Shown piece by piece: positions 1-35,494 of a stretch of 35,494 nucleotides of DNA. The stretch is taken from the NCBI GenBank assembly GCA_944324185.1, contig CALUVI010000022.1, positions 1 to 35,494 of the forward strand. Direction: 5' to 3'. The notes beneath the pieces are model-generated. The model did no database searches. It was not told the origin of the DNA and was given only the letters and a program-made list of their open reading frames with translations. The translations under genes and the position numbers were made by a program. Each line of letters begins with the position of its first letter. Positions within the stretch are counted from its first letter, which is position 1. The stretch comes from Candidatus Gastranaerophilales bacterium. GTDB taxonomy: Bacteria > Cyanobacteriota > Vampirovibrionia > Gastranaerophilales > Gastranaerophilaceae.

Positions 1-406
<406 letters not shown>

Positions 407-548
407 CATTAAACCACTCTTTTTCATCGATCTTAAAAAAATAAACAAAAAATTAATATTTTGAATTATTTTAAAAAATTATCCGGATAAGGTTATAATC
501 TGCATTCCAAAAGTTCAGATTCCAGTCTCTTATTCCGAAACAGTATTT

Positions 549-1862
549 ATGATAAAATTAAATAGTGCTAATAAAGAGGGTATAAATTTGAAGTTTTTTG
601 AAAAAATATTTGATTATAAAATAGAAAGATTTAATACATATAAAATATTAAAATTAAAATTTTTTGGAATTTCTTTCAGAACAAGACTTCACAATAAAAT
701 TAACACTGATATTAATAAAAAAGAATTATTAGATTTTTTATATTCTTCCGATAATAAGAATTTTGTTAAGATAACAAAACGACCGTACGAAAGGAAGCCG
801 GAAGATACAAAGCTTATTGCGTTTTATCTTCCGCAATTTCATACAATCCCATTGAATGATAAATATATTGAACGCGGATTTACGGAATGGACAAATGTAA
901 CAAAAACCATGCCGCAGTTTATCGGGCATTATCAGCCTCACCTGCCGGTTGATGTAGGTTTTTATGACCTGACAACCGATAAAGTAATGTACAGACAGAT
1001 TGAACTTGCTAAAATGTATGGAATTTACGGATTTTGTTTTCACTACTACTGGTTTTCCGGAGGTAAAAGATTATTAGAAACTCCGCTTTTTAACTTTTTA
1101 AGAAATAAAGAACTTGATATCCCGTTTGCACTATGCTGGGCAAATGAATCCTGGGCTAAACAATGGGACGGCGGTAATAAAGAAGTAATGATGGAACAAA
1201 AATTTTCTTATGAAGATTGTGACAAATTCTTTTTTGATGTACTTCCTTTTTTAAAAGATAAAAGATACATTAAAATTAACAATAAACCGCTGTTTGTGAT
1301 TTATAATCCCGGGCTTTTTAAAAGGGAAGAAACAACGTATTTTGTAAAAAGGCTGCGTGAATTAGCAAAAGAAAACGGATTTGCCGATTTGTATATTCTG
1401 GGAGCAAAAGTTTTCGGAAATACAGATTCAACAGTATATGGAATGGATGCAAGTGTGGAATTTTATCCAAACGGACATGAAAATTTAAAAGAGATTGATT
1501 TAACCGGAAAAATTTTAAATAAAAATTTTATGTCAAAAGTTTTTGATATGGAAGATGCCATAAAAAATAAAAAATTTATGCCGGAAGTAAATTATCCTTT
1601 GTACAAAACAGTATTTCCATATTGGGATAATTCGGCAAGAAAAGCCTTTCAAGGCGGCTGGGTATTTCAGACAACACCGGATTTATATAAGCAATGGTTG
1701 TTGGATGCTATTATTTGGACAAAGAAAAATCACAGTGCCGATGAACAATATGTATTTATAAATGCCTGGAACGAATGGGCAGAAGGTGCTCATCTGGAAC
1801 CTGACAGAAAGTTTGGTTATGCATTTTTAGAAGCAACTAAAAACTGTCTGAATAATGAGTAA
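549..1862 (+). CDS. WbsX-like glycoside hydrolase family 99-type protein
   Basis: The protein matches the WbsX family (glycosyl hydrolase 99-like) found in O-antigen and capsule loci. Signatures are AFYLPQFHTIPLND and GFTEWTNV near residues 92-120, then FCFHYYWFSGGKRLLE, CWANESWAKQWDG and, near the C-terminus, INAWNEWAEGAHLEPD. About 80 residues precede this core, with no signal peptide. The family is thought to act on surface polysaccharide, but its exact reaction is not settled. The ATG at 549 has no Shine-Dalgarno. An in-frame TTG at 588, preceded by AAAGAGGG at 573-580 with 7 bases spacing, is a good alternative start. The gene stands alone between repeat-rich spacers, not in a polysaccharide cluster. 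Confidence 0.85.
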   Translation: MIKLNSANKEGINLKFFEKIFDYKIERFNTYKILKLKFFGISFRTRLHNKINTDINKKELLDFLYSSDNKNFVKITKRPYERKPEDTKLIAFYLPQFHTIPLNDKYIERGFTEWTNVTKTMPQFIGHYQPHLPVDVGFYDLTTDKVMYRQIELAKMYGIYGFCFHYYWFSGGKRLLETPLFNFLRNKELDIPFALCWANESWAKQWDGGNKEVMMEQKFSYEDCDKFFFDVLPFLKDKRYIKINNKPLFVIYNPGLFKREETTYFVKRLRELAKENGFADLYILGAKVFGNTDSTVYGMDASVEFYPNGHENLKEIDLTGKILNKNFMSKVFDMEDAIKNKKFMPEVNYPLYKTVFPYWDNSARKAFQGGWVFQTTPDLYKQWLLDAIIWTKKNHSADEQYVFINAWNEWAEGAHLEPDRKFGYAFLEATKNCLNNE

Positions 1863-1990
1863 ATATTCTCGTCTATTGTACTACATGCCCGCCGGAACTA
1901 CTGTCTGTAAAACGCTTTAAATTATTGAGATTTATTTTCTCAATGCAGGTTAGACTTTAGTTTTTGTCTGGCTTCACCCGTTTTATGTTT

Positions 1991-2083
1991 CTTGCGGAGC
2001 AAGCTTCGCACTACTTCGCTAAACAAAACCATTGAATATCAGCGCGCATTCCCTCTCCAACGGGGAGGGTTAGGGAGGGGGGT
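1991..2083. repeat. Intergenic hairpin repeats in the 1863-2184 spacer
   Basis: This spacer has no gene. It holds a near-palindrome GCGGAGCAAGCTTCGC (1994-2009) followed by CACTACTT. A sister copy at 22230-22247 (TGTGGAGCAAGCTCCACA) is also followed by CACTACTT. Next comes a CCCTCTCC...GGGAGGGTTAGGGAGGGG element (about 2050-2082), related to the CCCCTCGCCC/GGGTGAGGGG element at 22275-22348. These are multi-copy intergenic elements, not genes. Confidence 0.6.
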
Positions 2084-2128
2084 AATCCGTATGGAGGGAA
2101 AACATTAGTAAATAGACCGGGCTTTAAT

Positions 2129-2148
2129 CGGATAATAATCCGTTTTTT
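2129..2148 (+). terminator. Rho-independent terminator candidate
   Basis: CGGAT (2129-2133) pairs with ATCCG (2138-2142) around a 4-base loop, followed by six T. It would stop plus-strand transcripts from the WbsX-like gene before convergent coaX. The stem is short and it lies about 270 bases past the stop codon. Confidence 0.45.
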
Positions 2149-2184
2149 CTCAATCACCAATAAAACAAATTTATTCCGCTCTAT

Positions 2185-2940
2185 TTATTCCCGATTTAAT
2201 TCGTATAAAAATCTGAGTCCTTCAAGAGTTAAATAAGGATTTATAAAATCAAACCGGCGCTTCATGTATTTGGAAATCAAAGAGGAATATCCGCCTGTTG
2301 CAATAATAACGGCTCTTTCTCCTAATTCTTCTTCACACTGCGTTATCAAACCTTCAATAGCGCAGGCAGAACCGCGTATTACTCCGGAGAGAATCGCATC
2401 GGCTGTGTTGTTGCCAATTGCTTTATCAACTGTATCCGCTTCGATTTTCGGAAGTTTTGAAGTGCTTTTGTTAAGTGCGCGGAATTGTAAATTAAGTCCC
2501 GGCATGATGACACCGCCAAGAAAATTTCCGTTTTTATCAAGAATATCAAATGTTGTTGCGGTTCCTAAATCAACAATTATGGCGGGTTTTGAATACAGAA
2601 CGTAAGCTCCGCAAGCGTTTGCAATCCTGTCTGCTCCGGCTTCTTTCGGGTTTTTAAGTTTTAATTTTATTCCGGGATTTAATTTATTAGTTAAAAGCAT
2701 GGAATCCAGATGAAAAACATTATCTGCCGCTTGTTTAAAAACCCTGTTTAACTCATCTACAACGGAAGCTATTATGCAGGCGCGGATATCATATTTTTTC
2801 AACAGTGAATGAAGCAGAATTTCATACTCTTCCTGCGGCAGCTCTTTGTCAGACGGAAGTCTGTATGTTTCAAGAATACTTTCGTTTTCAAAAACTCCGA
2901 GAGTTATATTTGTATTACCTATGTCTACTGCCAGAAGCAT
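2185..2940 (-). CDS. coaX: Type III pantothenate kinase
   Basis: CoaX phosphorylates pantothenate with ATP, the first step of coenzyme A synthesis. At 251 residues it is normal length. Motifs are DIGNTNITLGVF at 6-17 (phosphate loop), GADRIANA at 102-109, IVDLGTATTFD at 122-132 and a C-terminal ATGGYS. It belongs to the acetate/sugar kinase/Hsp70 fold. It is the last gene of a minus-strand run. Its ATG overlaps the stop codon of the WYL gene before it (TAATG), which suggests translational coupling. It is cytoplasmic. Confidence 0.95.
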   Translation of the reverse strand: MLLAVDIGNTNITLGVFENESILETYRLPSDKELPQEEYEILLHSLLKKYDIRACIIASVVDELNRVFKQAADNVFHLDSMLLTNKLNPGIKLKLKNPKEAGADRIANACGAYVLYSKPAIIVDLGTATTFDILDKNGNFLGGVIMPGLNLQFRALNKSTSKLPKIEADTVDKAIGNNTADAILSGVIRGSACAIEGLITQCEEELGERAVIIATGGYSSLISKYMKRRFDFINPYLTLEGLRFLYELNRE

Positions 2941-3806
2941 TATTGTTCTCCATAATTATTAAGTATTGATGAAATCAGTTGTTTCATATCTTCTCTATAA
3001 GATTTAGGATTAATAATCTCACATTTATCATCGTATCTTAAAAGTCTTGAAAACAAAATCTCTTTGCTTTCGCCGTGATTGGAGACAATAATACTTTTGC
3101 CGTCATAATGCTTCATAAGATGTTCATTTTCGCGTAAATTATACCTCTGAGCCAGCGGCTTTTTGAGTTCAAAGAGTACAACCTGTTCATTATGATTATA
3201 TACATATTTTTCGCTTAAAACCTGAATGCCGGAAATGCGGGAAGAATCAATCATTTTTTCTTTATCATTATATATTATGTGAAAATATGTTTTGTTTTTA
3301 TCCTCTACAATGCCGAGCGGTATACAATCCATAATGTTTTTGTTTTTATACATCAAGCGGATTTTTCTTTTTTCGGCAAGTGCCAGTTCAAAAAACTCAA
3401 TCGCTGTCTGATAGGTTTCTTTTTCAACTCTGGCAATTTTTTTATTTGAAAATCGGCTTATTTTGTCCAGAAAGCTTTCAAAAATTTTATTGCACTTGCT
3501 GCTCATATCCTGTCTTACGATATTATGCAGAACTTCTAATATGCCGATATCATTGCCGGTAAGTTCAAAACTAAACGGCAGATTTGTTACAAAATATCTG
3601 TTATGGATTTTGGGAATATCAATTCCGACATAACGACAGGTATTTATATATTTGCTGATAATACTGTTATTAAAAGTCGGAGAAGGTTCGCCGGCATTGA
3701 GTTTTGATATAAGCTCCTGCATTGTAAAATTGCCTTGAAGAAGTATCCGGAGTGTTTTCAAAACCTGTGTTGAAGAGCGATTTTTTTTGACAGATATTCT
3801 AGCCAT
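2940..3806 (-). CDS. WYL-domain transcriptional regulator (second of a pair)
   Basis: The N-terminal 60 residues look like a divergent winged helix. The middle (about residues 145-200: EKRKIRLMYKNKN, then IPLGIVEDKNKTYFHIIYN and a DSSRISGIQVL-like end) matches the WYL domain, although the W-Y-L triad itself is degenerate. The tail RLLRYDDKCEIINPKSYRED fits the WCX extension. WYL regulators sense ligands, in some cases single-stranded nucleic acid. The ATG at 3806 is chosen because GAAAGGTG sits 6 bases upstream; a GTG at 3815 lies too close to its own SD. It overlaps its upstream partner by 8 bases (ATGGCTAG), so the two are probably made together, as in PafB-PafC. Confidence 0.75.
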   Translation of the reverse strand: MARISVKKNRSSTQVLKTLRILLQGNFTMQELISKLNAGEPSPTFNNSIISKYINTCRYVGIDIPKIHNRYFVTNLPFSFELTGNDIGILEVLHNIVRQDMSSKCNKIFESFLDKISRFSNKKIARVEKETYQTAIEFFELALAEKRKIRLMYKNKNIMDCIPLGIVEDKNKTYFHIIYNDKEKMIDSSRISGIQVLSEKYVYNHNEQVVLFELKKPLAQRYNLRENEHLMKHYDGKSIIVSNHGESKEILFSRLLRYDDKCEIINPKSYREDMKQLISSILNNYGEQ

Positions 3807-4728
3807 TATAAACACCTTTCATGCATTTCAATTTTTCAATAACCTTCGCTCTGAACTCAAGAGGTTCAAGAACTGTGCAATCTGCACCGAGAGACAGGAT
3901 ACGCTGCATTGCCAGAAAATCATTGTAATATCTGCCTTCTACAACTTTGCCGTCAGAATTTTCTTCTATTATTAATTCATCTTCTTCTATATCCGCAAAA
4001 CTTGAATTTTTAAGGAAAAACCTTACGTTAGTTGTTTTAATATCAATATTTCCGCTGCCTGAGATGCGGGAGATTACTGAAAGTATTCTTTTAATATTTA
4101 AAGTTGAGGATTCATTTTTGTCAAAATCAAAACAGTACAAATAAATATTATCATTCTTTATAACAATCCGCTGTGCAAGAACATTTTTTTCAGAAGCGGT
4201 TTTAACAGAAGGCTTTTGATACATCAGTGTTAATTTTCTTTTCTCCCTGCAGTCCTCAAGCAGTTCTTTAATCAAATTGTTATCCGTATTTTTAAATACG
4301 GATAATCCGTACAAAAGTTCTTTTGTTTCGCTGTCAACAACATTTGCAGCAAGTTTTTTGAAAAGCTCATCAAATTTTAGCAAAAGTTCAATGCCGGAAT
4401 TGTTCTTAATTTTTTTATACACTCTTTTAAGGATTGCAATCTCTTCTTGCGTAAACTCCATTGAAAAAGGATGTTTGATAAGTGTGAATTTGTAATTGGT
4501 TTTTGCTCCGGCGCGTGTAATTTCACATCCGCTGTTTCTCAGAGTGTTTATGTCAATTCTTATAATATCCGTAGAGTCTCCGGGTCTCATTAAATTTAAA
4601 TCGATAAACGCCTGATTAATTTCCTTAAATGTTCTCGGCGCTTCAATTAAAAGTGCAAGCAATACAAGTGCTCTTACTCCGGTTAATGATACCTGATTAA
4701 TCTCTGTGTTATCTGATAATTTTAACAA
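3799..4728 (-). CDS. WYL-domain transcriptional regulator (first of a pair)
   Basis: This is a 309-residue paralog-like partner of the following gene. It has an N-terminal helix-turn-helix (SLTGVRALVLLALLIEAPRT, then IRIDINTLRNSGCEI), a middle REKRKLTLMYQKPS segment and a C-terminal RILSLGADCTVLEPLEFRAKV segment, as in WYL-WCX proteins. The start is a TTG at 4728 with AGAGGA 6 bases upstream. It lies 23 bases after engB and overlaps the next gene. By analogy to PafBC it may form a heterodimer. The regulated genes cannot be told from the sequence. Confidence 0.75.
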   Translation of the reverse strand: MLKLSDNTEINQVSLTGVRALVLLALLIEAPRTFKEINQAFIDLNLMRPGDSTDIIRIDINTLRNSGCEITRAGAKTNYKFTLIKHPFSMEFTQEEIAILKRVYKKIKNNSGIELLLKFDELFKKLAANVVDSETKELLYGLSVFKNTDNNLIKELLEDCREKRKLTLMYQKPSVKTASEKNVLAQRIVIKNDNIYLYCFDFDKNESSTLNIKRILSVISRISGSGNIDIKTTNVRFFLKNSSFADIEEDELIIEENSDGKVVEGRYYNDFLAMQRILSLGADCTVLEPLEFRAKVIEKLKCMKGVYNG

Positions 4729-4751
4729 AATATTTCCTCTTTATATTCTTA

Positions 4752-5324
4752 TTATTTGCACAAATCAATCAAATATTCAATCACAGTATCACAGTATCTG
4801 CGCTCTTCCGCGCTGAAAGCAAGAACTTCACCCGAAAAACTTTTTTTAACATTTGCAATAATATTCTGACGTTTACTTTTCGGTACATAATCAATCTTTG
4901 TAACAACGGTAAAAATCGGCAAATTGTAAGTTCCTACCCATTCCCGCATTTGAAAATCATTTTTCTGGATATCGTGCCTTGCGTCAATAAATTGTATCAA
5001 AGATTTTATCTGTTTACGATTTAATAAATACTCTTCAAGATATCTTTGCCATCTTGCCTGAGCTTCTTTAGAAACTTTTGCATACCCGTATCCCGGAAGG
5101 TCGGCAATTGTAAACAGGTCTGAAAAATTGAAAAAGTTTATAAGCCTTGTTTTCCCCGGAGTATTGGAAGTTTTGGCAAGTTTTTTATTGTTTGCAAGTG
5201 CGTTTATAAAAGATGACTTGCCGACATTCGACCGTCCGAGCAGCGGAAATTCCGGAAGAGAAAAATCCGGACACTGGGATAATTTTTCCGCACTTATGAT
5301 AAATTTTGCATTAATCTGGTTCAT
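4752..5324 (-). CDS. engB: Ribosome biogenesis GTPase EngB (YihA/YsxC)
   Basis: A 190-residue TRAFAC GTPase with G1 GRSNVGKS (30-37), a G2-region NTPGKTRLINFF, G3 DLPGYGYA (75-82), G4 TKID (142-145) and G5 SAE (171-173). EngB helps assemble the large ribosomal subunit. The start has a good SD (AAAGGAAAA). It is first in a minus-strand operon with two WYL regulators and coaX. The promoter must lie in or next to the repeat island at 5325-5896. Confidence 0.96.
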   Translation of the reverse strand: MNQINAKFIISAEKLSQCPDFSLPEFPLLGRSNVGKSSFINALANNKKLAKTSNTPGKTRLINFFNFSDLFTIADLPGYGYAKVSKEAQARWQRYLEEYLLNRKQIKSLIQFIDARHDIQKNDFQMREWVGTYNLPIFTVVTKIDYVPKSKRQNIIANVKKSFSGEVLAFSAEERRYCDTVIEYLIDLCK

Positions 5325-5340
5325 AAAGTTTTCCTTTTTT

Positions 5341-5896
5341 ATTCTTTATTACCCTCACAATGACATCAGGCTTGTAGGTTTACTTCCCAAAGTGGTGTCA
5401 TTCAGAGGGCGTTAGCCCGAAGAATCTCTATAACTATTGTAAAAATTTTCTATTCACTATTCACTCCTCACTATTCACTAGTTAAAGTGATTCTTCGCCC
5501 CTGAATTGCTGTCGGGCTCTGAATGACGCCAAGCTTGTAGGCTTACTTCCAAGTTTGCTGTCATTGCGAGAAAATCTTTGATTTTCGTGGCAATCTATTT
5601 TTTATTTAATTGTCAAATTCGTTCTGGATTGCTTCGGGCTGAATGGCTGTCCCCTCGCAATGACGCCCGACTTGTAGGCTTACTTACTAACCTAATTCAT
5701 TTACCCCCGCAATGACGCGGAACTTGTAGGCTTATTTCATGCCTAAAATCATTTACCCCTGCCGTCATTCAGAGGGCGTCAGCCCGAAGAATCTCTTTGA
5801 AGTTATTGTCGGGCTAAAGCCCGACCTATTACTCAGTTACCAATAACTCCTCTTGATCACTTGGTCACCCGGTCACTTGATCACTGCCAAATCCAT
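5341..5896. repeat. Intergenic repeat island 1
   Basis: There is no gene in this 570-base spacer; it is a patchwork of small repeats. Family A (GTCATTCAGAGGGCG...GAAGAATCTC) is at 5397-5428 and 5764-5795 (31 of 32 identical), with an inverted relative at 5489-5527. Family B (GTCATTGCGAG...GGCAATC) is at 5560-5595, with an inverted relative at 5627-5664. A 52-base tandem unit starts with CAATGACG at 5658 and 5710. A GTTATTGTCGGGCTAAAGC hairpin is at 5802-5828. A 47-base block at 5841-5887 matches 22650-22696 at 45 positions and contains CTTGATCA-type octamers. Confidence 0.85.
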
Positions 5897-6142
5897 TTAC
5901 CCCTGAATCACATCAGTCTTTTCTTTTTCCTTTGCCCGGTGTGTTACAAGTGAGAGCAGTTTGTATACTTTTTCATTATTAACAACCGTTATTTGTGCTT
6001 TATCTTTTAGTAATTCCACATTCACTGACGGTTTGTGTTCAAAGATATTGCCAGTTTGAATACTTACGATTTGAATAAAGTTGTCCCTCAATATGCTGAG
6101 GGGTTCTTTTAAAAATGTCTCGAAAGTCTTAAAAATATTCAT
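5897..6142 (-). CDS. Small hypothetical protein
   Basis: An 81-codon reading frame starting at an ATG at 6142 (MNIFKTFETFLKEPLSILRD) and ending KEKEKTDVIQG. I do not recognise it. It is basic, with a charged C-terminal tail, and has no signal peptide or membrane segment. The SD is weak. It is divergent from the Xer recombinase gene, and the spacer between them contains -10-like TATTAT/TATAAT sequences on both strands. The open frame runs further upstream into the recombinase gene, but that part is likely just its shadow. Moderate confidence that it is a real gene. Confidence 0.5.
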   Translation of the reverse strand: MNIFKTFETFLKEPLSILRDNFIQIVSIQTGNIFEHKPSVNVELLKDKAQITVVNNEKVYKLLSLVTHRAKEKEKTDVIQG

Positions 6143-6151
6143 ACATACCGC

Positions 6152-6180
6152 TTCAAACTTTAGTACAAATATTGTATAAT
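6152..6180 (+). promoter_or_regulatory. Sigma-70-type promoter for the Xer recombinase
   Basis: A -35-like TTCAAA (6152-6157) and a perfect -10 TATAAT (6175-6180) are separated by 17 bases. Transcription would start near 6187, about 14 bases before the ATG at 6201. Confidence 0.6.
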
Positions 6181-6200
6181 AGTTGCAGGTAAATGTAAAC

Positions 6201-7121
6201 ATGGACAGCAGAGAAAAAGAGTACATAGAAGCTTTTAAAACGTACTTAAGCGTAGAAAAAAATTTTTCTGCGCATACCCTGAGTGCATACGAATCTGATA
6301 TTGTGAGCTTTGTTCTCTGGCTTAACAATACGAGCTGTATAGAAGTAGATTTTAACAAACTCAGGGAATATTTGCATTTTATTCAGAGGTTTGACTATAA
6401 AAAAACAACCGTAGCCCGCAAAGTTGCTGCAATAAGAACATTTTATAAATTCCTGTTCAGAGAAAGATATATAGATTCAGACCCCGCTATTTCTCTTTCC
6501 GCGCCGAAACGCCCTAAATCACTGCCTAAATTTCTTACACCGGAGGAAGTTGAACAAATTCTGAATAATGTTAAAATTGATACTCCGGCAGGTTTCCGCA
6601 ACAGAGTTATTCTCGAACTTTTGTGGGCAACCGGCATGCGTGTTTCAGAGCTGAGTAATCTGAATTTTGGAGATTTGAATCTTGACGAAAATGAAATCCG
6701 TGTTTTCGGAAAAGGTGCAAAAGAGCGTATTGTTCTTTTGTCAGACAGGGCGAAAAAATACTTAATTCAGTACATCCAATCCGCAAGAAACCTGCTTGCG
6801 CCCGGGTATGAAATAGGCAGACCTGATGACAATTCGCCGCTTTTTATAAACAATACCGGATACAGATTACAGAATAAAACAATAAGAACAGTGATAAACG
6901 AAACAGTGGAAAAAATCGAGCTTCCGAAAAAAGTTACCCCGCACGTATTCCGCCATAGCTTTGCAACAAAGCTTATAGAAAACGGGGCAGATTTGCGAGT
7001 TGTGCAGGAACTTCTCGGTCACGCCGGAATTTCTAATACCCAGATTTATACACATATTTCCATGAAACACATGAAAGATGTGTATGAAACCGCTCATCCT
7101 CACGGCGGTAAATCGGGTTAA
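6201..7121 (+). CDS. xerC: Tyrosine recombinase of the XerC/XerD family
   Basis: A 306-residue site-specific recombinase of normal Xer length. The N-terminal SAM-like core-binding domain spans about 5-90. In the C-terminal catalytic domain I see R147 (ATGMRVSEL), K171 (GKGAKER), H248-x-x-R251 (HVFRHSFA), H274 (LLGHAGISNTQIYTH) and nucleophile Y283. These are the complete catalytic set. Xer proteins resolve chromosome dimers at dif with FtsK. Symbol xerC versus xerD is not certain. The ATG at 6201 is preferred over a TTG at 6183, which would place the start at the predicted transcript start. No phage genes are near, so a housekeeping role is likely. Confidence 0.92.
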   Translation: MDSREKEYIEAFKTYLSVEKNFSAHTLSAYESDIVSFVLWLNNTSCIEVDFNKLREYLHFIQRFDYKKTTVARKVAAIRTFYKFLFRERYIDSDPAISLSAPKRPKSLPKFLTPEEVEQILNNVKIDTPAGFRNRVILELLWATGMRVSELSNLNFGDLNLDENEIRVFGKGAKERIVLLSDRAKKYLIQYIQSARNLLAPGYEIGRPDDNSPLFINNTGYRLQNKTIRTVINETVEKIELPKKVTPHVFRHSFATKLIENGADLRVVQELLGHAGISNTQIYTHISMKHMKDVYETAHPHGGKSG

Positions 7122-7222
7122 ACGGGGGTAAATTATAGGGATTGGTAAGTGTGGTTATAAGTTTATTCAGGCGCCGGCAATTTTTATTATTTTCCTGTTT
7201 TAATATACATGAGTGTGATTAT

Positions 7223-9037
7223 ATGAAAATTCAGTCAATATCTGCAATAAATTTTGAAAGGCGGCTTAAACCTTCTGAAGAAGCCGAATATTCCGATGTT
7301 TTAAGCCGTGGAAGAGAAAAATGTATTAAAGGAAATCCGCATGGGAAAAAAATAATACTTGTTGTTCCTGCGACATCTCTTCCGAATAAAACCGGTGCAG
7401 GAAATTTAAGTTCTCCGGAAAGTGGTGAATTTTTTGATTTTGCAAAAAAATATTGGGGAATTAACGAGATACAGATTCTTCCTGTCGGGCAATATCACAG
7501 CCACAGAGGCGAATATCCGATTTATTCGGGAACTTCTATGGATCTGGGCAATCACGTTATTGATATTCAAAAATATGTTTCCAAAGAGGATTTTGATAAA
7601 ATTGTAAAAAGTAATAAAATTAAAGATCGCGTTAATTTTTCAAATGTAGTTGACAAAGATTCTATTCAGGAGAAAATTTTAAGAAAACTTTATAAAAGCG
7701 GTAAGTATCAGAAAGAATTGGAGGATTTCAAACGCGAAAATATCCGGAGGCTTGAACCAAAGGCTTTGTACGGAGCATTAAGAGAAATAAACGGTTCATA
7801 CAATTACAAAGCCTGGAATAATATTGACAGGAACCTTTTCAACAGAGATATTGTAAGCGAGAAAGAATTTAAGTCCCGTGTCAGTGAAGTTAAGAAGCTT
7901 AAAGGCGAAGAGATGGATTTTTATTACTTCAAACAATTTCTTGCAGAAGCCAGCTTAAAGAATGCAAAGCAGGCTCTGAATGAAAAAGGAATAAAATTAA
8001 ACGGAGATATGCAATGCGGATTTTCTTTTGATGAAGTCTGGGCAAGACCGGAGGCTTTTCTTCCCGAAACTTCAATCGGCTGGGGGCTGCCGGCGCTGAA
8101 TCTTGATTCTTGTGAGGGACAGAAGCTTTTGAGAGAAAAGGCTGATTTTTATGCAAAAAGGTTTGACGGGGTAAGAATTGATGCTGCCTGGACGTACGCT
8201 AATCAGCCGCAGATTAAAAACAGGGGTAAAGAAAGAAAATATTATGCCGGTAAGATTCTTGATATTATTGACGATGAGTTCAAAAAGGTTAAGGGTTCAG
8301 ACTTTGATACAAGAAATATAATGCATGAATTTGCAGCGTCAAAAGAGGATTTTGATATATATGACGGCGCGGTATTAAAGCCGTTTGTTAAAGACAGAGT
8401 GAAAATTTATACATCTGATCATATGAATAAAAACTGGGGAACTAATAAGAATTTTCTGGAACGCGGCTGGAATAGAGACAGTTTTATAATCGGAGCAAGA
8501 AACCACGATTCCGGTAAACTTCAGGTGACAAATCCGCAGGCAGAGGCTCTCGCTGAAATCTTGAAAATTCCTGAAGAGAAATTAAAACAGGACAGGGGAG
8601 AATTTATTAAAGCTAAACTTGCGGAACCATTTGCCGCTAAATATAATATGATTTATTTTGCTGATGCACTTGGTATTGACAGAGAATTTCAGGGTAACAG
8701 TGATAAAACATTGAATTATGCAGTTCAAATTCCCTTAGATTATCAGGAGAAATATTTTGCTTCACTTGAGAGAACGAAAAATGTATTTGGCAAACCTTAT
8801 AAATCTTCTTCCTGTCCCGTTTTTAATCCTATGGACGCACTTGAAAAGCAGTTTAAAGCGCAGGGTCTCAATAAAACAGAGCCTGAATTATACCGGAAAA
8901 TAGTTAAGTACAGAAAAATCCTTGAACAGAGCGAGAAACCTTCTAACTTACTGTATAAAGCGGTATTTGGACTGGCTTGCACGGGTTTGATTGTTTACCT
9001 TTGTTTGAGATTTCGTAAAAATAACAAGCATAAATAA
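7223..9037 (+). CDS. Divergent GH77 (4-alpha-glucanotransferase-like) protein with C-terminal membrane anchor
   Basis: The 604-residue protein has GH77-type landmarks: LVVPATSLPNKTGAGNL (47-62), a LPVGQYH segment near 86-92, GFSFDEVWARP (266-276), GWGLPALNLD (286-295), FDGVRIDAAW (314-323; D320 at the nucleophile position), IMHEF (E369, possible acid/base) and ARNHDSGKL (H428-D429). The usual RIDHFRG and EDLG signatures are altered, so activity and substrate are open. Residues 577-596 form a hydrophobic segment followed by RFRKNNKHK, a likely tail anchor. The N-terminus has an AINFER segment (8-13) resembling the local N-terminal tag. The ATG at 7223, with GAGTG upstream, is chosen over a TTG at 7142 that adds unlikely sequence. 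Confidence 0.7.
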   Translation: MKIQSISAINFERRLKPSEEAEYSDVLSRGREKCIKGNPHGKKIILVVPATSLPNKTGAGNLSSPESGEFFDFAKKYWGINEIQILPVGQYHSHRGEYPIYSGTSMDLGNHVIDIQKYVSKEDFDKIVKSNKIKDRVNFSNVVDKDSIQEKILRKLYKSGKYQKELEDFKRENIRRLEPKALYGALREINGSYNYKAWNNIDRNLFNRDIVSEKEFKSRVSEVKKLKGEEMDFYYFKQFLAEASLKNAKQALNEKGIKLNGDMQCGFSFDEVWARPEAFLPETSIGWGLPALNLDSCEGQKLLREKADFYAKRFDGVRIDAAWTYANQPQIKNRGKERKYYAGKILDIIDDEFKKVKGSDFDTRNIMHEFAASKEDFDIYDGAVLKPFVKDRVKIYTSDHMNKNWGTNKNFLERGWNRDSFIIGARNHDSGKLQVTNPQAEALAEILKIPEEKLKQDRGEFIKAKLAEPFAAKYNMIYFADALGIDREFQGNSDKTLNYAVQIPLDYQEKYFASLERTKNVFGKPYKSSSCPVFNPMDALEKQFKAQGLNKTEPELYRKIVKYRKILEQSEKPSNLLYKAVFGLACTGLIVYLCLRFRKNNKHK

Positions 9038-9080
9038 GGTAGTTTTTGATAAATTCCTAATGCCGGCTTCCTGCCCCCTC

Positions 9081-9109
9081 TTGCAAAAAAGCAAAAAAAC
9101 AACTATTAT
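9081..9109 (+). promoter_or_regulatory. Promoter for rel
   Basis: TTGCAA (9081-9086) and TATTAT (9104-9109) with 17-base spacing. The predicted transcript start is near 9116, two or three bases before the rel ATG, and there is no Shine-Dalgarno. This suggests a leaderless or nearly leaderless mRNA. Confidence 0.5.
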
Positions 9110-9118
9110 AGCAGTATA

Positions 9119-11320
9119 ATGGAACAGTTTGTAATAACATTTGATGAAATAAGAGCGCTTTTAGTCGAGCAACAGTATCCCGATTCAGACATAGAAGAGT
9201 TAGAAAAGGCTTTTGAGTTTGCAAAGAAGCTTCATGCGGGGCAATACAGGGTTTCCGAAGAACCTTATATTATTCACCCTATGGAAGTCGTAAAAATTCT
9301 TATAGGTTTAAGGGCTGATAAGCACACCTTGATGGCAGGCTTTTTGCACGACATTCTTGAGGATACCGATACAAAGCCGGAAGAGATTAAAGAACTCTTT
9401 GGCGAAGATGTTTTAAACCTTGTTCAGGGGGTTACAAAACTCGGTAAACTCCAGTTTAAATCGACAGAAGAGCGTCAGGCAGAAAATTTCCGCCGTATGA
9501 TGATAGCAATGGCAAGCGATGTCAGGATTATACTTCTTAAACTTGCTGACAGGCTTCATAATATGCGGACTCTTAATTACATGACTCCTGTAAAGCAGCA
9601 GAGAATTGCGCAGGAAACTCTGGATATTTTTGCTCCGCTCGCTAACCGCTTAGGTGTCGGTAAAATTAAGGCGGAACTTGAGGATTTATCTTTAAAATAC
9701 CTTCATCCCGATAAATATTATGAAATAGCCCAGCTTGTTTCCCAGAAAAAAGCCGAGCGTGAAATGACCGTAAAGCTTTTGATTGATAAGATTTCCAAGG
9801 ATGTTAAGGCAAGCGGGATTAATGCTCAGATTACAGGGCGCGCCAAGCATTATTACAGCATTTATAATAAAATGCAGCGTCTTAATGTTGCATTCCATGA
9901 CCTGTACGACATTACCGCTGTGCGTGTAATTGTTGATACGGAAAAAGAATGCTATGAGGTTCTGGGGCTTATACACTCCCAGTTTAAGCCGATTCCGGGG
10001 CGTTTTAAAGATTATATTGCAATGCCTAAAGGCAACATGTATCAGTCTTTGCACACCTCCGTCATAGGTCCGCGGCAGAAACCGCTGGAAGTTCAGATAA
10101 GAACATGGGAAATGCACGAGATTGCTGAATATGGTATTGCTGCACATTGGAGATACAAAGAAAAAGGCTCCAAAAGGGCAGATTCTGCAAGTGATATTAA
10201 ATTCTCGTGGATGAGAAAGCTTGTTGAATACAACAAAGAAACCAAAAACGCCGAAGAATTCGTAAACTCTGTAAAATTAGACCTGTTTTCAGACCAGGTA
10301 TTTGCATTCACTCCGGGCGGTGACGTTATTGACCTGCCGCAAGGTGCAACTCCTGTAGACTTTGCTTACCGTATCCACTCGGATGTCGGGCATAAAACAG
10401 TAGGCGCATTAATAAACGGGCGTATTGCGCAGCTTGATACAAAGCTTAAAAACGGCGACATCGTTGAGATTATGACTTCGAAAGTTGCAGCTCCGCGTCT
10501 TGACTGGCTGAACTTTGTAGTTACAAAGCAGGCAGCTTCCAAAATACGACAGTGGTACAAAAAGAACAAACGCGAAGACCATATTGAAATCGGTAAAGCC
10601 AATCTGGAGCATGAGTTAACTAAATCTGTTTTTGATGATTATGTCAAAAACGGCGAGTTTGATAAAGTTGCAAAGCAGATGAATTATGTGAGCGCGGATG
10701 ATTTATTTGCAGCACTGGGGTATGGCGAAACAACGGTTAATAAAATTATTAACCGCCTGAGAAAACCGCCGAAGCAGGAAAGCCCGAGTCTGCACAAACC
10801 GCGTAAAGCTTCCGAAAAAGATATTGTCGGGTTGGAAGGACTTTTGTATTCTTTTGCCAGATGCTGTTCTCCGATTCCGGGAGAGCCGATTGTCGGAGTT
10901 GTTACCCGCTCTAAAGGCGTAACTGTCCACAGGCTTGACTGTAAAACTCTGGAGAATATTCCGGTAGAAAGGCTTCTGGATATTCACTGGTCGGGCAATA
11001 ATGTTAATAAAACATACAGCACTACAATCCGCATTGAAACCGCTGAAAAACTCGGGCTTTTGAAAGATATAATAGGCGTTGTTTCGGATAACAACACTAA
11101 TATAAGTTCCGCAAACGTCAAATCAAAAGGTAAAGTCGGAATTATTGAACTCGGAATAGAACTTGATAACATTGAAACGTTAAGGCGTGTAATGACAGCA
11201 CTCCAAGCCATGCCGGATGTTTTCAGCGTTAAGAGAATCCAAACATCATATACAAAGGCTCCGCAGCAATTTACTAAAAAGGTGAATAAATCAAAACATA
11301 AGAAATCATCAAATAATTAA
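9119..11320 (+). CDS. rel: Bifunctional (p)ppGpp synthetase/hydrolase Rel
   Basis: A full-length 733-residue long RelA/SpoT homolog controlling the stringent response. The N-terminal HD hydrolase domain has H53 (YIIHPMEV), H77-D78 (FLHDILEDT) and D144 (KLADRLHNMRT). The synthetase domain has GRAKHYYSIYNKM (240-252), D264 in YDITAVRVIV, RFKDY (295-299), YQSLHT (308-313) and EVQIRT (324-329). The RFKD motif is the form linked to bifunctional enzymes. TGS (about 387-453), a Cys-containing region (ARCCSPIPGEPIVGVVTR) and a C-terminal ACT domain follow. The stop codon abuts that of the convergent gene, itself a RelA/SpoT-like protein. Confidence 0.96.
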   Translation: MEQFVITFDEIRALLVEQQYPDSDIEELEKAFEFAKKLHAGQYRVSEEPYIIHPMEVVKILIGLRADKHTLMAGFLHDILEDTDTKPEEIKELFGEDVLNLVQGVTKLGKLQFKSTEERQAENFRRMMIAMASDVRIILLKLADRLHNMRTLNYMTPVKQQRIAQETLDIFAPLANRLGVGKIKAELEDLSLKYLHPDKYYEIAQLVSQKKAEREMTVKLLIDKISKDVKASGINAQITGRAKHYYSIYNKMQRLNVAFHDLYDITAVRVIVDTEKECYEVLGLIHSQFKPIPGRFKDYIAMPKGNMYQSLHTSVIGPRQKPLEVQIRTWEMHEIAEYGIAAHWRYKEKGSKRADSASDIKFSWMRKLVEYNKETKNAEEFVNSVKLDLFSDQVFAFTPGGDVIDLPQGATPVDFAYRIHSDVGHKTVGALINGRIAQLDTKLKNGDIVEIMTSKVAAPRLDWLNFVVTKQAASKIRQWYKKNKREDHIEIGKANLEHELTKSVFDDYVKNGEFDKVAKQMNYVSADDLFAALGYGETTVNKIINRLRKPPKQESPSLHKPRKASEKDIVGLEGLLYSFARCCSPIPGEPIVGVVTRSKGVTVHRLDCKTLENIPVERLLDIHWSGNNVNKTYSTTIRIETAEKLGLLKDIIGVVSDNNTNISSANVKSKGKVGIIELGIELDNIETLRRVMTALQAMPDVFSVKRIQTSYTKAPQQFTKKVNKSKHKKSSNN

Positions 11321-12421
11321 TTATTTCTTCTTTTTGGGATGATTTTCACACTCAAGCATAATTCTGTTTAAATTATTTAAATCGTAAACCGGCGGAAGGT
11401 TGGATTTGAGCGGAAGGAAGTAGGCAGGAGTGTCTGAGCAGAGGTCTACAAACACATTCGGATCTTTTTCTCTCTGGAATATGAACGCTTCACCGCGGTA
11501 TTGATTAAATTTTTCCAGATATTCTTTATTTCCAGGCTCGGTTAATGGTTTTACAATATCCACAAGCGGTTTATATTTTTTATCAATGTCTTTGTTGTTT
11601 AAAATTTTGAAAAGTTTATCATCCAGTTCCTTCAAATCATGTACGTCCTTACCCATAATCATAAGTTCAAACGGACGCGGTTCACCGGGGAACTTGAACA
11701 AGAAGTGTATGGCCGAATAATTTACTTCGGTTAAATCATTCATATCAAAACGGACTCTGCGTTTTTCTCTCAAACCTAAACTTTCCCATTTTTCTTCCTG
11801 CACGCGCTGCATTTTTTCCAAAAAATCGATTGAAGCATAGTCATACTGTTCTTTTGCAGTACGTTTCATTTTTTCGGTTGTTTTCGGTCTTTTATTTTCA
11901 ATTTCAATAAGTTCGATTTCACCTTTTTCAATTGCAGGGAAAAATCTTGAAAGAAGCTTTTCAACAGTCTTTTTTCTGCCGTCTCTCATAACAATTTTAG
12001 CCCCGTTAAGATCCGTCATAAAATCCAAAACTTCTGCCTTGCAGTTATACTGGCGTGTTGCGCTTTTTTCTACAATAGACTTCGGTGTTTTAACTCTGCC
12101 GCAGAGTTTAAATACAGGCAGCTTCGGATTTAATTGTGTAGCGACCAGATCACCGAACAGTCTGTTCATAAAAGTTTCAATTTTTTCCTGCATAGGTTCT
12201 GCAGCCTTGCTTATAGAACGGGCTACGCCTAAAGAAACACCCCCCATTGCTCTTGACTGGAGCATTTTAGCAGTCGCACCAAAAGATACGGTATCTTTCG
12301 ATAATGCCCTCGGCATTGTCAAACCATAATTAGTATTCGGATAAGAAACGGTTTTATTATTACTGCCGCTGTTATTTGTTGTCTGGAATGCTCTCAAACC
12401 AATAATTTTGGGGATATTCAT
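11321..12421 (-). CDS. Single-domain RelA/SpoT synthetase-like protein with N-terminal tag
   Basis: I read this 366-residue protein as a divergent RelA/SpoT nucleotidyltransferase. The order of key residues matches that in the neighbouring Rel: GRVKTPKSIVEK (R109, K111, S115, K119) for GRAKHYYSIYNK; FMTDLNGAKIVM (D137) for YDITAVRVIV; VNYSAIHF (Y235, H239) for MYQSLHTS; FELMIMGKDVH (E252, H261) for LEVQIRTWEMH. There is no HD hydrolase, TGS or ACT domain. About 100 residues precede the core and include a TVSFGAT tag (44-50). About 100 follow it and are rich in charge. It could be a small alarmone synthetase, a toxic relative, or an inactive paralog. Family level fairly sure; activity unknown. 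Confidence 0.65.
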   Translation of the reverse strand: MNIPKIIGLRAFQTTNNSGSNNKTVSYPNTNYGLTMPRALSKDTVSFGATAKMLQSRAMGGVSLGVARSISKAAEPMQEKIETFMNRLFGDLVATQLNPKLPVFKLCGRVKTPKSIVEKSATRQYNCKAEVLDFMTDLNGAKIVMRDGRKKTVEKLLSRFFPAIEKGEIELIEIENKRPKTTEKMKRTAKEQYDYASIDFLEKMQRVQEEKWESLGLREKRRVRFDMNDLTEVNYSAIHFLFKFPGEPRPFELMIMGKDVHDLKELDDKLFKILNNKDIDKKYKPLVDIVKPLTEPGNKEYLEKFNQYRGEAFIFQREKDPNVFVDLCSDTPAYFLPLKSNLPPVYDLNNLNRIMLECENHPKKKK

Positions 12422-12499
12422 TTTAATTTCTCCTGTTGTGTACCAATATTAATAAACACTATAAAAAAAATTTTTGCGCTTTTATTACAAAATATTAAG

Positions 12500-13180
12500 C
12501 TAGACCGCAGCTTCTTCTTTTAATGATTCCTCAATTTTATTTTCATATCCCGTAAATTCGCATATCCGGCGCGCCCATTCTCTTGCGATTTCATCCTCGT
12601 CCAGTGTGTAAGAAATAGGTTTTCCTATTTTTACCGTTATATGTTTTTCAAAAAGTTTTTTGGCATATCCGTCAAATCCGCATATACCTACGGGAATTAT
12701 ATCTGCCTTGAATTTTTTTGCAAAAAGTATAAAACCTTTGTGAACATTAGTCAGAACAGGCTCTTTGACGATTTTGCCCTGAGGAAAAATTCCCAGTGAC
12801 CACGATGTATTAAAAACTGATTTTACGGTTTTAAAAGTTGCAATCTCTGGCTTGTCTCTGTTCACTGCAAAACCGCCTAATGTATGCACAAGAAAACGTA
12901 AAAGCTTGCTTTTGTCATGGAAAAGTTCCTGTTTTGCCATATATGCAATGGTTCTCCAGGCAGCGACAGCTATAAGCGGAGGATCAATATATGAAACATG
13001 GTTTGCCGCAAAAATTACATGGGGATTCTCCGGAACATTTTCTTTCCCTTCAACCTTCAGATTATACATAAGCTTTGTTACAGGATAAACTACCAGCATT
13101 AAAAACAGCATATAATATGATGTTCTGAACCAGTTATAGTCTTTTTCTGTTCGTCTGTTGTAATTCTTTTCCTTTCCCAT
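12500..13180 (-). CDS. plsC: 1-acyl-glycerol-3-phosphate acyltransferase (PlsC-like)
   Basis: A 226-residue lysophosphatidate acyltransferase family protein that would add the second acyl chain in phosphatidate synthesis at the inner membrane. It has NHVSYIDPP (H61-x4-D66, the catalytic HX4D motif), a hydrophobic segment at about 22-40 and GIFPQGKIVKE, where the usual FPEG is FPQG. GRKEL-type conserved blocks are weak. SD GGAAGGGAA supports the start. It lies 27 bases after a paralog (13208-13876), probably in one transcript. Which of the two is the main enzyme is not visible. Confidence 0.85.
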   Translation of the reverse strand: MGKEKNYNRRTEKDYNWFRTSYYMLFLMLVVYPVTKLMYNLKVEGKENVPENPHVIFAANHVSYIDPPLIAVAAWRTIAYMAKQELFHDKSKLLRFLVHTLGGFAVNRDKPEIATFKTVKSVFNTSWSLGIFPQGKIVKEPVLTNVHKGFILFAKKFKADIIPVGICGFDGYAKKLFEKHITVKIGKPISYTLDEDEIAREWARRICEFTGYENKIEESLKEEAAV

Positions 13181-13207
13181 TTTTCCCTTCCAGTCGTAAT
13201 AAGGTTT

Positions 13208-13876
13208 TTATACTTTTACTTTATCTTCTACGTATTTAAATCCGGTTAAATCCTCAATTGATTTTTCCCACTGACCTACCATTCCCATAACATCATCGGA
13301 ATAAGGTATAACTTTTCCTATTCTTACAATAATTTTTCCCGTAAAAGGCAGCCTTTTAACTTCCTGCGTGCCTGTAATACCTATTGGCAGAATTCCGCAT
13401 TTTGTGCTTTTTGCAAGGGTTGCAAAACCTTTAGCCACATGGCTGATTTCTCCTGCTTCCTGACGTGTTCCCTGAGGGAAAATCCCGAGCACCCAGTCTG
13501 TTTGTTTCAAATTCTTGACTGTTTTTATTGTAGAGACGCTCAGTTTTTCTCTGTCAACGGCGAAAGCTCCGAGCCAGTTAAGCCACCAGCGCATAAAAGG
13601 ATTTTCAAAAAGTTCCTTTTTCGCCATATAAGCAACTCCCCTGTTCATCACTGCACACACAAGAGGCGGGTCTAATGTGGACAGGTGGTTTGCTGCTATT
13701 ATAAAGTCATTGTTGTCAGGAATGTTTTCCCTGCCGTAAACTTCAAGTCTGTACACCAGTTTAAACCGGATCATATAGAAAACATGCGTTATTATAAACA
13801 AAAACATCCGGCGCCATTTGTTATAGAATTTAGCCTCTCTTAAGCAGTAATTACTGCCTTTTTTATCGTTTGACAT
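13208..13876 (-). CDS. PlsC-like acyltransferase, paralog
   Basis: A 222-residue acyltransferase with NHLSTLDPP (H64-x4-D69) and GIFPQGTRQEAGEI, again with Gln in place of the Glu of FPEG. It has an N-terminal hydrophobic segment at about 24-42. It shares gene order and layout with the following paralog (AYMAKKELF versus AYMAKQELF; FAVDREK versus FAVNRDK), so the pair arose by tandem duplication. A role in phospholipid assembly is likely; chain or head-group preference cannot be read from the sequence. AGGGG lies upstream of the ATG. Confidence 0.85.
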   Translation of the reverse strand: MSNDKKGSNYCLREAKFYNKWRRMFLFIITHVFYMIRFKLVYRLEVYGRENIPDNNDFIIAANHLSTLDPPLVCAVMNRGVAYMAKKELFENPFMRWWLNWLGAFAVDREKLSVSTIKTVKNLKQTDWVLGIFPQGTRQEAGEISHVAKGFATLAKSTKCGILPIGITGTQEVKRLPFTGKIIVRIGKVIPYSDDVMGMVGQWEKSIEDLTGFKYVEDKVKV

Positions 13877-13902
13877 ATGAAATACCCCTTGTCTTAAGCA
13901 GT

Positions 13903-13908
13903 ATTATA
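13903..13908 (-). promoter_or_regulatory. -10 element for the plsC pair
   Basis: A perfect TATAAT on the minus strand, 26 bases upstream of the ATG at 13876, with room for the AGGGG ribosome site. No clear -35 is seen. Confidence 0.4.
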
Positions 13909-13948
13909 CTATAAATAACGGCAATAAAATAGTATACTAAGCGAATTT

Positions 13949-14335
13949 TTATTCTTCGCTTTCTTCTTCCGCTTCTCTGTACTCTTCTTCTGCTTCCGCT
14001 TCTAAGCGCTCAAATTCTTTTTCTTCTTTTTCTTTCTCTTTTTCTTCTTCAAGAATATCTTTAATAGATTTTTTATGTTTTTTGGCATTTAAAACAGACG
14101 CTACATTTGTCATTGCAAGGGAATTCAGAGTTGCCCTCAAAAGAGCGCTTCTGTCGACAAACTGGTCATTATAGAAGTTTCCGCCTTCTTCTTCACCTTC
14201 GGCAGGAGGAAGGTACATAGCTTCAGACCCGTATTTATCCTGACTCATTTTAGCAGCAGTTCCCGATGGGTCGCCGCTTTTAAAATTAAACGCCCCGCCG
14301 ATTCCGTAAAAACCTGCCGATCTGTTATCTACCAC
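13949..14335 (-). CDS. Acidic hypothetical protein with Glu-rich coiled-coil tail
   Basis: Not recognised. The 128-residue product has a Gly-rich N-terminus (GFYGIGGAFNFKSG, faintly like the local N-terminal tag), a middle segment with FVDRSALLRATLNSLAM, and a tail from about 85 made almost entirely of E, K, R and A, a likely charged helix. The start is a GTG at 14335 with GAGGT 6 bases upstream. A stronger SD (AGGAGGG) lies before an out-of-frame ATG at 14369. The true protein may therefore begin there by frameshift, or a sequence error may separate the two frames. Confidence 0.6.
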   Translation of the reverse strand: MVDNRSAGFYGIGGAFNFKSGDPSGTAAKMSQDKYGSEAMYLPPAEGEEEGGNFYNDQFVDRSALLRATLNSLAMTNVASVLNAKKHKKSIKDILEEEKEKEKEEKEFERLEAEAEEEYREAEEESEE

Positions 14336-14369
14336 TATAAGACCTCATGTTAAGGGTATTTCTTGCCAT
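14325..14369 (-). CDS. 14-codon leader ORF overlapping the acidic protein gene, or its displaced N-terminus
   Basis: An ATG at 14369 has a near-ideal SD (AGGAGGG, 14379-14385, 9-base spacing) and reads MARNTLNMRSYSGR then TAA. The stop lies just past the GTG start of the next frame. The two peptides would join smoothly as ...RSYSG-VDNRSAGFYG with one base change in length. It is either a coupled leader peptide or a frameshift or sequencing error. Confidence 0.4.
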   Translation of the reverse strand: MARNTLNMRSYSGR

Positions 14370-14441
14370 ATTTTAATACCCTCCTAGGATAATATAACCT
14401 CTAAAAGTATTATTTGCTAGTTCATTAAGAAATTGTTACAA

Positions 14442-14678
14442 TTAAAATTTTTCAGGAACAGGATCGTATCCTCCCTGATTAAGCGGATGACATTTGCAAA
14501 TCCTTTTAATTCCCAGCCATCCGCCTTTTAAGACTCCAAATCTTTCGATTGCCACACGGGTATATTCCGAGCAGGTCGGATAAAATCTGCATCGGGCAGG
14601 AGTGTGTCTTGATATCATTTGGTATATTTTTATCAGATTCAGAATTAAATTTTTTATCATATCATAAAATGGCAGCAT
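14442..14678 (-). CDS. yidD: Membrane protein insertion efficiency factor YidD
   Basis: A 78-residue YidD with the signature Cys pattern: [25 protein letters not shown], then [24 protein letters not shown], in shortened form [10 protein letters not shown] and CHP. An amphipathic N-terminus ([11 protein letters not shown]) fits peripheral membrane attachment. YidD usually sits between rnpA and yidC. Here it is alone, 19 bases after a SpoIID-like gene, so it may be co-transcribed with that gene. Confidence 0.93.
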
Positions 14679-14697
14679 AGAAAGCTTTTAAACCTCT

Positions 14698-15567
14698 TTA
14701 ATACTCTCCGCGGATTCTTGCAAATTTTGTATTGGCATAAAAATATTTGAGAATTTGATAGGCATTATATCCTCTTTTGGCAAGATTGTTCGCTCCGTAC
14801 TGGCTCATACCAACTCCGTGTCCGTTCTTTTTTATTCCGTCATCAAATGACGGTACTGATTTTAGAAACGGTAAATCTGATGACCAGACCTGACCGCCGG
14901 TTTTTGTTTTTCCGCCGGCTGAAGCTGAATAATAGGCAGGAACTATCTTCCCCTGACAGACAAGAACAATTCCCTTAGTTTCTTCTACCGCAGAATTTGT
15001 ATTTGACTTTTCCGCGCTTGCTCCGCCGTAAGCCTGATCTTCCGGGGTGTCTTTTAAGTCATACCCGTATTTTGCCCGCTTCCCCCGGTTTGCAATGGCG
15101 TAACTTCTTGCAGCTATTGCCTGTGCTTTATGTGCTTCGTGCTCCCATCCTGACGGCATTTCAGAGGGTACTACACCTTGAAGATATTTTTCAAGAGGAA
15201 CATCATTTATCACTGTCAAACCCATTCCGTCGTTTATAATTTTGAAATTTCCGCGGTACCATCTCCGTTTAACACTTACAAATCCGCCTTCTTCCGGCTT
15301 TATAATAATTTTACCGGCACGCATTTTATTCCATTTCCCGTCAACTTTTATGGCAATAACATCGTGGTAGGGCTTCATTTCATAACCCTTCATTTTTTCC
15401 ATTACATAAATAAGTTTGTTTGTGTCGCAGTTTATAATTTCCGCTTTTGTGGATGCCCCGATATAGGTCTTATTAACACCGGTTTGTAACCCTATTTTTA
15501 TTGCAAAAGACGGATTGCATAACGCTATAAATGATATGAATAATACTAAAGCTTTTCTCATCCCCAT
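14698..15567 (-). CDS. SpoIID/LytB-domain peptidoglycan-acting protein
   Basis: A 289-residue secreted protein. Residues 1-22 are a signal peptide (MGMRKALVLFISFIALCNPSFA). The SpoIID domain shows NDVPLEKYLQGVVPSEMP, HKAQAIAARSYA, a YGGASAE segment, a YYSASAGGKT segment and the C-terminal GHGVGMSQYGANNLA. SpoIID is a lytic transglycosylase that cleaves stem-less glycan strands. The Glu of PSEMP is the likely catalytic residue. Relatives occur in non-sporulating bacteria including cyanobacteria and Melainabacteria, so it does not imply sporulation. A TATAAT lies 7 bases before the ATG, suggesting a leaderless mRNA. Confidence 0.9.
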   Translation of the reverse strand: MGMRKALVLFISFIALCNPSFAIKIGLQTGVNKTYIGASTKAEIINCDTNKLIYVMEKMKGYEMKPYHDVIAIKVDGKWNKMRAGKIIIKPEEGGFVSVKRRWYRGNFKIINDGMGLTVINDVPLEKYLQGVVPSEMPSGWEHEAHKAQAIAARSYAIANRGKRAKYGYDLKDTPEDQAYGGASAEKSNTNSAVEETKGIVLVCQGKIVPAYYSASAGGKTKTGGQVWSSDLPFLKSVPSFDDGIKKNGHGVGMSQYGANNLAKRGYNAYQILKYFYANTKFARIRGEY

Positions 15568-15574
15568 AATTAAT

Positions 15575-15580
15575 ATTATA
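15575..15580 (-). promoter_or_regulatory. -10 element for the SpoIID-like gene
   Basis: A perfect TATAAT on the minus strand ends 7 bases before the ATG at 15567. No Shine-Dalgarno fits between, so the transcript probably starts at or next to the start codon. Confidence 0.5.
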
Positions 15581-15669
15581 CAACGTAATTTTTTAAGTAT
15601 AAAATTTTATTAATTCCTGCTATTGAAAATAAGACGGGTAATTTTTAAATACTTGTACTTCAAGAAATA

Positions 15670-15705
15670 AAAATAACAAAATAACGCGGTTTAAAATCAA
15701 CCGCG
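15670..15705 (-). terminator. Rho-independent terminator after the TolC-like gene
   Basis: Read on the minus strand, CGCGGTT (15705-15699) pairs with AACCGCG (15691-15685) around a 7-base loop, followed by a T-rich tail (TTATTTTGTTATTTTTAT). It lies about 30 bases past the stop codon of the gene at 15735-17153. Confidence 0.8.
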
Positions 15706-15734
15706 CCATTCTAAGAAGAAAGAATGATTTTACT

Positions 15735-17153
15735 TTAAATGTTTTGTGCTGCTATTGCTTTATAAAAGCTTATGTAATCTATCATGCAGTCAAATTCGCT
15801 TGAATAAACCATTTTGTTTACACTCAAAAGGTTTTCTTCCATCTGGTTTAAATCAAGTTTTGCAATAACACCCTGGGCAAATCGTGTTTGGGAAATTGCA
15901 AAATCCTCTTTTTCAAGCTCTTGAATCTTTTTCTGTTTGGTTAACTTTTCTTTGTCCATATTTATTGAAACAAGCGAGTCGTTAACCTCCTGCATAGAAG
16001 TCAGATTAACTTTTTCATAATTTTTCAGGCTTTTTTCGTAAGCAATCTTTTTGGCTTTCAAATTTGCTTTAATTCTTCCGCCCATAAACAGAGGCTGCAT
16101 GATTCCGCCGCCGATACCCCAGAGCATGTTTGAAGTCGTAAACAGGCTTCCGAGATTTGTTGCATTAAATAACATTAATCCGCCGAGATTAAGTGTCGGA
16201 AGCATTTCTTTTCTTGCAACCCTAACATCAATTCCGGCTTTTTCAAGCATTTTTTCTGCCTTCATATAATCAGGACGTTTCATAATAACATCTGAATTTA
16301 CAAATTCAGGAATATTTCCGGAAAATGCAAGTTCCTTGTAGTCAATTCTCTTATACTCTTCTATATTATTAGGACTGTCGCCTGTCAAAACCGCAAGCTG
16401 GTGCAGAAGTTTTGTTCTCTGTTTTTTTAAATCTGTTAAATCTGCAACTCCCTGAATATACGACTGGTTTGCTTTTACAAGGTCAGAAGTTGAAACAAGT
16501 CCTTCAAGGTTGCTTATTGACATTATTTCAAAAATTTCTTTTCTTAATTTAACAATATCTTCCTGCAAGTCGACCATTGCATCAAGTTTTACTATATTAA
16601 TATAAACAGTTCCTACAGATGAAGCTATTGAAATGTATGCAGCCTGCTCATCCAGAATAGAAGCTTCATACAATTTTCTTATTGCAGTTGTCTTGTTGTG
16701 ATTTTTACCGAACAGGTCTAATTCATAGCTAGCCATAATAGGCAGTAAGAAACTTCCTGCTTCGTGTTCCATAAATCCGCCGTATCCCGGCATAAATCCG
16801 GCATGAATAGTCGGAAGCTCGTTTGCTCTCTGTCCGACAACATTTTGATAGTATTCATCAATTGTTAATGTTGCCATCTTTAAGTCTTTGTTATTTTCAA
16901 CAGCTTTAATAATATAATCATTTAAAATATCATCATTAAACTGTCCCCACCAAGCCATATTAACGTATTCATATTTGTTTTTGACAGGTTTAATTTTTTC
17001 TGATTTTTTCTTTTTATCTTTTTTATTATTTTTATCATTGTCAACCGTTTGTTCAGCACCTGCACTCAAAACAGTTTTTTCAGCAGCAAGAACGGAAACG
17101 GCATTACTCAAACCGAGTGATACCAGTATAGCCAGTGTTAATATTTTCTTCAT
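15735..17153 (-). CDS. Outer-membrane efflux factor (TolC/NodT type)
   Basis: A 472-residue outer-membrane factor forming the exit duct of a tripartite pump. It has a signal peptide (about 1-23, ending SVLAA) and a Lys-rich low-complexity linker at about 40-58. The two OEP repeats follow: WWGQFNDDILNDYIIKAVENNKDL, in short WWGQFND, at the start of the first, and later RPDYMKAEKMLEKAGIDVR and FMGGRIKANLKAKK, with the coiled-coil tail. There is no N-terminal lipobox Cys, unlike many NodT lipoproteins. It is divergent from a marR-emrA pair across a palindromic operator, so it is likely under MarR control with that adaptor. Confidence 0.88.
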   Translation of the reverse strand: MKKILTLAILVSLGLSNAVSVLAAEKTVLSAGAEQTVDNDKNNKKDKKKKSEKIKPVKNKYEYVNMAWWGQFNDDILNDYIIKAVENNKDLKMATLTIDEYYQNVVGQRANELPTIHAGFMPGYGGFMEHEAGSFLLPIMASYELDLFGKNHNKTTAIRKLYEASILDEQAAYISIASSVGTVYINIVKLDAMVDLQEDIVKLRKEIFEIMSISNLEGLVSTSDLVKANQSYIQGVADLTDLKKQRTKLLHQLAVLTGDSPNNIEEYKRIDYKELAFSGNIPEFVNSDVIMKRPDYMKAEKMLEKAGIDVRVARKEMLPTLNLGGLMLFNATNLGSLFTTSNMLWGIGGGIMQPLFMGGRIKANLKAKKIAYEKSLKNYEKVNLTSMQEVNDSLVSINMDKEKLTKQKKIQELEKEDFAISQTRFAQGVIAKLDLNQMEENLLSVNKMVYSSEFDCMIDYISFYKAIAAQNI

Positions 17154-17209
17154 ATCTTTTTCTTCTCTCCAAGTACTTGATTTTTTCTAATAAGAATGAT
17201 AACATAAGT

Positions 17210-17227
17210 ATGTTGCAAATGCAACAT
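17210..17227. promoter_or_regulatory. Perfect palindrome, likely MarR operator
   Basis: ATGTTGCAAATGCAACAT: two 8-base arms (ATGTTGCA/TGCAACAT) with an AA centre, in the divergent spacer between the TolC-like gene and marR. This size and place suit a MarR dimer. It overlaps an upstream ATG (17226) that would otherwise be read as the marR start. Confidence 0.65.
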
Positions 17228-17267
17228 GTTGTTAAATAAACATACACCAAACAGGGGATTTACAAAA

Positions 17268-17723
17268 TTGCAAAATCATTTTACAGATACTGTATTCTAC
17301 CAGATAGAACTGACAGCGAAGTATTGCAAGCTTTTAGGGCAGCAGGTGTTTGAAAAGTACGGGGCGGGAATTACTCCGGAAGAATTTTCAACACTTGATA
17401 CACTGATTTGTAACCCGAATATCTGCCAGAGAGACTTAGCAAAATTAATCCTCAAAGACAGGGCAAATACAGGGAAGATTCTGGACAGTCTGGAGAGAAA
17501 AGGTTTTATTACAAGAAAATTATCAATAAAAAATAACCGTCCTGTTAAGATTGCAGAAATTACTGAAGCAGGAGTAAGAAAGGCTGAAGAAGTAACCGAA
17601 AAAATCAAACCGCATCTTATGCTTGTAAGAGAGAGAATTAATAATAGTGATCTGGCAAAAGTAAGCGGTTTATTAAAAGAGTTAAGAGACGTTTTAAACG
17701 AAACACTGGAAATACAAATATAG
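17268..17723 (+). CDS. MarR-family transcriptional regulator
   Basis: A winged-helix MarR protein. Landmarks are ITPEEFSTLDTLICNPN (helices 2-3), QRDLAKLILKDRANTGKILDSLERKGFITRK (recognition helix and wing start), the wing NNRPVKIAEITEAG, and the C-terminal dimer helices. I chose the TTG at 17268 because AGGGGA lies 9 bases upstream, giving 151 residues. An ATG at 17226 lies inside the operator palindrome and has no SD. MarR proteins typically repress themselves and adjacent efflux genes until a small aromatic or oxidant is sensed. The downstream emrA gene follows after 18 bases. Confidence 0.88.
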   Translation: MQNHFTDTVFYQIELTAKYCKLLGQQVFEKYGAGITPEEFSTLDTLICNPNICQRDLAKLILKDRANTGKILDSLERKGFITRKLSIKNNRPVKIAEITEAGVRKAEEVTEKIKPHLMLVRERINNSDLAKVSGLLKELRDVLNETLEIQI

Positions 17724-17741
17724 AATAGTAAAGGTGAAAAA

Positions 17742-18764
17742 ATGAGCGAAGAAAAGAATTTAGAAGAGAATAAAAGGAAATTACCCGTAAAAAAGCGTTA
17801 TATATTTGCGACACTTGTAACTTTAGGTGTTTTGACAGCCGGATATTTTATTTATGATTATCTGGGCTACCAGACAACTGATGATGCTTATGTAGAGACA
17901 ACAACGGTTTCTGTTTCTCCAAAGGTATCAGGACAGATTGTAAAAGTTCTGGTTGAAGATAACCAGCCGGTAAAAGCGGGGCAGGTTGTTGCGGTTATTG
18001 ATAAGGTAGATTATCAGGTTAAACTGGATCAGGCGACAGCAGCTTACGAAAAAGCTCTTTTAAATCAGGAAAATGCACGTGCTGATTTGAATGCGGCTAA
18101 TTCTGAAATTGAACTTGCAAAAAAAGATTTAGAACGATATGAGAACCTTTATGCAGCAGGAGCTGTTTCAAAGCAGAGACTGGATCAGGCAAGGACAAAT
18201 CTGGAAAATAAACAGGCAAGCCAGACAAGTGCCGAGCAGTCAATCTTTTCAAGCGACCCTTCTAAAAACGTAAAAGTTGCGGATGCTGATTTGAATGTTT
18301 TGAAAGCTCAAAAGCGGGCAGCAGAGCTGGCATTGGAATACACGGATATTTTGGCTCCGATTGACGGAACAGTTTCCAATAAGAAAGTTGAAGTCGGTAT
18401 GATGGTTCAACCGGGAAGCCCTTTGTTTGTAATTGTTCCGCATAATGTGTGGGTTGTTGCAAATTACAAAGAAACACAGCTAACGCATATGAAAGAAGGT
18501 ATGGAGGTTGATATTAAAATCGACACTTATCCTGATAAAGTTTTCAAAGGAAAAATTGACAGTATTCAAAGAAGTTCAGGCGCAAAAGCAAGCTTGTTCC
18601 CGCCTGAGAATGCAGTCGGTTCTTTCGTAAAAATCGTACAGAGAATTCCTGTTAAGATTGTATTCACGGAAGAGATTGACCCTAATGAATACAAGATAAT
18701 ACCGGGAATGTCAGTTGTACCAAAGGTACATATAAGAGACTTTGAAAAACAACAGACTAAATAA
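17742..18764 (+). CDS. emrA: HlyD/EmrA-type membrane fusion protein
   Basis: A 340-residue periplasmic adaptor. One membrane helix at 20-40 is followed by the TTDDAYVE motif typical of EmrA, the first biotinyl-lipoyl half (VSPKVSGQIVKVLVEDNQPV), a coiled-coil hairpin at about 75-170 with KDLERYENLYAAGAVSKQRLD, the second half (DILAPIDGTVSNKKVEVG) and a beta-barrel (VVANYKETQLTHMKEG). EmrA normally pairs with the MFS pump EmrB. No EmrB gene follows here; a terminator lies downstream. The inner-membrane pump must be elsewhere. SD AAAGGTG supports the start. Confidence 0.9.
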   Translation: MSEEKNLEENKRKLPVKKRYIFATLVTLGVLTAGYFIYDYLGYQTTDDAYVETTTVSVSPKVSGQIVKVLVEDNQPVKAGQVVAVIDKVDYQVKLDQATAAYEKALLNQENARADLNAANSEIELAKKDLERYENLYAAGAVSKQRLDQARTNLENKQASQTSAEQSIFSSDPSKNVKVADADLNVLKAQKRAAELALEYTDILAPIDGTVSNKKVEVGMMVQPGSPLFVIVPHNVWVVANYKETQLTHMKEGMEVDIKIDTYPDKVFKGKIDSIQRSSGAKASLFPPENAVGSFVKIVQRIPVKIVFTEEIDPNEYKIIPGMSVVPKVHIRDFEKQQTK

Positions 18765-18787
18765 ACCGGCATGGAGTCTGTTCAAAA

Positions 18788-18837
18788 GGGAGACCTTGAG
18801 TTAAAAAACAGTTTAGGAATGAAATCAGATGTCTCCC
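18788..18837. other. Hairpin with GGGAGAC/GTCTCCC arms downstream of emrA
   Basis: Seven-base perfect arms (18788-18794 and 18831-18837) enclose 36 bases, in the 18765-18941 spacer and ahead of the terminator. It may be a structured 3' UTR or a small RNA. I matched it to no known family. Confidence 0.4.
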
Positions 18838-18878
18838 GCCCAAAAGGTTAAAAAAAAATTTCAGTATTACGACTCAGC

Positions 18879-18914
18879 GGCGGCATGAATTCTCGTCAAT
18901 GCCGTCCTTTTTTT
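18879..18914 (+). terminator. Rho-independent terminator after emrA
   Basis: GGCGGCAT (18879-18886) pairs with ATGCCGTC (18899-18906, one G-T pair), followed by a run of seven T. Confidence 0.75.
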
Positions 18915-18941
18915 ATTATAACAGGAATAAATTTTAAAGTC

Positions 18942-19517
18942 TTATTTCCGCAGCCAGATAAATCGATTTGTATTAGGAATAAGGCGTTTGAAGTCGTTTT
19001 TCAGGTAAAAATTTATAACACTTTTGCTGTCTGCAGATGTTAATTTAATTCCTGAATAGAGGCTTTTGAGTGCATTTAAAATTCCGGTGCCTAATTTTTT
19101 ATATTCAGGATTTTCAAGCGCGTATATAATTTCTGGTTTAACCTGAATATGACTTAATTCCACAACCGGTTTACCGGCATCTTCAATTTCTGCCATACCG
19201 AGAATTTGTCTGTCATCAAGATTTGATAAATTATCCTTCTGGGTTGTAACAGCATAGACCTTATATTGATTTTTATCAAGGATTTTCATATTTAATAATT
19301 TAGATGTATGGGCAATAACGGCTGCATATTTTTCATTTACCCAGTAATCTGCGGCGGTGCCGAGTGCGGCGGAATCTTCCGGATTATCCGGTTCAGCTTC
19401 TACAAAATAGACTTGCTCCGGATAGTATTGATTTTTTTGACCGTTATATTTCTCAACTCGTATGGATTTTATAAGTTTTGCATTAAAATTTATTACATTA
19501 TCGGAGATTATTTTCAT
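18942..19517 (-). CDS. GNAT-like acetyltransferase with N-terminal INFNA tag (copy 2)
   Basis: A 191-residue protein. The acetyl-CoA loop is EYKKLGTG (K140-x-x-G143-x-G145). The C-terminal half KSLYSGIKLTSADSKSVINFY reads as the GNAT end (I-L-x-L then FY-x-K-x-x-F). The block VTTQKDNLSNLDDRQILGMAEIE matches TTQKKNFNKLNSKKIIALAEID of the upstream gene, showing they are paralogs. The first residues contain VINFNAK (8-14), a form of the local tag. Its ATG overlaps the stop codon of the other copy by 4 bases (ATGA). The substrate is unknown. Confidence 0.65.
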   Translation of the reverse strand: MKIISDNVINFNAKLIKSIRVEKYNGQKNQYYPEQVYFVEAEPDNPEDSAALGTAADYWVNEKYAAVIAHTSKLLNMKILDKNQYKVYAVTTQKDNLSNLDDRQILGMAEIEDAGKPVVELSHIQVKPEIIYALENPEYKKLGTGILNALKSLYSGIKLTSADSKSVINFYLKNDFKRLIPNTNRFIWLRK

Positions 19518-20080
19518 AGATTTTCAGGATTCCAGATATAATCAAACTTACCTTCTTGCATAACATGAAATTTATTTCTTGTATAAAACTCTGTTACTTT
19601 AAAATCAGAATTTAATGTTATTGTTTTTTTATAGAAATTTTTTAAAAAATCCAGCATGCAGCTTCCGATTCCCTTGTATTTGCGGGATTTTTCAGGATAA
19701 GCATATTTTGGGTTTACTTCAAGATAATCTATATGTATTTCATCATTATTGCGTTTATCAATTTCTGCAAGTGCAATAATTTTTTTACTGTTTAATTTAT
19801 TAAAATTCTTTTTTTGTGTAGTTATTGCAAGTACGGATTGTTCTTTCTGGCTTACAAACCCCGCGAAAATACAGTCAAGCATTGACCTGATAGCCGGAGC
19901 ATAGACAGCATTTTTCCATTTTTTTACGGCATTGCTTACAGCTTTGACATCAGCTTCATTTACCCCGTCAATCTGTACAATGCTTACTTTTCTGGGAGAA
20001 TAAACTTTTGTCAGAAGGTCACGCTGCTGAACACTGCCGTTTGTTATATATCTTGCGCCGAAAGTTATTGAATTTATCAT
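19514..20080 (-). CDS. GNAT-like acetyltransferase with N-terminal ITFGA tag (copy 1)
   Basis: A 188-residue GNAT-like protein. The N-terminus MINSITFGARY carries the clearest tag in the window (residues 5-9). The acetyl-CoA loop is K134YKGIG139, preceded by the AEID and IHIDYLEVNPKYA strands, and followed by FLKNFYKKTITLNSDFKVTE and FYTRNKF near the end. The middle KKWKNAVYAPAIRSMLDC is not typical of small GNATs. It is translationally coupled to its paralog. Its target is not predictable; nearby genes give no hint. Confidence 0.65.
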   Translation of the reverse strand: MINSITFGARYITNGSVQQRDLLTKVYSPRKVSIVQIDGVNEADVKAVSNAVKKWKNAVYAPAIRSMLDCIFAGFVSQKEQSVLAITTQKKNFNKLNSKKIIALAEIDKRNNDEIHIDYLEVNPKYAYPEKSRKYKGIGSCMLDFLKNFYKKTITLNSDFKVTEFYTRNKFHVMQEGKFDYIWNPENL

Positions 20081-20115
20081 AGTACCGTTATTAAAACACG
20101 TAAAAATTATTTTTG

Positions 20116-22101
20116 TCAGTCAATAACTTTTAATACTTCATAAATATTCATCTTATGAGACTTCCCTCTGATTTCAACATCGGAAATCTTCATAACATCA
20201 ATAAAACTTTTTGTCTCTTCATAAGTCGAGGCGCTTATTAATATTTTTGTTTTATAAACTTTGTTATAACTCTCCAGCCTGCTTGCAAGGTTTACCGTAT
20301 CACCGATAACCGTGTATTCCATACGGTTAACCGAGCCGATATTACCGACAAAAACTTCGCCAGTATTAATCCCGATTCCGATTTCAATTTTCGGCTTGCC
20401 TTCTCCTGCCCATTTTTTCTGGAGTTCTTTTACTTTGAGAAGCATTTCATACCCGCAGCGGACAGCGTTAGAAGCGTGGTTTTTGTCCTGAATCGGCTCT
20501 CCGAATATTGCCATAACAGCGTCACCTATGAATTTGTTTATAATTCCGTTGTATTTGGAAATAATAGGCTCCATCTCGGTAAAATATTCATTAAGGATTT
20601 CCGAAACCTGCTGGGCAGACATAGTTTCAGACATTGATGTAAATCCTCTTATATCCGCAAAAAGAACCGTAACAGTTGCTTTCTTTCCGCCGAGCCCGAG
20701 GTTGTCGATATTTTGTATAACCCTTTTCATAACATCTTCGGACATATATTTGCCCATAGCGGATTTAACCTTTTCTTTGCTTCTGTTTTCAAGCACAAAT
20801 TTGTGGGTATATCCGACAAGCATTGTTACAATAAACATTACCGGCGGAGTCATGACATTGATTACAATTCCGGAGTAAAAACATATTGAAGCCAGAACAA
20901 TGTATCCGGCAATAATACTGACAGAAAGTCCGATTGATTTAAATAAATCACAAAGTCTTATAATTCCGTATACAATAAGCATTCCCATAATTGTTACAAG
21001 AAGATTGATTGAATGCGGAAGAACTTTTAAGAAATCATTGTGGATAATATTATCAATAGCTGTCGCCTGAATATCAACCCCCGGGTGGTTTGAAATAACA
21101 GGAGTGTTCTTGTTATCGTTCAAACCGGTTCCTGCCGGAACATTAGCCCCTATTACAACAATTTTGTCTTTAAAAATTTCCGGATTTATAACCGGCTCCA
21201 TGCCTTTTGACAGATTATCAAAAGAGTCCATTACGTCAACCGCGGAAATTTTTGTATGTGAATATCCTTCTTTATTGAGTTTATAGAATTTAAGCGGCAC
21301 AATTGACTGATATTTTGTTGTGCGCTGCAAAATTTTGTAGTTAAGTTCCGGAAAATAAATTGACGAATTTGTCACAACCATCTCAGGATTATCGTTTTTC
21401 ATCAAAAATGCTTTCATAGCTACAGAGGGGTAAATATTTCCTTTGTATTTGAGAATATATTCATGGTTTCTGAAAACTTCATCCATAGAGTAAGACGAGA
21501 GGCTGCCGTTAATAAATCCCGGAAGCATTGAAACTGAACCTGCATTTTTTACTGAATCAAAGTATGGTTTTGGAAACGGCATTAAGCTTGAATAAAAATC
21601 CGGCATAGATGTGGTTTTATCAACGGCTTTTACGGCAAATTTTTTGAATGCACTATCATAAACGTCTCCAAAAGCTTCGCTCTGCCAGCCCGCAACAGAC
21701 GGCATAAATCCCACAATAAGATTATCCAGTTTGCTTACGGAATTAAAAAATTTACGGTCGGATTCAGGATAATCACTGTCTAAAGTGGCAATTATTGAAT
21801 CATGAACCACAAGCGCCGGATGCGCGTATTTTTGAAAATAATCATAAATTTTGCAGTTCAATTCTCTTTTCCACGGCCAGCGGTATTTGTCAACAGTTTT
21901 GGAGTCGATTACAACAAGTATGACGTCATCGCTTCCGTAAACCTGTTTTTTATTATCAAACGGAAGTTTTTCAGTCAGAGCATGTTTCACCATAAAATCA
22001 TACCCTTTAGGCTCAACAAAATTGTAAGTTACAAAATATACAAATATTAAACCTGCAAAAATTATTATACTTAATGTTAATGCTTTGATTTTGTTAAACA
22101 T
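20116..22101 (-). CDS. CHASE2-domain class III adenylate cyclase
   Basis: A 661-residue membrane sensor. An N-terminal helix (7-27) leads to an extracytoplasmic CHASE2 domain (about 30-350: VILVVIDSKTVDKYRWPWKRE, in short DSKTVDKYRWPW; later KDKIVVIGAN and GVDIQATAIDNI). Three helices follow (about 364-432), then a cyclase domain. Metal-binding D483 (FADIRGFTS) and D527 (NKFIGDAVMAIFG) are present, with K523 and D601 (VIGDTVNLASRLE) in the adenine-selecting positions and R608, so ATP is the expected substrate. CHASE2 cyclases are common in cyanobacteria. SD AAAGGAAC supports the start. No cAMP receptor is in view. Confidence 0.92.
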   Translation of the reverse strand: MFNKIKALTLSIIIFAGLIFVYFVTYNFVEPKGYDFMVKHALTEKLPFDNKKQVYGSDDVILVVIDSKTVDKYRWPWKRELNCKIYDYFQKYAHPALVVHDSIIATLDSDYPESDRKFFNSVSKLDNLIVGFMPSVAGWQSEAFGDVYDSAFKKFAVKAVDKTTSMPDFYSSLMPFPKPYFDSVKNAGSVSMLPGFINGSLSSYSMDEVFRNHEYILKYKGNIYPSVAMKAFLMKNDNPEMVVTNSSIYFPELNYKILQRTTKYQSIVPLKFYKLNKEGYSHTKISAVDVMDSFDNLSKGMEPVINPEIFKDKIVVIGANVPAGTGLNDNKNTPVISNHPGVDIQATAIDNIIHNDFLKVLPHSINLLVTIMGMLIVYGIIRLCDLFKSIGLSVSIIAGYIVLASICFYSGIVINVMTPPVMFIVTMLVGYTHKFVLENRSKEKVKSAMGKYMSEDVMKRVIQNIDNLGLGGKKATVTVLFADIRGFTSMSETMSAQQVSEILNEYFTEMEPIISKYNGIINKFIGDAVMAIFGEPIQDKNHASNAVRCGYEMLLKVKELQKKWAGEGKPKIEIGIGINTGEVFVGNIGSVNRMEYTVIGDTVNLASRLESYNKVYKTKILISASTYEETKSFIDVMKISDVEIRGKSHKMNIYEVLKVID

Positions 22102-22115
22102 GGTTGTTCCTTTTT

Positions 22116-22734
22116 GTTTAGTGAATGGTGAGGAGTGAAGAAAATGTAGAATGGTGACTGAGTGATTGAGTGACTAAGTGACTAAGCTCTGTAGGTTGGG
22201 TGAAATCCGACAATAACTTACACGATGCCTGTGGAGCAAGCTCCACACTACTTAACTTCATACTATTTAACTTTCCCCTCGCCCCTTGTGGGAGAGGGAG
22301 CAGCCGTTCTTGAGCCGGATGGCGAAAGTTACGGATGCGGGTGAGGGGTTAACCCCGTTTAAGATTGCTTCGAGCTGTCTTGGCTGTTCCCTCGCAATGA
22401 CGCTGGGTCTGTCGACTTACTTCATGACTAAAATCATTTACCCCCGCAATGACGCCAGATTTGTCGGCTTACTTCACAACTAAAATCATTTACCCCCGCA
22501 ATGACGTCGGGCTTGTAGGTTCACCTGACAACCCAAATACATTTAACCCTGCAGTCACTCAGTCACCGGTTTTTATATATTTTATTCAGTTGTCAAATGT
22601 TAGTTATTGTTGGGTTTCACCCAACCTACAGTTTTATTATCACAGTCACCAACAACTCCTCTTGATCACTTGGTCACCTGGTCACTTGATCACTGCAAAA
22701 CATACATTCACTATTCACTACCCAACTACTATTT
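22116..22734. repeat. Intergenic repeat island 2
   Basis: There is no gene in this 669-base spacer. It contains an octamer run (TGACTGAG-like, 22154-22187), an inverted GTTATTG-type hairpin (22190-22217) and a perfect 18-base palindrome TGTGGAGCAAGCTCCACA (22230-22247). A hairpin with CCCCTCGCCC/GGGTGAGGGG arms spans 22275-22348. A family-B relative is at 22363-22401. Three 52-base units begin with CAATGACG at 22395, 22447 and 22499. A further hairpin is at 22603-22630, and the 47-base block shared with island 1 is at 22650-22696. Confidence 0.85.
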
Positions 22735-22735
22735 A

Positions 22736-22744
22736 TGTTATAAT
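22736..22744 (+). promoter_or_regulatory. Extended -10 promoter for eda-kdgK-csaB
   Basis: TGTTATAAT: a TG one base before a perfect TATAAT. Transcription would start near 22751, just ahead of the SD AAAAGGA and the eda ATG at 22771. The same TGTTATAATAAATT string occurs before the gene at 26662. Confidence 0.6.
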
Positions 22745-22770
22745 AAATTATTAGAAAAGGATACATACAA

Positions 22771-23400
22771 ATGAGTGAGAATTATATTGGAATTATAAAG
22801 GAAGATAAGGTTTACCCGATAATAAGGACAAAAGAGCCGGAGCAGGCAATAGAGACAGCAAAGGCGCTTGTAGAGGGCGGAATACGGGTTCTGGAAATTA
22901 ATGTTGAGAATCCTTCCTTGTACAAAGCAATATCGGAGGTTTCAAAATTTGCACACGTATGCGCGGGCGGAATAATAACTGCAATGCAGGCGGATGCGGC
23001 GTTTGAGAGCGGAGCAAAACTCATTGCTTCTCCAATTTTTCAGATGAATATGGTTAAGATTTCCAAAAACAGAAGAGTTCCGTTTATTGCCGGCGCTTCA
23101 ACAGCTAATGAAGCTTATAACGCGTGGAAATCAAGAATACCGCTTATAAAGCTTTATCCGACAGACGCTATGGGCGGGGTTCAGTATATTGAAGAAATTT
23201 TAAGACAAATGCCGTTTTTGAGCCTTATGCCGACAGGGAATATTAAACTGGGTGAAGTCGTAACGTACATAAAAGCAGGCGCTGCAGCTGTAGGCGTGGG
23301 AAGAGACTTCTATCTCGGATTTACTCCAAAAGAAATCACCCAGCGCACAAAAGAGATTATAAAAGAAGTTAAGGATTTCACTGAATGGACTCAAAAGTAG
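22771..23400 (+). CDS. eda: 2-keto-3-deoxy-6-phosphogluconate aldolase
   Basis: A 209-residue class I aldolase cleaving KDPG to pyruvate and glyceraldehyde 3-phosphate (Entner-Doudoroff pathway). It shows YPIIRTKEPEQA (15-26), RVLEINVENP (39-48; E42 the catalytic acid), CAGGIITAMQADAA (64-77), IKLYPTDAMGG (126-136; Schiff-base K127) and TGNI...VGVGRDF for phosphate binding. These match the KDPG/KHG aldolase family. It may also act on related keto-acids. It overlaps kdgK by 16 bases, so the two are translated together. Confidence 0.92.
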   Translation: MSENYIGIIKEDKVYPIIRTKEPEQAIETAKALVEGGIRVLEINVENPSLYKAISEVSKFAHVCAGGIITAMQADAAFESGAKLIASPIFQMNMVKISKNRRVPFIAGASTANEAYNAWKSRIPLIKLYPTDAMGGVQYIEEILRQMPFLSLMPTGNIKLGEVVTYIKAGAAAVGVGRDFYLGFTPKEITQRTKEIIKEVKDFTEWTQK

Positions 23401-24320
23401 ATATTGCAATTATCGGCGAATGTTTGATAGAACTGTCTGCAAACGGAACACTTGCAGATACGTCGACTCTTAATAAATACTTCGGCGGAGACACCGTAAC
23501 AACTGCCGTTGCAATAGCAAGACTCGGCGGAAACGTTACTTATGTTACAAAAGTCGGAAATGACGGCTTTAGCGAATTTATTCTGTCAAGCCTCCGGAAA
23601 GAAGGAATTGACACTTCTCTTATCAAAACCGGTGATGAACAGAACGGAATGTATATTGTATCAAGAACTCCGGAGAAGAACGAACTTTTGTATTACAAGC
23701 GCAAAACCGCCGCTGCAAAATTATCTATAGAAGATTTGCCGGAAGATTGCATAAAAAAACTCAAACTAATCTATTCAACAGGTGTAGTCCAATCATTGAG
23801 CGCCTGCTCAAGAGAACTGGTGAGGGAAGCTTTTAAAATAGCAAAAGAAAACGATGTCTTAACCGCGTATGACCCTAATTACACCTCCTGTTTTATGAAT
23901 TCTGCAGACACAAAAGAGTATTTTGAAGAAATTGTTGAGTTTACGGATATTATATTTTTGAGCCTGAAAAATGATGCCGTAAAATTATACGAGATTGATT
24001 CCATGGAAAAAGTTATGAAATACTTCTGGGATAAAGGAGTTAAGATTGTTGTTGTAAAATCCCATGTTGATAACGGATATTATACGGGCTATAAGGGTGA
24101 GATTAGTTTTACCAATTTTTACAACACTCAGAAAGCAATAGATATAACGGCTTCCGGAGATGTATTTAACGGCGGATTTTTGTACGCACTAACTAACGGA
24201 CATACGCCTGTTGAGGCGACTAAGTTTGCAGCAGTAGTTTCAGGACTTCAAACCCAAAACTACGGAGCTATTCAGGCAATACCTTACAAAAACGCCGTTC
24301 TGGAGAATTTGCAGCAATGA
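23385..24320 (+). CDS. kdgK: 2-keto-3-deoxygluconate kinase (PfkB family)
   Basis: A 311-residue ribokinase/PfkB sugar kinase. The N-terminal GECLIELSANG and FGGDTVTTAVAIARLGGNV give the substrate side; the C-terminal ITASGDVFNGGFLYAL holds the anion hole and catalytic D259 (usual GAGD is ASGD). Next to a KDPG aldolase the likely substrate is 2-keto-3-deoxygluconate, made into KDPG. Together the pair would feed uronate- or aldonate-derived KDG into glycolysis. No KDG-producing enzyme is in view. It overlaps csaB by 4 bases (ATGA). Confidence 0.88.
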   Translation: MDSKVDIAIIGECLIELSANGTLADTSTLNKYFGGDTVTTAVAIARLGGNVTYVTKVGNDGFSEFILSSLRKEGIDTSLIKTGDEQNGMYIVSRTPEKNELLYYKRKTAAAKLSIEDLPEDCIKKLKLIYSTGVVQSLSACSRELVREAFKIAKENDVLTAYDPNYTSCFMNSADTKEYFEEIVEFTDIIFLSLKNDAVKLYEIDSMEKVMKYFWDKGVKIVVVKSHVDNGYYTGYKGEISFTNFYNTQKAIDITASGDVFNGGFLYALTNGHTPVEATKFAAVVSGLQTQNYGAIQAIPYKNAVLENLQQ

Positions 24321-25249
24321 CAAAATACGTTGTATCCGGATATATCGGATTTGATAACTTCGGAGACGAAGCTATTGCAAGGGTTTTGACCGACAGGTTG
24401 AAAAGAGAGGGAGCGGAAAAAATTACTCTAATTTCTTCCAACCCGCAAAAAACCGCACAAATCCACGGAGTTGAAAGCTGCGGAATGCTTGATTTCTTTA
24501 AGAGTATAAAGGAATCTGACGTTTTAATCTCCGGCGGCGGAAGTCTTTTGCAGGATGTAACAAGCTTCAAGAGCCTCTTATATTACCTCGGAGTAATTTT
24601 TACGGCGCTTTTTTCAGGGAAAAAAGTTGAAATATATTCGCAGGGCATAGGTCCTATCCGCTCAAAAGCCGGACAAATTTTAACCCGTCTTGCGCTTAAA
24701 AACGCTTCAAAAATTTCAGTAAGAGACAAAAAATCACAAGAGCTTCTCCTAAAGTGGGGGATTAAATCAGAGCTGGTCAAAGACCCGATTTTTAGCCTGG
24801 AGCTTCCGCATAAAAATAAAAAAGGAACCGTCGGGATTCAATTAAGGGATTTTCCGACTCTTACGGATAAATTCCTGAACGCTCTTGCGGATGAAGTTAT
24901 AAAAAGATTTCCGGATAAAAAAATACAAATAATCTCTCTTCAAGACAGCATTGACCTTGAAGTATGCGAAAAATTTAAACGAATACTTTCTAAAAAAGAG
25001 CGGGAAGAAAATGTTGAAGTTTTGAGCGGGCTTTCAATCAATGAAGTTTTTGATGTGATTTCAAATCTAGAATACTTGATTGCAATGCGCTTTCACGCAA
25101 ACGTTGCGGCAATAAAATCCGGAGTAAAAACACTTGCTATAAATTATGATATAAAAATTAAAAAACTTGCGGAAGAATACAGTCTGCCGTTAGTTGAACT
25201 TAACCGGAAAGGTTTTGAAAAAGAATTTGATACATTTATTCAGGGTTAA
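24317..25249 (+). CDS. csaB: CsaB-like polysaccharide pyruvyl transferase
   Basis: The 310-residue protein fits CsaB, which adds pyruvate ketals to cell-wall polysaccharide and anchors S-layer proteins in some bacteria. It has GYIGFDNFGDEAIA (8-21), DVLISGGGSLLQDVTS (69-84), YSQGIGPIRSKAG, the SVRDKKS segment and, in the C-terminal half, VEVLSGLS and AMRFHANVAAIKSGVKTLAINYD. It is in one operon with eda and kdgK, probably for convenience and not for a shared pathway. Phosphoenolpyruvate is the expected donor. Confidence 0.88.
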   Translation: MTKYVVSGYIGFDNFGDEAIARVLTDRLKREGAEKITLISSNPQKTAQIHGVESCGMLDFFKSIKESDVLISGGGSLLQDVTSFKSLLYYLGVIFTALFSGKKVEIYSQGIGPIRSKAGQILTRLALKNASKISVRDKKSQELLLKWGIKSELVKDPIFSLELPHKNKKGTVGIQLRDFPTLTDKFLNALADEVIKRFPDKKIQIISLQDSIDLEVCEKFKRILSKKEREENVEVLSGLSINEVFDVISNLEYLIAMRFHANVAAIKSGVKTLAINYDIKIKKLAEEYSLPLVELNRKGFEKEFDTFIQG

Positions 25250-25379
25250 AAATTTTCCAATTAAAGAATTAGTCTGCTTGTGATATTTTGCAGGGAATGA
25301 CAAATTTTAATTCTCCATACCTTAGTTATAGATTTTTTATAATTTCGGATAATTAATCTTTTTTGAAAGAAATATTAAA

Positions 25380-25715
25380 ATGATAAGTATGGAAATCCGC
25401 TCGTCACAAAAATTTTGCATAATTACCCCGCTCAGTCCGCGCCTTGATGCGCGTGAAACATGCCGTTTGAGAGAAGAAATTAATCTTCATCCGGACAAAC
25501 TTATAGGTATTGACCTTAATTATGTTGAAGACTGTACAATAGATTTTCTGGAACTGGCAAAAAAATTGCATGCCGGATTTTTTAACATTCAGTCGGATAT
25601 TTTTTCATTGTTTATAGTCATGGACATTGATAAATCAACAGAACTTTATACAACGGAAGAAGATTTTATTACCGGAAAACGACGGCTTTTAAACCGCAGA
25701 TTTAGCGTCGTATAG
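25380..25715 (+). CDS. Small STAS-like protein
   Basis: A 111-residue protein with a STAS-like layout: a strand KFCIITPLSPRLDARETCRL, in short IITPLSPRLDA, then LIGIDLNYVEDCTIDFLELAKKL (strand plus helix, the usual lDls-x-v-x-x-id turn) and SLFIVMDIDKSTELY. The residue after the CTID motif is Phe, with no conserved phosphorylatable Ser. No kinase or sigma gene is adjacent. STAS proteins act in partner switching or transport regulation. The SD GAAAG is weak. A second ATG lies three codons in. Confidence 0.5.
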   Translation: MISMEIRSSQKFCIITPLSPRLDARETCRLREEINLHPDKLIGIDLNYVEDCTIDFLELAKKLHAGFFNIQSDIFSLFIVMDIDKSTELYTTEEDFITGKRRLLNRRFSVV

Positions 25716-25758
25716 CGCGTAAATACTGACGATTAAGTGTATAAATTATACATAAGGG

Positions 25759-25787
25759 TTGAAAAATTTTCTTTTTTGTATTAATAT
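25759..25787 (+). promoter_or_regulatory. Promoter ahead of the candidate structured RNA
   Basis: TTGAAA (25759-25764) and TAATAT (25782-25787) with 17-base spacing. A start near 25794 would place the transcript's 5' end just before the first arm of the long stem at 25801. Confidence 0.5.
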
Positions 25788-25800
25788 ATTGGAGACATAA

Positions 25801-25966
25801 ATTCTGTAGGATTATTTATCCAAGCCGGAGCGCGGGGAATTATAAAGATAGTCGCCTAACAAATTTTGGTGTCGGGTAACAAAAAATTTAGGAAAGACGC
25901 TTTATACGGAACCAAGCGAGAACAAAGTGAAACCGTAGGGAGGATTTTTAGGATAGTCTACAGAAT
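25801..25966 (+). ncRNA. Candidate structured RNA or leader of the lytic transglycosylase gene
   Basis: A 166-base segment is closed by a perfect 9-base stem ATTCTGTAG (25801-25809)/CTACAGAAT (25958-25966). Inside are TACGG/CCGTA (25905-25909/25933-25937) around 23 bases rich in A and G, AAATTTT/AAAATTT (25861-25867/25883-25889) and a repeated GTCG-x-x-TAACAAA motif. Base composition is more GC-rich and ordered than the other spacers, and no open frame is present. A promoter lies just upstream and a coding start 30 bases downstream. It could be a riboswitch-like leader or a 6S-like RNA. I could not match it to a known family. Confidence 0.5.
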
Positions 25967-25995
25967 CCAATTTACAATAATATAAGAGGATTTCA

Positions 25996-26610
25996 ATGAT
26001 TAGAAAAACAGTCTTAACAACTATTGCATTGCTGGCTTTGCTATGCGTTAGGGTTCAAGCTGCTCCGACTCCGGAGAATGTAATTAAAGAAACCATTGTC
26101 AAACATTCAATAGAAATGAATGTAGATCCGGCACTGGCTCTCAGTATTGCAAAGAAAGAATCGGGATTCAAACATGAACTTAGGAGTCCTTACGGCGCGG
26201 TCGGAGTATTCCAACTGCTCCCGTCAACAGCACAAAGAATGGGATTTAACCCTTATTACTTAAGCGAAAACATTAAAGCCGGACTGACATATTACAAAAT
26301 GATGTATAAGATGTTCGGCTCGACAGAACTGGCTCTTGCTGCTTATAATGCAGGTCCCGGTAATGTTAAAAAATTCGGAGGAACAATTCCACCGTACAGC
26401 GAAACAAAAAGATTCGTATCCCAGATTATGCTTGAGTACAACAGGCAGAAAACAGACCCTGACCCTGCGATTACAAAAGTAATTCAGGCAAAAGCAAAAA
26501 TGCCGGACAGGGAAACGGAAGCTAAAAATACCCCGAAACAAATTGAGCTTCCTAACCTGAGTGAGATACCGGAGGTTAGACATTCGGAACCGGCAATGGA
26601 AATACTTTAA
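25996..26610 (+). CDS. Soluble lytic transglycosylase (SLT domain)
   Basis: A 204-residue secreted murein hydrolase. The signal peptide spans about 1-22 (ends VQA). The goose-lysozyme-type SLT domain has catalytic E55 (IAKKESGF), the AVGVFQLLPSTAQRMG motif (68-83) and AYNAGPGNVKKFGG (116-129). The C-terminal 70 residues are Pro/Glu/Lys-rich with no domain. It cleaves peptidoglycan with formation of 1,6-anhydro-MurNAc. SD AAGAGGA supports the start. The 5' region contains the candidate structured RNA, so expression may be controlled at the leader. Confidence 0.9.
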   Translation: MIRKTVLTTIALLALLCVRVQAAPTPENVIKETIVKHSIEMNVDPALALSIAKKESGFKHELRSPYGAVGVFQLLPSTAQRMGFNPYYLSENIKAGLTYYKMMYKMFGSTELALAAYNAGPGNVKKFGGTIPPYSETKRFVSQIMLEYNRQKTDPDPAITKVIQAKAKMPDRETEAKNTPKQIELPNLSEIPEVRHSEPAMEIL

Positions 26611-26618
26611 AAAATGCG

Positions 26619-26648
26619 AAAAAGACTCTTATAAAAGGGTCTTTTTTG
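26619..26648 (+). terminator. Rho-independent terminator after the transglycosylase gene
   Basis: AAAAGACTC pairs with GGGTCTTTT (with a G-T pair) around a short AT loop, followed by T residues. Its T-tail runs straight into the next promoter. Confidence 0.7.
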
Positions 26649-26655
26649 TTATAAT
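26647..26655 (+). promoter_or_regulatory. Extended -10 promoter for the P-loop kinase gene
   Basis: TGTTATAAT: TG, one base, then TATAAT (26650-26655). Only 6 bases separate it from the ATG at 26662, so the transcript should start at the start codon. It is nested in the terminator tail of the preceding gene. Confidence 0.55.
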
Positions 26656-26661
26656 AAATTT

Positions 26662-27177
26662 ATGGCAGATAGAATAATAATTTTTTCAGGCAAACAATAT
26701 TCCGGCAAAGACACGGCGGCAAAAATTTTGATGGAAGCCATGCCGGATTTCAGGCGTTGTGCAATGGGCGATATTATAAAGATTGAATACGCAAAAGAAC
26801 ATAATCTGACTTTTGAAGAGATTGAAGCGAATAAACCAAAATACCGTCAGGGCTTAATTGATTTAGGGAATTATGGCAGGAGTATAAGTCCGGACTACTG
26901 GTTAGAAAAGATTGTTGCGCAGGAGGGTAATATAGTTGTAACAGATGTCCGGATAAAACACGAGTATGAAGTTTTCAAAAATGCCGGAGCAATTTCCATA
27001 CGGGTCGAGGCTTCAAGGGAAATAAGAGAAGCCCGCGGCGGAAAGCTCGTAGGCGAGAATGATATTACCGAAGTTGATTTAGATAATATTCAGGATTGGG
27101 ATTTTGTAATCGACAATAACAAGGATTACGAAACATTGAGAAAAAATGTTCTAAAAATTGTTGAAAAATTGTGTTAA
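26662..27177 (+). CDS. P-loop kinase resembling animal-type phosphomevalonate kinase
   Basis: A 171-residue P-loop NTPase. FSGKQYSGKDTA (8-19) is the Walker A. I can align it along its length, from memory, to animal phosphomevalonate kinase: IKIEYAKEHNLTFEEIE to the LKEQYAQEHGLNF block; LGNYGRSISPDYW with R73; VVTDVRIKHEYEVFKNAG (R97) to the VSDTRR block; EASREIREARGG (R119, R122); and DLDNIQDWDFVIDNN to the GLDNFGDFDWVIENH block. The same superfamily includes phage dNMP kinases, so the substrate is open. No mevalonate gene is in view and this lineage is expected to use the MEP route. No SD; probably leaderless. Confidence 0.65.
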   Translation: MADRIIIFSGKQYSGKDTAAKILMEAMPDFRRCAMGDIIKIEYAKEHNLTFEEIEANKPKYRQGLIDLGNYGRSISPDYWLEKIVAQEGNIVVTDVRIKHEYEVFKNAGAISIRVEASREIREARGGKLVGENDITEVDLDNIQDWDFVIDNNKDYETLRKNVLKIVEKLC

Positions 27178-27224
27178 GCATTAAAGTTGTCTCCTTTTTA
27201 TCTGATTTGTAATTTTAAATGTTT

Positions 27225-27429
27225 AGTTATTGTCGGGCTAAAGCTCGGGCTATTCACTAGTTTAAGTAGTAGGGTGGGAAAAGCGTGAGCGTTCCCACCG
27301 GAATAGAAAAGTTATTGTTGGGTTTCACCCAACCTACATTTCTCAGTCACTTAGTCACTTAATCACTCAGTCACCCATAAGATACATTTCCCTTTCTTGA
27401 TCACTTGATCACCTGGTCGCTTGATCACC
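27225..27429. repeat. Intergenic repeat island 3
   Basis: No gene. Two GTTATTG-type hairpins (27225-27251 and 27311-27338), a GGTGGGAA/TTCCCACC hairpin (27273-27299), an octamer run of AGTCACTT type (27344-27375) and a CTTGATCA-type run (27394-27428) that ends 11 bases before the stop codon of the next gene. All families recur in the other islands. Confidence 0.8.
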
Positions 27430-27439
27430 AAACTTGTCA

Positions 27440-28921
27440 TCATGCAGTTCCTGCCGGTTTTGTATTTGCCTGCGCCACTATTCCTGCAGGCTTTTTCGGA
27501 TTTAATGTTTTATCTGCAATACTTCCAATCTGGCTTAAGCCGGCACTGGCAATTGAGCCGTAAATAATACTCTGGACTCCGGAGAACAGCATTGCGGTAA
27601 GCGCCATTGAAGCCCCGATACCTGCAACAGCCGGAAATCCGAGAGTTAGCGCGCGTGATACCCTGTCTTCTTTGGTGTCTGCCGTACCGACTGCTATACC
27701 GCTTAAGCCTATCATACCGATACCGCTTATAATATCAGACGGAGCACCGCCGAGTACAAGGTCTCTTTTCTTGTCAAAATAATCTATACATTCACTATGG
27801 TTTGCTTTGGTAAGTTTTTTCTTTGCAGCTTTGAGTCCGTCATCAAGAAGGGCTTTTTCATCTTTTGTAATATGAGGTGAAAGCATGTCTATAACTTCGT
27901 TATACTTCCCGCGGATGTTTTTACCGTCTCCCATAAGTTCGCTTACAGCCTTCTTTCCGTCCTGTTCACAGGTGTTTCTGGCAGGCATAAGCATATCTTC
28001 CGCCCAGAAAGTCATATTATCCTGAACGAGTTTTCTGTTATGCTGCATTTTTTGCTTGAAAGTACCTTTCGACTTTGGACCTTTGAATTGTTTCAAATAT
28101 CCGTTAAATAACTTGTCTTTAAAATCCTTTTCAAGATTGGACATAGATTTTTCCTGCATAACAAGACGCTCGGCGGTTCTGTCTTTTGAAAAATAATTCT
28201 GCGCGAGCTTTATCTCACTAAGCTTGGCTTCAAGTTGTTTCTGCTCTGCAGGAGTTAATTTACCTTTATAATTTTTTATCAAATCATCAAGATAATCCAT
28301 TTTCTTACCGGCAGAATTATATTTATGATACACCGTGCTTTTACTGATTCCGTCAAACCATTTTGTAATACCGTTGTGAAGCGGTGACATTACTTTACGG
28401 AATCCGCTGTCACACACTTTTAGAAATTTTCTTAAAGTATCATTCTTAACTCCGTCAAACTTTTCTGCCGTGCATAACCACTTAAACCCTAAGTCTTTAG
28501 AAGCGTTTGCACTGTTTGTAAATTGGAAAATGTCAAAAACCTTTTTCAAAAACTTTTCACAGGATTGGTAAAATTTGCTTTTAATAATATCATTTTTGTT
28601 TTTCTGAACATTAACCGAAGCTTTGTTTGACAGATTTTTCAATTTGCCTAAAAATTTGCCGGAAAATCTCGGGTTAAGAAGTGCAATAAGAGAAGATAAA
28701 ACAAGTACGCTGCTGCCTGCTGCAATAGCGGTTTTATGAGATTTCTTTTTCTCCTCGTCCTGCGGTTCTTTTACAAAAGTATCAACTGTATTTGTGATAA
28801 CATCTTCAACTTTTTCAATAGGTTTGGCAATAACTTCCGGCGCATTAGGAGCTGCTGCGGAAAAGTTTACATGCTGATTATATGTTGATTTATATGGATT
28901 ATTGTATAAACCAAATGACAT
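27440..28921 (-). CDS. Tagged membrane-associated protein of unknown function
   Basis: I do not recognise this 493-residue protein. From the ATG at 28921 (AAGGT upstream) it begins MSFGLYNNPYKSTYNQHVNF with a VNFSA tag at 18-22. A hydrophobic segment at about 63-82 follows (IAAGSSVLVLSSLIALL). The middle 300 residues are Lys-rich and helical, probably coiled (LTPAEQKQLEAKLSEIKLAQ). The C-terminus has two hydrophobic Gly/Ala-rich stretches (DIISGIGMIGLSGIAVG and FPAVAGIGASMALTAMLFSG) near 400-465. This reads as a large helical domain between membrane segments. The track start at 28972 adds 17 unlikely residues. Confidence 0.7.
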   Translation of the reverse strand: MSFGLYNNPYKSTYNQHVNFSAAAPNAPEVIAKPIEKVEDVITNTVDTFVKEPQDEEKKKSHKTAIAAGSSVLVLSSLIALLNPRFSGKFLGKLKNLSNKASVNVQKNKNDIIKSKFYQSCEKFLKKVFDIFQFTNSANASKDLGFKWLCTAEKFDGVKNDTLRKFLKVCDSGFRKVMSPLHNGITKWFDGISKSTVYHKYNSAGKKMDYLDDLIKNYKGKLTPAEQKQLEAKLSEIKLAQNYFSKDRTAERLVMQEKSMSNLEKDFKDKLFNGYLKQFKGPKSKGTFKQKMQHNRKLVQDNMTFWAEDMLMPARNTCEQDGKKAVSELMGDGKNIRGKYNEVIDMLSPHITKDEKALLDDGLKAAKKKLTKANHSECIDYFDKKRDLVLGGAPSDIISGIGMIGLSGIAVGTADTKEDRVSRALTLGFPAVAGIGASMALTAMLFSGVQSIIYGSIASAGLSQIGSIADKTLNPKKPAGIVAQANTKPAGTA

Positions 28922-29064
28922 GAAAATATTACCTTCTAAACCTGCTACAATTATATAAAGTATATTTTCCAAAAAAAATTGCTAATTTAAAGATGTATAT
29001 TAAGACATGTTACAGTTCCGGAAAATGCCGGCTTTTCCGCTCTTGCTCCTCTTTTTGTTGCAAG

Positions 29065-29070
29065 TATAAT
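29065..29070 (+). promoter_or_regulatory. -10 element for the ClC gene
   Basis: A perfect TATAAT, 6 bases before the ATG at 29077, with a weak TTGCTC 16 bases upstream (29043-29048). No SD precedes the ATG, so the mRNA is probably leaderless. Confidence 0.5.
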
Positions 29071-29076
29071 TATTTT

Positions 29077-30705
29077 ATGGAAAAGGGATTTACAAAATTA
29101 TTCTGGCAGGCATGCCTTGTCGGGCTTCTGACAGGACTGATTGTGGTTTTATTCAGGCTTGGAATCGAGAATTTGTTTGGCTTTGTTATGACGAATTTTT
29201 ATTCACATCCGCTGATTTTTCTTTTTGTAACAACTCTTGGCGGACTGATTGCCGGAATATTTGTATACAAATTTGCTCCCGAAACCTCGGGAAGCGGTAT
29301 TCCTTATGTAAAACTTTCACTTTTAAGAAGCGGCAGATTAATAAGAATAAGAACTATCTTTGTAAAATTTATATCAGGCGTTCTCGGAATAGGAACAGGA
29401 CTTTCTCTGGGGCGTGAAGGTCCGAGCGTTCAACTGGGAGCAGGAGCCGGCTCTTTTGTCGGTAAACTTTTTAAACTCGACGGAAATAACCGCGATAAAT
29501 TGATAGCTTCCGGAGCCGGCGCCGCAATAGGCGCGACTTTCAATGCTCCGGTTGCGGGAACATTGTTTGTTCTGGAAGAATTAATACACAAATTTACTCC
29601 TTCAATGCTTTTTCCGACACTTGTCGCAACAGTAATTTCCGCCGCAACTGCAAGACATTTTCTCGGGAACAATCCGTCTTTTAATATAACACTTCCGCCT
29701 ATTACTCTTGAAGGAAGCATGATTTTTGTATGCATAATTTTAGGACTGTTATGCGGGGTTTTGGGAGTTTTGTTTTCTAAAACCATATTCTTTTTTAACA
29801 ATCTTTATTCAAAAATAAAGCTTCCGAATTATACAAAGCCTGCTATTGCGGGATTTCTGACAGGGCTTGCAGGGCTTAGCCTCCCATACATTCTGTCTTC
29901 CGGAAACGGAAGCGTAGAAATGCTTATGAAAGGCGAGTTTCCTATTCTGATGGTTGTTATAATATTTGCGGCAAAATTTATTATAACCCCTCTATGTTTC
30001 GGCTCGGGCGCAGCCGGCGGAATTTTCCTCCCGATGTTAATGCTCGGCTCATTTCTCGGTTATATGACAGGATTTACGGCGGATTTTATATTTCCGGAAG
30101 TTAACCTGACTGCTGCCGCGTCTCTCGGGATGGCTGGGTTTCTGGCTTCTGTTGCAAGAACTCCTATAACCGCAGTCGTTATGGTATTTGAAATGACAGG
30201 CGGATACGATTGTATACTTCCGCTTATGCTTACTGCCGCTATTGCGGATATGACTGCCGGAAAACTCAACCACAAACCGATTTATGCGCTTCTTGTGGTT
30301 AATCAGTATAAGAATAGCGGAGTGAATATTACAAATAAAGAATGCGTTAAAAATGTTATGACGCCTGATGTCAGAGCTTTCAGCGACAATACAAATATTC
30401 TTGATATTCTTGATTGTATGAATAAAGAAGGACATCACGCTTATCCTGTAAAAGACAGAAAAGGACGGCTCTGCGGGATTATTACAAAATCAGATATTGA
30501 AGATGCCCTTGTGGATTCAAAAATGCGCGGCGCAAGCGTTAACAGTATTCTGGAAACCGCTCCGGTGACTGTTTATCCTGACGAAAATCTCTATACAGCT
30601 TACTACAGGCTTCACGAAAACTCTACGGAATGGGCTATTGTTATAGATAAGGAGAGAAAAATTCTCGGAATCGTTACAAGAAAAGATATTCTGCCTCCGG
30701 ATTAA
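29077..30705 (+). CDS. clcA: ClC-family chloride/proton antiporter with CBS domains
   Basis: A 542-residue ClC protein. Selectivity motifs are GSGIP (72-76), GREGP (112-116; gating E114) and GGIFLPM later. The internal proton glutamate is kept at E168 (FVLEELI), so exchange is more likely than a channel. After about ten helices, two CBS domains fill the C-terminus (KNVMTPDVRAFSDNTNILDI; GIITKSDIEDAL; TVYPDENLYTAYYRLHE; GIVTRKDIL). These may bind adenine nucleotides. I place the start at the ATG at 29077, following the -10 element and in line with family N-termini. An upstream start at 28993 adds cysteine-rich sequence that is not part of the family. The stop codon overlaps that of the convergent gene. 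Confidence 0.92.
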   Translation: MEKGFTKLFWQACLVGLLTGLIVVLFRLGIENLFGFVMTNFYSHPLIFLFVTTLGGLIAGIFVYKFAPETSGSGIPYVKLSLLRSGRLIRIRTIFVKFISGVLGIGTGLSLGREGPSVQLGAGAGSFVGKLFKLDGNNRDKLIASGAGAAIGATFNAPVAGTLFVLEELIHKFTPSMLFPTLVATVISAATARHFLGNNPSFNITLPPITLEGSMIFVCIILGLLCGVLGVLFSKTIFFFNNLYSKIKLPNYTKPAIAGFLTGLAGLSLPYILSSGNGSVEMLMKGEFPILMVVIIFAAKFIITPLCFGSGAAGGIFLPMLMLGSFLGYMTGFTADFIFPEVNLTAAASLGMAGFLASVARTPITAVVMVFEMTGGYDCILPLMLTAAIADMTAGKLNHKPIYALLVVNQYKNSGVNITNKECVKNVMTPDVRAFSDNTNILDILDCMNKEGHHAYPVKDRKGRLCGIITKSDIEDALVDSKMRGASVNSILETAPVTVYPDENLYTAYYRLHENSTEWAIVIDKERKILGIVTRKDILPPD

Positions 30706-31547
30706 CCCTTGACAGCCCCGTCGTTTTCGCCTGAAATAAAATATCTTTGCATAAAAAGAAAGAAAATAATTATAGGAATGGTTGAAATTATTGACCCTGC
30801 CGCAATAAATCTCCAGTTAGACGAGAACATTCCCTGCAAATTGTTTATTCCGACCGGAAGAGTGTACATTGCGTCTTTTGTGAGCATAATACTCGGCCAT
30901 AAGAATTCTCCCCACGAGCCGATAAACGTAAACACCGCAAGAACCGCAAGTGTCGGCTTAACCATAGGGATTACAACCCTTGCAAACATCTGGAAAACAT
31001 TACATCCGTCAACAATTGCCGCCTCTTCAACTTCTCTTGGAACTTTTAAAAATGCCTGACGCATAAGAAATATTCCGAACGCACTCACCGCAAACGGCAT
31101 TACAAGCCCTATGTAGCCCATAACATTATTAACACTGTCCGTCAGATGAAGCTTAAGAGTTATAATATACACGGGAAGCATTATTGCCTGAAAAGGTATC
31201 ATTATTGTGGCAAGAATTGAAAAAAATACAATCTTCTTGCCCCTGAAATTCATTCTTGCTAAAGGATAAGCGGCAAGCGATGATAAAACAAGGTTCAATA
31301 TAACGGTAAGCGCCGCAACGATAACACTGTTCCAGAAATATCCCATAAAATTTACCCTGCCCCAGACGTCAATATAGTTAGCAAAAGTAAAATCAGAAGG
31401 GATAAGTTTCGGCGGATACGCAAAAATATCCTCGCTTAAACCTTTCAGTGATGTCGACGTCAGCCAGATAAACGGAAATATTGACAGAAGCGATACTAGA
31501 ATTAGGATTGTATGTATTGTGGTTTTTGATAATATTTTCTTTAGCAT
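30702..31547 (-). CDS. Sugar ABC transporter permease (MalG type), without partners
   Basis: A 281-residue inner-membrane permease with six helices and the EAA loop EVEEAAIVDGCNVFQMFARVVIP, in short EEAAIVDGC-N. The rest fits the MalG/UgpE group (IFPFIWLTSTSLKG; NSVIVAALTVILNLVLSSLAAYPLAR). Such permeases normally sit with a second permease, a binding protein and an ATPase. None of these are next to it. The upstream region has a GCATTTATAAATGC palindrome at the start codon and a TATAAT 15 bases further. The partners may be elsewhere or lost. Confidence 0.88.
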   Translation of the reverse strand: MLKKILSKTTIHTILILVSLLSIFPFIWLTSTSLKGLSEDIFAYPPKLIPSDFTFANYIDVWGRVNFMGYFWNSVIVAALTVILNLVLSSLAAYPLARMNFRGKKIVFFSILATIMIPFQAIMLPVYIITLKLHLTDSVNNVMGYIGLVMPFAVSAFGIFLMRQAFLKVPREVEEAAIVDGCNVFQMFARVVIPMVKPTLAVLAVFTFIGSWGEFLWPSIMLTKDAMYTLPVGINNLQGMFSSNWRFIAAGSIISTIPIIIFFLFMQRYFISGENDGAVKG

Positions 31548-31653
31548 TTATAAATGCATTTTATTATAATTTTTCCGTAATAGCAATTGTAATTTAAATA
31601 AAACTAAGATTATTGCAGGTCTGCTTTAACTATTTTATATTACAATACCTTTA

Positions 31654-31693
31654 TGCGGTATGGTTTGATACCGTAAAGAGAACAGCTTACGAT
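31654..31693 (+). promoter_or_regulatory. Promoter with overlapping inverted repeat ahead of the acetyltransferase gene
   Basis: TTGATA (31665-31670) and TACGAT (31688-31693) are spaced by 17 bases. A hairpin TGCGGTAT (31654-31661)/ATACCGTA (31668-31675) covers the -35, an arrangement that suits repressor binding. Function unknown. Confidence 0.4.
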
Positions 31694-31765
31694 TATCAGA
31701 TGAATCTTATGATAAAATAGTGATAATACGAAATATACCGGTTGCTTTATACGCAGGAGGCAGTT

Positions 31766-32326
31766 ATGAACGAAAAAGATAAAATGCTTAACGGCATGTG
31801 GTATATTGCAGATTGTTCTGATAAAACTCTTTTTGAAGAGAGAATAAGATGCAAAACTTTATGCTATGAGTACAATAATTTACCGCCTTCAAAACTTGAT
31901 GAACGTAAAAAATTAATGAAACAGATTCTTGGCAAAACCGGTGAAAGTTTTCTTATAGAACCTTCTTTCCAATGCGACTACGGATACAATATAGAAATCG
32001 GCGAGAATTTTTATTCAAATCACAATCTTGTAATCTTAGATCCAGGAAAAGTTACTTTCGGAGACAATGTATTTATTGGTCCGAACTGCGGATTTTATAC
32101 TGCAGAACACCCGCTTAATTATGAGACAAGAAACAAAGGACTGGAAATTGCAAAACCGATAAAGGTCGGAAATAACGTATGGTTCGGTGGAAATGTTGTT
32201 GTTCTTGGCGGAGTTTCAATCGGAGATAATTGTGTAATCGGAGCGGGAGCAGTTGTTACTAAAGATATTCCGTCCGATTCGGTTGCAGCAGGCAATCCTT
32301 GCAGGGTAATTAAAAATCTAAAATAA
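31766..32326 (+). CDS. maa: Maltose O-acetyltransferase-like hexapeptide-repeat protein
   Basis: A 186-residue acetyl-CoA-dependent sugar acetyltransferase of the Maa/LacA/NodL group. The N-terminus KDKMLNGMWYIADC matches the Mac domain. The left-handed beta helix follows (FLIEPSFQCDYGYNIEIGEN, GDNVFIGPNCGFYTAEHPLN with the catalytic His, IKVGNNVWFGGNVVVLGGVSIGDN in short VGNNVWFGG, and the C-terminal AGNPCRVIKN). The ATG at 31766 has AGGAGG upstream; an upstream TTG at 31742 is not needed. Near-neighbour genes give no sugar target. Confidence 0.9.
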   Translation: MNEKDKMLNGMWYIADCSDKTLFEERIRCKTLCYEYNNLPPSKLDERKKLMKQILGKTGESFLIEPSFQCDYGYNIEIGENFYSNHNLVILDPGKVTFGDNVFIGPNCGFYTAEHPLNYETRNKGLEIAKPIKVGNNVWFGGNVVVLGGVSIGDNCVIGAGAVVTKDIPSDSVAAGNPCRVIKNLK

Positions 32327-32340
32327 AAAAACCGGTTTTT

Positions 32341-32579
32341 ATGTTTTTTTATACAGATTTACATCTTCATTCAAGATACTCACGCGCCACAAGCAAGAAT
32401 TGTAATCTTGAAGAACTTGCTTTGTGGACGGAGAAAAAAGGTGGAGTGTAATCTCGACGGGTGATTTTACCCATTCGGCCTGGTTTAGTGAAATCAAAGA
32501 AAAACTTACTCCCGCAGGAGAAGGCATTTTCAAGCTCAAAGACAGCAATAGTCCGGTAAGGTTTGTTTTGCCGGAAATT
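32341..32579 (+). pseudogene. Frameshifted N-terminal remnant of a PHP-domain protein (EndoQ-like)
   Basis: Frame 1 reads MFFYTDLHLHSRYSRATSKN followed by NLEELALWTEKKGGV and a stop at 32449. From 32448 the next frame reads VISTGDFTHSAWFSEIKEKL and then FKLK...VRFVLPEI. Joined, this is the N-terminus of the PHP-type endonuclease Q family (DLHIHSRYSRATS and GTGDFTH landmarks). The shift equals one lost base. The match ends near 32579, ten bases before the convergent gene's stop codon, and the rest of the gene is missing. It is a decayed fragment. Confidence 0.7.
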
Positions 32580-32588
32580 ATTAAAATA

Positions 32589-33458
32589 TTATCCGCGCAG
32601 GAAATTTGTAAACAACCTTTTTGCTTTGCAGAAGAAACAGGAATCTTTTTCGTGAATTTCTTTTATTTCCGTAATTTTATATGGCTCCGGCTGGATTGTT
32701 CTTTTATATTTAATCTCAGGTATACCAAAAAGCATTACATATTCAGGCTTGTATCCGGAAGGTATTTCCAGCATTTCGCAAAGCTCGGGGAAGAATTTAA
32801 GACACACCTGTGCAAATCCGCACCAGCAGGTTCCGACTCCGAGATGCTGTGCGTAGAGTTCAAAATAACTGAGTGCAATAATCGGGTCGACAGAAGCACA
32901 CGGAGCGGTGAGCGGAGAAGATACAACCACCATGTGAGGAGCGTTTCTGAATATAACATCTTCTCCTTGTAAAATAGCATCTTTATAACGCGAGAACTTG
33001 TTTACAAGAGGAGAAACCGCTTTGTAAGAAAGAATTTTAACCAGCAGTTCATTAACTTTTTTTCTGATATCATCCATTGCTGATTTTGTTTCGACTATTG
33101 AAAAATGAAGCGCGTGAGAATTACATCCGGTTGGGATATATGGAAGCATTTCCTTTAATTTAGTCATGATTTCCTGAGAAATTTCTTCTTCTTTGTATTG
33201 TCTTACGCTTCTTCTGGATTTTATGAGTCTCAAAATATCATTATAGTCAACTTCTTCTGAGTTTTCAGGATTTTTGCCGCAAAAACTTAATGCTCCTGTC
33301 GGACAAATTGCAAGACAATGCTGGCATGAAATACACCTTGTTTCATCAACCATCTCCGGATAATTGTCTTTGCCAAAAGCAATGCAGCCTGATAAACAGT
33401 CGCTTATACAAAGTCCGCAGCGAATGCATTTTTCTTTATCAATACTTATGGTTTTCAT
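32589..33458 (-). CDS. Ferredoxin-nitroreductase fusion protein
   Basis: A 289-residue cytoplasmic flavoprotein. Residues 1-62 hold two [4Fe-4S] motifs: CIRCGLCISDC (11-21) and CISCQHCLAICP (42-53). The nitroreductase-like FMN domain follows: LIKSRRSVRQYKEEEIS, in short KSRRSVRQY, then IPTGCNSHALHFSIVE, and LGVGTCWCGFAQ, MLFGIPEIKY. A Cys pair near the end (CFFCKAKR) is extra. The pathway is not clear; such fusions reduce nitro or quinone compounds with electrons from ferredoxin. SD AAGGAGT supports the start. It lies divergently from the next transporter gene with 52 bases between. Confidence 0.88.
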   Translation of the reverse strand: MKTISIDKEKCIRCGLCISDCLSGCIAFGKDNYPEMVDETRCISCQHCLAICPTGALSFCGKNPENSEEVDYNDILRLIKSRRSVRQYKEEEISQEIMTKLKEMLPYIPTGCNSHALHFSIVETKSAMDDIRKKVNELLVKILSYKAVSPLVNKFSRYKDAILQGEDVIFRNAPHMVVVSSPLTAPCASVDPIIALSYFELYAQHLGVGTCWCGFAQVCLKFFPELCEMLEIPSGYKPEYVMLFGIPEIKYKRTIQPEPYKITEIKEIHEKDSCFFCKAKRLFTNFLRG

Positions 33459-33510
33459 TTAAAACTCCTTTTTGTTTAACAGTTGTAAAATTGACGGAAA
33501 TACCATTTTG

Positions 33511-34464
33511 ATGTTTAATTACATTATGTTAATATCTATTCTGGAAAAAATCAATGGGTTAAATGAAGCAATTTTTGCCCCGATAGATACTCTGGTGGAA
33601 AAGCTGCCGCTTGCTGATTGGGCTTTGGATGGAATTTGCGACAGCATACACTTAATACCGTTTCTGTTTATTGTTTTTCTTATAATAGAAGTTCTGGAAT
33701 TTTATTATGCGGACAGGATTAATACAGCGCTCAAAAGAACGGGAAAAGGCGGAGTTTTAATCGGTGCACTGGCGGCGATTTTCCCGCAATGCGGGTTTTC
33801 GGTAATTGCAAGCAGTCTTTATACCAAAAGAATAATTACTACCGGAACATTGATTGCTGTATATCTTTCTACTTCTGATGAGACGATACCTATACTCCTT
33901 GCAACACCGGAGAAAGCATATTTGATTGTTCCTATAGTCGGATTAAAATTATTTATCGGAATTTTGATGGGATATTTTATTGATTTTGCATTACGACAAA
34001 AGAAAGTTTCTGTTTCCGAGCGCGGAGATATTGATGAATATATAACGGAAGAAGGCTGCTGCAAACACGGTTTGGAGCATGGAAACAGGCGTGAACTTAT
34101 CATTCATCCGATTTTACATACAATAAACATCTGGGGATTTATTCTTGTAGTAACACTTGTTTTAAACTATTGCCTGACAAATATTGCAATAACCGGTTTT
34201 ATAGAAGGCAGTCGTGTATGGCAGCCTGTTGCCGCGGCACTTGTCGGGCTGATTCCTAACTGTGCAATATCAATCGGGTTAACTATGATGCTGATAAAAG
34301 GTACCATTTCATTCGGCGCCGTGATGAGCGGTTTGCTTTCAAATGCAGGTCTGGGACTTCTGGTTCTTCTGAAAAACAATGACTTTAGAGATACTTTAAA
34401 AATTATCTTTATCCTGCTTGTTATAAGTATAATATCAGGGTACGCAATAAACTTTTCGGGATAA
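33511..34464 (+). CDS. Putative ArsP_2-type metal(loid) exporter
   Basis: A 317-residue polytopic membrane protein with about eight hydrophobic segments in two halves. Each half has a related motif: AIFPQCGFSVIASSLYTKR (90-108) and GLIPNCAISIGLTMML. This fits the ArsP_2/'putative manganese transporter' family (ten-helix heavy-metal exporter type). A cytoplasmic loop in the middle holds EEGCCKHGLEHGNRR, with Cys and His that may bind metal. The ATG at 33511 is taken over a TTG at 33472; an ATG at 33526 is possible. The last 30 bases overlap the convergent rnhB gene. Confidence 0.75.
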   Translation: MFNYIMLISILEKINGLNEAIFAPIDTLVEKLPLADWALDGICDSIHLIPFLFIVFLIIEVLEFYYADRINTALKRTGKGGVLIGALAAIFPQCGFSVIASSLYTKRIITTGTLIAVYLSTSDETIPILLATPEKAYLIVPIVGLKLFIGILMGYFIDFALRQKKVSVSERGDIDEYITEEGCCKHGLEHGNRRELIIHPILHTINIWGFILVVTLVLNYCLTNIAITGFIEGSRVWQPVAAALVGLIPNCAISIGLTMMLIKGTISFGAVMSGLLSNAGLGLLVLLKNNDFRDTLKIIFILLVISIISGYAINFSG

Positions 34465-35070
34465 ATGTTTTTTTAGAAAAGACGGACGGTGATATTTAGA
34501 CAGTCCGTATTTATCAATTGCATTAAGGTGTTCTTTTGTGAGATATCCCGCATTTTTTGCCCAGTTGTACATTGGAAATTCTTCGTGCAGCTTTGCCATG
34601 TATCTGTCACGACTGACTTTTGCGAGAATACTTGCGGCTGCAATAGAGGCAGACTTTGAATCCCCTTTTATAATAAACTGCTGGTCATATTGAAAGTTTT
34701 TGATTAATTTATTTCCGTCAACCAGAACAAGAGAATCCGGTCGAGTAATTACTGCAGAGCAGGCAATATTCATTGCTTTAAGCGAGGAGTTAAGTATATT
34801 AATCTTTTCAATTTCATCAACTTCTACGCAGACAATCTTGTTTCTAGTGTTATTTTTGATTATGTCATAGATAGATTCGCGCTTTTTTGGAGTAAGTTTT
34901 TTTGAATCATTGAGAATACTTAAATCTTTTATTAATCCGGCGGTAATATCTTCAAACTCTACAGCGGCAGCAAAAACCCCGCCTGCAGCCGGTCCTCGTC
35001 CGGCTTCGTCGGTGCCGATAATATGTTTATTAAAATTTTTATCAAACTCAAAAAGAAGTTCAGAAGTCAT
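34435..35070 (-). CDS. rnhB: Ribonuclease HII
   Basis: A 211-residue RNase HII that removes ribonucleotides from DNA-RNA hybrids. It has GTDEAGRGPAAGGV (19-32; D21, E22), VLVDGNKLI (D118) and GDSKSASIAAASILAKVSRD (136-155), with the usual C-terminal YHRPSF. It is normal in length. It overlaps the convergent transporter gene by 30 bases. A TGCTAAAAT element lies 6 bases before the ATG and there is no SD, suggesting a leaderless transcript. Confidence 0.95.
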   Translation of the reverse strand: MTSELLFEFDKNFNKHIIGTDEAGRGPAAGGVFAAAVEFEDITAGLIKDLSILNDSKKLTPKKRESIYDIIKNNTRNKIVCVEVDEIEKINILNSSLKAMNIACSAVITRPDSLVLVDGNKLIKNFQYDQQFIIKGDSKSASIAAASILAKVSRDRYMAKLHEEFPMYNWAKNAGYLTKEHLNAIDKYGLSKYHRPSFLKKHLSRKVYCVP

Positions 35071-35076
35071 AGAAGT

Positions 35077-35085
35077 ATTTTAGCA
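35077..35085 (-). promoter_or_regulatory. Extended -10 promoter for rnhB
   Basis: On the minus strand TGCTAAAAT: a TG, one base, then TAAAAT (35082-35077), 6 bases from the ATG at 35070. Confidence 0.5.
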
Positions 35086-35119
35086 TGAATTTGGATAAAA
35101 CGGTTTATTTATAATTGGC

Positions 35120-35148
35120 TTGATTTTTTAGTATTTAGTTGATAATAT
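35120..35148 (+). promoter_or_regulatory. Promoter for the tRNA/repeat region
   Basis: TTGATT (35120-35125) and TAATAT (35143-35148) with 17-base spacing. A start near 35155 would fall six bases before the first repeat unit, not before the real tRNA. Confidence 0.5.
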
Positions 35149-35160
35149 AGGATTGGTTAC

Positions 35161-35428
35161 GGGTTTGTGGCACCCTGCCGGGTAAGAGTTGACTAAATGT
35201 CAAGTTTTGCGAGAGGTAGGCAGCGCACACGGAGCGGAAGCGGAGTCAGCGCTACCGCAAGCCTGAAATTGAAAATTTATATCTAAGTCGTCACGGGCCT
35301 GTGGCACTCTGCCGAGCAAAAGTTGACTAAACGTCAAGTTTTGCGAGAGGTAGGCAGCGCACACGGAGCGGAAGCGGAGTCAGCGCTACCGCAAGCCTGA
35401 AGTTGAAAATTTATATCTAAGTCGTCAC
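35161..35428 (+). repeat. Two tandem 134-base units that begin with the tRNA 5' end
   Basis: Units at 35161-35294 and 35295-35428 differ at 8 of 134 positions, all transitions. Each opens with GGG(TT/CC)TGTGGC, the first 11 bases of the tRNA at 35429. They then diverge from the tRNA. Inside each is a hairpin GCAAAAGTTGAC/GTCAAGTTTTGC (one mismatch; five-base loop) and a GC-rich near-inverted GGTAG...CTACC segment. The unit ends TCTAAGTCGTCAC, directly before the tRNA-like start of the next. Confidence 0.85.
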
Positions 35429-35494
35429 GGGCCTGTGGCGCAGCGGTAGCGCAGAGGACTCATAATCCTTTGGTCGTGGGTTCGAATCCCTCCG
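35429..35494 (+). tRNA. tRNA with CAU anticodon (Met or lysidine-type Ile), cut by the window end
   Basis: Acceptor 5' strand GGGCCTG, D stem GCGC/GCGC around AGCGGTA, anticodon stem GAGGA/TCCTT with loop CTCATAA (anticodon CAT), T arm GTGGG-TTCGAAT-CCCTC (one T-T mismatch). The last acceptor bases lie outside the window. The loop form CTCATAA is used by both elongator Met and Ile2 tRNAs, so the amino acid is not decided. The third base-pair set of the T stem is imperfect. Confidence 0.9.

Follow-up and report, generated by a model that had tools for sequence, protein, structure and literature searches.

A structured leader RNA in front of a lytic transglycosylase gene

Within the window, by which we mean the whole 35,494-nucleotide stretch of Candidatus Gastranaerophilales DNA that was analyzed, a 166-base block at 25801-25966 (+ strand) forms a rod of nine helices immediately 5' of a lytic transglycosylase (SLT-domain) gene. 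This block is with high confidence (probability about 0.9) a cis leader of some kind, and our best reading is that of an orphan riboswitch-like leader which may control how the mRNA is translated or how stable it is. The elements of the transcription unit are listed below.

25759-25787 (+): predicted promoter with -35 TTGAAA, 17-nt spacer and -10 TAATAT, from a pattern scan and conservation in a 51-sequence alignment
25801-25966 (+): structured leader RNA core, present once per genome in the genus and covered by covariance model R1 (170 positions)
25967-25985 (+): linker (CAATTTACAA...), common to most other genera of the family
25986-25993 (+): Shine-Dalgarno segment GAGGATTT, GAGGATT being conserved both within the genus and among 24 aligned leaders from other genera
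25996-26610 (+): lytic transglycosylase gene, 204 aa, with a signal-peptide-like N-terminus and an SLT domain (Pfam PF01464, E = 1e-19)

Transcription was predicted to start at about 25794. Among the 51 aligned homologues the TTGAAA-type -35 and TAnnnT-type -10 elements were largely retained, while the bases surrounding them were not. The transglycosylase gene also gave NCBIfam matches to partial lytic transglycosylases. A preliminary description, made from the sequence of the window, had proposed a structured RNA with a perfect 9-base closing stem and its own promoter, about 30 bases before the gene and in a spacer unlike the repeat-built spacers elsewhere. These particulars held. The closing stem is ATTCTGTAG/CTACAGAAT (25801-25809/25958-25966), the promoter-like TTGAAA-17-TAATAT arrangement is present, 29 bases (25967-25995) separate the end of the RNA core from the start codon, and the interspersed repeats seen in other spacers of the window do not occur in this one.

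Comparative support for the fold

Folding of the single sequence was not significant (z = -1.35, with 21 of 200 shuffles equally good) and comparative evidence was therefore required. This came from an alignment of 48 homologues (A2), in which a 46-pair structure had 92.6% of its cells paired, as against 39-46% when partners were slid. Changes on both sides were found at 21 of the 46 pairs, and the 141 double-change cells compared with 51 expected by shuffling, none of 500 shuffles being as good. When changes were placed on a tree derived from the gene and not from the RNA, a parsimony count (not R-scape) gave approximately 62 independent canonical-to-canonical double changes over 47 pairs. 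The corresponding null, in which 3' columns were reassigned, gave 3.5 +/- 2.8 with a maximum of 16 in 200 replicates. The excess of G.U cells (188) over A.C cells (22) identified the + strand as the RNA. Mean pairwise identity was 77% in the core, 73% in the gene and 49% in the upstream intergenic DNA. The proposal of a structured RNA was thus borne out, with the comparative evidence decisive, and the compensating changes in relatives that the preliminary description had suggested looking for were found.

From the base upwards the helices are P1a, P1b, P1c, P2, P3, P4, P5, P6 and P7, followed by a variable apical loop. Their strands and the segments between them are as follows.

25801-25821 (+): 5' strand of P1, comprising P1a ATTCTGTAGG, P1b TTATTT and P1c ATCC; P1a and P1b covary and P1c is nearly invariant
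25822-25824 (+): 5' side of the P1/P2 internal loop, opposite GGA at 25939-25941; conserved purines
25825-25828 (+): 5' strand of P2, CCGG, of which CGG pairs with CCG at 25933-25935; three double changes on the tree
25830-25835 (+): 5' strand of P3, with tandem G.A-type mismatches; partner 25912-25917
25842-25847 (+): 5' strand of P4; partner 25900-25905, with double changes at 6 of 6 pairs
25851-25859 (+): 5' strands of P5 (GTC) and P6 (CCTAA); partners 25896-25898 and 25888-25892, P5 covarying and P6 invariant
25863-25887 (+): P7 and the variable apical loop, extended in certain species by up to about 45 nt
25888-25898 (+): 3' strands of P6 and P5; partners within 25851-25859
25900-25905 (+): 3' strand of P4; partner 25842-25847
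25912-25917 (+): 3' strand of P3; covariation and double changes on the tree
25918-25932 (+): 15-nt purine-rich unpaired segment GAGAACA(A/U)AG(U/C)GAAA between P3 and P2; invariant columns
25933-25938 (+): 3' strand of P2, CCG-UA-G with a 2-nt bulge; APC covariation and double changes on the tree
25940-25947 (+): copy of GAGGATTT within the core, identical to 25986-25993 and retained in nearly all homologues
25942-25966 (+): 3' strand of P1, with P1c GGAT at 25942-25945, P1b at 25951-25956 and P1a at 25957-25966

APC covariation added one pair to the base model, C25825 with G25938, which changes from C-G to U-A. In P3 up to 10 independent double changes on the gene tree were counted at a single pair, and a further, non-canonical covariation from C.A to A.G lies beside G.A, a pattern which indicates a structured tandem mismatch. 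Since P6 and the CGG/CCG portion of P2 are invariant, they are supported by complementarity and not by covariation. Across the 166 nt there are approximately 49 invariant positions, many of them unpaired. The segment at 25918-25932, strongly conserved and unpaired in the fold model, is the strongest candidate binding core.

Linkage to the transglycosylase gene

When 55 loci were oriented and compared, the transglycosylase gene was the next gene in 54; at the exception, L024, the contig end falls inside the RNA. Contig ends likewise cut L023, L055 and L056 on the 5' side. The distance from the end of the matched block to the start codon was 18-26 nt, apart from L030, where the match extends only to position 160 of the 186-position query and the distance is accordingly 48 nt. 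Three genomes of the genus in which the RNA was not found (G017, G027 and G040) had no close intact orthologue of the gene either: the SLT proteins found there were distant ones, except for a fragment of 55% identity at the end of a contig in G040. A scan of the interval between RNA and start codon gave no terminator-like site, which argues for a cis leader and not a free small RNA, and no conserved leader ORF or leader peptide was found in this interval. The terminator scan listed none after the gene either; inspection by eye shows a stem (AAAGACTCTTATAAAAGGGTCTTTTTT) there at about 26621-26650, with T's after it. Just upstream of the promoter region lies a 111-aa ORF (25380-25712) which is conserved in many loci and has no Pfam or NCBIfam match.

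Distribution of the RNA and an older frame in the family

When 97 relatives were searched at the DNA level, almost every genome of the genus gave one strong match, and no match outside the genus was convincing. Covariance model R1, applied to 286 genomes of the order, recovered the RNA from 31, which all belong to this genus, and in none of the 286 was it seen apart from the gene; a permissive covariance search of 35 genomes returned no homologue outside the genus below E = 1.5. A pattern scan of named genomes yielded 47 stretches. Where titles were informative, these were mostly from Gastranaerophilales, Melainabacteria and cyanobacterial MAGs, with one labelled Acinetobacter, and many of the records derived from rumen, faeces or gut. 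Matches in Spirochaetota and Fibrella reached only 14.9 and 8.5 bits and were rejected as chance. No copy was found in viral contigs.

The leaders of other genera in the family were simpler. At 24 orthologous loci the gene is preceded by a promoter of this type in the corresponding position, by a basal hairpin which, as in P1, starts with ATTC, by the same linker, and by GAGGATT before an ATTTTG start. These leaders consist of a hairpin of about 60 nt only and lack P2-P7 and the conserved segment. In 23 of them the 5' and 3' strands paired better with each other than with exchanged strands in 5000 of 5000 permutations. Three loci of genus g32 (L114-L116) were without the family leader. As scores of the short leaders with the covariance model do not rise above chance, homology between P1 of the genus RNA and the basal hairpin of the other genera is inferred from position and flanks. 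With promoter, hairpin and linker present in other genera and the upper domain missing from them, the domain of approximately 130 nt was probably added in this genus on top of an older leader frame. The division into a basal part shared by most of the family and an upper domain confined to the genus had escaped the preliminary description. The short family-wide hairpin and the elaborate genus-specific domain provide a before/after pair for the gain of a sensor-like domain.

The start region

The AUCC strand of P1c could pair with either copy of GAGGATTT, at 25940 or at 25986. Both copies are near-invariant, so that pairing with AUCC receives no evidence from covariation. No conserved, covarying anti-Shine-Dalgarno helix was found in the homologues. 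The candidate AATCC/GGATT helix was unsupported, with AATCC varying in about a quarter or more of the species. Predicted accessibility of the Shine-Dalgarno segment was middling and not bimodal. GAGGATT precedes the start codon in none of the 26 other window genes checked.

Comparison with known RNA classes

An Rfam search of the locus, at gathering scores and also to E = 10 with permissive filters, gave nothing relevant, and a literature search found no riboswitch report for Gastranaerophilales. The Rfam comparison suggested in the preliminary description, which had named 6S RNA as a class to be considered and had seen no conserved blocks of the known c-di-AMP switch, accordingly assigned the block to no known class. 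For the c-di-AMP (ydaO-yuaA) riboswitch RF00379 there was no match at the locus with E up to 10, and the best score elsewhere was 12.9 bits against a cut-off of 38. This riboswitch was absent from the genome and the genus. Among 240 genomes of the taxonomic class it occurred in 3, which belong to one distant family, where the genes that follow it look like potassium-transport proteins when read from sequence. The genome does encode a diadenylate cyclase. RF00379 resembles the present RNA in being a leader of similar length found on wall hydrolase genes in other bacteria, but here an unbranched rod of nine helices without a covariance-model match is seen, and the architecture of the c-di-AMP switch differs from a single unbranched rod. 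In other bacteria c-di-AMP riboswitches control cell-wall hydrolase genes, a published precedent being the one on a wall peptidase (PMC9960051).

The YjbJ motif of Streptococcus, a weak riboswitch candidate about 30 nt upstream of the gene start, is likewise located in the leader of a predicted lytic transglycosylase gene (PMC11109978). As described it has two hairpins and occurs in Streptococcus only, and is thereby set apart from the one large rod of Gastranaerophilales. 6S RNA (RF00013) shares a long rod with unpaired segments and a similar length; here the RNA is a leader, and RF00013 had no match at the locus. A separate candidate for 6S RNA was found elsewhere in the genome (L031, G000:C11:35166-35346), scoring 44.8 bits, just below the Rfam cut-off of 46.4, and is probably the 6S RNA of the lineage.

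Proposed mechanism and alternative explanations

The conserved structured domain lies in the 5' leader, in cis to one gene, as in RNAs of the riboswitch kind. In the mechanism that we propose, transcription from about 25794 would produce a single-gene unit for a secreted lytic transglycosylase. The RNA would fold into the basal stem P1, the rod of helices P2-P7 separated by internal loops, and the purine-rich segment at 25918-25932, and polymerase would then continue into the gene. The upper domain would serve as a sensor, more likely of a small molecule than of a protein. Once folded, it would stabilize P1 and the AUCC/GGAU helix, and this would set ribosome access to the GAGGAUUU start region or the stability of the mRNA, such that cell-wall cleavage would follow a cellular signal. 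We give this mechanism as a whole, in which the upper domain senses a signal and controls the transglycosylase, an even chance. Against it, only one target gene per genome was found among the homologues, while many riboswitches have several targets, and the gene is kept in genera without the upper domain. The failure to find a conserved, covarying anti-Shine-Dalgarno helix and the middling accessibility predicted for the Shine-Dalgarno segment also count against it.

With regard to the signal, c-di-AMP would be the first candidate ligand, because a diadenylate cyclase is encoded, the known switch is absent and such switches govern wall hydrolases elsewhere. A new riboswitch class, restricted to one gut genus of Gastranaerophilales, grown on the older hairpin and responding to a wall-related or second-messenger ligand (possibly c-di-AMP, by a new fold), is a tentative proposal to which we assign somewhat less than even odds. 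Should it bind c-di-AMP, it would add one more to the RNA classes for that messenger. Independently of the ligand, a well-supported structured RNA that is absent from Rfam has been found in an uncultured gut lineage.

Alternatively, an RNA-binding protein might recognize the rod and thereby repress or activate transglycosylase translation. The lack of branches, the purine-rich internal loops and the tandem G.A-type mismatches would suit recognition by a protein as well as a small-molecule aptamer, and a single target per genome is consistent with this; no candidate protein is known, however, and the many invariant unpaired bases would all need to be contacts, which leaves this explanation unlikely, if worth weighing. 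Slightly lower we place a role in mRNA stability, whereby the structured 5' end would only protect the transcript or mark it for decay, no signal being involved, and the short hairpins of other genera would act likewise. The retention of a basal 5' hairpin in most of the family, the preference of its strands for their own partners and the failure to detect a switch helix all fit such a role, but a plain protective hairpin would not need so many invariant positions, many of them unpaired.

The preliminary description had left the choice between a riboswitch-like leader and a stand-alone small RNA. The conserved fold, the promoter, the fixed position in front of one gene, and the lack of a terminator or conserved ORF ahead of the start codon support the leader. 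For a stand-alone or processed small RNA that acts elsewhere and shares the promoter of the gene it can be said that conservation is higher in the core than in the gene and that the ends of the core are defined by P1. Such an RNA is nevertheless very improbable, given the lack of a terminator, the invariant linkage in the scanned order and the absence of the RNA where the gene is missing. That the block is a very divergent ydaO riboswitch, as the cyclase, the absence of the known switch from the genus and the type of target would allow, is hardly credible in view of the architecture and the failure to match RF00379.

Other features of the window

Repeat units of about 52 nt (CCCCCGCAATGACGCC...CTTGTAGGCTTACTT) are common to two distant spacers, 5349-5742 and 22386-22531, and further repeat families with TTGATCACTTGGTCACC were seen at 5834, 22643 and 27378. 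A 134-nt unit occurs twice in tandem at 35145-35412, and a tRNA gene (35429 on) follows directly. The first 11-14 or so bases of the second unit (ACGGGCCTGTGGC) are also those of the tRNA, as if the 5' part of the tRNA had been duplicated.
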